Shown piece by piece: positions 1 through 64,000 of a stretch of DNA of 64,000 nucleotides. Position 1 is the stretch's first letter. The number at the start of each line of letters is the position of its first letter. Position numbers and translations under genes: made by a program. The notes below the pieces were generated by a model that did no database searches, had not been told where the DNA came from, and saw only the letters and a list, made by a program, of their open reading frames with translations. This DNA comes from Acidobacteriota bacterium. Lineage in GTDB: Bacteria; Acidobacteriota; Terriglobia; Terriglobales; Acidobacteriaceae. The DNA lies in assembly GCA_021846275.1 (NCBI GenBank), contig JAJZBZ010000002.1, forward strand, positions 62,001 to 126,000. Direction: 5' to 3'.

Positions 1-1946
1 AGTACAGGCTGAGCCACATCACCTTCACGGGAAACAAGGCCGTGGCCAATACGCGGGCGCTGCGCAATACGTTTCCAATCAAGGATGGGGCGACCTTCAG
101 CGCGACGGCGATTGCCAAGGGACTGGAAAACCTGAAGAAGGCGTATGGCCAGCTTGGCTATATCAACTTTGGCGCGATTCCGAGCGCGACGGTGGACGAC
201 AAGAACCACACGGTGGCGATGAACGTGGACATCGACGAAGGCAAGCAGTTTTATGTTTCGCGGATCGAGATTCAGGGCAACACGCTGACGCGCGACCGCG
301 TGATCCGCCGCGAGCTGCTGCTGCAGGAAGGTCAGGTGTACAACTCGCAGTTGTGGGAGTACAGCCTGCTGCGGCTGAACCAGCTTGACTACTTCGATCC
401 GCTGAAGGTGGACCAGGACACGGAGGCGCACCAGAATACGGAAGCCGGAACGGTGGACCTGCTGCTGAAGGTGAAGGAAAAGGGCAAGAACTCGATTGGT
501 CTGAATGGCGGCGTGTCGGGACTGGAAGGCGCGTTCCTGGGCGTGAACTACCAGACGAACAACTTCCTCGGGTTGGGCGAGACGCTGAGCCTGCAGGCGA
601 ACCTGGGCAACGTGCAGCGGCAGTTTCTGTTCGGATTCACGCAGCCGTACATTCGCAATCGTCCGATCAACGTGGGCTTCCAGGTGTTCAATACGAAGTC
701 CGACTACAACCCGGCGAAGAACTACGCGGCGACGGCGGGAATTGGATTCAACCAGCAGCAGGCGAACAATACGCTGGTGCAGAACTACAACAGCGCGCAG
801 TCGGGGCTGAACTACTCGATGAGCTATCCGCTGCCGCATCACAACTTCCAGCGGGTGGGCTTCACGTATTCGTGGTCGCGGGCGACGATCACGGCGTTCA
901 GCTCGGCCTCGCAGGAGCTGTTCAACACGCTGAACTTCCGCTCCGGCATTCAGGGTCAGAACGCGCTGGCGGGCATTGTGAACAGTAACCTGTCGCTGAC
1001 CTACACGATGAGCACGATCAGCGATCCCTATCGTCCGCGCACAGGCAAGGAACTCTCGGTGTTTGTGCAGACGTCCGGTCTGTTTGGCGATGTGCGGTAC
1101 GTGAACCCCGCGGTGGCTTACAAGCAGTTCATTCCGGTGAAGGGATTGTGGCCCTCCTCGCAGGGGCGGAACATTCTGGGCTGGCGCGCGGAGCTGAAGT
1201 ATATCCAGGGCTGGGGCGGCGACGTGGCACCGCCAAACGACCGCTTCTATGCCGGTGGCGAGGCGGACCTGCGCGGCTTCGATGTTCGCTCGGCGACGCC
1301 GTATGCCTACATTCCGAACCGCATTGCCTTCCAGCTTGAGAATCCGGATGGAAGCTGCATTCCGCGCGACCCGTACAACCCGCAGTTGAACCAGTGCATA
1401 CAGATTCCGCTGCCGGTCTACAGCATCGTCTCGATTGGCGGGGATACGGACTTCACGAACAACCTGGAGTACCGGATTCCGATCATCGGGCCGGTGACGT
1501 TTGCCATCTTTGACGACTTTGGCATCGCCACCTCGGTGGACAACAATCAGCTTCAGGAAAGCCCGGAAGGCTATGCGGCGCTGAACTCGCCGCTTTATGG
1601 CTGCCCGGTGTATAACAACGGAACCTGCGAAGGCGGCGTGCCGATTCATTTCAGCGACTACATCCGTCCGCTGTCGGGAACGAACTTCCGTCCGCGCATG
1701 TCGACGGGCGCGGAGATTCAGGTGCTGGCACCGATCATCAACGCGCCGGTGCGGTTCTATTACGCCTGGAACCCGATGCGCATCGACCAGTACAATCCTG
1801 GCGAGACGCTGATTACACGGGCGATGTTCCCGCCGGGCGGCGCGGGCGACTACTCCTATCAGCGGGCGATCCAGTTGTATGGGCCGCAGTACCTGTTGCG
1901 GGAGCCGCATGCGACGTTCCGGCTGACGGTTTCGACGACATTCTGA
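1..1946 (+). CDS. bamA: BamA / Omp85 outer-membrane assembly factor, 3' part
   Basis: The reading frame is open from base 3, so the gene begins outside the window. The visible part holds two POTRA domains (roughly the first 75 residues and the next 75, each with a G-N turn such as FTGNKAV and IQGNTLTRD), then a beta-barrel of about 490 residues ending in a Phe, as outer-membrane barrels do. The Omp85 lid-loop motif is present as DLRGFDVRS. Two Cys pairs lie in predicted surface loops and may form disulfides. BamA inserts beta-barrel proteins into the outer membrane. The downstream ompH/skp neighbour is typical. A strong terminator follows, so ompH has its own promoter. Confidence 0.93.
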   Translation, partial: YRLSHITFTGNKAVANTRALRNTFPIKDGATFSATAIAKGLENLKKAYGQLGYINFGAIPSATVDDKNHTVAMNVDIDEGKQFYVSRIEIQGNTLTRDRVIRRELLLQEGQVYNSQLWEYSLLRLNQLDYFDPLKVDQDTEAHQNTEAGTVDLLLKVKEKGKNSIGLNGGVSGLEGAFLGVNYQTNNFLGLGETLSLQANLGNVQRQFLFGFTQPYIRNRPINVGFQVFNTKSDYNPAKNYAATAGIGFNQQQANNTLVQNYNSAQSGLNYSMSYPLPHHNFQRVGFTYSWSRATITAFSSASQELFNTLNFRSGIQGQNALAGIVNSNLSLTYTMSTISDPYRPRTGKELSVFVQTSGLFGDVRYVNPAVAYKQFIPVKGLWPSSQGRNILGWRAELKYIQGWGGDVAPPNDRFYAGGEADLRGFDVRSATPYAYIPNRIAFQLENPDGSCIPRDPYNPQLNQCIQIPLPVYSIVSIGGDTDFTNNLEYRIPIIGPVTFAIFDDFGIATSVDNNQLQESPEGYAALNSPLYGCPVYNNGTCEGGVPIHFSDYIRPLSGTNFRPRMSTGAEIQVLAPIINAPVRFYYAWNPMRIDQYNPGETLITRAMFPPGGAGDYSYQRAIQLYGPQYLLREPHATFRLTVSTTF

Positions 1947-1970
1947 GACTGACCGAAAAAGGAAAACCAA

Positions 1971-2004
1971 AGCCCTTCGGAGCACACACTCCGAAGGGCT
2001 TTTT
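1971..2004 (+). terminator. Rho-independent terminator after bamA
   Basis: A perfect 12-bp stem (AGCCCTTCGGAG paired with its complement) around a 6-nt loop runs directly into TTTT. It lies 24 bases after the bamA stop codon. Confidence 0.9.
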
Positions 2005-2076
2005 GCCGCGCGGGGAGACGCGAAGAAAAAAGCATGAAAACTCCGCGTGGATGCGGTTTTTCAAGGGCGAACGCGA

Positions 2077-2105
2077 TTGACCAAGGCAGGGTGCGCTCCT
2101 ATAAT
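2077..2105 (+). promoter_or_regulatory. sigma70-type promoter for ompH
   Basis: TTGACC (2077-2082), a 17-bp spacer, then a perfect TATAAT (2100-2105). This is the best housekeeping promoter match found in the window. It would give ompH a leader of about 165 nt and separates its transcription from bamA. Confidence 0.75.
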
Positions 2106-2276
2106 CCAGATAGTTCCTGCTGACGTCTCTGTCCGCGTCCTGAATGTGTTGCCTGTTGCCCAAGCGAGGGCAGAACGCATGGATAGCCAGGAGATACCCA
2201 CCAGGAAGCGGAGCATTGCTTCCCGTGGGGAATGCGGGCAAAACCAAACAGGAAACCGAAGGAGTTTTTGAAGTCC

Positions 2277-2912
2277 ATGAAACGTACTCTCACCCTTGCA
2301 GTTCTTGCTGCGTCGAGCCTGACCCTCGGAGCCGTCGCCCAGACGTCGGCCACGCATGCCGCGTCCACGATGTCAGCGGCTCCCACAAAGATCGCCGTGA
2401 TCGCCTTCCAGGCGGCCGTGGCGCAGACCAACGAAGGGCAGCGCGACTTTGCAGACCTGCAGCAGAAGTTCCAGCCAAAGCGCGCGCAGCTCAAAACGCT
2501 GAATGACCAGATTGAATCGGAGAAGAAGCAGCTCCAGGCGCAGTCGGCGACACTGACGGCGGCGCAGTCGGCGGAGAAGACGCGGCAGATCGACGAGCAG
2601 ACCAAGCAGCTCCAGCGCGAGGCGCAGGATGCGCAGTCGGACTTTCAGCAGTCGGTGCAGGACATGTACAACTCGCTGGCGTCGAAGGTCTATGACGTGC
2701 TGAACACGTATGCGAAGGCGCACAGCTACACGCTGGTGGTGGACGTGAGCCAGCAGCAAAGCCCGGTGCTGTGGGCGGCGGACTCGACCAACATCACCAA
2801 GGAGATTGTGGACGCCTACAACGTGAAGTCGGGCGTGCCGGCTCCGGCGGCCGCTGCTCCAGCGGCGCAGTCGGGCGGGCTGCCGTCGGCTCCGAAGCCA
2901 GCGTCCCACTGA
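2277..2912 (+). CDS. OmpH/Skp-family periplasmic chaperone
   Basis: A 211-residue protein with a clear signal peptide (MKRTLTLAVLAASSLTLGAVAQ), then a short beta-rich segment (KIAVIAFQAAVAQT) and a long Gln/Lys/Glu-rich coiled coil (about residues 50-125), then the returning strand SYTLVVDVSQ. This is the Skp/OmpH 'tentacle' layout: a trimeric chaperone holding unfolded outer-membrane proteins for the Bam complex. A low-complexity Ala/Pro tail follows the family domain. The ATG at 2277 is preferred over an in-frame ATG at 2232 because it starts the signal peptide and has GAAGGAG upstream. Its position after bamA supports the role. Confidence 0.88.
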   Translation: MKRTLTLAVLAASSLTLGAVAQTSATHAASTMSAAPTKIAVIAFQAAVAQTNEGQRDFADLQQKFQPKRAQLKTLNDQIESEKKQLQAQSATLTAAQSAEKTRQIDEQTKQLQREAQDAQSDFQQSVQDMYNSLASKVYDVLNTYAKAHSYTLVVDVSQQQSPVLWAADSTNITKEIVDAYNVKSGVPAPAAAAPAAQSGGLPSAPKPASH

Positions 2913-2932
2913 TCGCGGTTTGTCACCGAGCG

Positions 2933-2960
2933 AAAGCCCTGGCCGCAGTCAGGGCTTTTT
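2933..2960 (+). terminator. Rho-independent terminator after ompH
   Basis: AAAGCCCTG and CAGGGCTTT form a 9-bp stem around an 8-nt loop, followed by T residues, 21 bases after the ompH stop. Confidence 0.85.
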
Positions 2961-3321
2961 GCTGCGCGCAGGACAGCCTGCAAGGGATTTTTCAGAGGCG
3001 CGGCGTGGCCACCCCGGCCTGTGGAAAAAAATGTGGAAGAATTCTGCGAAAGCGCGGAAGTTTGCCCGTCCAGGCTGTGGCGGAGAAAACGGGACGCTCC
3101 AGAGGAAACTTTAAGACTATTTATTTCATAGACTTATAAGGTTGAAATGAAAAAGGGAATCCAGTTGACAAACAGGTGTTCTGTTTTGTAGCGGGAACTG
3201 AGCTTTCCACAGATTGTCGTGAAAAATCTGTGAATCGAGTCGGGTTTTCTGGGCAAAATGCGGGATGAAAACGACTTAAGAAGGCGCTTGCAACGCGCCC
3301 GGTGCAAACAGACGCAGACCC
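2961..3321. other. Intergenic region without a supported gene
   Basis: About 360 bases between the ompH terminator and the 3' end of lepA. No convincing reading frame is present. It contains TTGACA at 3165-3170 next to an imperfect inverted repeat (ACAAACAG...CTGTTTTGT, about 3169-3189), but no good -10 at the right distance and no plus-strand gene to drive. A small RNA is possible but unproven. Confidence 0.4.
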
Positions 3322-5133
3322 TTAGTTCTGGGCGTCCTCGCCGACGCGCAGGACGGCGAGAAAGGCTTCCTGGGGAATGTCCACCTTGCCGATGCGCTTC
3401 ATGCGTTTCTTGCCCTCTTTTTGTTTTTCGAGGAGCTTGCGCTTGCGGCTGATGTCACCGCCGTAGCACTTGGCGATGACGTTTTTGCGGAGCGCGGCGA
3501 CGGTTTCGCGGGCGACGATCTTGGAGCCGATGGCGGCTTGTATGGCGACCTCAAACTGCTGGCGCGGGATCAGCTCGCGCATCTTCGAGACCAGCGCCCG
3601 TCCGCGCTCGTAGGCGTGGTCGCGGTGGACGATGATGGAGAGCGCATCGACCGGATCGCCGGAGACGAGGATGTCCATTTTGACCATGGGCGAGACCCAG
3701 CTTCCGGCGGGCTGGTAGTCGAGCGAAGCGTAGCCGCGGGAGACGGATTTGAGGCGGTCGTAGAAGTCGAGGACGATCTCGTTGAGCGGCAGTTCGTAGG
3801 TGAGCATGACGCGCGTAGGCGTGACGTATTCGAAGTTGAGTTGCTTGCCGCGTTTTTCTTCGACGAGCTTAAGGATGCCGCCGACGTACTCCTCGTTGGT
3901 GAGGATCATGGCGCGGATGATCGGCTCCTCGATGGTTTCGATGTTGGTGGTCTCCGGCCAGCGCGAGGGATTGTCGACTTCGACGACCTCGCCGCTGGTG
4001 AGCGTGATGCGGTAGCGGACGCCGGGCGCGGTGGTGATGAGGTCGAGGTTGTATTCGCGCTCGATGCGCTCCTGGATGATCTCCATGTGGAGCAGGCCGA
4101 GAAAGCCGCAGCGGAAGCCGAAGCCGAGCGCGACGGAGGACTCCGGTTCAAAGAAAAAGCTGGAGTCGTTGAGGCGGAGTTTTTCAAGCGCGTCGCGCAG
4201 CAGCGTGTGTTCGTGGGAGTCCACGGTGTAAAGGCCGGCGAAAACCATCGGCATGGTCTCCATGAAGCCGGGCAGCGCGGAGGCGGCGGGACGGTCATCG
4301 TCGGTGACGGTGTCGCCGATCTGGGTGTCGGCGACGTTCTTGATGGTGGCGGTGAAGAAGCCGACTTCACCGGCGACGAGTTCGTGAATCTCGACGGGCT
4401 TGGGCGTGAGCACGCCCATGGCGTCGATCGAGTAGACGCGATCATTGGCCATGAAGCGGATGCGCTGGCCCTTGCGCATGCGACCGTTGACGATGCGCGC
4501 GAGGACGACGACGCCGCGGTAGGGATCGAACCAGGAGTCAAAGATGAGCGCCTGAAGCGGAGCCTCGGCGTCGGCGACGGGAGGCGGCAGGCGATGGACG
4601 ATGGCTTCGAGCACGTCTTCGATTCCCTGCCCTGTTTTGGCGCTGACGGGAATGGCGTCGGTGGCGTCAAGGCCGACGGCCTGTTCGATAGCCTCCTGGG
4701 TGCGCGTGATGTCGGCGGAGGGCAGATCGATTTTGTTGATGACGGGAATGATTTCGAGGCCGCCGTTGATGGCCAGGAATGCGTTGGCGAGGGTCTGGGC
4801 TTCGACGCCCTGACTCGCATCAACGACCAGCAGCGCGCCCTCGCAGGAGGCGAGCGAGCGCGAGACCTCGTAGCTGAAATCGACGTGGCCGGGCGTGTCG
4901 ATGAGATTGAGCTGGTAGGTGACGCCGTCGCGGGCCTGGTACATCATGCGGACGGCGTGAGCCTTGATGGTGATGCCGCGCTCGCGTTCGAGGTCCATGG
5001 CGTCGAGCACCTGAGCCTGCATCTCGCGCGCGGTGAGCGATCCGGTGCGCTCCAGCAGTCGGTCAGAGAGCGTGGATTTGCCGTGGTCGATGTGCGCGAT
5101 GATCGCGAAATTGCGGATGAGATGGGCTTCCAT
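3322..5133 (-). CDS. lepA: Elongation factor 4 (LepA) ribosomal back-translocase GTPase
   Basis: A 603-residue translational GTPase of normal LepA length. G1 is [11 protein letters not shown]3 is DTPGHVDF and G4 is NKIDLPSA. The LepA-specific C-terminal domain is complete ([20 protein letters not shown]). LepA acts on ribosomes in the cytoplasm and is linked to initiation efficiency and rescue of stalled complexes. The start at 5133 ([20 protein letters not shown]) matches the family N-terminus; an upstream in-frame ATG at 5211 would add 26 unlikely residues. It is divergent from the lytic transglycosylase gene. Confidence 0.96.
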
Positions 5134-5342
5134 AGGTGAGTGTGCGAGGCGCGTGAAGGTGGGATTCTCGCGGGCTGGCTTACCTTGATAGCTTATCATC
5201 GGGAGAGTCACACGATGGCGGGCGCGCGCCCGAGCGCAGACGGCGAAAGAATTGTGTTACGGCGAGTAATTTTTGGCGAGGACGGACCGAGGCGCGAGGC
5301 GCTTTGCGGATGAGCGATTCCGACTTGCCGACAGGACTGCGG

Positions 5343-7226
5343 ATGAAGAGCAAAAACCGGACGCGCACCCTAGCGCAAAGCATGGCGCGGAGAGCGATGC
5401 GGCTGACGGATTGGGCTGCTTCGCGATCCATGGCGCTGGCTGTTGTGGCGCTGATGGGCGCGATGTGGCTGAGCGGGTGCAAGGCGGCGAAGACGGCGGC
5501 GCAGCCAGCGGCGACGGCACCGGCGGAACAGACGACGGCGCAGAGCGCGATGAGTCCGGCACCGAGCACGACGACGCAGCCGCAACAGCACACAGATGAA
5601 ACAGCGCAACTGATCGCGGCGGTGGAGGCGGAGCTGGCGCAGGGCGAGGCGAGCTATCACGCGGGCAGACTGACGGAGGCGAAGAAGCATTTTGACGCGG
5701 CGGTGGACGCGATGCTGGCGAGCAATATGGATATTCGCTCGAATCCGCGACTGCTGGATGAGTACAACCACGCGCTGGATGTGGTGAACGGGCTGGAGGT
5801 CGAGGCGCTGCGCGAGGGGAATGGATTTGCCGCGCCGGAGGAGCCGACTCCGGCCGACGTGGCCAATGACGTGACGTTTGCCGTGGATCCGAATCTGGTG
5901 GCGAAGGCGCGCGCGAATCTGGCGACGACGCGCAGCGATCTTCCGCTGGTGATTAATGATTACGTGGCGGGGTATATCAATTTTTTTGCCAACACGAGGA
6001 TTGGACACAATACGCTGAAGCATTCGCTGGAGCGCGGCGGCAAGTATCGCGCGATGATTGAGCGCGTGATGGCCGAGGAAGGCGTGCCGCAGGATCTGAT
6101 TTATCTGGCGGTGGCGGAGTCGGGATTTCAGCCGCAGGTGGTCAATCGCGGATCGGGCGCGGGCGGGATGTGGCAGTTCATGCCGCATGGCAACTACGGA
6201 CTGGTGCGGAACAGCTATGTGGACGAGCGATTTGATCCGGAGAAGGCGACGCGGGCGTATGCGCGGTATATGAAGTTTCTCTATGACCAGCTTGGCGACT
6301 GGTATCTGGCGATGGCCGCCTATGACTGGGGCGCGGGCAATGTGCAGCGCGCGGTGGAGAAGACCGGGTACGCGGATTACTGGGAGTTGTATAAGCGGAA
6401 CAATCTGCCGGGCGAGACGAAGAATTATGTTCCGGAGATTCTGGCGGCGATCATCATTGCCAACAATCTGAAGCAGTATGGGTTTGACGACCTGCAGGTG
6501 GACGCGCCGGTGGTGACGGATACGGTGAATGTGGATTACGCAGTGGATTTGCGACTGGTGGCCGATATTGTGAATGCTGATCCGCGCGAGTTGATGGCGC
6601 TGAATCCATCGCTGCTGCGCATGCAGACGCCGCCGCCGGAGATGATGGACGGGCCGTTCGCGCTGCATCTGCCGGCGGGGACGGCGGCTGCGTTTGAGGA
6701 GAAGATTGCGCGGATTCCGGTGGAGCATCGCATGGCGTGGCGGTATCACACGGTGACGAGCGAGGACACGCTGGCGAGCGTGGCGCGCAGCTATCACGTG
6801 AGCGTGGAGGAGCTGGCGCGGGTGAATCACCTGAAGGCGGATGAGACGCTGGAAAGCGTGGACGCGCTGGTGATTCCCGCTGCTCCAGTGGCGGCTCCGC
6901 GGCGGCGGACAATTTTTTATCGCGCGCATCGCGGAGACACGCTGGTGACGATTGCGGATCGGTTTGGGGTTTCGCTGAGCGACCTGAGACGGTGGAACCA
7001 CGTGAGCGGAACGCGCGTGACGAGCGGTGAGAGGATTCGCGTGACAGCGCCCGCGCCCGCTGTTCATGCGGCTGCGCGCCACTCTGGCAGCAAGAGCGCG
7101 CATCGCGTGACGAAGACGGCGAGCGCGCACGCGACGAGCAAAAAACACGGCAGCGCGGGCGCGAAGAGCACTCCTGCGAAGCAAAAATCAAAACGGTCCA
7201 CGACTGCCGCTTCCAGCACGAAATGA
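5343..7226 (+). CDS. MltD-like membrane-bound lytic murein transglycosylase with two LysM domains
   Basis: A lipoprotein of about 627 residues. The lipobox is LSGC after a hydrophobic stretch. A TPR-like helical segment follows, then a Slt-type transglycosylase domain whose catalytic Glu is E259 in YLAVAESGFQ, with the family motifs GAGGMWQFMP and AAYDWGAGNV. Two LysM repeats follow (RYHTVTSEDTL... and YRAHRGDTLV...), then a Lys/Ser/Ala-rich tail. It would cleave peptidoglycan glycan strands from the periplasmic face of a membrane. The start is uncertain: ATG 5343 has a weak AGGA upstream, but ATG 5310 is also in frame, and both give a long n-region before the lipobox. Confidence 0.87.
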   Translation: MKSKNRTRTLAQSMARRAMRLTDWAASRSMALAVVALMGAMWLSGCKAAKTAAQPAATAPAEQTTAQSAMSPAPSTTTQPQQHTDETAQLIAAVEAELAQGEASYHAGRLTEAKKHFDAAVDAMLASNMDIRSNPRLLDEYNHALDVVNGLEVEALREGNGFAAPEEPTPADVANDVTFAVDPNLVAKARANLATTRSDLPLVINDYVAGYINFFANTRIGHNTLKHSLERGGKYRAMIERVMAEEGVPQDLIYLAVAESGFQPQVVNRGSGAGGMWQFMPHGNYGLVRNSYVDERFDPEKATRAYARYMKFLYDQLGDWYLAMAAYDWGAGNVQRAVEKTGYADYWELYKRNNLPGETKNYVPEILAAIIIANNLKQYGFDDLQVDAPVVTDTVNVDYAVDLRLVADIVNADPRELMALNPSLLRMQTPPPEMMDGPFALHLPAGTAAAFEEKIARIPVEHRMAWRYHTVTSEDTLASVARSYHVSVEELARVNHLKADETLESVDALVIPAAPVAAPRRRTIFYRAHRGDTLVTIADRFGVSLSDLRRWNHVSGTRVTSGERIRVTAPAPAVHAAARHSGSKSAHRVTKTASAHATSKKHGSAGAKSTPAKQKSKRSTTAASSTK

Positions 7227-7562
7227 AAAAAAATACAGAAGTAGTCAATTACGTACTTGTCATCGCTCGCATTTCGTAGCAAGCTATTGCTAAAATGTCC
7301 GCCGATGGGACATGCGCACAAATGAGCGCAGCGAAAATCGGAGAGCGAAAAAAGCGGGAGTCGGAGCGAGAACAAAACGGAAATCGGCGAAGAGCAAGAA
7401 GCGGAATTTCTGACGGAGCCAAACGGAATTTCGAGCGATGCGGAAAGCCGATTCCGAGACGAAGCAGGAAGCAGATCGCAGACGAAGAGAAGATTGAAGA
7501 GAAGCAACGGAAGTGAAACGCGGAGTGGGAGTGATCGAGACGAGCAGCGGGAGGATGGGGCA
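7227..7562 (+). other. Purine-rich leader upstream of the histone-like gene
   Basis: From about 7320 to 7560 the plus strand is strongly A/G-rich, with many GAAG, GGAG and AAGCGG runs. No reading frame looks like a real protein. A candidate extended -10 (TGCTAAAAT) lies at 7288-7296, so the stretch may be a 5' untranslated leader of about 260 nt. Confidence 0.4.
7288..7296 (+). promoter_or_regulatory. Candidate extended -10 promoter for the histone-like gene
   Basis: TGC followed by TAAAAT matches an extended -10 element. No good -35 is present at 17 bp. It lies about 265 bases upstream of the chosen start. Confidence 0.3.
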
Positions 7563-8168
7563 ATGGAACGGATGAAGCGCGCATACGCCGCAAGCGAGCA
7601 GGGCGAAGGCGCGATGCCGTCTTCGGCGAATCCGGTGCAGGATGTCGAGCTGCAGGATGACCCGGCTCCCAGTGTGGAGATGGGCGAGCGCAGCGTGGTC
7701 GCGGGAGTGACGGCGAAGGCTGGCTCCGCTGCGAAGAAGGCTGCGACGAGCGCAGCGAAGTCGGTGTCGAAGAAGCCGGTTGTGAAAAAGCCGGCTGTGA
7801 AGAGTTCTGCGGCGAAGTCTGCCGCGAAAAAGTCTGCCGCAAAAAAGCAGAGTAGTTCTGGTGCCAGACGCGGCGGCAAGACTGTGGCGAAAGCCGCAGT
7901 GGGCAAGAGCACCAGCAAATCCACCAAGAGAGGTAAAACTGTGGCAGCTACCAAAGCAGCTAAGAAACCGGCGGCCAAGAAACCGGCAGCCAAGAAGGCG
8001 GCTCCGAAAAAGGCCGCGGCCAAGAAACCGGCGGCGAAGAAAGTCGCAGCCAAGAAACCCGTAGCCAAGAAGGCGGCTCCGGCGAAGAAGGCTGCGGCCA
8101 AGAAACCGGCAGCAAAGAAGGCCGCTCCCGCAAAGAAGGCTGTTGCGAAGAAGCCCGCAGCGAAGTAA
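7563..8168 (+). CDS. Histone H1-like Ala/Lys/Pro-rich DNA-binding protein
   Basis: A protein of 201 residues. The first 50 are mixed and fairly acidic (VQDVELQDDPAPSVEMGE). The rest is a highly basic low-complexity tail of AAKKPAAKK/AAPKKAAAKK repeats, as in eukaryotic H1 tails and bacterial H1-like proteins of the Hc/AlgP type. It probably binds nucleic acid non-specifically in the cytoplasm. The ATG at 7563 is chosen for its GGGAGG Shine-Dalgarno (7549-7554) 8 bases upstream; an upstream TTG at 7494 is less likely. The repeats are prone to slippage, so length may vary between strains. Confidence 0.78.
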   Translation: MERMKRAYAASEQGEGAMPSSANPVQDVELQDDPAPSVEMGERSVVAGVTAKAGSAAKKAATSAAKSVSKKPVVKKPAVKSSAAKSAAKKSAAKKQSSSGARRGGKTVAKAAVGKSTSKSTKRGKTVAATKAAKKPAAKKPAAKKAAPKKAAAKKPAAKKVAAKKPVAKKAAPAKKAAAKKPAAKKAAPAKKAVAKKPAAK

Positions 8169-8205
8169 CTGCGAGCAAATCAAAGACAGCAATCACAAGG
8201 CAAGC

Positions 8206-8245
8206 AAAAAGGCCCGATGCAGGCAATCTGCGATCGGGTCTTTTT
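8206..8245. terminator. Bidirectional terminator between histone-like and peroxiredoxin genes
   Basis: An imperfect stem pairs AGGCCCGAT-GCAG with CTGC-GATCGGGTCT. It is flanked by AAAAA on the left and TTTTT on the right, so it can end transcription from both convergent genes. Confidence 0.75.
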
Positions 8246-8310
8246 GCGTCTGGAGACTGTGCGAAAAAAAATAGACGGCGCGGAGAACCGCGCCGTTGGG
8301 TAGTGGCCGA

Positions 8311-8844
8311 TTATTTGCCGTCGGCTTTGATGGCGGCAAGCACCTGGGTGCTGTGGCTGGCGATGTCCTTGTCGACATCGGGCCAGACCTTGACGATCTC
8401 GCCCTGCGGATTAATGAGGAAGGTTTCGCGCTCGGCGATGTTGACGATGCCAAAATGGCGGACGGGCACGCCGTACTCATCGACGACCTTGTGCTTCGGG
8501 TCGGCGAGCAGCTTGAAGGTGAGGCTCTCCTTGGTGCAGAAGGTGGCGTGGCTCTGTGGTGTGTCCAGACTGACGCCGAGGATGACGGCGTTGGCGGCGG
8601 TGAATTTGGAGAGGTCGCGCTGGAAGTTATGCGCTTCGAGCGTGCAGCCGGGAGTCATGTCCTTGGGGTAGAAGTAGAGAACGACCCACTTGCCGCGGTA
8701 TTGCGAGAGGCTGATGGGCGTGTCGCTCTGCGAGGGCAGCGTGAAGCCGGGCGCTTTGGTGCCGGGTTGCAGCGGGTCAGCGGCAAATGCCGGAGCGGCA
8801 GCCAGAGCGACGAGAACGGCGGCGAGAATAGCGAACTTCTTCAT
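8311..8844 (-). CDS. Exported peroxiredoxin (AhpC/TSA, Bcp/PrxQ-like)
   Basis: A 177-residue thioredoxin-fold peroxidase with a signal peptide (MKKFAILAAVLVALAAAPAFA), so it is probably periplasmic. The peroxidatic Cys is C67 in DMTPGCTLEA. The resolving Cys that many Bcp proteins carry five residues later is replaced by His72; C103 (ATFCTKES) is the only other Cys and could serve. It would reduce peroxides using thiols. The start at 8844 begins the signal peptide and has AGGAG upstream. It lies 94 bases downstream of lpxI on the same strand, so co-transcription with the lipid A operon is possible. Confidence 0.88.
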   Translation of the reverse strand: MKKFAILAAVLVALAAAPAFAADPLQPGTKAPGFTLPSQSDTPISLSQYRGKWVVLYFYPKDMTPGCTLEAHNFQRDLSKFTAANAVILGVSLDTPQSHATFCTKESLTFKLLADPKHKVVDEYGVPVRHFGIVNIAERETFLINPQGEIVKVWPDVDKDIASHSTQVLAAIKADGK

Positions 8845-8938
8845 CGTGAGATGCTCCTGAAATTGGCGATAAGCGCAGCGGAAGGGATCGCCGAAGCAGC
8901 AGAGGAAGCGGGATCGAGCGTTTTCCGATACGCACTGA

Positions 8939-9892
8939 TTATCGGCGCGGGACGGCGACAATGGCAATGGCGGCGCGGTTGGCGAGCGAGAGAATTGTGT
9001 CGCGATCAAAAAGCAGCGTGCGGTCGGCTTCGATGGCGAGACAGGTGGCACCGGCGGCGATCATCGATTCGATGGTTCGCTGGCCGATGACCGGCACGTC
9101 GAAGCGCATATCCTGCCGCGGCTTCGCCTGCTTGACAACGGTGAGCGCGCGGGCGAGCGTCGGGGCTGCGTTCGCGGCTGGCTTCGAGGCTGCTTTCACG
9201 GTCGCATGGTCTGGTTCGGAGTCTTCGGCAGCGGATTCGACGTCGAGCGAGGCCATGAGGTGGCCGGCGCGCTCGATGGTGGCGTCGGTGCCTTCCATGG
9301 CTTCAACGGCGACGCAGGCCTGCGCGGCGATGACGACGGTCTGGCCAATGTCCCAGGCGGCGAGCGCGTGAGCGACGCTGAGGCCGTAGTCGATATTTCG
9401 CTGCTCGTCTTCGCTGGGCGCGCGCTGGGTAAGCACGCCTTCGCGGGCGAGCAGCGGCTCAAGAAATGCAGTGGAGGAGATCAGCTCGATGCCTTCGTCG
9501 GCGAGAACCCTGGCGACGGCTCCGAGGAGCATGTCGGTGGAGCGCGTGCGCAGGCTGAGCAGGAGCTTGGCCAGACGCCAGTCGGGACGGATGGAGGAGA
9601 AAATCTGTTTGTGGCGGACCTGGCCTGCCATGACGGCGCGCGTGACACCTTCTGCCTGGAAGGTTTCGATGAGCCGGGAGAGTTCGCCGAGCGAGAGCCA
9701 GTGAACGCGGATGGCGGGGTCGGCTGCGGCGCGGCGATCAATCTCCGCGTCGGTTTCTTCGCGGATGGCGGCGACGACAACGGTGAGGTCGGCGGCACGC
9801 GCGGCGTCGAGCAGGAGAAACGGAAAACGACCGTTGCCGGCGATGAGGCCGAGTCGATCCGGGCCGAGTGGATCCGTGGCTGGCTCGCTCAC
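8939..9892 (-). CDS. lpxI: UDP-2,3-diacylglucosamine pyrophosphatase LpxI
   Basis: A protein of 317 residues with the LpxI layout: N-terminal GLIAGNGRFPFLLL, middle VMAGQVRHKQIF, and the C-terminal catalytic part FDVPVIGQRTIESMIAAGA. LpxI hydrolyses UDP-2,3-diacylglucosamine to lipid X in lipid A synthesis and replaces LpxH in many non-enterobacterial lineages. Compared with the usual length of about 270-290 residues it has an Ala/Glu-rich insertion around residues 222-250, before the final domain. Its start overlaps the lpxA stop by 4 bases (ATGA), indicating translational coupling. Confidence 0.93.
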   Translation of the reverse strand: MSEPATDPLGPDRLGLIAGNGRFPFLLLDAARAADLTVVVAAIREETDAEIDRRAAADPAIRVHWLSLGELSRLIETFQAEGVTRAVMAGQVRHKQIFSSIRPDWRLAKLLLSLRTRSTDMLLGAVARVLADEGIELISSTAFLEPLLAREGVLTQRAPSEDEQRNIDYGLSVAHALAAWDIGQTVVIAAQACVAVEAMEGTDATIERAGHLMASLDVESAAEDSEPDHATVKAASKPAANAAPTLARALTVVKQAKPRQDMRFDVPVIGQRTIESMIAAGATCLAIEADRTLLFDRDTILSLANRAAIAIVAVPRR

Positions 9893-10686
9893 TTGATGAC
9901 TCCGCGCTGGCTGCGCTCGATGAAGCGGAGCAGCAGTTCAAGGTCGGCGCGGGCCTCGGAGTCGAGGTCTGGCTCGGCGGCGAGCGACTGGATGCGCGCG
10001 ACGGCCTCGGTCGTGTTGAGCCGCGCGGCGAGCAGAAGGCGGAATGCGGAATGGAGTTTTTTCAGGCGCGCTTCGCTGAAGCCGCGTCGCGTGAGTCCCA
10101 CTTTGTTGATGCCGAAGGCGCGATTTTCGCGGCGCGCGCTGGTGAGCGAGAACGGGAGCACGTCCTGCGTGACGATGGTGCCGCCGCCGATGTAGGCGTA
10201 GCGCCCGACGGTGCAGAACTGGTGGACAGGGCTGAAGGCTCCGACGGTGGCGAAGTCTTCGACGGTGACGTGGCCGGCGAGCGTGGCGGCGTTGGCGAGG
10301 ATGCAGTGGTTGCCGACGGAGCTGTCATGGCCGATGTGGACAGCGGTCATGAGCAGGCAGTCAGAGCCGAGGCGCGTGATGCCGCCACCTTTTTCGGTGC
10401 CGCGCGAGATGGTGACGGACTCGCGGATGGTGTTGCGGCTGCCGATCTCAGTGAGCGTGGGTTCGCCGCGGTATTTGAGATCCTGCGGCGGGATGCCGAT
10501 GGAGGTGAACGGGTAGATGGTGTTGTCGTCGCCGAGGCGCGTGCGTCCGTCGAGGACGACGTGAGAGATGAGCCGGTTGCGCTCGCCGAGGATGACTTCG
10601 GGTCCGATGGTGCAGAAGGGACCGATCTCGCACGAGGCGGGCACGACGGCACCGGGCGCGATGACGGAGCTGGGATGGACGCTCAC
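9889..10686 (-). CDS. lpxA: UDP-N-acetylglucosamine O-acyltransferase LpxA
   Basis: A protein of 265 residues made of left-handed parallel beta-helix hexapeptide repeats (IAPGAVVPASCEIGPFCTIG...), followed by a C-terminal helical part. The active-site region AVHIGHDSSVGNHCILAN carries His117 and His120, the latter matching the catalytic base. It catalyses the first step of lipid A synthesis, transferring a 3-hydroxyacyl chain from ACP to UDP-GlcNAc. It overlaps fabZ upstream and lpxI downstream by 4 bases each, a tight fabZ-lpxA-lpxI operon. Confidence 0.97.
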   Translation of the reverse strand: MSVHPSSVIAPGAVVPASCEIGPFCTIGPEVILGERNRLISHVVLDGRTRLGDDNTIYPFTSIGIPPQDLKYRGEPTLTEIGSRNTIRESVTISRGTEKGGGITRLGSDCLLMTAVHIGHDSSVGNHCILANAATLAGHVTVEDFATVGAFSPVHQFCTVGRYAYIGGGTIVTQDVLPFSLTSARRENRAFGINKVGLTRRGFSEARLKKLHSAFRLLLAARLNTTEAVARIQSLAAEPDLDSEARADLELLLRFIERSQRGVIK

Positions 10687-11195
10687 GCGATTCCGTCCGG
10701 CGAAGCTGCGTTCGAGGCTGGGCTGGCTGCCGAGGCTGCCGGAGCGCGGCGCGGGACGACGGCGCAGGTGAGCGTGGCCTCACAGGCGAGCTTGTCGCCG
10801 ATGTAGGCGCGGCCCTGCATGCGTCCCTGGCGCGGGCGGAAGCTGAGGACTTCGACCTCGATGCGGAGCTGGTCGCCGGGCGTGACGGGGCGGCGGAATT
10901 TTGCGTCTTCGATGCCGGTGAAGACGACGAGCTTGCTGTTGCGATCCTCGATCTCCTGAAGCAGGAGGATGCAGCCGGCCTGGGCCATGGCTTCGACGAC
11001 GAGCACGCCGGGCATGATGGGATGGCCAGGGAAATGGCCGTTGAAGAACTCTTCGTTGATGGTCACGTTCTTGAGCGCAGTGATGCGCTGCGCGCGCTCG
11101 AAGCCGATGACGCGATCGATGAGCAGGAAGGGATAACGGTGAGGCAGAAACTCCATCACCTGGCTGATGTCCATCGTCTGCGGCGCGTCGGTCAT
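10683..11195 (-). CDS. fabZ: (3R)-hydroxyacyl-ACP dehydratase FabZ
   Basis: A hot-dog fold dehydratase of 170 residues. The active-site helix is [20 protein letters not shown], with His54 and Glu68. The N-terminal [16 protein letters not shown] is typical. It dehydrates 3-hydroxyacyl-ACP in fatty-acid elongation and competes with LpxA for 3-hydroxyacyl-ACP. The last 25 residues ([20 protein letters not shown]) are a low-complexity extension beyond the family domain. The ATG at 11195 has GGAG 8 bases upstream; in-frame codons further upstream enter decayed transposase sequence and are not expected to be translated. Confidence 0.95.
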
Positions 11196-11240
11196 GCGGG
11201 ACTCCGGAGTGCGGGATACGCGCCTTGCGACGCATGGCTG

Positions 11241-11246
11241 ATTATA
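11241..11246 (-). promoter_or_regulatory. Candidate -10 box for the fabZ-lpxA-lpxI operon
   Basis: On the minus strand a perfect TATAAT lies 45 bases upstream of the fabZ ATG. The -35 region (TCAATC at 18 bp) is poor. Confidence 0.35.
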
Positions 11247-11280
11247 AATTGCGCGCGGATGTGGGATTGACCTGCGCCGC

Positions 11281-11457
11281 TCGTTTAGTCTGCGGCAGAT
11301 ACGGCGCGGCGTCTTCCATGACCTCGAACAACTCATCCCCGCCATCGGAGACCAGATCGACCACCATAACGCCAATCCAAAGCCCCTTCTCTGGATCGCA
11401 ATGGCTTCCGACATTCTGGAAAAGGTTGCCCGCGCTCGCGGCCCACTTCATAAAGGA
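11281..11457 (+). pseudogene. IS630-type transposase C-terminal remnant
   Basis: The plus strand encodes, without a stop, RRGVFHDLEQLIPAIGDQI then DHHNANPKPLLWIAMA and DILEKVARARGPLHK. This is the characteristic C-terminus of IS630/Tc1-like transposases (RxGxFxSV...ID.HN..PKPFVWTA..IL.K..RAR). No N-terminal or catalytic DDE part is visible upstream, where fabZ begins. It is a short relic between the fabZ promoter region and the methyltransferase gene. Confidence 0.72.
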
Positions 11458-11694
11458 CCATCCGCGTGGCGGACTCGCGCGCGGATGAATTCACAGCCTT
11501 CGGATATGGACTGCGTTTTGACGCTCAGAGGATAAGCCGGAACTGTGCAACCACGAACGCATTCTGTGCAACGGAACCGCATCCATTTGCAGGACTCCCG
11601 TGCCGACCGTGCTACACTGCGGGTATTCAGATCGCTGAAAACAAAATGCCTGACAATTTGGCCGCTGCAAAAGTCCGACAGCCTGGGAGGGAAA

Positions 11695-12534
11695 ATGGGC
11701 AAGGTTGGCTTTGGGGTTAAAACTCTCTACAAGACTGCATTCCAATCTTCCGAGTGCCCTTACTGCGGCAGCCGTGAAACGACCCTCGTTGAACGCAAGC
11801 ACATGATCCTGCAACTCAGAAAATGTGGACAATGCATGCTTTCGTTCCGTTTTCCGAAGGATGAGTTATCTGAAAATAATAGCTTTTATCAAAATGCTTA
11901 TCGCGAAAGTACCGTTACCGACCTCCCAGCCACGTCAGAGCTACCCGGGCACATCAAGAACAACTTCAGAAATGTTGGCCGCGACCTCACCGACCACTTG
12001 CAAACCATAAAGGCCATCGCACCTTCTGGAAAACTCCTGGATTATGGAAGCTCCTGGGGTTACTGCGTTCACCAATTTCGCGATGCGGGCTATGATGCTT
12101 ATGGATTTGAGATATCACGAACGCGAGTCGAATATGGTCGAAAGATGTTACAGGTTGAACTCAGCCACTCCGTTGAAACGTTTGCGGATGCTTCTTTCGA
12201 TGTCATCTATTCGGCTCATTGCCTGGAGCACATTCCAAATCCCGCCATTCCGCTCGTTCAATTCGCGCGCTTATTGAAGCCTGGCGGTCATTTGTTCATT
12301 TACGTTCCCAACTGCGGCGGAGCGGAAGCACGTAAATTGGGTGTTCGCTGGGGTCCGATGATCGGCGAGAAGCATGTTCTAGCCTTAACTGCGGAGTTCT
12401 TTCACAACAACTTGCCAAACTATGGTTTTGAAAACCTTTGTTTTGCCAGTTCACCTTACGCTTCTGCACCGCAACGTTATGAGTTATCCGCGCTGGAAGG
12501 CGAGGAATTGCTCGTGGTCGGCGTTCGAAGTTAG
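11695..12534 (+). CDS. Zinc-ribbon class I SAM-dependent methyltransferase
   Basis: A protein of 279 residues. The N-terminus carries a four-Cys zinc-ribbon (C21PYC24 and C44GQC47). A Rossmann methyltransferase domain follows with motif I LLDYGSSWGY (about residue 114), the acidic strand end YGFEIS, and DVIYSAHCLEHIPNP/LLKPGGHLFIYVPN. Such CxxC-headed enzymes are common in polysaccharide and natural-product gene sets, often as C- or O-methyltransferases on sugars; the substrate is not evident. The ATG at 11695 follows GGGAGG. Base composition is clearly AT-richer than its neighbours and it sits between an IS remnant and a repeat element, so it was probably acquired. Confidence 0.82.
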   Translation: MGKVGFGVKTLYKTAFQSSECPYCGSRETTLVERKHMILQLRKCGQCMLSFRFPKDELSENNSFYQNAYRESTVTDLPATSELPGHIKNNFRNVGRDLTDHLQTIKAIAPSGKLLDYGSSWGYCVHQFRDAGYDAYGFEISRTRVEYGRKMLQVELSHSVETFADASFDVIYSAHCLEHIPNPAIPLVQFARLLKPGGHLFIYVPNCGGAEARKLGVRWGPMIGEKHVLALTAEFFHNNLPNYGFENLCFASSPYASAPQRYELSALEGEELLVVGVRS

Positions 12535-12581
12535 GAGAGTGCATTGTATTTCAACAAGCTCCTGAAGAATAAGTCGGGAGT

Positions 12582-12761
12582 TTGACTGAATTGTCTGCGC
12601 TGCCAAACCCAAAGCATCTGATTACCGAACACGTCCCTGAGCCTCAAACTTCGGCTCTGATAGTCGCCCTGCAGCGCTGCGCTCAGGAGCAGCATCCGGA
12701 GTCAATCGTCGGTGCCGGTCTCCGGCAGTTCCGTGCGCGGCTCGGCGAAGCCAAATCCTAG
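12582..12761 (+). pseudogene. Unidentified gene fragment ending in the repeat element
   Basis: Sixty codons from a TTG read LTELSALPNPKHLITEHVPE... and QEQHPESIVGAGLRQF, with normal amino-acid composition. I do not recognise the family. No good Shine-Dalgarno is present, so it is probably the 3' remnant of a larger gene. Its TAG stop (12759-12761) overlaps the first bases of the inverted-repeat element. Confidence 0.4.
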
Positions 12762-12871
12762 AGCGTGTTTCCTATATGCCACTGTGACTTCGTCGGAGTG
12801 CGTCAGCCCCGCTTCAGCGGCGGGTCTGATACGGGTCGTCTCGGCCTACGCTTATTTATGAAACACGCTCT
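12760..12871. repeat. 112-bp terminal-inverted-repeat element, copy 1
   Basis: It is bounded by perfect 12-bp inverted repeats, AGAGCGTGTTTC (12760-12771) and GAAACACGCTCT (12860-12871). The interior contains TCAGCCCCGCTT and GCGGGTCTGAT, shared with a second copy at 41300-41411. No protein is encoded. The size, inverted ends and dispersed copies resemble a MITE. The left end supplies the TAG stop of the preceding fragment. Confidence 0.8.
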
Positions 12872-13158
12872 CCGTCGAGCGAATATTCGACTTTCCGGAG
12901 CTTGGCCCGCTCAGCCCTGCCGAGGCGCGAAATGCCAAGGTACGACCGTGGAAATCGCAAATGGCATTGGATCCCGATCCTCGGCAACACTGCCCTCACC
13001 GTCCCGCTCTTCGTCGAGCGCATCCCTTGACTGTCCTCAAGCCGCTGAGTTTGCCCCGCATTTTCCCGCTGCCCATCGTACCGTTTCCCTGCTACAATCC
13101 CGTAGTTCCAGCACGCGCCTCCGATTCCGTCACAGAATCGCGCGCCACGGAGTCTGCC

Positions 13159-14238
13159 ATGAAGCCGTCCCCGCTCCCCTTGCGGTTTTCCCTCCTTGCG
13201 CTCGCCTCGCTTGCCGTCCTCACGCTCTCCGGCTGCGGCGGCAGCAGCTCCAGCTCCACCACCCCACAGTTCACTCAGATCGTCTCCTTCGGTGACAGTC
13301 TCAGCGACGTCGGCACCTATCGCGTCGGAGAAGTGGCGGCGCTCGGCGGCGGCGAGTTCACCATCAACGGCCCCAACAACGAAATCTGGGTTCAGGACAT
13401 CGCCACCGCGCTCAGCCTGCCCGCGCCCTGCGCCGCCGAAACCGGCCTGAACGGCTCCGCAGCGGACGGCTTTTCCGTCGCCGTCGCCATGCACGCCGGC
13501 TGCTATGACTTCGCACAGGGCGGCGCGCGCGTCACCAATCCCGTTGGCCCCGGCAACGCCCTGCTTGGCGGCTCCAACGCCATCATCGGCTTGCTCACCG
13601 TTCCCGTCGCCACACAGATTCAGAACTATCTCGCGGCCAACAACGGCGCATTCACGGGCAAGGAACTGGTCACCGTCTGGGCCGGTGCGAACGATCTCTT
13701 CATCCAGGCCGACACCATCGCCGCCGGCGCCGAGACGCCCACCCAGGCCGCGCTGGCCATGGGTCTGGCTGCCACCCAACTGGCCACCTACATCCAGACG
13801 GAAATCCTTGGCAAGGGTGCCAACTACGTCATGGTCCTCAACCTGCCTGACGTCAACCTCACCCCTTACGCGCTCGCGCTGCCCAGTGCCGACCAGCCGC
13901 TCATCACGGCACTGGTCACCACCTTCAACCAGACGCTCCAGGCCGCGCTCGCCTCCGCACCACCCGCCAAAGTAATGCAGGTCGATGTCTACACGCTCTC
14001 CCAGACCGAGGCTGCCGACGCCACCGCCGACGGCCTGACCAACATCACCACCCCGGCCTGCAATCTCTCGCCCGCCGCAAACCCGCTTGCCTCGTCGCTC
14101 GTCTGCAGCTCGGCCAATCTCTCGGGCACCAACGTGCTCAACTACGAGTACGCGGACACCGTCCACCCCACACCCTACGCCCACGCACTTCTGGCCAAGG
14201 GCGTGCTCATGCAGATGACCACCCAGGGTTGGTACTGA
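13159..14238 (+). CDS. GDSL-family lipase/esterase lipoprotein
   Basis: A protein of 359 residues. The signal peptide ends in a lipobox (LSGC, lipidated C26), followed by a Gly/Ser linker. The GDS motif is VSFGDSLSD with nucleophile Ser47. The block V GAND is WAGANDLF. The catalytic Asp-His pair is D333/H336 in YADTVHPTPYAHALLA. The layout resembles bacterial SGNH esterases of the phospholipase/thermolabile-hemolysin type without an autotransporter. It is probably anchored to the outer membrane. The ATG at 13159 has GGAG 6 bases upstream. The next gene starts 1 base after the stop, suggesting an operon. Confidence 0.88.
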   Translation: MKPSPLPLRFSLLALASLAVLTLSGCGGSSSSSTTPQFTQIVSFGDSLSDVGTYRVGEVAALGGGEFTINGPNNEIWVQDIATALSLPAPCAAETGLNGSAADGFSVAVAMHAGCYDFAQGGARVTNPVGPGNALLGGSNAIIGLLTVPVATQIQNYLAANNGAFTGKELVTVWAGANDLFIQADTIAAGAETPTQAALAMGLAATQLATYIQTEILGKGANYVMVLNLPDVNLTPYALALPSADQPLITALVTTFNQTLQAALASAPPAKVMQVDVYTLSQTEAADATADGLTNITTPACNLSPAANPLASSLVCSSANLSGTNVLNYEYADTVHPTPYAHALLAKGVLMQMTTQGWY

Positions 14239-14239
14239 T

Positions 14240-14608
14240 TTGGCTCATACGGATTTGCCAGATACGAATCCCGGTGCCGCAGGCTCATCGCATCGCAGAC
14301 CCGGAGTCCCGGCTGGCAGGCGGCGCAAGCCGCGCTGGATGCACCTCGCCGAGATGATACTGCTTTCCGCAGCCGTCCTCGCCATCGCGCTCTACGGCGG
14401 CGACTGGGCCGTGTTTCTGCTTCGCGGCCAGCCGCGCAGCGCCGTCACCGTCGAGCGCTACCTCGTCGTCCCGCTCAAAGGCAAAAAGACCGAGTACGAC
14501 GACGAAGGCCAACGCTCGGTTCCCTGCGCCCGCTCGCTCTTTCCGCAGGGTGCCTGGTCGCCCTGCTGGTATCTGCGTCAGCATCCGATCGCCGCTGACA
14601 ATCTCTGA
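14240..14608 (+). CDS. Small single-pass membrane protein
   Basis: From a TTG at 14240 this gives 122 residues: an Arg/Pro-rich cytoplasmic N-terminus, one transmembrane helix (MILLSAAVLAIALYGGDWAV) and a C-terminal domain with YLVVPLKGKKTEYD, VPCARSLFP and SPCWYLRQHP. The two Cys in the last part could form a disulfide outside the membrane. I do not know a function. The start is unsure: an ATG at 14339 would leave 89 residues beginning just before the helix. It follows the GDSL gene by 1 base and converges on the TPR gene, with 3 bases between stops. Confidence 0.6.
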   Translation: MAHTDLPDTNPGAAGSSHRRPGVPAGRRRKPRWMHLAEMILLSAAVLAIALYGGDWAVFLLRGQPRSAVTVERYLVVPLKGKKTEYDDEGQRSVPCARSLFPQGAWSPCWYLRQHPIAADNL

Positions 14609-14611
14609 GAC

Positions 14612-15853
14612 TTACGGCTGAGGCGAGCTGGGCGAGCCGCTGGATGGCTGCGTCGCCGGGTTTGGCGTCGCGGCCGCTCCCGGCGGCGCATTCGCCTTCG
14701 CAATCCGTTCATGCAGGCTTTCGTCGCGCGTGTGATTCAGCGTCTTGGTCTTCTCAAACTCCGCCTGCGCCAGTTTGCGCTGCCCCATCTGCTGATAAAT
14801 CCTCGCCAGCCGGAAATGCGCGTTCACGCTGCCCGGATTCAGCGCAACGGTTTCCTTCAACTCGCGCAGCGCCACCGCCGGATGGTTCGTCTCCTGCGCA
14901 ATAATCCCCAGGTCCAGATGCGCCAGCGGCTCCTTCGGCTGCCCGGCCTCGGCCCTCAACAACTCCGGACGAGCCTGCGCATACTGCTGCAACTGCAAAT
15001 ACGTATCTCCCAGGTAGAGCCGTGCCTGCCAGTTTCCGGGATCATTCTTCAGCTCCGCCAGAAACTCCGGAATCGCCTCCTCATACCGTTTCTGCGCCCA
15101 GAGCAGATACGCCAGGCCAAAATGCACCTGCGGCTCATTCGGATTCGCCTTTTCCGCCGCGCGAAACTGGTCCACCGCACCGGCATTGTCGCCCTTTTCG
15201 TCCATCGCCTCGCCGGCAATCATGTCTGCCGCCGCCGAGTTCGGATTGATTTCCAGAATCTCCCTGTACACCGCCAGCGTCGCCTCCAGTTGATGCGTCC
15301 ACAGCAGGCAGTGGGCCAGCGTCAGTCGAATCTGCTCATTCTGCCGGTCCATGGCCGCCGCCTGCTTCAGATATGGAATCGCCTCGGCAAATTTGCGCTC
15401 GCCATAGTAGGACATTCCCGCCAGCACCAGCACCTGTTCATTGCCCGCATGCTCGGCCGCCATCCGGCTGAAGACCGGCACCGCCTCGCTGAAGTGATCG
15501 GTCTTGAAAAGCGCCAACCCCAGATTCAGCTCCAGGCCGGGGAGATTGGGCGTAATCGACTGCGCCTGCCGATAGGCGCGCACCGCCTCGTCATAATGTC
15601 CCGCGCGCGACTCCATCAGTCCAAGCTGCGCCCACGCCTGCCCATTGCCCGGCTCTTCGCTTACCACCTTTTTCCAGGCGACAATCGCCTCCGCCGTTCG
15701 CCCGGCGCGCTCCAGCGCCAGCGCCTGCATCACGTCCGGCGGCATCGGCTGCATCACGCTCCGCTGCGCCGGAGCCAACGCCGAGCCACACAACGCAGCC
15801 GCCAGCAGAATCCGTTCCCCTCGCAACCGCAAAACATCACTCCTTCTCAGCAT
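14612..15853 (-). CDS. Secreted tetratricopeptide-repeat protein
   Basis: A protein of 413 residues. A short N-terminal hydrophobic segment (ILLAAALCGSALA) looks like a signal peptide. About nine TPR units follow with the typical spacing (AWAQLGLMESRAGHYDEAVRAY, AHFRLARIYQQMGQRKLAQAEF). The C-terminal 25 residues are Pro/Ser/Ala-rich. TPR arrays bind partner proteins; the partner is not evident. The ATG at 15853 is preferred over the in-frame GTG at 15874. Confidence 0.8.
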   Translation of the reverse strand: MLRRSDVLRLRGERILLAAALCGSALAPAQRSVMQPMPPDVMQALALERAGRTAEAIVAWKKVVSEEPGNGQAWAQLGLMESRAGHYDEAVRAYRQAQSITPNLPGLELNLGLALFKTDHFSEAVPVFSRMAAEHAGNEQVLVLAGMSYYGERKFAEAIPYLKQAAAMDRQNEQIRLTLAHCLLWTHQLEATLAVYREILEINPNSAAADMIAGEAMDEKGDNAGAVDQFRAAEKANPNEPQVHFGLAYLLWAQKRYEEAIPEFLAELKNDPGNWQARLYLGDTYLQLQQYAQARPELLRAEAGQPKEPLAHLDLGIIAQETNHPAVALRELKETVALNPGSVNAHFRLARIYQQMGQRKLAQAEFEKTKTLNHTRDESLHERIAKANAPPGAAATPNPATQPSSGSPSSPQP

Positions 15854-15890
15854 CCGCTCGTGAGTGGCAGACACATTTCCATTCTGGCAG

Positions 15891-15930
15891 CAAAATAAAA
15901 AACGCGCCGCGGAGACTGGCTCCGCGGCGC
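15891..15930 (-). terminator. Terminator of the TonB-dependent receptor gene
   Basis: On the minus strand GCGCCGCGGAG, a 5-base loop and CTCCGCGGCGC form a perfect 11-bp stem followed by a run of six T. It lies 20 bases after the receptor stop codon. Confidence 0.9.
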
Positions 15931-15949
15931 AGGGTTGTGGTTGCGAAAG

Positions 15950-18900
15950 TTAGAACACGAACTTGCCGCCAAGCTCCAGGACGCGGCCGGCGTGCGCGCC
16001 GGAAGCCACGCCGTAGTACGATCCGCCCTCGGTCGTGCCGATGAAGCTCAGTTCCGTGTGGTTGAAGGTGTTGAAGGACTCAGCGCGGAACTCGAAGTAG
16101 GAGCTACCCTTCACCGCGAAATCCTTGTAGAGCGAGGTTACGAAGTTGACCTCATCCGGTCCCAGGAACGTGTCTTTGCGACCGTTGCCGAAACCGAGAT
16201 TGGGCCCGCCCGCATAACCTGCCACGGGAACCGCCAGAGGATCGGCTCCGCCATCCGAGTTCGGAGTGCTGAACCAGTCATCCGGGGTTTTGTGATAGTG
16301 GATCTTGCCCACCACATCGGCGCGGTCAGTGTATCCGCCACCCAGACCGACCGGATCAACCGGCGTCGAGAGTCCGGCGCTGAACGGCAGACCGGATTCG
16401 ACGATCCAGTTGCCAGCCAGCTCCCAGCCGCCCAGCGCGGTGTGCAGCATGCCGCTGTCCTTGTTGAAGATTGGCAGCTTATAGATGTAGTTGCCCTGCA
16501 AAATCTGGCGACGATCATAGGTGGTGTCGCCACCCTTGTCGTACTTGAAGTTGTAGGGGTTGCTGACCGTTTGCAGATCAGCATCGGTGATGTCGATCAT
16601 GTGCGAGTAGGTGTAGTCGATCTCACCCGTCAGCCCCCACTTGTCCTGCAGACGAACCGCCGCCTGAAGGCCGTTGTAGTTGCTGTTCGTGGTGTTCTCT
16701 TCCTCGCTGATGCCGCCGTATCCGGCATAGGTGCGATAGGCGTTGGCGTTGCCGTTGTTGGTCAGCGTGCCGTTGGCCGACGCCATGCGAATGCTGTTCG
16801 GCGTGGTCAGCGGGAAGTTGTTGATCGGGTCTTCGATGTTCTGGTGCCAGGCCAGGTTGCCCACGTACTGCACGGTCATGATCACCGAGGGAGCGAGCTG
16901 GTGCTGCACACCCAGGCTGAACTGCGCCACGGCCGGAGCCTTGTACGTGGTATCCAGGATCGTCAGACCCACCGGCACAACCGGCAGGTTGGTCGCGCTG
17001 AGGCAGGCGCTGGTGGACGATGCCCACGTGCAGTGCGGGTTGCTCAGGTAGACGTTGTTCAGGTTCGGAATGTTCTGGAACGGGCTGTTGTTGGCAATGT
17101 TGTAGATATCGTTGCCCTGCATGCGCTCGTAGAACGTGCCGAAGCCGCCGCGGAGTACCGTCTTGCCGACTCCCGTCAGGTCATACGTGAAGCCAACGCG
17201 CGGCTGCAGCGTGTTGTAGTCGTTGTTGACCACGCCACGCGGAACGCCGTTGGTTCCAGGGAAGACCATGCCGTTCAGGTAGAAGGCATTGGTGGCACCC
17301 ATTGGAGTGTAAACACCGGTGCTGCTCGGGTTGATCGAGCCATCCGCATTGAAGATGGGTGCGATGTTGAGGTACTGCGACGGCTCGAAGTTCGAAACGT
17401 CGTTGTTCCGCTCCCAGGCATGTGGCAGCGCGTCATAACGCAGGCCAAGCTGGAGATTCAGTCTCGGGGTCGTCTTCCAGTTGTCGTACACATAGCCGGA
17501 GACTGTGTTGTTCACCCAGTGCCGCGTCGGCAGCGACTGCGCCTGCGAGTAGCTCTGGGCCAGACCCAGCGCCATGCTCATCCAGGCATCTCCGCTCTGG
17601 TTTGCGGAGAAGCTGAAATCGCCTTCCGGATCCGCCTGCAACTGCTGGTTCTTGGTGTAACGCATGTAGCTGAAGCCGAACTTGAACTGATGATTCCCGC
17701 GAATGTAGGAGATATCCGTCTTCGGTTCATAGTCTTCCGCCGCGTTGTGCCAGGTTCCGTACCCAAGCTGTTCCGACTCGTAGGCCGGACCATTCCAGTT
17801 CATGCCCGGGAACTGCGGACTGCCGTTCTGGAAGAGGGCGTTCTGCGCCTCGGTCCAGCCGGTCGGGAAGCTGGCGTCGCTGGAGTTGACGATGTTGATG
17901 ATGTTGCCGTCGTAGTTCATCGACGCTTCCACCAGCAGGTTCGGCGTGATGTTTCCGGTCATCTTGATGACGGCCGAGTTTGACGGATTGCTCAGCGTGC
18001 TGGAAACCGTGTTGTACGACTCCCAGTTCCAGCCCAGGTCAGCGTCGGGATAGCCCTGCGTCACGCCATCGTGGATGAAGTGCGCCAGCAGTTGCCACTT
18101 GTCGTTCACCTTGTGGTCGACGCGGGCAACTTCTTCCGTCACGTAGGTCGGGTTGGAGACCGACTCGACGTTGGTGTCGTTGTTCGCGTTCACTTTGGGC
18201 ACCAGCGGCGAGGCATAATAGATGACCGCGTTCGGGTCGATCAGGTTCGCGGGAATCGTGTTGTTCGGGAATGCCTGACCCGGTGTGAGTCCATCCGCCG
18301 TTTCTTTCGCCGTATAGTTCGGATCGGCGACAACTGGCGCATGGATCGTCGTACCCGAGGCATAAGCGGGGGCCACGTAATGCAACGGCTGACCCGCCAC
18401 CGGACGATCCGCATTTGGGATCACTTCCTGCGAGTTCGGCTGGCTGCCCTGAATGATGCGACGGCCTTCCATGTTATAGAAGAAGAACGTCTTCTGCCGA
18501 TCCGTGTTGTAGACATGCGGAATGAAGATCGGTCCGCCCAGGTTGCCGCCGAAGATATTCTCATGCAGCGCGGGCACGGGAATGTTCGCGCCATTGTGCT
18601 TGCTGAAGTAGTTGTTGGCATCGAAGTCATTGTTACGGGCAAACTCATACAATTCCCCGTGGAACTTGCTAGTGCCGCTCTTCAGCGCCATCGAGAAGGT
18701 CGCGCCGGAAGAGATACCGTAGTCCGGCGGATAGTTGCTGGCCAGCACCTGGAACTGCGAGATCGCATCCATCGAAGGCATCAGGTCCGCGCCACCACCC
18801 GCACCGCGGTCGTCCATCTCGCCACCGTCGATCAGCCAGATGTTGTGGCTTTCGCGCAGGCCGTTCACGCTGATGCTGAAGCTCGATGCAATCGAGGTCG

Positions 18901-19417
18901 GCAGGTTGTTCGACGGCAGCGCCGAGCTGACGCCCAGACCCAGCGCGGCCAGGGCCGCGAAGTTCCGGTTTTCCGTCGCCAGTTGCGTCACTTCCTCGCC
19001 GCTGATCAGCGTCCCCACCGTGTTGGTGTCCGTCTGGACGGCCAATGCATCCGCCGTGACCGTCACCTGCTGCGTGTCCGCGCCGACAGCCAGCTTGACG
19101 TTGGCTGTTTCCGAGTCAGAGACGTTCACCACAATGCCGGTCTTCAGGTAGCTCTGAAATCCCTTGGCCATCACCTCGAGGTTGTAGGTGCCAACGTTCA
19201 GGCCCGGGAATACAAATCCGCCCGTTGCGTTGGACACACCGTGATACGCAAACCCAGTTTCCGTCTGGGTCAGGGTTAACTTCGCCCCGGCCACCGCCGC
19301 TCCGGTCGGGTCTGTGATCGTACCGCTGATCTGTGAGTTCTGCTGCGCCAGCGCGGCGAAGCAGGCAAACACTAAGAACAACGGCACAAGGAGAAATCTA
19401 TACTTCGCGAGTCTCAT
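15950..19417 (-). CDS. TonB-dependent outer-membrane receptor with carboxypeptidase-regulatory-like N-terminal domain
   Basis: A protein of 1155 residues. After a signal peptide (FLLVPLFLVFACFAALAQQ) comes a CarboxypepD_reg-like beta-sandwich (SGTITDPTGAAVAGAKLTLT to GFQSYLKTGIVVNVSDS). A plug domain follows (EEVTQLATENRNFAAL, LRESHNIWLIDGGEMDDRGAGG), then a long beta-barrel ending in GGKFVF. This is the 'Cna-B/TonB receptor' type that is expanded in Acidobacteriota and is thought to import oligosaccharides or other large nutrients. The start at 19417 has AAGGAAGG upstream. The divergent neighbour is a secreted glycosidase, which fits a carbohydrate-use locus. Confidence 0.93.
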   Translation of the reverse strand: MRLAKYRFLLVPLFLVFACFAALAQQNSQISGTITDPTGAAVAGAKLTLTQTETGFAYHGVSNATGGFVFPGLNVGTYNLEVMAKGFQSYLKTGIVVNVSDSETANVKLAVGADTQQVTVTADALAVQTDTNTVGTLISGEEVTQLATENRNFAALAALGLGVSSALPSNNLPTSIASSFSISVNGLRESHNIWLIDGGEMDDRGAGGGADLMPSMDAISQFQVLASNYPPDYGISSGATFSMALKSGTSKFHGELYEFARNNDFDANNYFSKHNGANIPVPALHENIFGGNLGGPIFIPHVYNTDRQKTFFFYNMEGRRIIQGSQPNSQEVIPNADRPVAGQPLHYVAPAYASGTTIHAPVVADPNYTAKETADGLTPGQAFPNNTIPANLIDPNAVIYYASPLVPKVNANNDTNVESVSNPTYVTEEVARVDHKVNDKWQLLAHFIHDGVTQGYPDADLGWNWESYNTVSSTLSNPSNSAVIKMTGNITPNLLVEASMNYDGNIINIVNSSDASFPTGWTEAQNALFQNGSPQFPGMNWNGPAYESEQLGYGTWHNAAEDYEPKTDISYIRGNHQFKFGFSYMRYTKNQQLQADPEGDFSFSANQSGDAWMSMALGLAQSYSQAQSLPTRHWVNNTVSGYVYDNWKTTPRLNLQLGLRYDALPHAWERNNDVSNFEPSQYLNIAPIFNADGSINPSSTGVYTPMGATNAFYLNGMVFPGTNGVPRGVVNNDYNTLQPRVGFTYDLTGVGKTVLRGGFGTFYERMQGNDIYNIANNSPFQNIPNLNNVYLSNPHCTWASSTSACLSATNLPVVPVGLTILDTTYKAPAVAQFSLGVQHQLAPSVIMTVQYVGNLAWHQNIEDPINNFPLTTPNSIRMASANGTLTNNGNANAYRTYAGYGGISEEENTTNSNYNGLQAAVRLQDKWGLTGEIDYTYSHMIDITDADLQTVSNPYNFKYDKGGDTTYDRRQILQGNYIYKLPIFNKDSGMLHTALGGWELAGNWIVESGLPFSAGLSTPVDPVGLGGGYTDRADVVGKIHYHKTPDDWFSTPNSDGGADPLAVPVAGYAGGPNLGFGNGRKDTFLGPDEVNFVTSLYKDFAVKGSSYFEFRAESFNTFNHTELSFIGTTEGGSYYGVASGAHAGRVLELGGKFVF

Positions 19418-19695
19418 GTGACCTTCCTTGGTAAAAGAAGTTGCTGTTTTGGTGCCTTCGAGTTCTGCGCCTGCCGCTTTCTGATGAAGCCGTATGACTT
19501 TGCTCGGCAATCTTCGGCAATCCGCAGTCCCTGTATTCGGGCTCGTTCAGCATCCCTTTTTGATTCATCCCACCGGGCTTATGCCAACGCCTGGCCCGGT
19601 TCTTCGCAAATGCGGCTGGCCTACATTCCCAGCCCAACCCAGTTAAACTGATTTACTACACGGCGGAAATACACGTCTTCCCGCGACGAACATGA

Positions 19696-19725
19696 ATTAA
19701 ACAGATTTTCCAAACGGTTTGTCAA
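19696..19725 (-). promoter_or_regulatory. Promoter of the TonB receptor gene with a palindrome in the spacer
   Basis: On the minus strand TTGACA (19725-19720), an 18-bp spacer, then TTTAAT (19701-19696). The palindrome CAAACGGTTTG (19711-19721) lies in the spacer and touches the -35, an ideal place for a repressor. Confidence 0.62.
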
Positions 19726-20003
19726 GTGACAATTTTTCCTTCCGCGTCCAACCTGTCGTTGAAAGACCAATCCCACCTGAGTCCGGTCGCCCGTTCCCAC
19801 TTTGGATTGACCCTCCTACCCACGCCCCGGCTCATCTGAGCCATCCGTGAATGGCAGATTCACGAACAGCACAAACGCTTGCACTGCGCCGTGGAGCATT
19901 ACAAGCGAGTGAACATACGTTTGTCAATCCGAAGCAGGCAGTTTTTTTCGTCATGTGCCATCCGCCTCAACCGGCGACGGCAATGAGGGTTCCATCGCTT
20001 CTC
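19726..20003. other. Rest of the divergent intergenic region
   Basis: This region lies between the receptor and glycosidase promoters. It is AT-richer than the flanks. I see no gene and no further clear site in it. Confidence 0.4.
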
Positions 20004-20033
20004 GGGACAATCTTAAACCTCAACAGATACAAT
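20004..20033 (+). promoter_or_regulatory. Candidate promoter of the glycosidase gene
   Basis: GGGACA (20004-20009), an 18-bp spacer, then TACAAT (20028-20033). It is a moderate match, located just upstream of the operator at 20062-20083. Confidence 0.4.
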
Positions 20034-20061
20034 CACTTAAAGGAATGCCGGGAGGGTCCGC

Positions 20062-20083
20062 AAAATGGAAACGCTTCCATTTT
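20062..20083 (+). promoter_or_regulatory. LacI/CcpA-type operator upstream of the glycosidase gene
   Basis: The core TGGAAACGCTTCCA (20066-20079) has the A-rich half site, central CG and mirrored half site typical of LacI-family operators. The symmetry extends outward as AAAA on the left and TTTT on the right. It would sit about 30 bases after the proposed promoter and 100 bases before the start codon. No LacI-family regulator gene is in the window. Confidence 0.6.
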
Positions 20084-20181
20084 GAGTGCAATTTTTTTCT
20101 CCGTGGTCCGACCTCAAGCCGACATCCCTGTCCCACCTCCCACTTTTCAACTTCTTCCCGCCGCATTACTCTGTCTCCACC

Positions 20182-22758
20182 ATGCGCAAGCCCCTTTTTG
20201 CCGTCCTCGCCGCCGTCCTGCCGCTCACCGTCCTGTACGCCTCAATTCTCCCGACGGCCTACGCCAAAACTCCCACCCCAATCGCCGCCCAGCCATCGAC
20301 TCCGGCTCACGGCCGACGAACGACTCCCAAATCCACCCAGGCACCCATGCTCGCGCCCGGCCTCGACCAGTCCGCCGAGCCGTTCTCCTACTTCGCCCAG
20401 CCCACCGATGAGATCGGCGTCATGAACGCCCAGGCCGCCACCGAGATCACGCCCGAAGGCTACCTGCGCACCGGCTCCGCCGAACTGCTCTTCTTCACCG
20501 GCCCCGGCAATGGCCGCCTGCTCGTGCCCGTCCGCGCCCGCCTGCGCACGCTCACCGGCGGCCATCTGCCCATCGACCACTACCACGTCCTGCGCAATGG
20601 CATCGACTACCGCTTCACCGTCTTTGCCGCCACGCTCGACGGCCGGGCCGCGCCCGATGGCAGCGGCACGCTCGTCAACTTCATTCGCGTCCGACTGGTG
20701 AACTCGACCGACCAGCCCACGCGCGCCATCTTCGCCGCCGCCACGCGTTACGACGCAGAGCCAAACACCGGCTCCGACCAGCACGGCGAGTTCCGCTTCA
20801 ACCGTCCCGTCACCGGCCGTTTCCCCGGCGACTATCGCCAGCCCGGCGAATCCTTCGACCCCAACTGGGTCTACTCCTTCGCTTCCTCGCCCAGCGGTTC
20901 CGAACAGGCCGACTCGGAGCAGACCGGCACCGGCCGCTTCCTGCGCTCCGGCGAACTGATCTACAGCTTCCCGTCGCGCGTCGGCAACGCCGCCGTCTAC
21001 CGTTCCCTCACCCTCGCCACGCGCTACAACTATCCCCCCGACCTCACCCCGCGCACGCTCCCCGTGAACCCCACCACCGCCGTCGGACTCGCGCGCTGGA
21101 TGCCCGTTCTCGCGCCCGCAGGCCAACCCGGCTCCACGCTCACGCTCGACCTGAAGATGCCCGTCCAGCCCACGCGCGATCCGGCCACCATCGCCGCCAT
21201 CGAAGCCGCCAGCTTTGACCGCTCGCTCGCCAGCACCACCGCCTTCTGGCAGCAGATTCTCGCCCAGGGCATGCAGCTTACCCTCCCCGAGCCAAAGGTC
21301 ACCGACACCTTCGCCATGAGCCTCGTCTACGACCTCATCGCCCGCGACCACATCGGCCCGAATTACATCCAGACCGTCAACAAGCTCCACTACCACAGCT
21401 TCTACCTGCGCGACGGAGCCGACATCGCCCACATGTACGACCTCACCGGCTACCCCGTCATCGCCCGCCAGACGCTCGACTTCTTCGCGCTCTCTCAAAA
21501 ACCCGACGGCAATTTTCTCTCGCAGCCTCAGCAATACGACGGCTGGGGCGAAGCCCTCTGGGGCTACGGTCAGCACTACCAGATGACCCACGACGCGGCC
21601 TTCGCCGCCTGGGCGCTGCCCCAGATCGACCGCGCCGTCGACTGGCTCATCGCCGCGCGAGCACAGGATCCGCTTCACCTCATCCCGGCCTCGAATGTCC
21701 GCGACAACGAATACATCCCCGGCCATCTCACCGGCTACAGCTTCCTCGCGCTCAGCGGCCTCCGCGTCTCCATCGCCATGGCCCGCTCCACCGGCCGCGA
21801 CGACCTCGCCCGCAAGTGGCAGCCCGTCTATGACAGCTACCGCTCGACCTTCCTCGCCGTGCTCGACAAAGAGACCGCCGCCAACCACAACATCATCCCG
21901 CCCGCGCTCGACGGCGACATGAGCGGCCAGTTCTGGGGCAACCTGCTCGCCGTCGTCCCCGAACCAACGCTCGCGCCCTTCGATCCGCGCGTCACCGCCA
22001 CGCTCCACGCCGCACAGGCGCGCTACGCCGAGGGCATCATGACCTACGGCGACGGCCGTTTCCTCCACCACTACCTCACCATCAAGAACACCCTCACCGA
22101 AGTCGTCCGCGACGACCCCGCCGACCAGCTTCAGGCCACGCGCGAACTCTACGCCCTCCTGCTCCACACCAGCTCCACGCAAGCTGGTTTTGAGTTCGCC
22201 ATACGCCCCTGGGGCGAGCGCAACTTCCAGGACAATCTCGCCCCGCACGGCTGGTTTGCCGCCGAATACCGCACCCTCCTGCGCCAGATGCTCGTGCGCG
22301 AAGACGGAGCCGATCTTCATCTGCTCAGCGTGCTCTCGCCCGCCTGGATCGGCCCCGGCAAAACCATCGCCGTCCGCCAGGCTCCCACGCAGTTCGGCCC
22401 CATCGCCTTCACCCTCACACAGCCCGACGCAACCCACGCCACGCTCACGCTCGCCCCACAGTTCACCACCGCCCCGAACCTCACCACCACGCCGCACCAG
22501 CTCATCCTGCACATCCCGTGGTTCCTGCGCCTCGACGCAGCACAGGCCGACGGCCACCCGCTCCACCTCACTCCGGCAACCACCGAATCCGGCGCAACCC
22601 TCACCCTGCCCGCCACCACGCACACCGTCACGCTCACCTGGTCCCCGCTCGCCAGCGCACCCGGCTCCAACCTCAGTTACAACGCCGCCGTCGCCGCCTA
22701 CAAAGCCGAATACACCCGCCGCTACAACGCCTGGCTCCACGGCGAAGCTCCCCAATAA
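20182..22758 (+). CDS. Secreted six-hairpin glycosidase-like protein
   Basis: A protein of 858 residues with a signal peptide (FAVLAAVLPLTVLYASILPTAYA). The N-terminal half is beta-rich (residues about 60-330). The C-terminal half resembles an (alpha/alpha)6 toroid: YHSFYLRDGADIAHMYDLTG, PDGNFLSQPQQYDGWGEALW, DRAVDWLIAARAQ, then GYSFLALSGLR and GWFAAEYRTLLRQML. Conserved acidic residues in LRDGAD and QYDGWGE may be catalytic. This fits the six-hairpin superfamily (GH63/GH78/GH15-like), but I cannot assign a family or substrate. The chosen start opens the signal peptide, though no good Shine-Dalgarno precedes it. The LacI-type operator and the divergent TonB receptor point to polysaccharide use. 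Confidence 0.7.
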   Translation: MRKPLFAVLAAVLPLTVLYASILPTAYAKTPTPIAAQPSTPAHGRRTTPKSTQAPMLAPGLDQSAEPFSYFAQPTDEIGVMNAQAATEITPEGYLRTGSAELLFFTGPGNGRLLVPVRARLRTLTGGHLPIDHYHVLRNGIDYRFTVFAATLDGRAAPDGSGTLVNFIRVRLVNSTDQPTRAIFAAATRYDAEPNTGSDQHGEFRFNRPVTGRFPGDYRQPGESFDPNWVYSFASSPSGSEQADSEQTGTGRFLRSGELIYSFPSRVGNAAVYRSLTLATRYNYPPDLTPRTLPVNPTTAVGLARWMPVLAPAGQPGSTLTLDLKMPVQPTRDPATIAAIEAASFDRSLASTTAFWQQILAQGMQLTLPEPKVTDTFAMSLVYDLIARDHIGPNYIQTVNKLHYHSFYLRDGADIAHMYDLTGYPVIARQTLDFFALSQKPDGNFLSQPQQYDGWGEALWGYGQHYQMTHDAAFAAWALPQIDRAVDWLIAARAQDPLHLIPASNVRDNEYIPGHLTGYSFLALSGLRVSIAMARSTGRDDLARKWQPVYDSYRSTFLAVLDKETAANHNIIPPALDGDMSGQFWGNLLAVVPEPTLAPFDPRVTATLHAAQARYAEGIMTYGDGRFLHHYLTIKNTLTEVVRDDPADQLQATRELYALLLHTSSTQAGFEFAIRPWGERNFQDNLAPHGWFAAEYRTLLRQMLVREDGADLHLLSVLSPAWIGPGKTIAVRQAPTQFGPIAFTLTQPDATHATLTLAPQFTTAPNLTTTPHQLILHIPWFLRLDAAQADGHPLHLTPATTESGATLTLPATTHTVTLTWSPLASAPGSNLSYNAAVAAYKAEYTRRYNAWLHGEAPQ

Positions 22759-23356
22759 CTTCACCCCGCGAGCACAGCGCCCAGCTTCTGCTCACGCCGT
22801 CGTTGTTCCGTTTGCCTTTCTTGTTGTCCCTCCCTTGTTGTCATTCCCGAAGGGAATCTGCTTTTCTTGGTTGTCATTCCCGAAGGGAATCTGCTTTTGC
22901 TCTTCCCGCCCTCTACCACCCGCACGCCGCCGCACGCGCACGACCAGCGGGCGAAAGCCTATCCACCGGCTGCATGCCATGCCGACCACCGGAAGCCAAC
23001 GGCTGTCGCCCCGCTGCCGCTCCCACGCGCAGCCCATTGCGGTCCCAGGCAACAAACAGCGCCCCACACCCATCCGCTCCACCGATTTCTCGCCTCACAA
23101 ACGCTGACGGCAACCGTATCCTGGCTGGCTGAGCGACTTGGCGATTTGTCACTCATCGAAACCGCAACTGACGAAAACAGCGTTTGTCAGGACTTATGGT
23201 GCTGCTGATGGTCTGAAAGATTCAACGAGCGAATTGTCTATTGCCGCCAGCCGACACTCTCAGTGCAAAGATGGAGTATAGGTCACAGCTCAAGGTATAA
23301 AATATCAACCGTACAATCCCTCTCAAGCGGTGCGCGTTATGGCTAGAAGGCCGGTA
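22759..23356. other. Intergenic region with repeat units, no supported gene
   Basis: It contains two inverted copies of the ATTCCC/GGGAAT repeat (22811-22901) and then about 450 bases in which no reading frame has protein-like composition. The final 150 bases before 23357 become AT-rich, marking the edge of an acquired gene. Confidence 0.45.
22811..22901 (-). repeat. Two copies of the GATTCCC-TTC-GGGAATG repeat
   Basis: Two units carry ATTCCCGAAGGGAAT flanked by TTGTCATT upstream and CTGCTTTT downstream. They are the reverse complement of the core of the tandem array at 49111-49780 (CAGATTCCCTTCGGGAATG followed by ACAACAAGAAAGG). The array thus belongs to a dispersed repeat family present on both strands. 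Confidence 0.75.
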
Positions 23357-25048
23357 ATGAAGTACTGGCTCAATTGGGGCGAGATAAGCGGTAATGCCGG
23401 TACAGCGGAGGAATTCAGGAAAGCCCTCGGCAAATATGCTCGCAAAGGGCTTCTGATTGCGTGTGGGCGGCTCACCGTAGAGTTCAACTACGGGACTGAG
23501 GGCAAAACCGTCGCAAAAGATGAAGTGACGAAGCAGTTCATTCCTCGTCTATTCCCTCCAGACCTTGCGGCAAAAGTGCAGCGGGCATTCGAGCTTGACC
23601 GCGTCATTTTCTTTCAAGGACAACTTAGGTATATCGCTGCAGAAGCGACGCGGCTTCCCGCCGTAGATGATCTTCCTGAGATTGAGAATCACGAAATTGG
23701 TGAACTTCTACTCAGGGCGGCCGAGCTTATGGTGTTCCAACCTCTAAAACCGCCTTCTCAGATGGACGCGCTGGCGAGCCGAGTCGCGGAGTTTGTGCCG
23801 CTCTACGAAATAGACACCCCAACCGATCCCTTCGATAAGCTGATGCGGATATACATCATGTTGACGGTGAACATCCCACGACTGGCTAGCAAGGAGCCAC
23901 TGCAATTTGACGTGCCGGCTGAATTCGAAAGTGTATTTGGCTTCTCGCTCGCCGACTACACCAATTTCATGTTCTCCCTGCTACTACATGCCATGATGGA
24001 CCGCGATGCACGCCAGACGAATGTCGATCCTCCAAGTCCTGTTGGTCCCTACTGGCTGAAACATACGGAGCTATCCGAAGAAACAATTCACAAGGTTCTC
24101 GCAACCGTATCATTCACGCTGGATACCATTAACCCTCCCAAAGAGCCGCGCAGGTATGCGGACTTCACATTCCTACGCGATAAACCTTATCTCCGCGACG
24201 GCGAACACTATTTTTGCCTGGACTATGAATTCGCGCTTGGCAAGCTGGAAAGCGGAGTCATTTATAGGGTTCTCGACAATCTTGAACCCGATAGGAAGGA
24301 TCCTTATCTCTCCTTCTGGGGCCCGGTCTTTGAAGATTATCTCGCGTGGCTTTTCGAGTCTTACGTTTCCACCAGATACAACACTTACCATTCATCGCCG
24401 ACATACGCCGACGGAACTCAAGTGTGCGATGCCATCGTCATCTGCGGTGCTACGGCAATTCTGATTGAAGCGAAGATAGCAACATGCAATATCCAAACCA
24501 AATACTCCGGCGATTTCGAACTCATGAAGAAGTATCTGGAGTCTAAGCTGGTCGGGACTCCAACGAATAGAAAAGGTGTTTGGCAGTTGGTGAAGGTCAT
24601 TGAGAATCTGAAGATCGGGCAAATCAGTTTCCTACCGCCATGTCTTGCGAAGGTAAACAAGATCATTCCCCTCATCGTGACGAAGGACGAGATAGGGTCG
24701 AGTTTCTTCATCAACACGTATTTGAATGAACGCTTCGAATCGCATTTCAAAAGAAAAGACTACCGTTCGCTCGTAATTACGCCTTTGGTCACAATGAGCG
24801 CAGGGTCTATGGAGCGCGCGATGAGACCTCTGGCGAAGATGGCTTTCAGTACGATTCTGGAAGATCGCATCACTGCGGATCACCGATGGGGACGCCCCTT
24901 CGAAGCGGCCAGTAAGTATGTTCTTAAAGGGACTGCCAGAAGTCTGCCGAAACATATGGAACTGTTGAAGGGTGCATTGGATGGCCTCATGAAGGAATTT
25001 GGAATGAAGGAGGAGGATGGTTCTCCGGCAAAGATGACGCCGGATTAG
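23357..25048 (+). CDS. Orphan PD-(D/E)xK nuclease-like protein
   Basis: A protein of 563 residues with no family I can name. The region from about residue 315 looks like a PD-(D/E)xK nuclease core: a helix with Glu (GPVFEDYLAWLFESYV), then D358 in VCDAIVICGATA and the E-x-K motif E371-A-K373 in AILIEAKIA. The N-terminal 300 residues are mostly helical and may be a sensor or partner domain. Base composition is AT-richer than the flanks and there is no functional neighbour, which suggests transfer. The ATG at 23357 has AGAAGG 7 bases upstream; ATG 23339 and GTG 23330 are in-frame alternatives. A role in defence is an inference. Confidence 0.72.
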   Translation: MKYWLNWGEISGNAGTAEEFRKALGKYARKGLLIACGRLTVEFNYGTEGKTVAKDEVTKQFIPRLFPPDLAAKVQRAFELDRVIFFQGQLRYIAAEATRLPAVDDLPEIENHEIGELLLRAAELMVFQPLKPPSQMDALASRVAEFVPLYEIDTPTDPFDKLMRIYIMLTVNIPRLASKEPLQFDVPAEFESVFGFSLADYTNFMFSLLLHAMMDRDARQTNVDPPSPVGPYWLKHTELSEETIHKVLATVSFTLDTINPPKEPRRYADFTFLRDKPYLRDGEHYFCLDYEFALGKLESGVIYRVLDNLEPDRKDPYLSFWGPVFEDYLAWLFESYVSTRYNTYHSSPTYADGTQVCDAIVICGATAILIEAKIATCNIQTKYSGDFELMKKYLESKLVGTPTNRKGVWQLVKVIENLKIGQISFLPPCLAKVNKIIPLIVTKDEIGSSFFINTYLNERFESHFKRKDYRSLVITPLVTMSAGSMERAMRPLAKMAFSTILEDRITADHRWGRPFEAASKYVLKGTARSLPKHMELLKGALDGLMKEFGMKEEDGSPAKMTPD

Positions 25049-25314
25049 TACCGACAAGTCGGCTTTGCGTCAGTAATCCGTTCGCACGGTTCAATTGACG
25101 ACTCCTGGCCAAAGCACTGCACCGACACCGGCATGGATCGCCGGGCGGATCAGAACGCGAAACGCTCCTCTCTTCCCACGCATCCGTGCAAAGTCCGACT
25201 GTTGTCCAGCCGACTCCGCTTCCGAGAATGGCCAAGCAGGAATTTGCCGTCGTAACACGGTATGACCGGCTCACCCGAAGAAGGCAGCCGGTTGACGGGG
25301 TTTCCGCCGCAACC

Positions 25315-25659
25315 TTACGCCGTCGTCCCCGCCTGAAAAAACCGCCGCGAAGCGGGCAGAAACAGCAGCACCGCAATCACCGCCAGAATCACCAGATGCG
25401 CCACCAGTTCCCTCGGCACCGGATAGCTGATGGCCACATGCAGCGCCATCCAGGCCAGCGCCAGCCACCGCGCCCACCGCGCGCCCATCGGCAGATACGC
25501 CCCCACCACAATCGCGACCAGACCCAGCGCGCCGCTGGCCAGATTCGCGCTGCGATGCCCCAGCAGCGCCGCCAGCGCCTGCTCCGCCGTAAAGATGCCC
25601 ACGCCCAGAAACAGCAAGCCCACCAGCCAGACCATCCACGGTCGCTTCGTCTCGCTCAT
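25315..25659 (-). CDS. Small four-helix membrane protein
   Basis: A protein of 114 residues, almost entirely hydrophobic, with about four transmembrane helices (VWLVGLLFLGVGIFTAEQAL, ALGLVAIVVGAYLPMG, WLALAWMALHVAI, VILAVIAVLLFLPA). I do not recognise a family. The ATG at 25659 has a strong GGAGGG Shine-Dalgarno at good spacing, which supports it as a real gene. It lies downstream of the thioredoxin-like gene on the same strand, with a 153-base gap. Confidence 0.68.
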   Translation of the reverse strand: MSETKRPWMVWLVGLLFLGVGIFTAEQALAALLGHRSANLASGALGLVAIVVGAYLPMGARWARWLALAWMALHVAISYPVPRELVAHLVILAVIAVLLFLPASRRFFQAGTTA

Positions 25660-25812
25660 CGTCGTCCCTCCGTCGCCAGCGGCCAGCCCGGCCGCTCCAG
25701 TCCAGCAGCCCGCGCGCAGCCGCCGCGTCCATTCGGAATCAGCGTAGCACGATTTCGACGCTTCTTATCCCACCCTCACCGCGCTACTCCGCGCCGCATC
25801 AACTCCCCGCCG

Positions 25813-26334
25813 TCAGCAGTTCACCACCATCACCGAGCACCCCGCGCGCTCCGGTCGCCACCGCACCAGAAACTGCGTCACCGCCGACGCATCCAGCTTC
25901 CGCATCGACTCAAACTCTCCCTGCTTCTGGCTATAGAGCAGCTTCCCATGCTCATCGAGCACCGCCACCGCCGGCACGCCCCGCTTCAGCGGAATCTGAT
26001 ATTTTTCCGCCAGCGCCACATTCCGGTCATACTCGCCGATATTCACATCCACCAGCTCAAAGTTCTTTTTGAGCAGCGCGGCATTCTGCGGCTGATGCAG
26101 GTAGTAATCCAGCACCTTGCAATCTCCGCACCAGTTCCCGCCAAAATCCACCAGCACGCGCTTGTGCTCGGCCGCCGCACGATGCAGCGCCGCCGTCAGG
26201 TCCGCCTCGGCCTGCTGCGGCGGAGGATAAATATCCCGCGCCCACTCCTGCGCCAGAGCGCTCCCGGCCAGCGCCACGCACAGCGCCACCAGCAACCATC
26301 CACTCCCGTTTGACCACCCGCCCAGCCTTCGCAT
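25813..26334 (-). CDS. Exported thioredoxin-like protein
   Basis: A protein of 173 residues with a signal peptide or anchor (GSGWLLVALCVALAGSALAQ). The thioredoxin-like fold carries the active site NWCGDCKVLD (C69, C72) and a later cis-Pro motif (KRGVPAVAVLD). WCGDC differs from the WCGPC of classical thioredoxins, as in the DsbD-gamma/thioredoxin_7 group. It is probably a periplasmic disulfide reductase or isomerase. The start at 26334 has GGAGGAG upstream. Confidence 0.83.
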   Translation of the reverse strand: MRRLGGWSNGSGWLLVALCVALAGSALAQEWARDIYPPPQQAEADLTAALHRAAAEHKRVLVDFGGNWCGDCKVLDYYLHQPQNAALLKKNFELVDVNIGEYDRNVALAEKYQIPLKRGVPAVAVLDEHGKLLYSQKQGEFESMRKLDASAVTQFLVRWRPERAGCSVMVVNC

Positions 26335-26579
26335 TCCCGTTCTCCTCCGTCTTCTCTCGCTCGCGCCCGCCCGGGGCCGACATTCTTCCGATGCGCCACC
26401 CACCCCGCCGGTTCCGCTTTTCTTCTCTTTTACACCGGAGTCCCCCTTGAATGCCTCACTTTCGAGCGGTAACGCGACAAAATCCCAACATGCGTTTCCT
26501 CGCCCTGATCGGCCCCCTTTTTCTCATCCACGCACAAACATTTTTGTACTCAGACAACACATCTGCCGCCGCGCGATAT

Positions 26580-28463
26580 TTACTCGACAGTGACGGATTT
26601 GGCGAGGTTGCGCGGCTGGTCGACGTCGCAGCCGCGGCGCACGGCAATGTGGTAGGCGAGGAGCTGAAGCGGGACGATTTCGAGCAGCGGCAGCAGCATC
26701 TCCGGTGCCCGTGGAATCTCGATGACGCGCTCAACGAGGCTGGCGATCTCGCCCTGGCCCTCAACCGCGACGGCGATGACGCGGCCCGAGCGGGCGGTGA
26801 CCTCCTGAAGATTGGAGAGGGTTTTTTCGTAGCGGAGTTTTGAGCCGGCGTCGGCGGAGTCCTGGGTGGCGAGCACGACGACGGGCAGGGATTCGTCGAT
26901 GAGCGCGTTGGGTCCGTGCTTCATCTCGCCGGCCGGATAGCCCTCGGCGTGAATGTAGCTGATCTCCTTCAGCTTGAGCGCGCCTTCGAGAGCAATGGGG
27001 TAGTGGATGCCGCGTCCGAGGTAGAGAAAATCGCGCGCATGACTGAAGGTTTTTGCCAGTTCCTCGCACTGCGCCGAGATGCGCGGCAGCATCTCTTCGA
27101 TGCGCGCCGGGATGCGTCCCAACTCTTCGACCAGGCGCAGGCTTTCCGTGTCGCTCACCGAACCGCGCGCCTGCGCCAGACGCAGCGCGAAGAGCAGCAG
27201 GGCCGTGATCTGCGCGGTGAAGGCCTTGGTGGAGGCGACGCCAATCTCGGGACCGGCGTGGGTGATGATGGTGCCGGTGGCCTCGCGCGTGACCATGGCT
27301 CCGACGACGTTGCAGATGGCGACGGTGGGCAGGCCGAGGGCGATCATCTCGCGCTGCGCGGCGAGCGTGTCGGCGGTTTCGCCGGACTGTGTGATGACCA
27401 TGCCCAGCGCGTTGGCGTCGGCCAGCGGCGCGCGATAGCGATATTCGCTGGCGTAATCGACTTCGACGGGCACGCGGGCCAGCCGTTCGATCATGTACTT
27501 GCCGACGATGGCGGCGTGCCAGCTTGTGCCGCAGGCGGCGATCTGGACGGAGGAGACGGCGCGAAGCTGCGCATCGCTGAGGCCGGCTTCATCGAGAAAG
27601 ACGTGGCCGGACTCCTGCGAGACGCGGGCCATGGTGGTCTCGCGGATGGCGCGCGGCTGCTCCCAGATTTCCTTGAGCATGAAGTGCTTGAAGCCGCCTT
27701 TTTCGGCCTGGATCGGATCCCAGGTGATGCGCTGGAGTTTGCGCTCGACGGGCTGGCCGTCGAAGTCCGTGAGCCGGACGCCGGAGCGCGTGAGTACGGC
27801 CATGTCGCCGTCGTTGAGGAAGTAGAGGTCGCGCGTGTGATGGAGGATGCCGGGCACGTCGGAGGCGATGAAGGCTTCGCCATCGCCGACTCCGATGACG
27901 ACCGGCGGGCCGAGTCGCGCGGCGACGATCTTGTCCGGCTCGGCAGAGGAGAGCACGCCGAGCGCGAAGGCTCCGCTGAGGCGGCCGACGGCGCGACGGA
28001 CGGCGTCTTCGAGAGCGAGCGGGTGGCCGCAGTCTTCGGCTTCGCGGGCGATCTCTTCGATGAGGTGAGCGATGATTTCGGTGTCGGTTTCGGTGACGAA
28101 TCGATGGCCGCGCGCGGTGAGTTCGTGCTTCAGTTCGAGATAGTTTTCGACGATGCCGTTGTGTACGACGACGAGCCGTCCGGTGCAGTCGCGGTGAGGG
28201 TGAGCGTTCTCTTCGGTGGGGCGGCCGTGCGTGGCCCAGCGCGTGTGTCCGATGCCGTAGCTGCCCTGGAGCGGCTGTGTGCGCAGGGCGTCTTCCATGT
28301 TGCGCAGCTTGCCGGGCGCGCGCAGGATGGCGAGCTTTTCCGCTCCTGCGGATCCCACGGCAATGCCGGCCGAATCATAACCGCGATACTCGAGGCGGCG
28401 CAGCCCCTCGACGATGATGGGCACGACTGGCTTCGGGCCTACGTATCCAACGATTCCGCACAT
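26580..28463 (-). CDS. glmS: Glucosamine-fructose-6-phosphate aminotransferase (isomerizing)
   Basis: A protein of 627 residues. The N-terminal class II glutamine amidotransferase begins MCGIVGYVG, where Cys2 becomes the nucleophile after Met removal, and includes [11 protein letters not shown]. Two SIS sugar-phosphate isomerase domains follow ([28 protein letters not shown]). The C-terminus is [13 protein letters not shown], as in functional GlmS. It makes glucosamine-6-phosphate for peptidoglycan and lipid A. I see no glmS ribozyme-like leader. purS lies 137 bases upstream on the same strand. Confidence 0.98.
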
Positions 28464-28530
28464 GGTTTCGTCCTGTGCCTCCGTATGCGCCTTGCGAAGA
28501 ACCGGCGCGCGATTTTCAGACTGTTGTCGC

Positions 28531-28560
28531 GGTGCGAGAATCTGCGGTGCGAGAATCTGC
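28531..28560. repeat. 15-bp tandem duplication between purS and glmS
   Basis: GGTGCGAGAATCTGC occurs twice head to tail in the 137-base gap between purS and glmS. It is minor, with no obvious function. Confidence 0.7.
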
Positions 28561-28600
28561 GGCGTGGATCGCTCGTCGGGTTGACGGCTCTTCCAGTCAG

Positions 28601-28846
28601 CTACTCTTCGAGCCGGTAGGTGAACTCCTCGATGACTGTGTTCGTGAGCACCTCGCGCGCGATGCGCTCGACCTCGGCGCGGGCGGTGTCGGCGGCGAGT
28701 CCGGGAGCGAGGGTGAGCGTGAAGAATTTTCCCTGACGAACGCCCTGCACGCTGCTGACGCCCATCTTGCGCAGCGCGTTCTGGATGGTCTGGCCCTGGG
28801 GGTCCAGCACAGAGGACTTCAGCGTGACATAGACATAAGCCTTCAT
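28601..28846 (-). CDS. purS: Phosphoribosylformylglycinamidine synthase subunit PurS
   Basis: A protein of 81 residues matching PurS along its length: [36 protein letters not shown] and LTNTVIEEF. PurS bridges PurL and PurQ in the three-subunit FGAM synthase of purine synthesis. purL and purQ are not in the window; purD is 1.7 kb away. A perfect TATAAT (minus strand) ends 9 bases before the ATG, leaving almost no leader. Confidence 0.94.
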
Positions 28847-28854
28847 TTCTCGTA

Positions 28855-28860
28855 ATTATA
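28855..28860 (-). promoter_or_regulatory. -10 box close to the purS start codon
   Basis: On the minus strand TATAAT is separated from the purS ATG by 8 bases. If it is used, transcription would begin at or next to the ATG and give a leaderless mRNA. The -35 region is poor. Confidence 0.4.
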
Positions 28861-28972
28861 GTAGTCCGAGGGTATCTCAGAGGAGAGTTCCTCGGGACTG
28901 CCACTGTTTCGTCTGTTCTTTTTGCAGGCGCTCTTGTTACCCCGGAAGCATCCACGTCACCATCAGGAGAAT

Positions 28973-29527
28973 ATGCAAGCCATGATCAATTACCTCGAGT
29001 TGCCGGTAGGCGACAAGGCCCCGGAGGTCTTTCGGGTCGTCATTGAGATTCCCAAGGAGGGCACGAACAAGTTTGAGTACGACAAGGAGCTGCATGTCTT
29101 CAAGCTGGATCGGAATCTGCATTCGCCGGTGCATTATCCGGGTGACTACGGGTTCATTCCGTCCACGCTGAGCGATGATGGCGATCCGCTGGACGTGCTG
29201 GTGCTGGTGCCGACGCCGAGCTTTCCGGGCTGCGTGCAGGAGGTGCGTCCGATCGGGCTGCTGGAGATGCTGGACCAGGGCGTGCTGGACGAAAAGGTCA
29301 TTGCCGTGGGCAAGAACAATCCACGCTATGCCGATGTGTGGAACTACACGGATGTGTATCCGCACATCATGAAGGAGATTACGCACTTCTTCGCGATCTA
29401 CAAGGATCTGGAAGGCAAGCGCGTCGAGGTGAAGGGCTGGCATGACGCGGCGTATGCGCGCGACCATGTGGTGCGCGCGATGAGGTGCTTCAATGAGGAC
29501 AAGGCGCGCAAGCAGAGCAACGGATAA
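28973..29527 (+). CDS. ppa: Family I inorganic pyrophosphatase
   Basis: A protein of 184 residues. The signature [10 protein letters not shown] carries the metal-binding Asp residues. Upstream are [16 protein letters not shown] and [11 protein letters not shown], and [12 protein letters not shown] is near the C-terminus. It hydrolyses pyrophosphate released by biosynthesis in the cytoplasm. AGGAG (28965-28969) lies only 3 bases before ATG 28973 and 12 before ATG 28982 ([10 protein letters not shown]), so either could be the true start. It is divergent from purS. Confidence 0.95.
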
Positions 29528-29573
29528 TGCAGGACCAGCAACGTGGGGCCTGCAACGTGGCGCGAGCGCAGAA

Positions 29574-29610
29574 AGAAACGGTTCGACCAGAGTCGGACCG
29601 TTTCTGTTTT
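29574..29610. terminator. Terminator between ppa and the SGNH hydrolase gene
   Basis: AGAAACGGT-T-CGAC, a CAGA loop and GTCG-G-ACCGTTTCT form a 14-pair stem with one wobble pair, followed by GTTTT. Being nearly symmetrical, it may serve both convergent genes. Confidence 0.85.
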
Positions 29611-29629
29611 CCTGCGAACGGACTCTGGT

Positions 29630-30427
29630 TTATGGCGCGGGCTGCGCCAGGGCGGCGCGGATGCCGGCATCGACCAGCGGATTCATGATGGCGTATCCGG
29701 CGTGGTTGGGGTGGACGCCGTCGAGGCTGAGGCTGGGCTGCATGCCGCCGTCGGGCGTGGCCAGCGCCTTCCAGAAGTTGACATAGACCAGCCCGTGATC
29801 ATCGGCGTAGCCCGCGATCCAGGCGTTCAGCGAGCGAATGGTCTGGGCGGGCAACAGGCCCTTGTGCCAGGGAAAATCAGCCGTCGGCGGCACCGAGCAG
29901 AGCACCATGCGGATGTGATGGACGCGGGCAAGATCGGCCATAGAGGCGAGGTTGTTTTCCGTGTCTCCCGGCGTCATCACGCCGGTGTTCCCGGCAATGT
30001 CATTGGTTCCGGCCATGAGGACGACGACGGTCGGTTTCAGGTCGATCACATCCTGACGGAAGCGGATGAGCATCTGCGGCGTGGTCTGGCCGCTGATGCC
30101 GCGATTGATCTCGACCCAGGGATGGCCGGGAAACGTGGGCACCATTGGTATGCCGTCATGCTGCCAGTTTTCGGTGATGGAGTCGCCCATGAAGACGACG
30201 CGCGTCTCGTCGGCGGCTGGCTCGGGCAGCGCGGCATCCATGTCTCGAAAGCGCGCGAGCCAGGCGAAGTCTTCGAGAAGCTGTTTGTCGTGCTGCGTCT
30301 TCCAGTCGGTGGCGGAGCTGGCCTGCGTCGTCGGCGCAGTCTGCGCGGTTTGTGCCGACGCGTGCAGACCGCCGAGCACGAGGCACGAAGCAAGAACCAC
30401 CACTCCCATTGGCTGAATGCTCTGCAT
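29630..30427 (-). CDS. Exported SGNH/GDSL hydrolase
   Basis: A protein of 265 residues with a signal peptide (GVVVLASCLVLGGLHASA). SGNH blocks: VVFMGDSITENW (Ser83), NRGISGQTT (Gly), LMAGTNDIAGN (Asn), and SLDGVHPNHAGY (Asp and His). It resembles the acetylhydrolase/lysophospholipase L1 group that removes acyl groups from sugars or lipids in the periplasm. The start at 30427 has a strong GGGAGGG Shine-Dalgarno. It follows purD by 131 bases on the same strand. Confidence 0.88.
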   Translation of the reverse strand: MQSIQPMGVVVLASCLVLGGLHASAQTAQTAPTTQASSATDWKTQHDKQLLEDFAWLARFRDMDAALPEPAADETRVVFMGDSITENWQHDGIPMVPTFPGHPWVEINRGISGQTTPQMLIRFRQDVIDLKPTVVVLMAGTNDIAGNTGVMTPGDTENNLASMADLARVHHIRMVLCSVPPTADFPWHKGLLPAQTIRSLNAWIAGYADDHGLVYVNFWKALATPDGGMQPSLSLDGVHPNHAGYAIMNPLVDAGIRAALAQPAP

Positions 30428-30558
30428 GGCATTTCCCTCCCGCAAATCGTCTTTCTCGATCACGATATCGGTTTTGCCGGTGCGCGGCAAACGCGGTTCA
30501 CACTGCTGGCTGGGATGCGCTGACTGTGGCATGAGTTGCGTGGATCGTTGGCCATTGC

Positions 30559-31833
30559 TCACTTGCCGAGCGCGCGGTGGGCGATGTCGCGTCGGAAATA
30601 GATGCCGTCGAACTGGATGCGGCTCATGGCTTCATACGCCCGCGAGAGCGCCTCGCGCAGATCGCCCGCCGTGGCCGTGACGCCGAGCACGCGACCGCCG
30701 GAGGTGACCAGTTCGCTGGCGCGGCGCGACGTGCCGGAGTGAAAGACGACGACGCCCTCGACGCGCGCGGCCTCGTCGAGGCCGTGGATCGGCTTGCCGG
30801 TTTCGTAGCTGCCGGGATAGCCGCCGGAGCTGGCGATGACGCAGACGCTCGCACCGGGTTTCCACCGGAGCGTGATCCCGGCGAGGCGTCCGTCGATGGC
30901 CGCGTCGAGCGCATCGGCAAGATCGCTTTCGAGGCGCGCGAGGATGGCCTGTGTCTCCGGATCGCCGAAACGCGCGTTGAACTCCAGCACCTGCGGGCCG
31001 CGCGGTGTCATCATCAAGCCGATGTAGAGCACGCCCTGGAACGGCGCGCCTTCGGCGGCCATGCCGCGCAGCGTTGGCTCGGCGACGTGACGCACGAGCC
31101 ACTGGCGCATCTCGGCGTCGAGGATCGAGTCGGTCGAGTAGACGCCCATGCCGCCGGTGTTGGGGCCGGTGTCGCCTTCGCCGATGCGCTTGTGATCCTG
31201 GGCGGCGGCCAGCGGCAGCGCGGTTTTGCCGTCGCAGAGGCAGAGAAAGCTGACCTCGTCGCCGGTGAGGAACTCTTCGACGACGACCTGGCGTTCGCCG
31301 TCGGCTCCGAGCAGCTCGCCGGAGAACAGGCCCTGAGCGGCTTCGAGCGCGGCGCGGCGCGTCTGGCAGATGACGACGCCCTTGCCGGCTGCCAGGCCGT
31401 CGGCCTTGACCACGATGGGCGCGTGAAACAGTTCGAGGGCTTTTTCCACGTCTGCGGCGCTGGTGCAGACGGCGTAGTTGGCGGTGGGAATCTGGTGCCG
31501 CTGAAGAAAGCGCTTGGCGAAGGATTTGCTGGTCTCCAGCATGGCGGCGGCCTGAGTCGGCCCGAAGACGCGAAGGCCGCGCTCGGTGAGCGCATCGACG
31601 AGGCCGAGCGCAAGCGGCAGCTCCGGCCCGACGACGACCATTGCGGGCTGCTCGCGCAGGGCAAGCTCGACCATGCTGTCCAGATCGGAAAGCACGACCG
31701 GAGCCAGACGAGCGACCTGCGCGATGCCGCCGTTGCCGGGCGCGCAGACGACCTCGGTGACGCGCTTGCTCCGGGCCAGCGCCCAGGCCAGCGCGTGCTC
31801 ACGACCACCCGATCCGATGACCAGTACTTTCAT
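30559..31833 (-). CDS. purD: Phosphoribosylamine-glycine ligase
   Basis: A protein of 424 residues with the ATP-grasp GARS layout: N-terminal MKVLVIGSGGREHALAW, APGNGGIAQ, VVVGPELPLALGLVDAL, the ATP-grasp core (PIVVKADGLAAGKGVVI, VEEFLTGDEVSFLCL), and FNARFGDPETQAILARLESD. It catalyses the second step of purine synthesis. The start at 31833 gives the canonical N-terminus. Confidence 0.97.
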   Translation of the reverse strand: MKVLVIGSGGREHALAWALARSKRVTEVVCAPGNGGIAQVARLAPVVLSDLDSMVELALREQPAMVVVGPELPLALGLVDALTERGLRVFGPTQAAAMLETSKSFAKRFLQRHQIPTANYAVCTSAADVEKALELFHAPIVVKADGLAAGKGVVICQTRRAALEAAQGLFSGELLGADGERQVVVEEFLTGDEVSFLCLCDGKTALPLAAAQDHKRIGEGDTGPNTGGMGVYSTDSILDAEMRQWLVRHVAEPTLRGMAAEGAPFQGVLYIGLMMTPRGPQVLEFNARFGDPETQAILARLESDLADALDAAIDGRLAGITLRWKPGASVCVIASSGGYPGSYETGKPIHGLDEAARVEGVVVFHSGTSRRASELVTSGGRVLGVTATAGDLREALSRAYEAMSRIQFDGIYFRRDIAHRALGK

Positions 31834-31989
31834 TGCAAACCCCTTGCAGCGCTGCATCGCAAGCAGCCACCATTCGCTTAGATTTCAGTGTACTCGTGCG
31901 CGCAGACGGCGTTTGACACGCTGGCGTTCGCTATACTGCCAGAGCGCGCGCATGCGGCTTCTGCTGTTGCGCGGTGGGACGCGGTGCGA

Positions 31990-32172
31990 ATGAGGGAAGA
32001 CGGCTCCAAAGCGAAACGCGGGCGAGCGAATCGCGGCCATGCCAATCGACTGGCCATGCTGCGCAGCCAGCGCGTGGGGCTGGTGCTCGTCGCTCTGGCT
32101 GTGCTGGTGTGGCGGCTGGCCCATGTACCGCGCGGATGGTGGTTCCCGGCGGGATGGTGGCGGCTGTGGTAG
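31990..32172 (+). CDS. Possible small Trp-rich membrane protein overlapping miaA
   Basis: A protein of 60 residues: a basic N-terminus (SKAKRGRANRGHANRLAM), one hydrophobic helix (VGLVLVALAVLVWRLAHV) and a Trp-rich end (RGWWFPAGWWRLW). The positive-inside layout looks like a real membrane peptide. There is no clear Shine-Dalgarno, and its 3' end overlaps the proposed miaA start by 19 bases, so it may be chance. Its function is unknown. Confidence 0.35.
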   Translation: MREDGSKAKRGRANRGHANRLAMLRSQRVGLVLVALAVLVWRLAHVPRGWWFPAGWWRLW

Positions 32173-33164
32173 CTGCGACGGAATTGGCCTCCAGCGCGGG
32201 CGCGGAGGGCCGCGAGCCGCTGGCGGTGATCCTGCTGGGGCCGACGGCGAGCGGAAAGACGGCTCTGGCGCTGGCGCTGGCTCGGCATCTGGGCGCTGAA
32301 AGTCCGGGCGTGGCCGGTCTGGGTGTGGAGGTGGTCAGCTGCGATTCCGTTGCCGTCTATCGTGGCATGGATATTGGCTCGGCCAAGCCGAGCGCGGAGG
32401 AGCGCGCGTGTGTGCCGCACCACCTGCTGGACGTGACCGATCCGGACCGGGATTTTACGGCGGGCGACTACGCGCGGGCGGCGCGGGCGGCGATGCTCGC
32501 GATTGCGGAGCGCGGCGCTGTGCCGCTCATCACCGGCGGCACGGGGCTGTACCTGCGCGCGCTGGTCGATGGGTTGTTCACTGGTCCGCAGCGTGACGCT
32601 GGGCTGCGGGAGCGGCTGGCTGCGAGTCATGCGCGCCACGCGGCGGGATGGCTGCATCGCATTCTCACGCGCCTGGATGCGGCAGCCGCAGCCCGCATTC
32701 ACGCCAACGACACGCCGAAGCTGGTCCGTGCAATCGAGGTCACGCTTGCGGCGCGGCGGCCGATGAGCGATCTCTTTGCCGAGGGGCGCGAGGCGCTGAC
32801 GGGATTTCGCCTGCTGCGCATCGGGCTGGATCCGCCGCGTCCGGCGCTCTACGCGCGCATCGACGAGCGTGCGGCGCGGATGTTTGCGCGCGGTCTCGCG
32901 GCGGAGACGCAAGGGCTGCTGGATCGCTTCGGCGCGGTGCGGCCGCTGGGTGCTCTGGGCTATCGTCAGGCGCTGGCGCTGGTGCGCGGAGAGATGACGG
33001 AGAGTGAGGCGATTGCCGCCGCGCAGCAGGGCCACAGGAACTATGCCAAGCGGCAGATGACGTGGTTTCGGCGCGAGCCGGGGGTGCGCTGGATTGAGGA
33101 CTTCGGCGACTCCGCGCAGGCACAGGAAACGGCGCTGCGCGTGGTTCGCGAGGCTTTGCGGTAA
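32154..33164 (+). CDS. miaA: tRNA dimethylallyltransferase MiaA
   Basis: A protein of 336 residues. P-loop is GPTASGKT (residues 29-36); CDSVAVYRGMDIGSAKPS, HHLLDVTDPDRDFTAGDY and TGGTGLYLRALVDGL follow, and GYRQALALVRGEMTESEA is near the C-terminus. It transfers a dimethylallyl group to A37 of tRNAs reading UNN codons. The start is uncertain: ATG 32154 is used, with ATG 32136 as an alternative. Both give an N-terminal extension of about 20 residues before the P-loop strand. It converges on the histidine kinase gene, 64 bases apart. Confidence 0.95.
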   Translation: MVAAVVAATELASSAGAEGREPLAVILLGPTASGKTALALALARHLGAESPGVAGLGVEVVSCDSVAVYRGMDIGSAKPSAEERACVPHHLLDVTDPDRDFTAGDYARAARAAMLAIAERGAVPLITGGTGLYLRALVDGLFTGPQRDAGLRERLAASHARHAAGWLHRILTRLDAAAAARIHANDTPKLVRAIEVTLAARRPMSDLFAEGREALTGFRLLRIGLDPPRPALYARIDERAARMFARGLAAETQGLLDRFGAVRPLGALGYRQALALVRGEMTESEAIAAAQQGHRNYAKRQMTWFRREPGVRWIEDFGDSAQAQETALRVVREALR

Positions 33165-33228
33165 ACGCGCCGGCCCGGATTTCATTGAGCAGCGTCTCAG
33201 GCAGGGGTCCGTCGCTGGTTGCGGTGGA

Positions 33229-34680
33229 TCAGGCCGCGAGCGGCAGCCACAGCTCGACCGTGAAGCCGCCGGGAATGTTCTGCGCGTGGACTTCGCCGCC
33301 GTGCAGGCGGATGGCGCGTTCCGTGATAGCGAGGCCGACGCCGTAGCCACCGGTCGAGCGCTGGCGCGCATCGTCCAGGCGATGAAACGGACGGAAGATG
33401 GCCTGCAACTGATCCTCGGGCACGCCGGGACCGCAGTCCCTGACGGCAATGACGACCATCTCTCCGAGCAGGCGATCCTCCCGGCGCAGGCTCACGCTGA
33501 CGGTTGAGCCTTCGCTGGTGTAGGCGATGGCGTTGCGGACGACGTTCTCGACGGCGCGCTTGAGCAACATGCGGCTGCCCAGCACGGTCGGATGAAGATC
33601 GTCGCCTTCAGCATAGATGACGCAGCAGCCACGCCTCCTCGCCTCGTATTCCATATCCGGCAGCAGTTCGCTGACGATCTCCCGCAGGCCGACAGTTTCG
33701 GTTTCGGGCAGCCTGCGCGTGGACTCCAGCGAAGAGAGTCCGAGCAACTGGCCGATCAGGTCGTTGAGCCGTTCGGCCTCGCGGCCAATGCGACGCAACT
33801 GCTCGCGAAGCAGGGCGCAGGACTGCTCCGGCTCTGAGCTATTGATCTTTGCCGCTGCGGCGTCAGCCTCTTCGTGGGCCAGCTCCAGCGCCACGCTGAG
33901 CCGGGCGAGCGGCGAGCGCAGCTCGTGGGAGACATCGCGCAACAGAAGCTTCTGCGCGTCCACCAGTTGCTCCAGCCGCTCGGCCATCTCGTTGAAGTCG
34001 AGCACGAGGCCGCGCAGTTCGTCCTTTTCCGCGCGCGCATCGCGCGGTGGCGCCGCGCCGCGCCGGGGCCACTGGACGCGCGCGCGCAGATTGCCCTGCG
34101 CCAGCTCGCGCGCCGCCGTGCGCAGCAGGCCGATGGGTCGGGTCATCATGAGCGTGATCACAAACGTGACAATCAGCGAGACGATGAGGCTGATCGCCAG
34201 GCGCGGCAGCATCTCGCGATAGGGAATGTAAATCTGGCGCGGATAACTGCCGCGCAGGATGTAGACAAAATGGCGGCCCTGCGCGTCGTCGGCCAGGACG
34301 CCCTGCATGTAGCTCTCGGAGTTCTGGCCATGCACCATGTATCCGTAGCGGCGAATTTCGGCCACGCGGCGCGCGTAGGGAGTCGGCTCAATCGACTGGC
34401 AGAGCAGGTGGTTCTGCGGATCAAAGAGCAGCGCGGGCTGGTCACCGGGCGCGGGCGTGTCGATGGGAAAGACGCTGGGCACAGCCTTCAGCGCGGCGCA
34501 GCCGCCGGTCTCGTAGGCCTTGATCGACTGCCGGGCGTTTGATTCCATCTGCGCGAAGGTGGAGGTGTAGACGGCCTCGGTGGTCCGGAAATCATTCATC
34601 AGGAAGAGCAGCGTGGAGACGAAGACCAGCGCCTCGATCGTCCAGAAGGCCAGGAACAGCTTCAAAAACATGCTTCGCAT
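33229..34680 (-). CDS. CpxA-like sensor histidine kinase
   Basis: A protein of 483 residues. TM1 is residues 6-28, followed by a periplasmic sensor of about 130 residues, TM2 (about 160-180), then a HAMP domain (RPIGLLRTAARELAQGNL). The H-box is LLRDVSHELRSPLARL with phospho-acceptor His252. N-box NVVRNAIAYT, G1 VRDCGPGVP and G2 TGGYGVGLAI show a complete ATPase domain. The sequence and its pairing with an OmpR-type regulator resemble envelope-stress systems of the CpxAR kind. The start lies 3 bases after the regulator stop, so the two form one operon. Confidence 0.93.
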   Translation of the reverse strand: MRSMFLKLFLAFWTIEALVFVSTLLFLMNDFRTTEAVYTSTFAQMESNARQSIKAYETGGCAALKAVPSVFPIDTPAPGDQPALLFDPQNHLLCQSIEPTPYARRVAEIRRYGYMVHGQNSESYMQGVLADDAQGRHFVYILRGSYPRQIYIPYREMLPRLAISLIVSLIVTFVITLMMTRPIGLLRTAARELAQGNLRARVQWPRRGAAPPRDARAEKDELRGLVLDFNEMAERLEQLVDAQKLLLRDVSHELRSPLARLSVALELAHEEADAAAAKINSSEPEQSCALLREQLRRIGREAERLNDLIGQLLGLSSLESTRRLPETETVGLREIVSELLPDMEYEARRRGCCVIYAEGDDLHPTVLGSRMLLKRAVENVVRNAIAYTSEGSTVSVSLRREDRLLGEMVVIAVRDCGPGVPEDQLQAIFRPFHRLDDARQRSTGGYGVGLAITERAIRLHGGEVHAQNIPGGFTVELWLPLAA

Positions 34681-34683
34681 CGA

Positions 34684-35418
34684 TCACCGTCCTCGCCGCG
34701 CGCTTGCGGTCGGCAGGGCAAGCTGGTAGCCGATGGCGCGGATGGTTTTGATTCGCTCGCCTTCCCCAGCCGCGTCTTCGAGCTTGCGCCGCAGTCGGCT
34801 GACATGCATGTCAAGGCTGCGATCAAAGGGGTGGAATCTGCGATCAAGCACGGTTTCGGTGAGCGCTTCGCGCGCCAGCACCTGGCCCGGCGCGCTGACC
34901 AGCGCGCGCAGCAGTTCAAACTCGACATCGGTAAGATCGAGCGCCACGCCCTGGCAGCTTGCCGTGCGCGCGCCGGTGTCGAGGGCAATCCCGGCTGCCT
35001 CCAGAAATGCTGCGCCCGACTCAGCCGTCTGGCGCGCCGCGCCGCGCCGCAGGATGGCCCGCACGCGCGCCAGCAGCTCGCGCGGGTTGAAGGGCTTGGG
35101 CAGGTAATCGTCGGCACCGATTTCGAGGCCCACGATTCTGTCCACATCGTCGCCACGCGCGGTGAGCAGCAGGACATTCACCAGGGAGCGCGCACGCAGA
35201 CGGCGCAGCACCTCAAAGCCATCCATGCCGGGCAGCATCACGTCCAGCAGGATGAGGGCGAACGACTCGCGCAGCGCGCGATCCAGGCCGGTTTCCCCGT
35301 GGTGCTCGGTGCGCACGGTGAATCCGTGGCGGCCGAGGTAGTCCTCAAGCATTGCCGACAGCTCCGTGTCATCGTCGATCAGCAGAATGGGTTCCACCGG
35401 ATGTGTTTCCGCAGCCAT
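34684..35418 (-). CDS. CpxR-like OmpR-family response regulator
   Basis: A protein of 244 residues. The receiver domain has the acidic pocket LLIDDD, phospho-acceptor Asp59 (LILLDVMLPGMDG) and Lys108 (YLPKPF). A winged-helix output domain follows (LTDVEFELLRALVSAPGQVL, LDMHVSRLRRKLE, IKTIRAIGYQL). The VLARE-LTETVLDRRFHPFDRSLDMHVSRLR segment resembles CpxR closely. Two GTAAC/GTAAA tandem sites upstream match the CpxR box and suggest autoregulation. The chosen start is at 35418; an in-frame ATG at 35472 would place part of the operator region in the coding sequence. Confidence 0.92.
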   Translation of the reverse strand: MAAETHPVEPILLIDDDTELSAMLEDYLGRHGFTVRTEHHGETGLDRALRESFALILLDVMLPGMDGFEVLRRLRARSLVNVLLLTARGDDVDRIVGLEIGADDYLPKPFNPRELLARVRAILRRGAARQTAESGAAFLEAAGIALDTGARTASCQGVALDLTDVEFELLRALVSAPGQVLAREALTETVLDRRFHPFDRSLDMHVSRLRRKLEDAAGEGERIKTIRAIGYQLALPTASARRGR

Positions 35419-35453
35419 TGTTTCATTTCTACGCCGCGCCTCCGTGTTGTGCC

Positions 35454-35500
35454 GTAACACTTTGTAACACATGCCGGTTATCAGCTTTACATTTCGTTAC
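35454..35500. promoter_or_regulatory. Pair of CpxR-box-like tandem sites, inverted
   Basis: Plus strand: GTAAC-N5-GTAAC (35454-35468). Minus strand: GTAAC-N5-GTAAA (35500-35486). Each pair has a 10-bp period, one helical turn, and the two pairs face each other across 17 bp. The E. coli CpxR box is GTAAA-N4-8-GTAAA. The sites lie 36-82 bases upstream of the regulator start, in the region shared with the divergent sigma factor gene. Confidence 0.65.
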
Positions 35501-35830
35501 AATTTGTGACGTATCGTGACCGCGCTCCCCCACGTCCAATGGTCAACTGAATTCACAGGAATGTCAGTGCTCGTCCTGAGGGGAAGATCGGTTTCGCCTT
35601 TCTTCAGATTCGTTCGAGGCAAGGTTTTCGGGCAACTTTCGCACACCGGATCGCGAGTCTCATGTGCACGATCTTCCTCGGTTTTTCTGCCGTTGCATTC
35701 GGTGCGCATGGTTGACGCGCAACGGTCGAACGGCTTATCCGCCAGTGGTTCCGCTGTTGAACTGGCAGCCGGTAGCTTTCGTCACGCGGTGAAGCAAGCG
35801 GGCAACAGGCCCATGGCAAGGAGATCTCCG
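35501..35830. other. Remaining intergenic region before the sigma factor gene
   Basis: About 330 bases of plus-strand leader before the sigma factor start. The frame is open upstream but the composition is not protein-like. I see no clear promoter or terminator. Confidence 0.35.
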
Positions 35831-36433
35831 ATGCAACCTTCCCCACTGAAGCTGATTGAAGCCTGCCGCCGCGGCGACAGCGCGGCCTGGTCGGAGCTGC
35901 TGCGCGGCTCGCGCGGACTGGTTTACTCGATCTGCGCGCAGTATGCCCACGCGCCGGAGGATGTCGAAGACCTTATGCAGGAGGTTCTGCTGCGCGTCTG
36001 GCAGCGGCTGGGCGACTTTGACCCGTCGCGCGGCGAGCTGAAGGCATGGATCGCCACGCTGACGCGCAACCTCTGCGTGGATTCATGGCGACGGTCCGGG
36101 ATGCAGCGGGCGACGGTTTCGCTGGACGCGCCAACGAGCGCGGTCGAAGAGGAATCGCCGGCGTCGTTTGCGCAGCGCATTCCAGATACCCGACCGACAC
36201 CGGAACAGAGCGCGTCGCGGGCCGAGATGCATCGCATCGTGGCGCGTTCGATTCGGCACATTGCGCCGGAGATGCAGTCGGTGGTGCGCATGCGGATGAT
36301 CGACGATCTGGAAAATGACGAGATCTCCGCGCGGCTGCGCATTCCAGCGGGAACCGTGAAGTCCCGCATGAGCCGCGGGCGCTCGCAGCTCATGGAACTG
36401 CTGCCGATTCGCGCGGCCTTTGGCGCGGCCTGA
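35831..36433 (+). CDS. ECF-type RNA polymerase sigma factor
   Basis: A protein of 200 residues with region 2 (DVEDLMQEVLLRVWQRLGDF, LKAWIATLTRNLCVDSWRR) and region 4 (VRMRMIDDLENDEISARLRI, AGTVKSRMSRGRSQL), as in the sigma-E/ECF group. No anti-sigma gene is adjacent on either side, so control must act in another way or in trans. AAGGAG 7 bases before ATG 35831 decides the start. It is divergent from the Cpx-like operon and shares its regulatory region, so control by that system is possible. Confidence 0.9.
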   Translation: MQPSPLKLIEACRRGDSAAWSELLRGSRGLVYSICAQYAHAPEDVEDLMQEVLLRVWQRLGDFDPSRGELKAWIATLTRNLCVDSWRRSGMQRATVSLDAPTSAVEEESPASFAQRIPDTRPTPEQSASRAEMHRIVARSIRHIAPEMQSVVRMRMIDDLENDEISARLRIPAGTVKSRMSRGRSQLMELLPIRAAFGAA

Positions 36434-36450
36434 TCCGGCGACTGGGCAAA

Positions 36451-36484
36451 CAGAAACGGCAGCGCCTCGGCGCTGCCGTTTCTG
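36451..36484. terminator. Bidirectional terminator after the sigma factor gene
   Basis: CAGAAACGGCAGCGC and its exact complement form a 15-bp stem around CTCG. It lies 17 bases after the sigma factor stop and 26 bases before the stop of the convergent metallo-hydrolase gene. Confidence 0.85.
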
Positions 36485-36510
36485 TCTTCTGTGCGTTTCC
36501 TGTTGCGCGC

Positions 36511-37620
36511 TCAGTGTGCTGCGTACTGCTTCGTGAAGCCGGTGCGGTCGTTGGTCACTGAGAAACTGCCGTCGCGGCTGACGACGAGGTCAATGCCGTA
36601 GCCAGCATCCTTGGCCTGCGGGTCTTTGGCGCGGTCAAGATTGGCAATGTAGGCGTCCGGCGGATTCAATGCCGCACTCTCCACGGAGTAGTGCAGCTGC
36701 CACCAGTTCTCGATGCCCGGCGAGCGCTTCAGTGTCTTCAGCGTGGCCGGCGAGCCTCCCTTCAGCGCGCCGTTGTCCATGATGGCCACGCGCGGATGGA
36801 GCGCGTAGACCAGGGCCGGACTGGAGCTTGGATACCAGCCGTGATGGCTGACGACGAGAATCTGCGCCGTGCCCAGCTTGTTCACCGGACACATCAGCTC
36901 GACCTCCTTGTCGCTGGTCAGGTCGCCGAGATCGACGATGCGCGCCTTGCCAAACTGGATCACGCTGCCCAGCGAGCGCGAGTTCTCGGTCTCGTCGTGG
37001 GGATACTTGGGCAGATTGGCGCAGTAGGGATTGGGCTGGCCCGCGCCGGGCAGCGGATGGTCGATGACCTTCCAGTCCGCGGTCACGGCTGTCGCGTACA
37101 GGGCAGTCGAGTCGAAGCCCGGCACCGGCAGCTTTTCGCCCGGCTTCATGACCACACGCTTCACGTGATACTGGGCCAAAGCATTCAGGTAGGCCGCGTA
37201 GTTTCCGGCCACATCCTTTGTCTGCTCGCGATAGGGGCCGTGATCGAGAAACTCACCGACCGGAATCCGCGCGAGCAACTGCGGCACGCCGCCGACGTGG
37301 TCATCGTGGAAGTGGGTGATGAGCACGGCGTCGATGCGCTTCAGCCCGGCGCGATGAGCGGCGGCCACGATCCGGTCGGCGTCGCGGCCGTCGTGGTCGG
37401 CCCAGCCGGTATCGATGAGCAGGCTCGCGCCTGCGGGCGAGACGAAGAGCGTGGACTGGCCGCCCTCGACATCCATGAAGTAGATCCGGAGCTTGCCGCT
37501 CGGCATCGTCTTTGCTGCCTGCTTCGCTGCCTGCGCAACGCTGGTTATCTGCATCCCGGTCGCCAGTATCGCGGCCACGGCCAGACCCGCCGCAGCCCTG
37601 CAAATCCATTCGCTTCGCAT
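36511..37620 (-). CDS. Exported metallo-beta-lactamase-fold hydrolase (ComEC-like domain)
   Basis: A protein of 369 residues with a signal peptide (AAAGLAVAAILATGMQITSVAQA). The zinc motif HxHxDH is THFHDDHVGG (H103, H105, D107, H108). The family resembles the stand-alone ComEC/Rec2 C-terminal hydrolase: LRIYFMDVEGGQSTLFV, RIVDLGDLTSDKEVELMCP, ILVVSHHGW. The substrate is unknown; related proteins act on nucleotides or nucleic acids. AGGAGG lies 6 bases before ATG 37620, deciding the start over two in-frame ATGs just upstream. Confidence 0.85.
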   Translation of the reverse strand: MRSEWICRAAAGLAVAAILATGMQITSVAQAAKQAAKTMPSGKLRIYFMDVEGGQSTLFVSPAGASLLIDTGWADHDGRDADRIVAAAHRAGLKRIDAVLITHFHDDHVGGVPQLLARIPVGEFLDHGPYREQTKDVAGNYAAYLNALAQYHVKRVVMKPGEKLPVPGFDSTALYATAVTADWKVIDHPLPGAGQPNPYCANLPKYPHDETENSRSLGSVIQFGKARIVDLGDLTSDKEVELMCPVNKLGTAQILVVSHHGWYPSSSPALVYALHPRVAIMDNGALKGGSPATLKTLKRSPGIENWWQLHYSVESAALNPPDAYIANLDRAKDPQAKDAGYGIDLVVSRDGSFSVTNDRTGFTKQYAAH

Positions 37621-37760
37621 TCCCATCCTCCTGAATCGTTTCACTCGCGCCTGGCAGGCGTTCGGCCCGGCACACCGATTCTAGCTCGACTGGTGCCGTG
37701 AGCGCGCCCGTGCCAGCGGCCATTTAGACTATCAGTGGCTTGGATGGAGGATGGGGCGTG

Positions 37761-39182
37761 ATGGCGGACGGGACGGTGTATGACATTGCCATACTGGGTG
37801 GTGGTCCGGCGGGGTATACGGCGGCGATTCGCGCTGGGCAGTACGGGCTGAAGGTGGCGCTGATTGAAGCGACTGACAAGCTGGGCGGGACTTGCCTGCA
37901 CTGGGGCTGCATTCCGACCAAGGCGCTGCTGTTCAATGCCGAGCTGTGGGAGCATATCCAGCATGCGGCGGAGTTTGGCATCGAGAACCTGGGCACTCCG
38001 ACGCTGAACTGGGAGCGCGTGCTGGCGCGGAAATCCTCGATTACGCTGAAGCACACGAAGGGCCTGGACTTCCTGATGAAGAAGAACAAGGTCACGGTGA
38101 TTCGCGGCTATGGTCGGCTGACGGGTCCGGCGCGGGATGGCGTGCATACGGTGACTGTGACGAACGCGGACGGCGTACAGACCGTTCAGGCGCGGAATCT
38201 CTTTCTGGCCACGGGATCGGACGCGAAGCTGCTGCCGGGGCTGAAGCCGGATGACCGCATCCTGACGAACATGGAGATTCTTGCGCTCACCGAGCCGCCG
38301 AAGAGCCTGATCGTGATTGGCGGCGGCGCGGTTGGCGTCGAGTTCGGCTCGATCTTTCGCAGCTTTGGCGCGGAGGTGACGCTGGTGGAGTTTCTGCCGC
38401 GTCTGGTGCCAAACGAAGACGCGGACGTGAGCAAGGAGCTGGCGCGGGTGTTCAAGAAACGAGGCATCGACGCCTGGACCGGGGCGCGTGTGGAAAGCGT
38501 GGAGCGGACGGAGACGGGTGTGCGCGTCGCCTTCACCGACGCCAACGGCAAGGCGCAGGCGAAGGAAGCCGAGAAGGTTCTGGTGGCCGTGGGGCGCGCG
38601 CCGAGGACGGCGGATATTGGCCTGGAAAACGTGGGACTCGCGACGGATCGCGGTTACCTGGTGGTGAATGAGTGGATGGAGACGGCGGTGGCCGGGATAT
38701 ATGCGCTGGGCGACATTGTGGCCGGGCTGCCGCAACTGGCGCATGTGGGCGCGATGGCGGGGATGGTGGCCGCGGCGCGCGTGGCTGGTCATGCGGCGCG
38801 ACCGATACGGCGCAACCGGATTCCGGCCTGCACCTACGCCGAGCCGCAGATCGGGTCAGCCGGGCTGACCGAAGAGGCTGCGCGCGCGGCAGGTCACGAG
38901 GTGAAGGTGGGCAAATTTCCGTTTGCCGGAAACTCGAAGGCGACGATTCTTGGCTCGCATGACGGCTTCGTGAAGATTGTGGCCGAGGCGAAGTATGGCG
39001 AGATTCTCGGCGTACACATCCTCGGGCCGGGCGCGACGGAGATGATTGCCGAGGCCGTGGCGGTGATGGAACTGGAGGCGACGGTGGACGATCTGTTGTT
39101 TACGATTCACGCGCATCCGACGCTGGCCGAGGCGATGCTGGATGGATACGCGGCGGTCGAGGGTCTGGCGATCAACGCCTGA
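37761..39182 (+). CDS. lpdA: Dihydrolipoamide dehydrogenase (E3)
   Basis: A protein of 473 residues. The FAD motif is DIAILGGGPAGYTAA. The redox-active disulfide is GGTCLHWGCIPTK (C45, C50). The NAD motif is LIVIGGGAVGVEFGSIF, the second FAD motif is GIYALGDIV, and the His-Glu base is in HAHPTLAEAM. It reoxidises lipoyl groups of 2-oxoacid dehydrogenase or glycine cleavage complexes. No E1/E2 genes are adjacent, so it is probably a shared E3. GGAGG lies 11 bases before the chosen ATG. Confidence 0.95.
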   Translation: MADGTVYDIAILGGGPAGYTAAIRAGQYGLKVALIEATDKLGGTCLHWGCIPTKALLFNAELWEHIQHAAEFGIENLGTPTLNWERVLARKSSITLKHTKGLDFLMKKNKVTVIRGYGRLTGPARDGVHTVTVTNADGVQTVQARNLFLATGSDAKLLPGLKPDDRILTNMEILALTEPPKSLIVIGGGAVGVEFGSIFRSFGAEVTLVEFLPRLVPNEDADVSKELARVFKKRGIDAWTGARVESVERTETGVRVAFTDANGKAQAKEAEKVLVAVGRAPRTADIGLENVGLATDRGYLVVNEWMETAVAGIYALGDIVAGLPQLAHVGAMAGMVAAARVAGHAARPIRRNRIPACTYAEPQIGSAGLTEEAARAAGHEVKVGKFPFAGNSKATILGSHDGFVKIVAEAKYGEILGVHILGPGATEMIAEAVAVMELEATVDDLLFTIHAHPTLAEAMLDGYAAVEGLAINA

Positions 39183-39258
39183 ACTGCGCGGGCCTGAACT
39201 GCGCTGACGAGCCTGAGCCGCGCGGGGTTGAAGGCGCACGGGCCACGAACGGATTGCA

Positions 39259-39315
39259 TAAAAAAACCGCCGCCAGGAACGCGAGGTTCGCGCGCTGGCG
39301 GCGGTTGGTTTTTTG
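39259..39315. terminator. Bidirectional terminator between lpdA and the helicase gene
   Basis: AACCGCCGCCA (39265-39275) pairs perfectly with TGGCGGCGGTT (39296-39306). A-runs precede and T-runs follow, so both convergent genes can stop here. Confidence 0.85.
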
Positions 39316-39331
39316 GATTGTGCGAGAAGCG

Positions 39332-40465
39332 TCAGGCGACGCGGCTGGCCTCCGCGCCCTGAAGGCGGACGCGGTAGCGGGTGGACTGGATGGTGAGCGC
39401 GCGCTCGATCTTGCGCAAGGCATGGGTTTCGCCGGGTGCCGCGAAGGTGGAGGCGATGCCGTGGCTGGAGGCGCGACCGGTGCGCCCGACGCGGTGGACG
39501 AAGTCCTCGGCCTCGTGAGGCAGGTCGTAGTTGACGACGTGCGCGACGTCGGCCACGTCGATGCCGCGCGCGACAACGTCAGTCGCCACGAGGACGCGGT
39601 GACGGCCCTCGGCAAAGCCGCGCAGAGCCGAGCTGCGCTGACTCTGGGTGCGGTCGCCGTGGATGGGCGCGGCGGCAAAGCCGGCACGGGCCAGGCGACG
39701 CGCGACGCGGTCGGCGCCGTGCTTGGTGCGGACGAAAACCATGAAGCTGCCTTCGTTCGAGCCGAGCAGATGCTCGAGCAGGTCCTGCTTGCGGTCGGCG
39801 GGAACCTCGAAGGTTTGCAGCCGGACGTTGGGCGAGGGCTTGAGCGTGGTCGAGATGTCGATGCGCCGGGGATTGCGCAGATAGAGGCTGGCGACCTCGC
39901 GGATGGCCGGGCTGAGCGTGGCCGAGTAGCAGAGCGTCTGGCGCTCCTGCGGCAGGTGGCCGGCGATGCGCTGGATGGCCGGCTTGAAGCCCATGTCAAG
40001 CATGCGATCCACCTCGTCGAGGACGAGCATGCGGACACTGGCAAGAGAAACGAGGCGGCGCGAGAGATAGTCTTCCAGACGGCCCGGCGTGGCGACGATC
40101 AGGCGAGCGCCCTTGCGCAGGGTGGCAAGCTGCGGACCCTCGGGCATGCCGCCGCAGACGAGCGCGGATTTGAGCTGGCCGCGGGTGAGGTTGCGGCAGG
40201 CGTCGAGCACCTGCATGGCAAGCTCGCGCGTGGGCAGCAGGACGAGGGCTTTGGCGTCGGCTGGTGCCGTGGCCAGGCGCTCGATGAGCGGGACGAGAAA
40301 GCTGAGCGTCTTGCCGGTGCCGGTCTGTGCGGTGGCCAGAATGTCATGACCCTCCAGCGCGGGCGGAATGGCTGCGGCCTGCACGGGCGTGGGTTCGGTG
40401 AAATTGGCGGCAGCGAGCTGGCGCTGCATCGCCGGAGAAAGCGGAAGTTCCGAGAAAAGTTTCAA
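39332..40465 (-). CDS. RhlE-type DEAD-box RNA helicase (DEVD variant)
   Basis: A protein of 377 residues with all helicase motifs: Q motif FTEPTPVQAAAIP, I TAQTGTGKT, Ia PTRELAMQV, motif II LVLDEVDRMLD, III SATL, IV FVRTK, V TDVVARGIDV and VI HRVGRTGRA. Motif II reads DEVD instead of DEAD. It probably remodels RNA in ribosome assembly or decay. The TTG at 40465 is preferred: AAGGA lies 7 bases upstream and it gives the family N-terminus KLFSELPLSP. ATG 40534 is in frame but lacks a Shine-Dalgarno. Confidence 0.92.
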   Translation of the reverse strand: MKLFSELPLSPAMQRQLAAANFTEPTPVQAAAIPPALEGHDILATAQTGTGKTLSFLVPLIERLATAPADAKALVLLPTRELAMQVLDACRNLTRGQLKSALVCGGMPEGPQLATLRKGARLIVATPGRLEDYLSRRLVSLASVRMLVLDEVDRMLDMGFKPAIQRIAGHLPQERQTLCYSATLSPAIREVASLYLRNPRRIDISTTLKPSPNVRLQTFEVPADRKQDLLEHLLGSNEGSFMVFVRTKHGADRVARRLARAGFAAAPIHGDRTQSQRSSALRGFAEGRHRVLVATDVVARGIDVADVAHVVNYDLPHEAEDFVHRVGRTGRASSHGIASTFAAPGETHALRKIERALTIQSTRYRVRLQGAEASRVA

Positions 40466-40899
40466 GACAATGTCCTTGTGCCGCAGGCGTCGCCCGGCGA
40501 TATTCCGTCGCCCAGAGTTTGCTCTGGAGTTCATCCCGGAAGATCGATCCCATAAGGATCAGGCGGATGCGGCAGGTCTGTGGCCCGTGCGCGCAGCCCG
40601 CAGGACGGGCGTGGCGCAGAGCTTGAATACAAAAAGTGAGGCGGAAGACCCAGCGGCTGAAAAGCCGGACTACGGGAAAAAGAAGCCACACACGTCGCGT
40701 CTTCGACTGGCGCACGCCCAAGTGAGGCGAGCCGGTCTGGTCCGGTCAGTTGCCTGCGGGAACGAATCCCGGACGACCTTGACTGCAATGGACCATCACG
40801 CTGAGGGGCCTGGGGAAATTACCGTGGAAATCTGCGGATGATGCGAGAACGACGCACGACCAAACAACTAAGCGTAAATTCAGTGTAACAGGAACGCTC
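40466..40899. other. Intergenic region upstream of the helicase gene
   Basis: About 430 bases with no supported gene. It leads into the repeat block that starts near 40900. Confidence 0.4.
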
Positions 40900-41213
40900 G
40901 GCGCGCGCCACGCGGCATCGGTGGCCGCTCCCGTTGGTTGCGGGTGAGGTTTGGAGGTCTGTGAGGACGCGGAATCGATGATTGTTGGATAAGGGTATAT
41001 TATTCATAGGTTTGAGCGGTTTTTTGCGGGTTACTGGTTTGCTATTAACCCGGTTACCCCCCCAGGGGGGTGGTATTAATTTTCCTGCCAACAGAAATCT
41101 GGCGAAATGATTACCAGATAGTAATTATTCCGTCGGCCCGGATCGCGCGGTTGCGGCGCAGGCCCGGTGTTGGAATTGCAGTATGGCATAAAGGGTGGTA
41201 ATTGCATGCCATT
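40900..41213. repeat. 0.31-kb dispersed repeat module, copy A
   Basis: It starts with a REP-like unit (GCGCGCCACG...GTGGCCGCTCCCGTTGG, 40903-40945). Then come an AT-rich stretch with TATTATTCA, the motif TTACTGGTTTGCTATTAACC, the G/C hairpin CCCCCCAGGGGGGT, TTTTCCTGCCAAC, GGCGAAATG, and finally CAGTATGGCATAAAG with AATTGCATGCCATT. The same blocks in the same order occur at 46479-46792. No protein is encoded. Confidence 0.8.
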
Positions 41214-41229
41214 GCATGGAGCAGCCGCG

Positions 41230-41276
41230 CGCCCGGCGCGCCACGACCGTTTGTGGCGCTCGCGTTGGTCGCGGGT
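41230..41276. repeat. REP-like unit directly after module A
   Basis: GGCGCGCCACGACC and TTGTGGCGCTCGCGTTGG repeat the REP-like unit found at 40903, 46479, 49043 and (inverted) 63831. Module A is therefore flanked by the same unit on both sides. Confidence 0.65.
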
Positions 41277-41299
41277 GGAATGGGCTTGGCCTGTTCCTG

Positions 41300-41411
41300 G
41301 AGCGTGTTTCCCATCTGCCTTTGTGGCTTCGTCCTGATTCTTCAGCCCCGCTTTGCAGGCGGGTCTGATTCGGGTGATCTCGGGTTTCATTTCGTTTATG
41401 AAACACGCTCT
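41300..41411. repeat. 112-bp terminal-inverted-repeat element, copy 2
   Basis: Ends are GAGCGTGTTTC (41300-41310) and GAAACACGCTCT (41400-41411). The interior shares GGCTTCGTC, TCAGCCCCGCTTTG, GCGGGTCTGATTCGGGT and TTTATG with copy 1 at 12760-12871. Its right end supplies the TAG stop codon (41412-41410, minus strand) of the PIN toxin gene. Confidence 0.8.
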
Positions 41412-41883
41412 ATGGATTTCGCTTCAGGAAAGCTGCCTTTATGGCTGGGGACATTCGGAAGTTGCTTTGTTCCAGTTTGCCGAGTGCCTGGCGGAAATCG
41501 ATCTTGCCCAATCTGGCTCCCCGCTCCAGAATCCCAAGCGTTCCGCGCACCTCCAGATGGAGGTTTTCCGCCTCGCGTCGGCCGTCGGTTTCATCGAGAA
41601 GCACGGTGCTGATTCCAAGCTCCAGCGCCAATTGAATGGCCTCGCGTTCGCCGATATCCAGTTTCATCAGTGCGGGGCCTGGTGCGGATGCAACGGTGCG
41701 CACTTCCAGCCACGCCGGGAGATGGCTGATCCACTGCTGTACTTTGGCGGGGGTTTTGGGATGTTTCAGTTCCTGAAAAACGGCTTGTGGAATCAGCACC
41801 TCGCCAAAAAGTGCGGGCAACAAATCCACTTCGTCAATCAGTACGAGGTAATTGAGAGGTGAGCTATCGGCAACAACGATCAT
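41410..41883 (-). CDS. PIN-domain toxin (DUF3368-like)
   Basis: A protein of 157 residues. The PIN-fold acidic residues are visible: VVADSSPLNYL (Asp6), the Glu of AVFQELKHP, and DIGEREAIQLALE with VLLDETDGRREAE. This is the DUF3368 type of VapC-like ribonuclease. Its start overlaps the antitoxin stop by 4 bases (ATGA), the usual antitoxin-first order. The stop codon overlaps the terminal inverted repeat of the adjacent element, so the last residues (FLKRNP) may be altered relative to homologues. Confidence 0.88.
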   Translation of the reverse strand: MIVVADSSPLNYLVLIDEVDLLPALFGEVLIPQAVFQELKHPKTPAKVQQWISHLPAWLEVRTVASAPGPALMKLDIGEREAIQLALELGISTVLLDETDGRREAENLHLEVRGTLGILERGARLGKIDFRQALGKLEQSNFRMSPAIKAAFLKRNP

Positions 41884-42128
41884 GCCGTTCGCTCAAAAGC
41901 CTCGGCATCCTTTTCGAGGTCCGCGACGCTGTAAGCGCGCTCCCAGACTCCATGCGCCTTGAGGAATCCATCCAGTTCATAGCGAGTCTCAAAGCCGAGA
42001 AGTGTTCGCGTCTGGTATGCGGAAAGCGCGCCGGAGCGATAGCCTTCGATGACGAACGCCTCCAGTGCTGCGCGCGCGGGATCGGGGCGCTGAGCGAGAT
42101 CATCGGGAAGCTGCACAGTGATCTGCAT
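41880..42128 (-). CDS. UPF0175-family antitoxin
   Basis: A protein of 82 residues. The N-terminus ITVQLPDDLAQ is the UPF0175 DNA-binding start. The middle (EAFVIEGYRSGALSAYQTRTLLGF) is the helical segment with a helix-turn-helix look, and ETRYELDGFLKAHGV is the C-terminal toxin-binding part. It is paired with the DUF3368 PIN toxin by a 4-base overlap. It probably neutralises the toxin and represses the operon. It sits 36 bases after the membrane protein gene on the same strand. Confidence 0.85.
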   Translation of the reverse strand: MQITVQLPDDLAQRPDPARAALEAFVIEGYRSGALSAYQTRTLLGFETRYELDGFLKAHGVWERAYSVADLEKDAEAFERTA

Positions 42129-42164
42129 AGCTCTGAGCGTAGCACGGAATGAGGGCGAAGACGG

Positions 42165-42758
42165 CTACGAATGAGGCGCTGCGCCCGGCTTGCAGAATCT
42201 GATGCGGGATTTTGGTTCGGAAAAATCGGTGAGCGTGAGGAATGGTTTGAATTGTTCGGGCAGCTTTTTGAGGTGCTCTTCGGGGATAAGGTATTTGGCC
42301 TCACATAGAGTTTCCGATTTTTGAAAATATATTTTTCTTACTGAGTCCGCGAGAGTATTTTTTACTGGCTCATGTGCCTCTGTGTAGCCTATATTCCTGA
42401 TAACTTCTTCGTGGATTCGATGATAAAGATGTTCGAGATAGCCCTTGAAGTGATTGTCTTCGTTGAATAGAAGTGGAACTTCGATGAGAGCTTTCCCGGC
42501 TGTTTGGTAGGCAAGTTTTATTTCTTTATTTGTTCCATCCGCGAGAGAAAACAGAAGCTCGCGGAACGTCTCGTAGACGCGCATTCTGCGGTCGTAGAGT
42601 TGATGGCGGAGTTGTTCTCGTGCGAGGCGTTTTTGCCAGCGGTTGAAGGACCGGGTGACCAGAAAGACCGCTATGGAGACGGCTACGGTTGCCAGTGAGG
42701 TCAGAGCCGTTGCTACCGGGGCGAGTTCGCCGATGACGCAGAGGATTCGTTCGAGCAT
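42165..42758 (-). CDS. Membrane-anchored protein of unknown function
   Basis: A protein of 197 residues with one N-terminal helix (APVATALTSLATVAVSIAVFLV), then a soluble, mostly helical domain rich in charged residues (RWQKRLAREQLRHQLYDRRMRVYETFRELLF). I do not recognise a family. Codon use is AT-richer than the flanking VWA genes. It lies 36 bases upstream of the antitoxin gene and 50 bases after the VWA gene on the same strand, so it could be read together with the toxin-antitoxin pair. Confidence 0.68.
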   Translation of the reverse strand: MLERILCVIGELAPVATALTSLATVAVSIAVFLVTRSFNRWQKRLAREQLRHQLYDRRMRVYETFRELLFSLADGTNKEIKLAYQTAGKALIEVPLLFNEDNHFKGYLEHLYHRIHEEVIRNIGYTEAHEPVKNTLADSVRKIYFQKSETLCEAKYLIPEEHLKKLPEQFKPFLTLTDFSEPKSRIRFCKPGAAPHS

Positions 42759-42808
42759 GAGGGAATTATCGCGCGACTCGGAAGCGGGTGCGTGGGCAAT
42801 TCTCTGCG

Positions 42809-43912
42809 TCAGTTGCTGTCGTCGGCGGGGGTGGGGATGGCGTAGTAGCCCTGGCGGACCTGGATGTGGAGGTTCTGGGCGCGGTCGGCTCCGGAGGGTT
42901 CGCTCTGGCAGGTGACGGCGACTTTGCGGTATTCGCCGTTGAAGTGCTGGTTGGTGGGCGTGTAGGTGGCGATGTACTGGGTGCGGAGTTCGTCTTCGAT
43001 CTGCTGGAAGGCGGCTTCGAGTTTTTTGCCGTTGTTGCCGACGTCGATGAGGCGTCCGCCGGTTTCGTTGGCGATGCGGCGCATGGCCATGTCTCCGCCG
43101 TAGCCGAAGCCGTTGTAGAAGCCGCGGTCGGCGATGAGGATGACGTAGACGATGACGTTGGCCTTTTGTGCGGCTTCGATGGCGTCGGCGATCTTCGCCG
43201 TGCTGCCCTGGTCTTCGCCGTCGGTGAGGAGGATGATGGCTTTGCGTCCGGTTTGTACGCTGAGCTTGTCGTCGGAGGTTTGTGCGACGGCGTCGTAGAG
43301 GAGGGTTCCCTTGGGCGCGCCGCTGGTGGGCACGGGTCCGCCGCCGATGCCGGGGATGCCATACGAGCCGCCGCCGATGTTGATCTGGGCCTTGTCCATG
43401 GCGCGTTCGAGTTCGTGGGCGTTATTGGTGAAGTCCTGCAACAGATCGACGTTGACGTCGAAGCTGACGAGGAAGGCTTCGTCCTGACGCTTGAGGACGC
43501 GGTCGAGGAATTCGCTGCCGAACTGCTGTTCGAGCGGGAGGACGCGCTGCTGGCTGCCGGAGGTATCGAGCAGGAGGCCGAGGGTGAGGGGCTGGTTGGT
43601 GACGGCCTGGAAGGTTTTGAGGGTTTGCGGAACTTTGTCCTCGGCGACTTTGCAGTCCTGGCGGGTGAGGTGGGGGACGAGTTCGCCGTGGTCGTCGGTG
43701 GCGGTGAAGTAGAGGCTGACGAGGTTGACGTTGACCTGGAGGGTGGTCATGGGTTTCTGGTTCTGGGATTGGTCGGGAGCGTTGCTGATGGGCGAGGCGT
43801 CGGGCGAGGGCGCGAGCTGGGCGCGGAGCGGGGTGACGCCAGCGGCCAGAACGGCTAAGAGGATGGCGAGAACGGGAAGCGAGCGAAAAGGAAGACGCGC
43901 CGGAGGCAACAT
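42809..43912 (-). CDS. Secreted VWA protein (VWFA-related Acidobacterial domain)
   Basis: A protein of 367 residues with a signal peptide (LPVLAILLAVLAAGVTPLRAQ). The first block (LQVNVNLVSLYFTATDDHGE) and the VWA domain are typical of the acidobacterial family. The MIDAS motif DxSxS is LLLDTSGSQ, and LLTDGEDQGS supplies a further metal-side residue. The C-terminal FNGEYRKVAV...QVRQGYY is the family ending. It is probably a secreted metal-dependent adhesion or binding protein; the ligand is unknown. It is divergent from a second VWA gene. Confidence 0.85.
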   Translation of the reverse strand: MLPPARLPFRSLPVLAILLAVLAAGVTPLRAQLAPSPDASPISNAPDQSQNQKPMTTLQVNVNLVSLYFTATDDHGELVPHLTRQDCKVAEDKVPQTLKTFQAVTNQPLTLGLLLDTSGSQQRVLPLEQQFGSEFLDRVLKRQDEAFLVSFDVNVDLLQDFTNNAHELERAMDKAQINIGGGSYGIPGIGGGPVPTSGAPKGTLLYDAVAQTSDDKLSVQTGRKAIILLTDGEDQGSTAKIADAIEAAQKANVIVYVILIADRGFYNGFGYGGDMAMRRIANETGGRLIDVGNNGKKLEAAFQQIEDELRTQYIATYTPTNQHFNGEYRKVAVTCQSEPSGADRAQNLHIQVRQGYYAIPTPADDSN

Positions 43913-44164
43913 TTTTCGTTTCTCCGATTCTAAGGGAGTAGACGTCTGGTGCCGAGAGTGGAAAGCAGAGCCGAGGGTGGGAAGCGGAATCGCGGCGCGG
44001 AGTTGCCTGCGCGCGTGCCGGGCGTGGCGATTCTGATACTCTGAGCTTTACGGAAGAATACGGAGCAGGGAGAGTGGACCGCGCGGAGCGGTGGCGATGG
44101 GATTGATGCGAGGAATTGGGCTGCCGGATGGGGCAGAATACGTTTGGAAGACAAGGGACAGCGA

Positions 44165-45511
44165 GTGAAGCGAAGCAGGAGTTCGATAGCGGGTTGTGTG
44201 GCGGCGGTTTTGTTGATGGCGGCGGGCGCGGCGAGGGCGCAGCAGACGAGCGTGCCGGATGCTCCGACGCCGACGGTGGCGGCTCCGTTGTCGGATGTGA
44301 AGAGCCAGATTGCGCCGGGGTCGGGGATGCCGGCGCTGCCGAATCCGGACGATGCGCCGACGACGGCGAAACCGGCGCAGCAGCCGGCTGCGGGCGGGGC
44401 AACGCCAGCGGCGACGGGCAGCGGGCAGTTGTCGAGTTCGGGCGGGAACGGGCTGGACAGCGTGCAGAAGGCTCCGCCGGAGATGCCACCGCCGGGACAG
44501 GGGAATCAGGCCGTGGTGACGACGCTGCGGGCGTATACGAACTTTGTGATTGTGCCGGTGACGGTGAAGGACAACAAGGGCAATCTGGTGGCGGGGCTGA
44601 CGTTTCGGGATTTCGAGGTCTTCGAGAATGGGCAGCGGCAGGCGCTGCGTCTGTTCACGGTGGATCCGGCACCGCTGTCGATTGCGTTTGTGATTGACCA
44701 GAGCCTGACGGAAGACGTGATGAAGAAGGTGAATGACTCGCTGGGCGCGATTCAGGGCGCGCTGACGCCGTATGACGAGGTGGCGGTCTTCACGTATAAC
44801 AACGGCGCGCAGGAGGCGACGGGCTTTACAGGCGCGCAGAGCCATCGGCTGGAGGCAGTGCTGGCGCTGACGAAGGCGACGGGACGGCAGGAGGGTGTTC
44901 CGGTGAACTCGGGGCCGCTGGCCGGGTGCAGCATCACGTCGAATGGGAATTGCAGCGATCCGAATCTGCAGCAGGGGCGCAGCGCGGGCGGGACACAGTT
45001 CATGATGTTGCCGAAGGAGATTCATACGCTGAATGACGCGATCCTGCTGGCGGCCGAGAGCCTGTCGCGCAGGCCGCCGGGACGGCGGCGGATTCTGTAT
45101 GTGGTCTCCGACGGCAAGGAGTATGGGTCAAAGGCGACGACGAAGGAAGTGATCAAGTATCTGCAGACGAACCAGATTGCGGTGTATGCGACGCTGGTGG
45201 GGGACTCGGCGCGGTGGGGCGAGGGATACCTGAGCCGGTTCCATCTGCCGTTCCAGATGACGGACAACATTCTGCTGAAATACTCGCAGGCGACGGGCGG
45301 ATCACTGGATTCGGAGCGCTCGGTGAATGGCATCGAGAAGAGCTACATGCACATTGCCGAAGAGGCGAGGACGCAGTACACGCTGGGATATCTGAGCCAC
45401 GAGCCGATTATCGACGGGAAGTATCGTTCGATCGAGGTGAGGGTGGACAAGCCGAATGTGGAAGTGACGGCGAAGCCGGGATATTATCCGACGGCGCAGT
45501 ACTTCCATTGA
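44165..45511 (+). CDS. Secreted VWA protein (second acidobacterial VWA family member)
   Basis: A protein of 448 residues: signal peptide (SIAGCVAAVLLMAAGAARAQQ), a Pro/Ala/Gly-rich linker (about residues 25-125), the family lead-in (FVIVPVTVKDNKGNLVAGL), then a VWA domain with VIDQSLTED as the MIDAS-like site. It ends EVTAKPGYYPTAQYF. The MIDAS reads DxSxT. The GTG at 44165 has AAGGGA upstream and starts the signal peptide; an in-frame TTG at 44144 is less likely. It shares the regulatory region with the divergent VWA gene. Confidence 0.82.
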   Translation: MKRSRSSIAGCVAAVLLMAAGAARAQQTSVPDAPTPTVAAPLSDVKSQIAPGSGMPALPNPDDAPTTAKPAQQPAAGGATPAATGSGQLSSSGGNGLDSVQKAPPEMPPPGQGNQAVVTTLRAYTNFVIVPVTVKDNKGNLVAGLTFRDFEVFENGQRQALRLFTVDPAPLSIAFVIDQSLTEDVMKKVNDSLGAIQGALTPYDEVAVFTYNNGAQEATGFTGAQSHRLEAVLALTKATGRQEGVPVNSGPLAGCSITSNGNCSDPNLQQGRSAGGTQFMMLPKEIHTLNDAILLAAESLSRRPPGRRRILYVVSDGKEYGSKATTKEVIKYLQTNQIAVYATLVGDSARWGEGYLSRFHLPFQMTDNILLKYSQATGGSLDSERSVNGIEKSYMHIAEEARTQYTLGYLSHEPIIDGKYRSIEVRVDKPNVEVTAKPGYYPTAQYFH

Positions 45512-45729
45512 TCGCGCGGCCGGGTTTGCGCTGGATGGCCGGTCCGTTTTCGGGCTGGCTGTCGGCGGGCGCTGTCGGGATGGGTCTGACGGCGGCTGCG
45601 CAGTGGGGTGAGTTGGACTTTGCAGGCGGGCTGGGCGCGCTCCGGCGCGGGTTCTGCTGAGCGTGTGAACCGGGCAGAGCGTGGCGGCGCAGAAGACGGA
45701 AGGACAGGGCGCAGAACAGGCTATAAAGG

Positions 45730-45755
45730 AAAAACGCCGGGGGATACCCGGCGTC
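45730..45755 (-). terminator. Terminator of tatA
   Basis: On the minus strand ACGCCGGG and CCCGGCGT form an 8-bp GC-rich stem followed by TTTTTCC. It lies about 55 bases after the tatA stop. Confidence 0.75.
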
Positions 45756-45809
45756 TCCTTTGCGCGGGCCTGGTCGGGTGGGCGACCGGCCACAGCGGCA
45801 ACTCAAGAG

Positions 45810-46040
45810 CTATTTTTGTTCGACCGGCTGAGCGGGCGGGGGAGTCTGCTGCTGCTGCATGACGGGCGGCGCCGTGGGCTGCGGAGCGGGCGCTTCGGAG
45901 ACGCCCTTGATGCCTTCCTTGAAGCCTTTGAGACCCTCGCCGAGACCCTTGCCCAGCTCCGGCAGGCGCTTGGCGCCGAAGAGCAGAAAGACGATGACGC
46001 CGAGGACAAGCAGATGCGTGGGTTGAAACAGATCGCCCAT
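45810..46040 (-). CDS. tatA: Sec-independent translocase subunit TatA
   Basis: A protein of 76 residues: short N-terminus, one membrane helix (THLLVLGVIVFLLFGAKRLP), an amphipathic helix (ELGKGLGEGLKGFKEGIK) and a Pro/Gln-rich tail. The FGxKxLPELGKGLG motif identifies TatA/E. It forms the pore of the twin-arginine system, which the Tat-signal protein at 62840 would need. tatB and tatC are not nearby. GGAGGG precedes the ATG. Confidence 0.93.
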   Translation of the reverse strand: MGDLFQPTHLLVLGVIVFLLFGAKRLPELGKGLGEGLKGFKEGIKGVSEAPAPQPTAPPVMQQQQTPPPAQPVEQK

Positions 46041-46330
46041 GATTCCCTCCCCGGAGCAGGATTTCTTGCCTGGTGCTTTGCTCCGAGACTCCGCCTCCGG
46101 CACAGGCCGGAAGATCGATACATGTATTATCGCACAGTTGCCGCCTTCTGCGCATCCCGAATGCAAGCTGCGCCGAGGTGGGCGCGCGCTGTGCGCCATT
46201 TGCGGGAGGTTTTGCCGGGTATCAGGGCGCGAACTGCTTTTCGGCAAATGCGGGGAGTTTACCGATGCGCCGCGTTCGTTGTTGACTTTCCTTGGTCGAA
46301 TCTCCGCCATCGGTCGCGGACGAGGGTCGA

Positions 46331-46417
46331 ATGACTTCCATCGGACGCTACGTCAACTTCTGCAACACCGCAAGACCACACTCGCTCTTCGGTGGGCGCG
46401 GGTGGGCGATGGTGTAG
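46331..46417 (+). pseudogene. IS3-family transposase C-terminal remnant
   Basis: The frame reads IGRYVNFCNTARPHSLFGG before a stop, matching the IS3/IS2-type ending (Y..FYN..RPHSSLGG.TP). Only about 25 codons are recognisable and no inverted repeats are visible. Confidence 0.55.
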
Positions 46418-46450
46418 GTTGATGCGAACAACAGATTCCCTGCGGGAATG
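46411..46450. repeat. 40-bp block shared with the tandem array
   Basis: GGTGTAGGTTGATGCGAACA followed by the CAGATTCCCTGCGGGAATG core. The same 40 bp, with one difference, occur at 49092-49131 where the tandem array begins. Confidence 0.75.
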
Positions 46451-46470
46451 AGCATTGCATGCAGCGGACG

Positions 46471-46792
46471 CGCGCTTTGCGCGCCACGGCCTTCTGTGGC
46501 CGCTTCCGTTGGTCGCGGGCCGGGTTTTGAGAATGGCGCAGGGGCGGGATCGGCGATTTGACGATAACAGTCTATTATTCAATGCTTTGAGCGGATTTTT
46601 ACCGGGTTACTGGTTCGCTATTAACCCAGTTACCCCCCCCAGGGGGGTGGTATTTATTTTCTTGCCAACGAAAATATGGCGAAATGTTTACTGATTTGCT
46701 ATCTTTTCGCGCTTGCCCCGGTGGCCAATCCGGGCGCAGGGCTGGCGTTGGAAGCTCAGTATGGCATAAAGACGAAGAATTGCATGCCATTT
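46471..46792. repeat. 0.31-kb dispersed repeat module, copy B
   Basis: Same block order as copy A at 40900-41213: REP-like unit (GCGCGCCACGGCC...GTGGCCGCTTCCGTTGG), TATTATTCAATGCTTTGAGC, TTACTGGTTCGCTATTAACC, the C-run/G-run hairpin, TTTTCTTGCCAAC, GGCGAAATG, CAGTATGGCATAAAG and AATTGCATGCCATT. The aligned lengths differ by only about 3 bases. Confidence 0.8.
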
Positions 46793-47126
46793 TGGGGAAG
46801 ATTTTTTTGGGTTGGGTGTTGGGGGGAAGTTGTCAGGGGTCAGGGGTCAGTCGTCAGGGGGATGGGTGGCGGGCGACCTGGATTCGTTCCGCGCAAATTG
46901 CCGGAGGCTGCGCGCAGGCTGTCATTGTCCTTGCCGCCGACGGTTGACGCAGAGCAACGCAAATCATCGGCAGGGGTCGAGGGTACGCTCCCGCTTTTCG
47001 ATGCGCCCGCTGAAGCGCGCGCCGACAAGCCCAAAGGGGCGTTGGTGTGGGATGAGTCCGGAGGTATGAAGTGGCGAGAATGGCGTTTACCGGGAGTTGT
47101 GACTCGCTACTGGTATCAAGCCCGTT

Positions 47127-47132
47127 TATTAT
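47127..47132 (+). promoter_or_regulatory. -10-like box next to the metallopeptidase start
   Basis: TATTAT ends 6 bases before the GTG at 47139, with no Shine-Dalgarno in between. This fits a leaderless transcript. The -35 is not recognisable. Confidence 0.3.
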
Positions 47133-47138
47133 GTACGC

Positions 47139-48278
47139 GTGGCACTCGACCTCAATCAGTTCGCAACAAAGCTGCTCCGCTGCCGAATGCAGTTGCAGCT
47201 CTCTGTGGCTGAAATTGCCGAAGCCACAGGTCTCACTATAAGCAGGCTCGAAGGGTTCGAAGCCGCTTCGATGCAACCCAATGGCGACGACATTCTCGTG
47301 CTAGCAGATTTTTTCGCCTGTGACTACCGCTTCTTCATCTCGAACGAGCGGCTGGCCGCATTCGAGCAGACGGATTCTCTTTACCGTATGCACAGCGGAG
47401 AGTTCTCAAAAGAAGATAGGCGGAGTATCCTCGAATTCATCTTTCTTTGTGAATGCGAGGATCAGCTCGAGCGAGAACTTAGGCCGCGTAGAGAACCGTT
47501 CGAGTTCACACCGCGGGGTTCTTTCTATAAAAGACACGGGGAAGATGCCGCTCAGGCTCTTCGCGCTCATTTCAACTATGCCCCGAATGTTGTGCCAAAC
47601 GATGTTTATGCGGACTTCCGTAAGCTGGGATTCCATGTGTTCCGACGGCGACTTGCAAATTCGAATATTTCAGGTCTTACGATCCGTCATCCGTTCGCTG
47701 GTACCTGCATCCTCGTTAACTATGTTGAAGACGTCTATCGCCAGCGTTTCACGGCTAGCCATGAGGCCGGACATGGGATTATCGACCGCGATCAGGATGT
47801 CGTGGTGTCCTTTGCGAGCGAATCTACACGTAACCGTAACGTCGAAGTGCGAGCGAATACTTTCGCTTCACGCTATATTCTTCCTCCCTCTGTGATCAAA
47901 AGCATTCCAGTAACCAACTGGAGCGGCCAAGAGGCGGTTCGTTGGGCAACTCGTCTCAAAGTCAGTACTTCGGCCCTCGCAATCTCCTTGAAAGAGGCGG
48001 GCTGCATAGATGACGGATCGGTGAGCCTCATACGCAAAAGCCGCGTTCCAGACGACCAGAAGGTCGATCCTGAATTGAATGGTCTTCAAGGAAAAAGCCT
48101 CCAAAGGAAGCGATACTTACTGGAACGCGGTCTATCCACTTTCTATGTGGAACTGTGCCTAGAAGGTGTACACGCCGGAATCATCTCGGCGGGACGTGCA
48201 GCTGAGATGATGCTGATCAATGATTTCGAATTGGGCGAAATCGCCTCTCTTTTTGGACTAAGAGCACAATCGGAATGA
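47139..48278 (+). CDS. HTH (XRE)-ImmA/IrrE metallopeptidase
   Basis: A protein of 379 residues. The N-terminus is a helix-turn-helix of XRE type (LSVAEIAEATGLTISRLEGFE). The second part is an ImmA/IrrE zinc peptidase: FTASHEAGHGI gives HExxH at H208-H212, and EVRANTFASRYILPP gives the third ligand E236 in the usual E..AN.FA context. The C-terminal 100 residues are helical. Such proteins cleave or bind repressors and toxins. It overlaps the following PIN-like gene by 4 bases (ATGA). The GTG start is the first possible codon; no ATG is in frame nearby. Base use is AT-richer than the genome around it. Confidence 0.88.
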   Translation: MALDLNQFATKLLRCRMQLQLSVAEIAEATGLTISRLEGFEAASMQPNGDDILVLADFFACDYRFFISNERLAAFEQTDSLYRMHSGEFSKEDRRSILEFIFLCECEDQLERELRPRREPFEFTPRGSFYKRHGEDAAQALRAHFNYAPNVVPNDVYADFRKLGFHVFRRRLANSNISGLTIRHPFAGTCILVNYVEDVYRQRFTASHEAGHGIIDRDQDVVVSFASESTRNRNVEVRANTFASRYILPPSVIKSIPVTNWSGQEAVRWATRLKVSTSALAISLKEAGCIDDGSVSLIRKSRVPDDQKVDPELNGLQGKSLQRKRYLLERGLSTFYVELCLEGVHAGIISAGRAAEMMLINDFELGEIASLFGLRAQSE

Positions 48279-48883
48279 GAGACATCTCGCAGTTTCGGCT
48301 CCTGAATGTCGGTGACACCTGCTCGCTTTGGAATCTCCTGGCGTCTCCGTTGCTTTACGTCACATCTCGCGCGGCGGGTATGAGAGTCTGCTGCACCAAC
48401 GTCGTGATCTACGAGTGCTTACACAAGCGGAGTCAACACTGGCCTGAAAGGCTAGTGTTGCAAGGGCGATTGAAGAGCAAGCTCGGGGACGGCTCGATCA
48501 CAGCTTATCCAATTGAGCTTGAAGATCTACAGCAAGTCCATGTACTTCAGAATCGCAAGAAATTGAGTATTGGCGAATTATCGGTACTGGTGTTTGCAGG
48601 CAAGACACAGCAAGCAATGCTCACCGATGATAAGGGAGCGCAAAAGCTGGCACTCACGCACTTGGCAGCAGGCGCAGTTCAAAGCACACCTCACTTGATT
48701 GCATGGCTCTACTTCACCTCGCTGCTTGGGGACGCAGATGTCGCTCAGGTGAAGGCAGAACTAAGCGGATTAGCTCGAAACCTCGATCCGCACTTCGACA
48801 ACTTCTACCACGAAGCGCAGCAATGCCGCGCCGTTGCCGCACTAGGAGCAAGGCTGCAGACTCCGCAACCTCCGCGAGAGTGA
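48275..48883 (+). CDS. PIN-like protein, partner of the HTH-ImmA/IrrE peptidase
   Basis: A protein of 202 residues without an obvious named family. The acidic pattern of a PIN nuclease can be followed: Asp14 (LLNVGDTCSLWNLL), Glu47 (TNVVIYECLHKRS), Glu101 (LSIGELSVLVFA) and Asp118/119 (MLTDDKGAQKLA). The C-terminal 70 residues are helical. The 4-base overlap with the upstream gene means translational coupling, as in toxin-antitoxin pairs. I infer a toxin or effector nuclease controlled by the peptidase. Confidence 0.72.
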   Translation: MRDISQFRLLNVGDTCSLWNLLASPLLYVTSRAAGMRVCCTNVVIYECLHKRSQHWPERLVLQGRLKSKLGDGSITAYPIELEDLQQVHVLQNRKKLSIGELSVLVFAGKTQQAMLTDDKGAQKLALTHLAAGAVQSTPHLIAWLYFTSLLGDADVAQVKAELSGLARNLDPHFDNFYHEAQQCRAVAALGARLQTPQPPRE

Positions 48884-49042
48884 TCTTAACGCTGGCCCTT
48901 GCCAAAAGCTCCTCATATGTCGGCTTGCAGTGAGCGAGGGGTTTGCGGTTGCTCCCCGTGCTGCTGGAAGCTTCGCAGGTGCGGACGCGGCGTGAGCGGG
49001 AGTTTGCCTTGCAGCGGCAGGACAACCGGAGCCGCGACCTTC
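48884..49042. other. Spacer between the PIN-like gene and the repeats
   Basis: About 160 bases with no gene or terminator that I can support. Confidence 0.35.
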
Positions 49043-49083
49043 GGTCGCCACGAGCGGCTGTGGCCGCTTCCTTTGGTTGCGGG
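49043..49083. repeat. REP-like unit before the tandem array
   Basis: GGTCGCCACGAGC and TGTGGCCGCTTCCTTTGG match the REP-like unit of modules A and B. Confidence 0.6.
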
Positions 49084-49110
49084 TGGGCTTCGGTGTAGGT
49101 TGATGCGAAC

Positions 49111-49780
49111 AGCAGATTCCCTGCGGGAATGACAACAAGAAAGGCAAGAGCAACGACATTCCTGACGGCTGACGGCTGACGACTGACGACTCAAAAGCAG
49201 ATTCCCTGCGGGAATGACAACAAGAAAGGCAAGAGCAACGACATTCCTGACGGCTGACGGCTGACGACTGACGACTCAAAAGCAGATTCCCTTCGGGAAT
49301 GACAACAAGAAAAGCAAGAGCAACGACATTCCTGACGGCTGACGGCTGACGGCTGACGACTCAAAAGCAGATTCCCTTCGGGAATGACGACAAGAAAGGC
49401 AAGAGCAACGACATTCCTGACGGCTGACGGCTGACGACTCAAAAGCAGATTCCCTTCGGGAATGACAACAAGAAAAGCAAGAGCAACGACATTCCTGACG
49501 GCTGACGGCTGACGACTGACGACTCAAAAGCAGATTCCCTTCGGGAATGACAACAAGAAAAGCAAGAGCAACGACATTCCTGACGGCTGACGGCTGACGA
49601 CTGACGACTCAAAAGCAGATTCCCTTCGGGAATGACAACAAGAAAAGCAAGAGCAACGACATTCCTGACGGCTGACGGCTGACGACTCAAAAGCAGATTC
49701 CCTTCGGGAATGACAACAAGAAAGGCAACGGCAAGAGCAAGAACAAAAGCAAGGAAGAAGCAGATTCCCTGCTGGCATGA
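49111..49780. repeat. Tandem array of 85/78-bp units
   Basis: Eight full units begin at 49111, 49196, 49281, 49366, 49444, 49529, 49614 and 49692; a degenerate ninth begins at 49759. Each has the palindromic core ATTCCCTTCGGGAAT (first two units CTGC in the centre), then GACAACAAGAAA, GCAAGAGCAACGACATTCC, and a run of CTGACGG/CTGACGA heptamers. Most units are 85 bp with four heptamers; two are 78 bp with three. Unit eight lacks the heptamers. No CRISPR-like variable spacers are present. Confidence 0.92.
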
Positions 49781-49913
49781 CGGCAGGAAAAGCCAGGGTG
49801 AGAACAAAAGTTGGGTTGCGGTGTCGGCGCGGGGGTGTTTTGGGCGTCGGATTGCGTAAGCTGGTTGCTGAGATTGTTTCGGGGATGGGTGTGGGGTCGG
49901 GCCGGAGATGAAA

Positions 49914-51143
49914 ATGGGTGTGAAGGTGGTGGTGGTGGGTGCGGGGCCGTATGCGCTGTCGTTGGCGGCGCATCTGCGGGCGCGCGGGGTGGAGCATCAG
50001 GTGGTGGGCCGGTGCATGGATGCGTGGCTTCGGCACATGCCGGAGGCGATGGTGCTGAAGTCGGAGGCGTTTGCCTCGGACCTGTTTGCGCCGGGCGCGG
50101 GGTATCGGCTGGAGGAGTATTGTCGCGAGCGCGGGTTGGCGTATGAGCCGATCGGGTATCCGGTGCCGCGCAGGGTCTTTGCCGCGTATGGGCGGGAGTT
50201 TCAGCGGCGGTTTGTGCCGGAGCTGCGCGAGGAGCATGTGGCAAGGATTGAGCGGGCCGTGGCGGGCGATGCGTCCGGAGTGAGGCCGGGTGCTCGGTCT
50301 GGCGGTGCGTCTGGCGCGGGGTTTCGCGTGACGACGGAGAGCGGGTGGAGCGTGGTGGCGGAGCGGGTGGTGCTGGCGGTGGGTCTGCATCCGTTTCCCT
50401 ATATTCCAGCCGCGATGCGGGGATTGTCGGCGGCTTCGCACAGTTTTGACCATGGGGATGTGAGCGGGTTTGCGGGCAGGCGGGTGATGGTGTGGGGCGC
50501 GGGCGCGTCGGCGATCAATCTGGCGATTGACCTGAAGGATCATGGGGCTGAGGTGGAGGTGGTGGCGCGCGCGGGGCGGATTGTGTTTCATGATGCGCCG
50601 GTGGTGCGGCGCGGACTGAGGGAGCGTGTGAGGAATCCGCGCTCGGCGCTGGGGCTGGGATGGCGGTCGTGGCTGGCGGCGGAGCTGCCGGGGGTGTTTC
50701 GGCGGCTGCCGGTGGAGCTGCGGCATCGGGTGGTGGCGCGGCATCTGGGACCGGCTCCGAACTGGACGACGCGGGCGGAGTTTGAGGGACGGATTCCGGC
50801 GCGGCTGGGCCTGGAAGTGGAGCGGATGGCGGAGGGTGAGAATGGCGTGGAGGTCTGGTGTCGCGCGGCGACGGGCGAGCGGCAGGTGCTGCGCTATGAC
50901 CATGTGATTGCGGCGACGGGGTTTCGTCCGATGGTGGAGCGGATGACGATGCTGGAGCCGGGGCTGGCGGGGTCTCTGGCGACGGAGATGGGCGCGGTGA
51001 AGCTGGATGGGAACTTTGAGAGTTCGGAGCGTGGGCTGTATTTTGTTGGGCTGGCGGCGGCAAATACCTTTGGGCCGCTGTTCCGGTTTGCGTGCGGGGC
51101 GAAGTATGCCTCGCGGCGGCTGAGTCGGCATCTGGCGCGGTGA
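49914..51143 (+). CDS. FAD/NAD(P)-dependent oxidoreductase (flavin monooxygenase-like)
   Basis: A protein of 409 residues. The FAD-binding motif is VVVVGAGPYALSLAAHL and a second dinucleotide motif is RRVMVWGAGASAINLAIDL. The block DHVIAATGFRP is the ATG motif of flavin monooxygenases and lysine/ornithine N-hydroxylase-like enzymes. GLYFVGLAAANTFGP closes the FAD domain. The substrate is unknown. GGAG at 49904-49907 sits 6 bases before ATG 49914, so that start is preferred over ATG 49908. It follows the tandem repeat array, which fills its upstream region. Confidence 0.83.
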   Translation: MGVKVVVVGAGPYALSLAAHLRARGVEHQVVGRCMDAWLRHMPEAMVLKSEAFASDLFAPGAGYRLEEYCRERGLAYEPIGYPVPRRVFAAYGREFQRRFVPELREEHVARIERAVAGDASGVRPGARSGGASGAGFRVTTESGWSVVAERVVLAVGLHPFPYIPAAMRGLSAASHSFDHGDVSGFAGRRVMVWGAGASAINLAIDLKDHGAEVEVVARAGRIVFHDAPVVRRGLRERVRNPRSALGLGWRSWLAAELPGVFRRLPVELRHRVVARHLGPAPNWTTRAEFEGRIPARLGLEVERMAEGENGVEVWCRAATGERQVLRYDHVIAATGFRPMVERMTMLEPGLAGSLATEMGAVKLDGNFESSERGLYFVGLAAANTFGPLFRFACGAKYASRRLSRHLAR

Positions 51144-51149
51144 AGGCTG

Positions 51150-51210
51150 CCGGGCCTTGCGGCCCGGCTGGGTTTGCTGATGCGGCTGGGTTTGCTGATG
51201 CGGCTGGGTT
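51150..51210. repeat. Hairpin and 18-bp direct repeats after the flavoprotein gene
   Basis: CCGGGCC-TTGC-GGCCCGG (51150-51167) is a perfect 7-bp hairpin. It is followed by two and a half copies of CGGCTGGGTTTGCTGATG. The hairpin may end transcription of the flavoprotein gene, though no T-run follows. Confidence 0.6.
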
Positions 51211-51227
51211 TCTGGTCTGGCCGGGTT

Positions 51228-53258
51228 TTATGGCGTGGTCATGTGGTTGTTGGCGCGGTTGTCGTCGGGCAGGACGTGGTCGGGATCGACGGTGACCGAG
51301 GCGATGGGCGAGCCGGATTCGGCGGTCCAGGTGTAGGTTCCCTTGGTGAGCCAGGTTTCGACGGGCAGGGTGAAGCGGGTTTTCGCGCCGTTCCGGAAGG
51401 TGACTTCGACGGGGGTGGGAAGGACGAGGCGACCGAGGTTGGTGAGGGTGACGGACGGGCCGTCGATCTTGCTGACGGCGACATCGTAGGTCCAGTTGTG
51501 CATGTACCAGCCGCGCCAGAACCAGTTGAGGTCTTCGCCGCCTTCGGATTGCATTTCGCGGAAGAAATCGGATGGGGAGGGATGTTTGTAGGCCCAGTCG
51601 CGGATGTATTTGCGGAAGGCCCAGTCGAAGCGCTGGGGTCCGAGGATCTGTTCGCGGAGCAGGACCATGCCGTAGGCGCCTTTGAAGTAGCTGATGGGGT
51701 GGCCGAGGGTCCAGCCGAGGGCGTCGGCGGGCATGAGAAGCGAGGGCGCGGCGGGGTTGTCGAGGACTTTGAGGATCATGTCGGGCGGTTCGCCGCCGGC
51801 GGAGTATTCGGAGTCACGCTTGGGCCCGAATTTGCCACCGGCGTAGTCGGCGGACTCCTGAATGTCGATGAAGGTGTTGAAGCCCTCGTCCATGAAGGCG
51901 TGGCGTCGCTCGTTGGAGCCGACGATCATGGGGAACCAGTCGTGGCCGATCTCGTGTGCGGTGACCCAGAAGAGGAATGAGCCTTTGTCGGGGATGCCGT
52001 CGAAAACGATGCCGGGGTACTCCATGCCGGTGGAGAATCCGGCGACGTTGATGGCGCAGGGCCAGGGGTAGGGATACCAGCGTTGGGAGAAACGCTCGAC
52101 AGTGTCTTTGACGTATTGGGTGGACTGATCCCAGGCGTCGGGGCCGACGCTTTCCGGCGGATAGACGCTCATGGCGAGGGCGGATTTGCCGTTGGGAAGG
52201 TTGATGCGGGCCGCATCCCAGACGAAGACGGGCGAGGCGCTCCAGGAGACGTCGCGGGTGTGGTCCATGTGGAAGTGCCAGGTGAGGTTGCCGGTGGATT
52301 TCGGGCGGCTGGCGGGGTCGTTGACCTCGGATGGTTTGCGGATGTAGAGGGTTTTGTCGCTGAGTTTTGCTTTGGCCAGGCGCGCGATCTGGGTCGGGGT
52401 GAGGACTTCAGAGGGGTTCACGAGTTCACCGGAGCCGGCGACGATCATGTTCGACGGGACGGTGACCCAGTAGTCAAAGTTGCCGTATTCGAGATAGAAC
52501 TCGTTGCCGAGGTAGGGGAGGGTGTCCCAGCCGCGAAGGTCGTCGTAGACGGCCATGCGGGGATACCACTGGGCCATGTCGTAGATGTCGCCCTGTTTGG
52601 AGCGGCCCCAGGAGGTGCGTCCGCCCCAGATGCCGGGAATCTGGTAGTGGTACTGGATGTGGATGCGGAGCTGGCCGCCGTGGCCGCGCAGGGGCTGGGG
52701 CAGGCGGATCTGCATGCGTGTGTCGTTGATGAGGTAGTCGACCTTGACGAGCTGCTTGCCGGATTCGATCCGTACCGAGTCAAAAATGAAGCCGTCCGTC
52801 CAGGTTTGTTCCGGTGCCTGGTCGGGGGTTTGCGCTGCGGCCGCGTTGGGTCGGCGACGGCGCATGAGGCCGCCGATGAGGACCTTGGCGCGGGAGTCCT
52901 TGCGGTAGATGTTCTGCTCAAGCTGAATCCAGAGGCTGGGCAGCAGGTCGGGACTGTTGTTGGTGTAGGTGATGATCTCGGTGGTGCGAAGCTGTTTGGC
53001 GGCGGTGTCGAGGGTGGCGTGAAGCTGGTAGTCGGCTTCGTTCTGCCAGTAGGCAGGGCCGGGCGCGCCGTTGCTGGAGCGGTATTCGTTCACTGGATCG
53101 GGCAGCGAGAGCGGAGCGAAGGTGACGCGAGGGTCGAAGGCTGGCTGGGCTGGGTTGGTTTGGGCGCGAAGCAGCGCGGGAGCAAGCGCGAGAACGAGCG
53201 GCGCGAGCAGGAGGAAACGAAGGGTCGCGGGACGGAACGAAGGTTGAGCAGTGTTCAC
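51228..53258 (-). CDS. Secreted M1-family metallopeptidase
   Basis: A protein of 676 residues with a signal peptide (FLLLAPLVLALAPALLRAQ). The zinc motif is HExxH-x18-E: VTAHEIGHDWFPMIVGSNER then AFMDEGFNTF. The substrate-side motif appears as AGFSTGMEYPG, a variant of the GAMEN loop of classical M1 enzymes. The N-terminal 300 residues are the beta-sandwich domain. It is probably a periplasmic or outer-surface aminopeptidase. The GTG at 53258 has AGAGG upstream and starts just before the signal peptide; the in-frame ATG at 53360 is unlikely. Confidence 0.88.
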   Translation of the reverse strand: MNTAQPSFRPATLRFLLLAPLVLALAPALLRAQTNPAQPAFDPRVTFAPLSLPDPVNEYRSSNGAPGPAYWQNEADYQLHATLDTAAKQLRTTEIITYTNNSPDLLPSLWIQLEQNIYRKDSRAKVLIGGLMRRRRPNAAAAQTPDQAPEQTWTDGFIFDSVRIESGKQLVKVDYLINDTRMQIRLPQPLRGHGGQLRIHIQYHYQIPGIWGGRTSWGRSKQGDIYDMAQWYPRMAVYDDLRGWDTLPYLGNEFYLEYGNFDYWVTVPSNMIVAGSGELVNPSEVLTPTQIARLAKAKLSDKTLYIRKPSEVNDPASRPKSTGNLTWHFHMDHTRDVSWSASPVFVWDAARINLPNGKSALAMSVYPPESVGPDAWDQSTQYVKDTVERFSQRWYPYPWPCAINVAGFSTGMEYPGIVFDGIPDKGSFLFWVTAHEIGHDWFPMIVGSNERRHAFMDEGFNTFIDIQESADYAGGKFGPKRDSEYSAGGEPPDMILKVLDNPAAPSLLMPADALGWTLGHPISYFKGAYGMVLLREQILGPQRFDWAFRKYIRDWAYKHPSPSDFFREMQSEGGEDLNWFWRGWYMHNWTYDVAVSKIDGPSVTLTNLGRLVLPTPVEVTFRNGAKTRFTLPVETWLTKGTYTWTAESGSPIASVTVDPDHVLPDDNRANNHMTTP

Positions 53259-53485
53259 AGTGAGCCTCTTCTCTGGGAGTGGAAATAGATAAGTGGTGCG
53301 GTGGTGAATTAGAGACAGCTTACGCCGTGAGGCTGGTTTGGCGAAGGGAATTTTTTGCACGAGGGGTGGGATCGGCTCTGAGGTTTGCAGCGGGTTGCGC
53401 GGGCTGCCGGTGTGTCTGCGGCAGCACCGCGCGGGTTTGCGTTGCGGTTGAGTTACGGCGGGAGTCAGGATGAGTTACTGCGAAG

Positions 53486-55489
53486 TTATGGTGTGGCGCT
53501 GACGACGGGCAGCGAGAGGAAGCTGGCGTGGTCGGGTGTGTGCCAGATGCGCTGGGTGGCGGGGCGGAAATCCTCGGGCTTGGCGTAGAAGATATTCGGC
53601 ACGTAGGTTTGCGGATTGCGGTCGTAGAGCGGGAAGAGCGTGGACTGGACCTGGATCATGATGCGATGGCCGGGCAGGAAGGTGTGATCGACGTTGGGCA
53701 GCGCGAACTGGTATTCGAGCGGCTGGTTGGCGGCGATGGGTTGAGGATGAGAGAAGCTGGTGCGGTAACGGCCGCGGAAGATGTCGGTGCCGATGGGCAG
53801 CTCGTAGCCGCTCATGTCGGGCTGCTGGCCGAGCGTGCCGGGGAATGTGCCGGCGGTGTCGTCGCGCGGGGTCTGCTGGTTGGGATAGACGTCGATGAGC
53901 TTGACGACCCAGTCGGAGTCGGAGCCGGTGGTGGAGGCGATGAGGTGGACGATGGGTTCGCCGGCGATCTTCATGGGCGAGGTGAGCGGGGCGGTCTGGT
54001 AGGTGAGCACGTCGGGACGGCCGTCGACGAAACGCTGGTCGGTGAGCAGCCAGGTGCGCCAGCCGGTGCCCTCGCCGACGACCGGACGCGGACGGTAGGG
54101 GACGGGATTGGCGGGGTCGGAGACGTACTGGTCATATTTCGCTGCATCGGGCTTTGCATTGTCGGAATTGGACCCGGCTGATTTCGGTGCGTCAAAGGAG
54201 AGCGTGCCGTTGGCTTCGAGATAGAGCGGACGGGCCTGACTGGGGCAGCCGGAGTCGCAGCTCTGAGGCCATTTGGCGTAGGTGTCCCAGTGGTCGGTGC
54301 CGGTGTTGTAGATCCAGACGGGCGGCGTGGAGGGAGTGGGCGAGCCGGGTTTCAGGTACTGGTTGAAGAATGGCAGCAGGACATCGCGACGCCACTGCTC
54401 GGCGGTGTCGGTGGCCCAGACGAAGGGTCCGATGGCGCGACCCTGGCGGTTGATCTGGGAGTGGAACCAGGGGCCGATGACGAGGAAGTTCATGGTGTTG
54501 GTGGTGTCCTGCGGCTCCCAGGCGCGATAGCTGTGGTTGGTGCCGTACATGTCCTCCTGATCCCACTCGCCCTGCTCCCACATGGTGGGGACGGTGAGCT
54601 TGGTTTTGGCGATGAGCTTGTCGAGGGCCTGGGCCTGCCAGAAGCCGTCGTAGGCGGGATTGTCCTCGATGTCTTTCCAGAAGGGAAGCTGGTCCATGTT
54701 GCGGGAGCGGGCGAAGTTTCCGGCTGTGCCGGCGGCGAGGAAGTTGGTGTAGTCGTCGCCGAGGTCGGGGACACGGACGCCGTTGCCGCGACGGGTGGTC
54801 TGCGAGAGGACGTAATCGATATTCGGTTCGCGGAAGGCTCCGTAGTGGAACCAGTCATCGCCCATCCAGCCATCGACCATGGGGCTTTCCGGCGCTGTAA
54901 CTTTGAGCGCGGGATGAGGGTGAAGCAGCGCCATGACGACGGTGAATCCCTCGTAGGAGCTGCCGATCATGCCGACGCGGCCGTTGGATTCGGGGACGTG
55001 CTTGACGAGCCAGTCGATGGTGTCCCAGGCGTCGGTGGTGTCGTCGGCGCCGCTGTTGTTGTAGCCGGAGCCGAGCGGCGGCGGAGTCATGAGATAGACG
55101 CCCTCGGAGCCGTATTTGCCGCGCACGTCCTGGTAGACGCGGATGTAACCGGCGCGGACGAAATCCTCGTCGGAGAGCGGGACGGCGTCGATGAGGTGAG
55201 CGGCGTTGGGGGTGCCGATGCGGTGGGCGGCGTCGTAGGGCGTGCGGGTGAGGACGATGGGCGCGTCGTGCGCGCCTTTGGGAATCCAGATGACGGTGTA
55301 GAGCCGGACGCCGTCGCGCATGGGGACCATCTCGACGCGCTTGGTGTAATCGCGGTCGGCGACGGGCGGCTGGTAGTTGTCGTTCCTGTCGTTGGTGTAG
55401 GGCTTCTGTTGCGCGCGGGCCGTGGGTGCGGACGCGGCCAGAGTGAGCGCGCCAAGACTGAGGACAAATGCCGTCTTCACCAGATTCAT
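53486..55489 (-). CDS. Secreted CocE/NonD-type hydrolase (X-Pro dipeptidyl-peptidase S15 fold)
   Basis: A protein of 667 residues with a signal peptide (TAFVLSLGALTLAASAPTARAQ). The alpha/beta-hydrolase nucleophile is Ser178 in GMIGSSYEGFT (GxSYxG). LTRTPYDAAHRIG and YIRVYQDVRGKYGSEG are typical of the S15/CocE family. The C-terminal part is the jelly-roll domain (YRTSFSHPQPIAANQPLEY, PGHRIMIQVQSTLFPLYDRN). Members act as X-Pro peptidases, glutaryl-7-ACA acylases or esterases; this one's substrate is unknown. AAGGAA precedes ATG 55489. It follows the M1 peptidase region and may share a role in peptide use. Confidence 0.9.
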   Translation of the reverse strand: MNLVKTAFVLSLGALTLAASAPTARAQQKPYTNDRNDNYQPPVADRDYTKRVEMVPMRDGVRLYTVIWIPKGAHDAPIVLTRTPYDAAHRIGTPNAAHLIDAVPLSDEDFVRAGYIRVYQDVRGKYGSEGVYLMTPPPLGSGYNNSGADDTTDAWDTIDWLVKHVPESNGRVGMIGSSYEGFTVVMALLHPHPALKVTAPESPMVDGWMGDDWFHYGAFREPNIDYVLSQTTRRGNGVRVPDLGDDYTNFLAAGTAGNFARSRNMDQLPFWKDIEDNPAYDGFWQAQALDKLIAKTKLTVPTMWEQGEWDQEDMYGTNHSYRAWEPQDTTNTMNFLVIGPWFHSQINRQGRAIGPFVWATDTAEQWRRDVLLPFFNQYLKPGSPTPSTPPVWIYNTGTDHWDTYAKWPQSCDSGCPSQARPLYLEANGTLSFDAPKSAGSNSDNAKPDAAKYDQYVSDPANPVPYRPRPVVGEGTGWRTWLLTDQRFVDGRPDVLTYQTAPLTSPMKIAGEPIVHLIASTTGSDSDWVVKLIDVYPNQQTPRDDTAGTFPGTLGQQPDMSGYELPIGTDIFRGRYRTSFSHPQPIAANQPLEYQFALPNVDHTFLPGHRIMIQVQSTLFPLYDRNPQTYVPNIFYAKPEDFRPATQRIWHTPDHASFLSLPVVSATP

Positions 55490-55771
55490 CGGAATTCCTT
55501 TGCCGGGATTTTGCGCGAGCGAGTGCTGCGCAGAGAGGTGCAACCAGTATGCAGGAAGCGGCAGGCGGGTGCCAGTGTTTTTGTGGTGGCCGTCGGGGTG
55601 GCCGGGGATGCGGGTGTTCGATCCAATTCGATCCATGAGGATGAAAACGCTCCAGAGTAACGGGCGAGTGACTTGATTTGCGACGCGGCGAGTGGATTTG
55701 TTTGCAACCGGGTTTCATTTCGCAGTACGATGGCTGCGATTCGGTACGACTCTGCACGAGGACAACCCTGC

Positions 55772-58516
55772 ATGCGATGGAAGCTCCCCGCTCATCTGCT
55801 CCTGCTGCTTTCCGCGATTCCCGCCCATGCGTTTCAGGCCAGTGGCTTTCAGACTGGATGTACGCCGCCGCAACCGAAACTGAGCGTCAACCGCCCGAAT
55901 ATATTTTCTGAACAACAGGAGCAGTGGCTCGGCGATTTGCAGGCCGAGATGGTGGAGCCGCGCTATACGCTGCTGCCGACGGCCGAGAGCGCATATCTCG
56001 ATGCTCTGGGCCAGCGGATTCTTGAGCAGCTTCCGCCGACTTCGATTCACTATACGTTTCGCGTGTATGAGTCGCCGTATCTGAAGGCGTTTTCGCTGGC
56101 TGGCGGGCACGTCTATGTGAGCCGCAAGCTGATCATGGACGTGCAGAACGAGGACGAGCTGGCGGCGATTCTGGCGCAGGAGATTGGGCGGGTCTACATT
56201 CACCACACGGCGAGCGCGATTACGCGGCTGATTGAGAGCACGCTGCATGTGAAGCATCTGGGCGACGAGGCGAATGTGGACGACACGTTTGAGCGGATGC
56301 TGAATATGCCGACGGATCGCTTCTACTCGTATCTGTCGTTTGACGAGCAGCGTGATGACGAGGTGATGGCCGACGCGGTGGGGTTGTATGCGATGATCCG
56401 CGCGCACTTCAATCCGCAGGCGTTTCCGACGGTGCTGGATCGCATCAACGACAACGGCGGGTATACGGGAAATGTGCTGACGGATGTTTTTGAGCTGACG
56501 CCGATCATCAGCATACGCGTGCGGATGGCGAAAAAAGCCGTGGCCGATCTTCCGGCGGGGTGCGTGGCGACGGCGGACTCGAAGCCGAAGGATTTTGAGA
56601 AGTTTCAGCAGGCGATCGAGAACGAGCGGATCGACCCGTTTGTGGCACCGACGCCGGGCTTGCTGTCGCTGGCGCTCGAACCGATGGAGCCTGCGCTGAG
56701 CGGTCTGGTGCTGAGTCCGGATGCGAAGTACGTGCTGGCGCAGGACGAGTATCAGATTCACGTGCTCTCCGCGCAGCCGGTGAAGCTGTTGTTTTCGATC
56801 CATGCGTATCATGCGGAAAAGGCCCAGTTCACGCCGGATTCCGGGAGCGTGGTCTTCCACTACAACGACATGCACGTGGAGAAGTGGAGCATTGCGACGG
56901 AGCAGCCGACGAGCGTGCAGGATTTTATCGACTATGCCGGGTGTTTGCAGACGAGCCTGTCGCCGGATGGCAACGCGATGGCCTGCGTGAGTCCCTACTA
57001 CGGGCTGACGGGCAATACGGTTTGGCTGAAGCTGGCCGATATTGCGAATGGGAAGATGCTGTATGAGAACAGGGATTTTTATAACGATTTCCAGGGCACG
57101 AACATCAATGCGACGATGCGCTGGACGCGCGACGGGCGCTACTTTCTGGCGACCTCGGGCCTGGCGGCGATGGCGTATGACTCGACCACGAAGCACACGG
57201 TGAAACTGGATGGCGATCTGGGCAATCTGTGGCAGCAGCGATCAGCGTTTGTGGGGTCGGACAGGATTCTGTTTACGTGCGACTGGGCTGTGCGCACTGG
57301 ATCGTGGCAGCAACAGATCAACATGTGTTATACGACGTTTCCGGGCGGGCAGAAGCTGAAGCAGTTTCCGTTGCCGTTTGGAACGCTGCGGACAGTGGCC
57401 GACAGCAGTCATGTGCTCTTCGGGCCGCTGGAAAACGCCGCGGTGGCAGTGATCGATCCATCCACGGAAAAGGTTCAGAACGAGTTCCCGGAAAATTCGG
57501 TGGACGTGAACGGCAAGACGATTGCGTATGAGCTTCCGTCGGGCGGGATCGGAGTGGGCGAGATGGGTGGGAAGATTTTCGGCGCTCCGCTGCCATTTAC
57601 TCCGCTGACGGCGATTACGACGAGCGCGTTCAGCCCGAATGGGAATTATCTGGCGATCTCCAATCGCGCGCGCGGCAGCGTGTGGGACTTGCGGACGGGA
57701 AAGCGGATCGCGGCGACGATGCCGTTTCTGACGGCGTGGGTGGATGACACAGGCAAGCCGCATACGATCCCGCTGCCGTATGAGGGTACGCGGTCGTTCA
57801 ACCCGGCGCAGTTTCCGATGCAGTCGGGCAGCGTGCGGCTGCAATTTACGGCGAACAACGTGATGCAGAGTTATACGGGCTATGACCAACTGACGGTGAG
57901 CGACGCGGCGACGCATGCGAAGCTGTGGTCGCGGAATTTCATACAGGGCGTTCCGCAGGTGGTTCCGGCCGACGATGACCAGACGCTGCTGGCGACCTGG
58001 TACAACAGGTGGAGCGGCGGCGGGAAGCTGACGTATACGTCGGATCAGCCGCTGATTACGCACATCAATACCGAGGGCACGGTGGTGGAGGTGGTGGACA
58101 ATCGCACGGGAAAAGTGAAGCACCAGTTGCTGATTCCGGAGTTTTTCCCGGCCGATTGCCTGTGCCAGTATCATCCGGCGGATTTGTATGGATCGATGCT
58201 GGCGGTTCACAGCGTTCACAACGAGACGACGGTCTATCGCGTGGATACGGGGAAGCGCATGTTTGCGTTTTTTGGTTATGCGCTGGCGGGCGACGAATCG
58301 CTGGGAATGTTGGCGGCGACGGATCGCATACAGGAGCTGAACCTCTATGACACGGCGAGCGGACGACGGCTGGCACATCTGATGCTGGATCAGATACTGG
58401 TCTCGGCGCGATTCCTGCCGGAGCAGAAGGTGCTGCTGGTGACGACGGCCTCGCAGACGGTGTATCGGATCGGGCTTGGGCCGATGATGGCGGCGCGGGC
58501 GGGTGGGGCGAGCTAA
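55772..58516 (+). CDS. Secreted M48-like pseudopeptidase joined to a beta-propeller region
   Basis: A protein of 914 residues with a signal peptide (LPAHLLLLLSAIPAHAFQ). Residues about 40-250 look like a periplasmic M48 peptidase (YESPYLKAFSLAGGHVYVSR, then NEDELAAILAQEIGRVYIHH). The zinc motif HExxH is changed to QEIGR (residues 136-140), losing both His ligands, although the downstream E-x-x-x-D (E197, D201 in DDEVMADAVGLYAM) remains. The rest is repeated WD/propeller-like blades (LSPDAKYVLAQDEYQIHVLS, FSPNGNYLAISNRARGSVWDLRTG). It is probably a binding protein and not a protease. GAGGA 9 bases upstream supports ATG 55772. Confidence 0.75.
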   Translation: MRWKLPAHLLLLLSAIPAHAFQASGFQTGCTPPQPKLSVNRPNIFSEQQEQWLGDLQAEMVEPRYTLLPTAESAYLDALGQRILEQLPPTSIHYTFRVYESPYLKAFSLAGGHVYVSRKLIMDVQNEDELAAILAQEIGRVYIHHTASAITRLIESTLHVKHLGDEANVDDTFERMLNMPTDRFYSYLSFDEQRDDEVMADAVGLYAMIRAHFNPQAFPTVLDRINDNGGYTGNVLTDVFELTPIISIRVRMAKKAVADLPAGCVATADSKPKDFEKFQQAIENERIDPFVAPTPGLLSLALEPMEPALSGLVLSPDAKYVLAQDEYQIHVLSAQPVKLLFSIHAYHAEKAQFTPDSGSVVFHYNDMHVEKWSIATEQPTSVQDFIDYAGCLQTSLSPDGNAMACVSPYYGLTGNTVWLKLADIANGKMLYENRDFYNDFQGTNINATMRWTRDGRYFLATSGLAAMAYDSTTKHTVKLDGDLGNLWQQRSAFVGSDRILFTCDWAVRTGSWQQQINMCYTTFPGGQKLKQFPLPFGTLRTVADSSHVLFGPLENAAVAVIDPSTEKVQNEFPENSVDVNGKTIAYELPSGGIGVGEMGGKIFGAPLPFTPLTAITTSAFSPNGNYLAISNRARGSVWDLRTGKRIAATMPFLTAWVDDTGKPHTIPLPYEGTRSFNPAQFPMQSGSVRLQFTANNVMQSYTGYDQLTVSDAATHAKLWSRNFIQGVPQVVPADDDQTLLATWYNRWSGGGKLTYTSDQPLITHINTEGTVVEVVDNRTGKVKHQLLIPEFFPADCLCQYHPADLYGSMLAVHSVHNETTVYRVDTGKRMFAFFGYALAGDESLGMLAATDRIQELNLYDTASGRRLAHLMLDQILVSARFLPEQKVLLVTTASQTVYRIGLGPMMAARAGGAS

Positions 58517-58536
58517 AAGCTGCTCGCCGCTGTCTC

Positions 58537-59664
58537 TCAATGAGCTATTCCGAGGATTTCCGCCGATGATCGTCCGGAGTGCAAGGTGAACCGAGCGTCT
58601 TCCGGGTTAGCTTTCCAGCAAGGCAGTTCGAACGTATCGTCCAAGGGATATTCCGCAGCGGGATTGAGATAGATTTGCAGAGTCTTATCTCGCATGGACC
58701 ACGGATTGATTTGAACCCCGACGAGTATTGCGCTTACCTGTCGGTTGCGGGGTGATTGCGAAGTTCCCCAGAAGCTCTCGCCGCCAATCAGTGTACTTTC
58801 AAATTCTTCTTGCGCGCAGTATTTTCCAATGTTCAGCGCAATTATGTATGGGGCGTTTAGATGTTGATATTTTGTTGACTTGGCGTTAAGTGAACCCAAG
58901 GTTTTAGAAAGCGTGTTCTCCCACACAAATTTTCTTGTAAACATTTGTAGGGTCTTCAGCCCTTCGGTGTCCGCCGTGAAGAGACTCTTATTGATCGCAC
59001 GCAGGCATATAATCCAAGTTTTGCTATGGCTGTCTATTTGGTCGCATTCCTCAATCGATTCATTCCATGCGCTTCCGTTCCATACGAATGTTCTCTGCTC
59101 GCTTGGCGATTGCGGATGCTGTCTGTCGATCCATGCTCGTAAGCACGTATGGAGACCGTCAAATCCAGGATTCTCTGGGCCTACTTTGTAAATATGCAAA
59201 CCTAAGCAAAATTGCTTGAAGGTCCATGAGTTGATCGCATCCATCAATTCCGACGCGCGTCGATCCTGGCCTAGAGCCAAGCTCGACTTCGATCCAACCC
59301 ATACTGCTTCCACATACGCAATCGTGTTGTCGTTGCGTATCAAGCGGAAGTCGGGGCGCTTGCCAGATGCTGCAACTGTGTGGTGTATTTCAATGCTGTA
59401 ATTGCTTTTCCGAAATAGCTCATGGAGATAAAGCTCCCAGAATGCGCCGATATGATTGCTGGCGAGCCTATTACGAAAGCGCCCTCGCAGGTCTCGCTTT
59501 TCTTTTCCTTCTGGATGGTTAGAGAACCAGTGTTCGATAGCGTCTTTGCTTTTCATGGCAGCTGGACTGCTCGAATTTTCTAATGCTAAAAATTCGGTTG
59601 TGGCGTACCGCTGTGGCTTGCACGCGTCGAGATCGAATTGTTTGAACATACGCGGATTCGTCAT
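58537..59664 (-). CDS. Second orphan protein with a PD-(D/E)xK-like core
   Basis: A protein of 375 residues of no family I can name. Residues 70-125 show a nuclease-like pattern: helix with Glu77 (GAFWELYLHELFRKS), Asp105 (GKRPDFRLIR) and Glu119 (AYVEAVWVG). The usual Lys two residues after the Glu is Val121; Lys126 could substitute, or the enzyme may be inactive. AT-richer base use than both flanks suggests transfer. The start is unsure: ATG 59664 is used, with ATG 59649 as an alternative; neither has a good Shine-Dalgarno. Confidence 0.65.
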   Translation of the reverse strand: MTNPRMFKQFDLDACKPQRYATTEFLALENSSSPAAMKSKDAIEHWFSNHPEGKEKRDLRGRFRNRLASNHIGAFWELYLHELFRKSNYSIEIHHTVAASGKRPDFRLIRNDNTIAYVEAVWVGSKSSLALGQDRRASELMDAINSWTFKQFCLGLHIYKVGPENPGFDGLHTCLRAWIDRQHPQSPSEQRTFVWNGSAWNESIEECDQIDSHSKTWIICLRAINKSLFTADTEGLKTLQMFTRKFVWENTLSKTLGSLNAKSTKYQHLNAPYIIALNIGKYCAQEEFESTLIGGESFWGTSQSPRNRQVSAILVGVQINPWSMRDKTLQIYLNPAAEYPLDDTFELPCWKANPEDARFTLHSGRSSAEILGIAH

Positions 59665-59860
59665 GCTTCGACAATGCGCTCGATGTGAGTTGCAATGCAA
59701 GCGCTTGATGAAGTTGCCCCGAAAGTTGTGTGGAATCGATAATTTTCCAATCCGCTGTGAACCCGGAGACGGCTGCGGCGATTGACCGGGTGGGCGCAAG
59801 CTGCGAGGATGGGCGGCGGGAGTGGTGCGCGCCGGATGCGTGTGCCGGAGGGTGGCCGCG

Positions 59861-60838
59861 ATGTTTGAGCCGCAGAGCTATGGGTGGGCGCTGGTGTGCA
59901 TGGGGTTGACCATGCTGTGCTGGGGTTCGTGGGCGAATGCGCGGAAGCTGACGCCGGGATTTCGGTTTCCGCTGTTCTATTGGGATTATGTGAGCGGGCT
60001 GCTGGCGGCGACGGTGGTGCTGGGGCTGACGCTGGGCACGATGGGCAGCACGGGGCTAGGACTGACAGACGATCTGGCGCAGGCGGCGACGGGGAAACTG
60101 GCGCTGGCGGTGGCGAGCGGGGTGGATTTCAACGTGGCGAATCTGCTGCTGGTGGCGGCGATTGAGGCGGCGGGGCTGGCGGTGGCGTTTCCGGTGGGGA
60201 TCGGGCTGGCGCTGGTGGTGGGCGCGGTGTCGAGCTATGTGGTGGCTCCGGCGGGGAACGCTGTGATGCTGTTTGGCGGCGTGGGGCTGGTGTTGGCGGC
60301 GATTGTCTGCGATGCGGCAGCGTACCGCATGCGCGAGCGCGAGCGGGCGACGCGGCGCGGGATTGGGCTGAGCCTGGCGGCGGGGCTGATGATGGGCACG
60401 TTTTATCCGCTGGTGGCGCGGGCGATGCGGGGCGAACATGCGGCGGGACCGTACAGCGCGGCGATGTTTTTTTCGCTGGGCGTGGCGCTGTGCGCGCTGC
60501 CGACGAATGGGGCGCTGATGCGCTGGCCGATCGATGGCGGGAAGCCGACGACGATGCGCGCGTATGGGGATGCGCCGATGCGGTGGCACGTGTGGGGTGC
60601 TGTGGGCGGCGCGGTGTGGGCGGTGGGCGCGACGCTGAATTTTGTGGCGGCGGGCCGCGTGGGGCCGGCGGTTTCGTATGCGATGGGACAGGGCGCGACG
60701 ATGGTGACGGCGGCGTGGGGCGTGTTTGTGTGGCGGGAGTTTGGCGGCGCGCCGCGCGGGACGCGGTGGCTGCTGGGGGCGATGTTTGCGCTGTTTGTGG
60801 CGGGGCTGACGCTGGTGGCGCTGGCTCCGCTGCACTGA
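59861..60838 (+). CDS. Ten-helix sugar transporter (GRP/DMT superfamily)
   Basis: A protein of 325 residues with about ten transmembrane helices. The start YGWALVCMGLTMLCWGSWANARKL and the middle GLMMGTFYPLVARAM resemble the glucose/ribose porter branch of the drug/metabolite transporter superfamily. GGAGG about 9 bases upstream supports ATG 59861. The ribokinase gene starts 17 bases downstream, so the pair probably imports and phosphorylates a pentose such as ribose. Confidence 0.82.
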   Translation: MFEPQSYGWALVCMGLTMLCWGSWANARKLTPGFRFPLFYWDYVSGLLAATVVLGLTLGTMGSTGLGLTDDLAQAATGKLALAVASGVDFNVANLLLVAAIEAAGLAVAFPVGIGLALVVGAVSSYVVAPAGNAVMLFGGVGLVLAAIVCDAAAYRMRERERATRRGIGLSLAAGLMMGTFYPLVARAMRGEHAAGPYSAAMFFSLGVALCALPTNGALMRWPIDGGKPTTMRAYGDAPMRWHVWGAVGGAVWAVGATLNFVAAGRVGPAVSYAMGQGATMVTAAWGVFVWREFGGAPRGTRWLLGAMFALFVAGLTLVALAPLH

Positions 60839-60855
60839 GCGGGCTGGAGCGGGGA

Positions 60856-61842
60856 ATGACGAAGAGACCGATTGTGGTGGTGGGCAGCATCAACATGGAC
60901 CTGGTGGTGCGCGCGGCGAGGATTCCGGCGGCGGGCGAGACGCGGCTGGGGAGCGGGTTTGCGATGCACGCCGGCGGCAAGGGCGCGAACCAGGCGGTGG
61001 CGGTGGCGCGGCTGGGATGGCCGGTGGAGATGGTGGGGATGCTGGGCGGAGTTAGCGGGAATCCGGACGCGATGGGAGCGGCGCTGCATGCGCACCTGGC
61101 GAGCGAGGGAGTGGGCATGGGCGGCGTGGGGATTGCGGAAGCTGCGACGGGCGTGGCGCTGATTACCGTGGCCGACGGCGGGGAGAACACGATTGTGGTG
61201 GCGCAGGGAGCGAATGCGATGCTGACGCCGGAGCGCGTGGAGGCGGAGGCTGCGCGGCTGCGCGGGGCGGGGATGGTGCTGGCGCAGTTGGAGATTCCGC
61301 TGGAGACGGTCCTGCGCGTGGCGGAGATTTGCGCGGAGGCGCGGGTGCCGCTGATGCTGGACCCGGCTCCGGCGCGGGCGCTGCCGGAGCCGCTCTTTCC
61401 GCTGGTGACGTGGATGACGCCGAATGAGACGGAGGCGGCGTTCTATGCCGGACTGGGGCGGGATGGTGCGCTGCATGATTCTGCGCCGCGCGGTTGTGCG
61501 TTGCGCGATACTGCGCTTCTCGACGCAGGGGCGATTGCGGCGACGCTGCAGGGGCGCGGCGTGGCGGGAGTGGTGGTGAAGCTGGGCGAGCGCGGGGCGT
61601 TTCTGGCCGATGGCGAGGGGTATGCGGCGCGCGTGGAGCCGTTTGCGGCGGAGGCTGTGGATACGACGGCGGCCGGGGACGCGTTCAATGCGGCGTTTGC
61701 GGTGGGGCTGCTGGAGGGTCATTCTGCGATGGAGGCCGCGCGATTTGCGGCGGCGGCGGCGGCGGTGTCGGTGACGCGGGCCGGTGCGCAGGAGTCAATG
61801 GCGACGCGGGATGAGGTGATGCGGCGGATGGCGGCGGGGTGA
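60856..61842 (+). CDS. rbsK: Ribokinase (PfkB family)
   Basis: A protein of 328 residues. PfkB signature 1 is MHAGGKGANQAVAVARLG and signature 2 is DTTAAGDAFNAAFAVGLL with the catalytic Asp. VVVGSINMDLVVR is the ribokinase N-terminus and MTPNETEAAFYAG is also typical. It phosphorylates ribose to ribose-5-phosphate. It has an insertion around residues 202-222 (LHDSAPRGCALRDTALLDAG). It is in an operon with the upstream transporter. Confidence 0.9.
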   Translation: MTKRPIVVVGSINMDLVVRAARIPAAGETRLGSGFAMHAGGKGANQAVAVARLGWPVEMVGMLGGVSGNPDAMGAALHAHLASEGVGMGGVGIAEAATGVALITVADGGENTIVVAQGANAMLTPERVEAEAARLRGAGMVLAQLEIPLETVLRVAEICAEARVPLMLDPAPARALPEPLFPLVTWMTPNETEAAFYAGLGRDGALHDSAPRGCALRDTALLDAGAIAATLQGRGVAGVVVKLGERGAFLADGEGYAARVEPFAAEAVDTTAAGDAFNAAFAVGLLEGHSAMEAARFAAAAAAVSVTRAGAQESMATRDEVMRRMAAG

Positions 61843-62385
61843 AGCTTCCGCTCAGGTTGACATTCGACCTGCAGGGGGACAGGCTCGGGTCGAATGGCGA
61901 ATGTCGGCCTGCGGCGGAGTGCCTGGCGGCGGCGGCAAGATTGGCATCGCTCCGATTTGGCCTGAACCCGTAGGTTCGCAGGCAGCCGAATACGATCTCG
62001 CAACGAGCGCTTGTGCGATCTGCTGCCCGCTGAGAAGTTGTAACGAGCCACTTCGCCGCAATCACGGGTCGGAATGGACGGTTTTAGGGCCAGGTGAAAT
62101 GGACTTGCATCTTCTGTGCGGTTTTCCGCGACGCCTGGAACGCTACGACAGGGACTCGGTTGGGAGCGCTTGTGACAGACAGGCGAGCCAAATCGGCTGT
62201 TGCAGTTCGGTCCAGTCTGATGTTCTGCGAGCGGAGATTGTTCTCAAGCTGGTGCAGCCTGGCCGTTCCCGGCATGGGAGCGATCCACGGCTGCCGCGCC
62301 AGCGGTCCAGATTCGCTTCCGCGCGGGCCACACCGCGAGATTGACGAACCCGCCAGCCTCCGGCGACAATGGGAGAGCAGCATGT
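61843..62385. other. Gene-poor region upstream of tRNA-Ala
   Basis: It carries an aldo/keto reductase fragment on the minus strand (62174-62305). The rest shows short open frames of implausible composition only. It looks like a decayed region next to a tRNA gene. Confidence 0.45.
62174..62305 (-). pseudogene. Aldo/keto reductase C-terminal remnant
   Basis: The minus-strand frame reads LARQPWIAPMPGTARLHQLE then NNLRSQNIRLDRTATADLARL. This is the NADP-binding C-terminal block of aldo/keto reductases (PWIVPIPGT.KLHRLEENL.A..VELT..DL..I). No N-terminal catalytic part is found upstream, where the tRNA gene lies. Confidence 0.7.
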
Positions 62386-62461
62386 GGGCCTGTGGCGCAG
62401 CTGGGAGCGCGCTTCCATGGCATGGAAGAGGTCATCGGTTCGATCCCGATCAGGTCCACCA
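62386..62461 (+). tRNA. tRNA-Ala (anticodon GGC)
   Basis: A cloverleaf of 76 nt including an encoded CCA end. The acceptor GGGCCTG pairs with CAGGTCC and contains the G3-U70 wobble that identifies alanine tRNAs. The anticodon stem CTTCC/GGAAG holds loop ATGGCAT with anticodon GGC. The T-arm is ATCGG-TTCGATC-CCGAT. Confidence 0.95.
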
Positions 62462-62483
62462 AAGCATCAACCGTTTACGAGTC

Positions 62484-62507
62484 GCCGCAAGGCGGCTTTT
62501 CTGTTTT
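62484..62507 (+). terminator. Terminator after tRNA-Ala
   Basis: GCCGC-AAG-GCGGC forms a short GC-rich hairpin followed by TTTTCTGTTTT, 22 bases after the tRNA end. Confidence 0.75.
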
Positions 62508-62839
62508 ACGGGTCCGCTATTGATCCGGCCCTGAGTCATTGCCGAAGCGACAAGGCATCCGTCGTCGGTGGTCAGTCAAAACGCATCTTCCGCTTTTGCC
62601 TTTGCTCATCCCGCTGCCATTTCCGAAGGAAAGCTGCTGTTTCTGTTGCCTCCAACAGGAGCCAGCCGCGACCTTCTGGAGCGTCACGGCGCGAACGCGC
62701 GGTTGCCCATGCAATGCCTGCTGGATGAAATGCCGGTGAGGAATACCGCCGTTGATATATGATTCCTCACGAACGACGCATACGCTGCCGAAGCAAGCAT
62801 CCGGCGCGCCATTGACCCCCACGCAAAGGAGTTCCTGAG
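62508..62839. other. Intergenic region with an inverted repeat before the isomerase-like gene
   Basis: No gene is supported. A perfect 9-bp inverted repeat, GTGAGGAAT (62736-62744) and ATTCCTCAC (62762-62770), encloses an AT-rich 17-base loop containing GATATATG. It lies 70 bases before the next start codon and may be an operator or leader hairpin. Confidence 0.45.
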
Positions 62840-63769
62840 ATGAATTGTCTTACTCGCCGCAGCATGCTTCTTCGTTCCGCCGCCGCTCTTGCCGGAGTGC
62901 AAGTCGTCGGCCTCCCGCGACTATGGTCGGCGGATTTTCGATTGAAGCCCGGCGTGCAGATGTTCATGTTCGCCGCCGACTACCGCAAGGATCCCGCAGG
63001 CACACTGAAAGGTCTCGCGTCCATCGGCTACGGCTACGTCGAGGCGTATACGGCCATCATTCCGAACATCGCTGACTTCAAGAAAATGCTCGGCGATGCC
63101 GGTCTTGGCTGTCCTTCCGCTCATTTTCCCTTCGGTCCGGCGGACTCGACGGAAAGACTTCTCGATCAGGCCGGCGTTCTCGGCGTGCGCTACGTTGTCA
63201 GCTCCACGCTGCCACCACGGCAGGCGAAGGGCGGCAATTTCGCCGATGTCCTGCAGACGCTGAATCACATGAACGCTGATGATTTTCGCCGTGTCGCCGC
63301 CCTGGCCAACCAGATCGGCGAGAGCGCGCACAAGCGCGGCATGCAGTATGCCTATCACAACCACAACTTCGACTTCCGCAAGGTCGAGGGCAACACGACG
63401 GGCTACGAGATTCTGCTTCGGGAGACTGATCCGAAGCTTGTCAAGTTTGAACTCGACGCCGGATGGGCTGCCGTCGGCGGCGCCGATCCAGCGGCAATCA
63501 TTCAGGCCAATCCCGGTCGAGTCCGCCTGCTCCACTTCAAGGACTTCAGCACCATCACACCGCCCATCAACGAACTCGGCGGCAAGGCCGGAGCCAACAT
63601 CGTCGATCTCGGAACCGGAGTCGCTCCGTTGAAGGCAGCGTATGAGGCGGCGCGCAAGGCCGGCGTCCGGTACTTCATTGTCGATCACGACCCGCCATTC
63701 CACGGCCAGACCACCCTGCAGGCGGCTAAATCCGACTATGAGTTTGTCGCGGGCCTGATGGCTTCGTAA
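62840..63769 (+). CDS. Tat-exported sugar phosphate isomerase/epimerase-like protein
   Basis: A protein of 309 residues. The N-terminus has a twin-arginine signal (LTRRSMLLRSAAALAGVQVV). The rest is a xylose-isomerase-like TIM barrel: LKGLASIGYGYVEAY, QYAYHNHNFDF, LVKFELDAGWAAVGG, VRLLHFKDFS. The His, Glu and Asp residues in these strands fit a divalent-metal site. It probably acts on a sugar or related polyol in the periplasm; the substrate is unknown. AAGGAG lies 9 bases before ATG 62840. Export fits the tatA gene found elsewhere in the window. Confidence 0.88.
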   Translation: MNCLTRRSMLLRSAAALAGVQVVGLPRLWSADFRLKPGVQMFMFAADYRKDPAGTLKGLASIGYGYVEAYTAIIPNIADFKKMLGDAGLGCPSAHFPFGPADSTERLLDQAGVLGVRYVVSSTLPPRQAKGGNFADVLQTLNHMNADDFRRVAALANQIGESAHKRGMQYAYHNHNFDFRKVEGNTTGYEILLRETDPKLVKFELDAGWAAVGGADPAAIIQANPGRVRLLHFKDFSTITPPINELGGKAGANIVDLGTGVAPLKAAYEAARKAGVRYFIVDHDPPFHGQTTLQAAKSDYEFVAGLMAS

Positions 63770-63830
63770 CAGCCATCCCTCAGCGTTGCAACGTCGCTTT
63801 TGCTCACTCCCCGTTTTCGGCCAAATCCCG

Positions 63831-63900
63831 CCCGCGCCCAACGGAAGCGGCCACAAATCTCCGTGGCGCGGCGCAAAGCGCGCGTCCGCTGCATTGCATG
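63831..63900 (-). repeat. Inverted REP-like unit
   Basis: The reverse complement reads CATGCAATGCAGCGGACGCG, then CGCTTTGCGC, then GTGGCCGCTTCCGTTGG, matching the start of module B (46452-46519). It lies between two genes. Confidence 0.7.
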
Positions 63901-63950
63901 CCCGGATGCGATGCTCGTGCGGTACACTGCCGTGGATGGGGGAGGTTTTT

Positions 63951-64000
63951 GTGAGCGGATTTCGGAAGCAGCGGAAGTTTTTTTGTGCGCTGGCCTGTGC
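63951..64000 (+). CDS. Start of a gene running off the window
   Basis: GTG at 63951 has GGGGGAGG 5 bases upstream and opens MSGFRKQRKFFCALAC, a basic stretch turning hydrophobic, as at the start of a signal peptide. Only 16 codons are visible, so the product cannot be named. Confidence 0.5.
   Translation, partial: MSGFRKQRKFFCALAC

Follow-up and report, generated by a model that had tools for sequence, protein, structure and literature searches.

A short IS5-type inverted-repeat element of Acidobacteriaceae that is concentrated at gene 3' ends and mostly re-forms the stop codons it enters

The stretch of DNA considered here (referred to below as the window) comprises 64,000 nucleotides of contig JAJZBZ010000002.1, from an acidobacterial genome of 3.34 Mb in 13 contigs. 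As originally predicted from the sequence, it contains two related elements, which carry no gene, lie in the same orientation when aligned and share a mean column identity of 80% (flanks included); their coordinates, and those of their neighbours, are collected in Table 1. The prediction had described perfect 12-bp terminal repeats, and this is correct for copy 1, whereas at copy 2 (left end GGAGCG...) the repeat is perfect over 11 bp; the twelfth base differs there, and the outermost A of the 12-bp repeat is target DNA lying outside the element.

Table 1 The two copies of the element in the window and the features adjoining them.
Feature	Position	Strand	Remarks
Methyltransferase ORF, left neighbour of copy 1	11545..12534	+	Methyltransf_23, E=2.5e-19; ends 226 bp before copy 1
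62-codon open frame closed by TAG	12573..12761	+	Coding score -5.4, no Pfam match; no recognisable gene
Target TA, left edge of copy 1	12759..12760	.	Reads TAG with the element's G; far side TC, no matching duplicate
Copy 1, 110-bp MITE	12761..12870	+	Ends GAGCGTGTTTC / GAAACACGCTC
Copy 2, 111-bp MITE	41300..41410	+	11-bp perfect ends
TA at right edge of copy 2	41411..41412	.	First two bases of the stop codon (minus strand); far side 41298-41299 reads CA there
PIN/DUF3368 gene, 157 aa	41410..41883	-	TAG stop common to gene and copy 2

A TAG is indeed present at one edge of each copy (12759-12761, and 41412-41410 on the minus strand), and in both cases it had been taken to close the adjacent reading frame. 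For copy 2 this is so, the frame being a genuine gene whose product matches positions 1-45 of the 46 in the DUF3368 profile, up to residue 155 of 157. At copy 1 the frame closed by the TAG was rejected as a gene, its coding score being negative and Pfam giving no match, and copy 1 is intergenic; the two insertions out of two that were thought to end a reading frame therefore become, for genes, one out of two. Nor do the two TAGs share an orientation, as had been supposed, since the one at copy 1 adjoins the left end of the element and the one at copy 2 its right end. The flanks of copy 1 gave no match among those listed for the other 14 genomes of the genus, with 20 candidates scored per genome, a depth at which a missing match is weak evidence.

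Some further features of these surroundings may be recorded. The methyltransferase ORF to the left of copy 1 has atypical codon usage (score -26) and was possibly acquired. The left flank of copy 2 (41201-41278) is a separate dispersed repeat of roughly 70-80 bp, found at 15 further places in the same genome and many in other genomes of the genus (again with 20 candidates scored per genome), while positions 41053-41074 form a terminator-like palindrome, GTTACCCCCCCAGGGGGGTGGT, followed by ATTAATTTTC.

The element is far from confined to the window. In its own genome there are 8 places with exact pairs of ends, 14 blastn matches and 29 single exact ends, and across a public genome collection ends at the right spacing occur in 34 stretches, 30 of them from records titled Acidobacteria, Acidobacteriaceae, Acidobacteriales or Terriglobales; the four matches outside the Acidobacteria (L075, L077, L082 and L083) were discarded, their interiors being unrelated. 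A covariance model built from 32 copies gave 135 rows, which come down to 105 places once 30 rows on the opposite strand are discounted; these lie in 10 of the 15 genus genomes, and most rows fall in G008 (44), the assembly of which is 86% complete. For counting purposes 96 distinct copies were used, after removal of six shared insertions from 102 (among them L258, which has a TGA at its edge); exact duplicates (L058 twice, and L079) had been removed earlier, and the partial copies L013 and L021 were also left out. Eight of the 105 places were scored later and lie outside the 96, one as the counterpart of L235 and seven as weak or partial matches, although one of these seven, L297, has a gene's TAG exactly at the element edge. 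One degenerate copy occupies the same site in two genomes (L103/L288 in G013:C23, and L019 in the window's genome), i.e. it has been inherited vertically.

In the 32 aligned copies the length is 109-111 bp, too short to code for a transposase, and the terminal 11 bp are almost invariant, although it should be noted that the patterns by which 29 of the 32 were collected themselves require those ends. A short sequence (within about 100-400 bp) without coding capacity, with terminal inverted repeats, target site duplication (see below) and many dispersed copies has the defining features of a miniature inverted-repeat transposable element (MITE). The class comprising REP/REPIN sequences with their RAYT, taken here as tetranucleotide-tagged palindromes of 20-40 bp mobilised by a tyrosine transposase without duplication, does not fit, as judged on the structure of the element, which has terminal repeats and a 2-bp duplication.

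The link to a particular transposon family comes from longer elements with the same ends. Of 200 family genomes searched for a 14-base pattern of the ends, 30 contained it, and among the 200 there are three exact inverted end pairs 889-905 bp apart (counting the TAs), together with a fourth having one end mismatch. These four (L116, L117, L118 and L128) are elements of 885-901 bp, flanked by TA on both sides in every case; their ends have 12-17 bases in common with those of the small element (GAGCGTGTTTCATAAAT at the longest), one L128 end being mismatched. They resemble the small element in these end bases and in the TA duplication, and differ from it in length and in having transposase open frames, so the likeness is one judged on ends. 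Membership of the IS5 family was assessed on L118 and on a fragment in the window's genome: in L118 two open frames match NF033580 (IS5 family transposase; 101.9 and 126 bits, against a cut-off of 110), DUF4096 and DDE_Tnp_1, while contig C4 begins inside an IS5-type transposase, of which positions 1-207 retain a 61-residue C-terminus (NF033580, E=1.6e-14, below the whole-protein cut-off), and then exits through TTATGAAACACGCTC|TA. Because its ends are common to IS5-family transposons, the small element is taken to be a MITE of the IS5 kind, and from this likeness of sequence it is probably moved by an IS5-type transposase. An intact autonomous element with such ends was looked for in the window's genome and not found, fragments at contig ends being all that occur there; a relative of the C4 transposase is present in 4 of the 15 genus genomes, and none was found in the 86%-complete assembly of G008, the genome richest in matches to the small element.

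A second type of end (GAACTCATCTC / GAAGTCATCTC) is seen on small elements in G001 and G006 (L265, L270, L279, L282, L287 and L290). The window's genome also holds another IS5 relative with different ends (GAACCCATCTCATAAA), resembling those of the copies in G001, G002 and G006, and the second end type resembles the ends of an IS5 relative of this genome other than the C4 transposase, at C11:541918-542337 (L136 1481). Small elements and transposases thus seem to vary together.

Insertion takes place at a dinucleotide, which is duplicated and is mostly TA in a (Y)TA(R) context. Equal dinucleotides flank 40 of the 96 copies, as against 20 on average and 30 at most when right flanks are shuffled; by kind these are 22 TA, 6 AA, 6 TC, 2 CA, 2 GA, 1 GG and 1 TT. 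Even for pairs other than TA the flanks are equal in 18 of 38 (shuffled mean 4.8, maximum 13). Two empty sites in relatives bear this out: at L020 G013 reads CCTCCGGTAA where the window's genome reads CCTCCGG[element]GGTAA, the duplicated GG being single in G013, and at L015 the duplicated AA is present once. IS5 targets are written YTAR. Of the TA/TA copies 13 of 22 read YTAR, and for those lying outside stop codons the figure is 9 of 17, compared with 207 of 1422 non-coding TA sites (P=2e-4), while C-AA-R is the reading at all six AA/AA copies, in agreement with CA/TAG/A, the IS5 consensus; the target is thus IS5-like (CWAR/YTAR).

In the remaining 56 copies a matching duplicate is absent, in a manner that is not random. 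TA stands on one side alone in 36 copies (e.g. L060, L072, L245, L247, L248, L274 and, in the window, 41298-41299), and in 13 of the 36 the far side reads CAG. An insertion at a TA|G target would create CTAG at the far edge, and this tetranucleotide is scarce in the window, with 28 occurrences on both strands where 97 would be expected, a 3.5-fold deficit; loss of CTAG may be linked to very-short-patch repair, and our guess is that the CAG flanks are mutated CTAG. As a separate observation, the right flank of L061 (query 1508-1628) belongs to another dispersed repeat of about 120 bp, present at dozens of places in G008, G012, G014 and G002 (with 20 candidates scored per genome), into which this copy seems to have been inserted.

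The consequences of such a target for stop codons were followed by scoring 43 distinct discovery copies, and then 53 distinct ones fetched afterwards, with a gene model that had been trained on codon usage in the window. As a rule the element begins with G at both ends, so that a TA standing before it reads TAG. The pattern originally noticed is real: counting the copies that end a reading frame shows an exact stop at TA|G or TA|A in 6 of the 43 discovery copies and 11 of the 53 later ones, or 17 of 96, closing 19 gene ends, since two (L275 and L287) lie between convergent genes and each closes both. In addition, discovery copy L074 forms a T|GA stop at its edge. A further case, L011, at first taken to close a frame of 397 codons, was given up, the gene lying on the other strand according to the coding model. 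Pfam matches were obtained for 17 of the 19 proteins ending at these stops (the exceptions being those at L242 and L247), and at several sites the C-terminal domain is complete (RecR_C 24/24, GerE 57/57, FGGY_C 197/198).

What had been proposed is that the element gives its neighbour a stop codon, which in its general form would mean that it lands near gene 3' ends and truncates them. A few cases look like this: the transposase at L074 loses the 8-10 residues by which its relatives are longer to the TGA formed at the edge, the gene at L060 is two codons shorter than two relatives, and of the four relatives of the L014 gene two are six codons longer (ends at -1, +6 and +6, with one frame lacking a stop in the stretch read). 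Elsewhere in the native-stop comparison, which covered copy 2 together with L010, L072, L078, L060, L014 and L074, relatives mostly stop where the element-bearing gene does. All six relatives of the L010 gene stop at the exact residue (TGA, TAA, TAG, TAG, TAG, TAA), as do all six sequences compared with the RecR gene at L072 (from G001, G003, G007, G009, G010 and its own genome); for L078 the native stop is exact in two of six relatives (G013 and G014), the other four ending between -3 and +3 codons away. For the gene at copy 2, the best five of 19 relatives (L173, 78% identical, to L177, with L176 having an internal stop) end at the same residue, with TGA, TAG, TGA, TGA and TAA, and more distant ones end either there or some residues away.

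Two further lines of evidence bear on the same point. Where a stop copy retains intact TA/TA flanks (five copies, seven gene ends), the reconstructed empty site has TAA or TAG in frame at all seven ends, while in the other 12 stop copies the far side reads NAR in 11, as expected if a TAR duplicate had lost its T. The reading frame itself is also informative: there are 24 gene ends that run into an element, and 19 of them show the register TA|G (or TA|A), in which random insertion into coding sequence would place one third, or 8 (P=5e-6). Truncation as the general cause was therefore rejected on the grounds of the relatives' stops and the frame register; already largely refuted, it deserves hardly any credence. 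Empty sites at which the neighbouring gene already ended, which the original prediction had itself named as contrary to its claim, are what was found, and we conclude that the element mostly preserves stop codons, by re-forming them, rather than supplying them, the genes having for the most part ended there already in relatives.

The suggestion that the element inserts at, or is kept at, gene 3' ends fared better. After four copies too near the end of a locus had been left out, 48 of the 92 remaining have a called gene 3' end no more than 100 bp away, compared with 20-24% of the TA sites that are non-coding or in stop codons, and copies flanked by a 3' end only outnumber those flanked by a 5' end only by 40 to 10 (P=3e-6 unweighted, 2e-4 weighted). 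Stop codons make up 3.7-4.8% of such TA sites, or about 7.7% after weighting for target context, and the probability of finding 17 of 96 copies in them is 2e-6, 0.001 or 0.02 for nulls of 4.7%, 7.7% and 10.6% respectively. The last of these allows for missed genes: the coding model overlooks genes of unusual codon usage (the methyltransferase at 11545-12534 is an example), with the result that non-coding TA sites are over-counted and these P values are rough.

Taken at face value, such counts could mean that the transposase steers towards gene ends or stop codons, for instance by sensing transcription termination or supercoiling or through a longer target, instead of the pattern being left by selection. 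A local control was made, for which, as for the 3'-flank test, target weights were derived from 17 copies. Among all copies within 100 bp of gene ends, stop codons take 17 of 49, where 24% (unweighted) to 32% (weighted) would be expected (P=0.06 and 0.41). Restricting attention to near-end copies that still have TA on a side raises the share to 17 of 31 (P=0.0002 unweighted, 0.008 weighted), but this figure is biased, because selection preserves the TA of a stop while others decay. A strong preference for stop codons was accordingly dropped; the excess is one of gene 3' flanks in general, and hits in stops can follow from the target sequence alone. Purifying selection can also explain the contrast between 3' and 5' flanks, and active seeking of gene ends seems to us rather unlikely, so that we infer selection to be what lies behind the enrichment.

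The explanation that we favour, and hold to be highly probable as a whole, is thus of an IS5-type MITE whose transposase would insert it at a dinucleotide, most often TA with (Y)TA(R) as its context, and duplicate that dinucleotide. A TAA or TAG stop codon is just such a site, and insertion after its TA would leave TA|G on the gene side, re-forming the stop in place with the protein unchanged; since the protein is unchanged, such insertions would be kept, along with others in gene 3' flanks, while those in coding or upstream DNA would tend to be lost.

It might instead be that the copies are kept for some function at the RNA level, as a terminator or a 3'-UTR stabiliser, and their folding gives this idea some attraction. 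The two window copies fold strongly on the forward strand (z about -4.6 and -4.2), the central palindrome is kept through paired, two-sided changes (in 11 of the 32 sequences at one pair), and the forward-strand RNA is the more stable in 50 of 53 standard copies (mean -48.1 vs -40.8 kcal/mol), a strand difference that inert DNA need not have. Against this, the terminator stem that had been suggested as a possibility finds no support: at least six T in the 10 bases beyond an end occur in 5 of the 96 copies, and terminator-like matches are at chance level (2 vs 1.1, and 2 vs 1.7, in shuffles), so that an intrinsic terminator (a GC stem with an immediate T-tract) was rejected. A known RNA family was likewise rejected, Rfam at its gathering threshold giving nothing in the window besides a tRNA. 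An orientation-specific 3'-UTR element was rejected as well; relative to the gene closed, stop-codon copies lie in the same orientation in nine cases, in the opposite one in six, and between convergent genes in two. An RNA-level role for the element therefore appears quite improbable, and the IS5-type MITE filtered by selection remains the preferred account.

Some comparisons with known systems are useful. MITEPsy1 of Pseudomonas syringae pv. phaseolicola, as described in passages of PMC3189936, is 100 bp long, has no gene, has inverted ends and is assigned to IS5 with a question mark; its target is CTAG or YTAA, sequences that contain a TAG or TAA stop. It is therefore like the present element in size (about 100 bp), in lacking a gene, in its inverted ends and in its stop-containing target, but it differs in having a 4-nt duplication and other ends (GGAAGGTCTGAAAAAGCC). 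IS5 of Escherichia coli, according to the relevant part of PMC11677980, has the target consensus CA/TAG/A and a bias towards intergenic AT-rich DNA; it is a full-length transposon with a 4-bp duplication, whereas the element here has no gene and a 2-bp duplication. The example of QMITE2 in Coxiella burnetii, as an excerpt of PMC5896051 presents it, concerns a MITE at a gene 3' end: enhC is extended by the in-frame insert, and in another strain has its stop just before it, so that QMITE2 extends a protein where the element here re-forms the stop codon. Among the matches listed from open-licence papers none deals with the element itself or with insertion into stop codons, the one paper listed for the latter subject being on IS1111/IS110.

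The element thus represents a new family, though its kind is commonplace, and its effect on stop codons can be checked. It has become possible to test whether stops are preferred by IS5-type target choice before selection acts. One could go further and suppose that the (Y)TA(R) target, with a stop on both strands, and the G (or A) ends have been tuned together, the concentration at 3' ends then being a transposition strategy beyond the residue of selection. We think this doubtful, but if it were so the lineage could move through the stops of conserved genes and leave the proteins as they were; in two cases it closes convergent pairs. For annotation, a TAG at the edge of such an element is to be read as a re-formed stop and not as truncation. 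More generally, with relatives as controls, it is seen that a transposon can silently occupy the last codon of real genes, among them those for RecR, a cytidylyltransferase, a decarboxylase and regulators.
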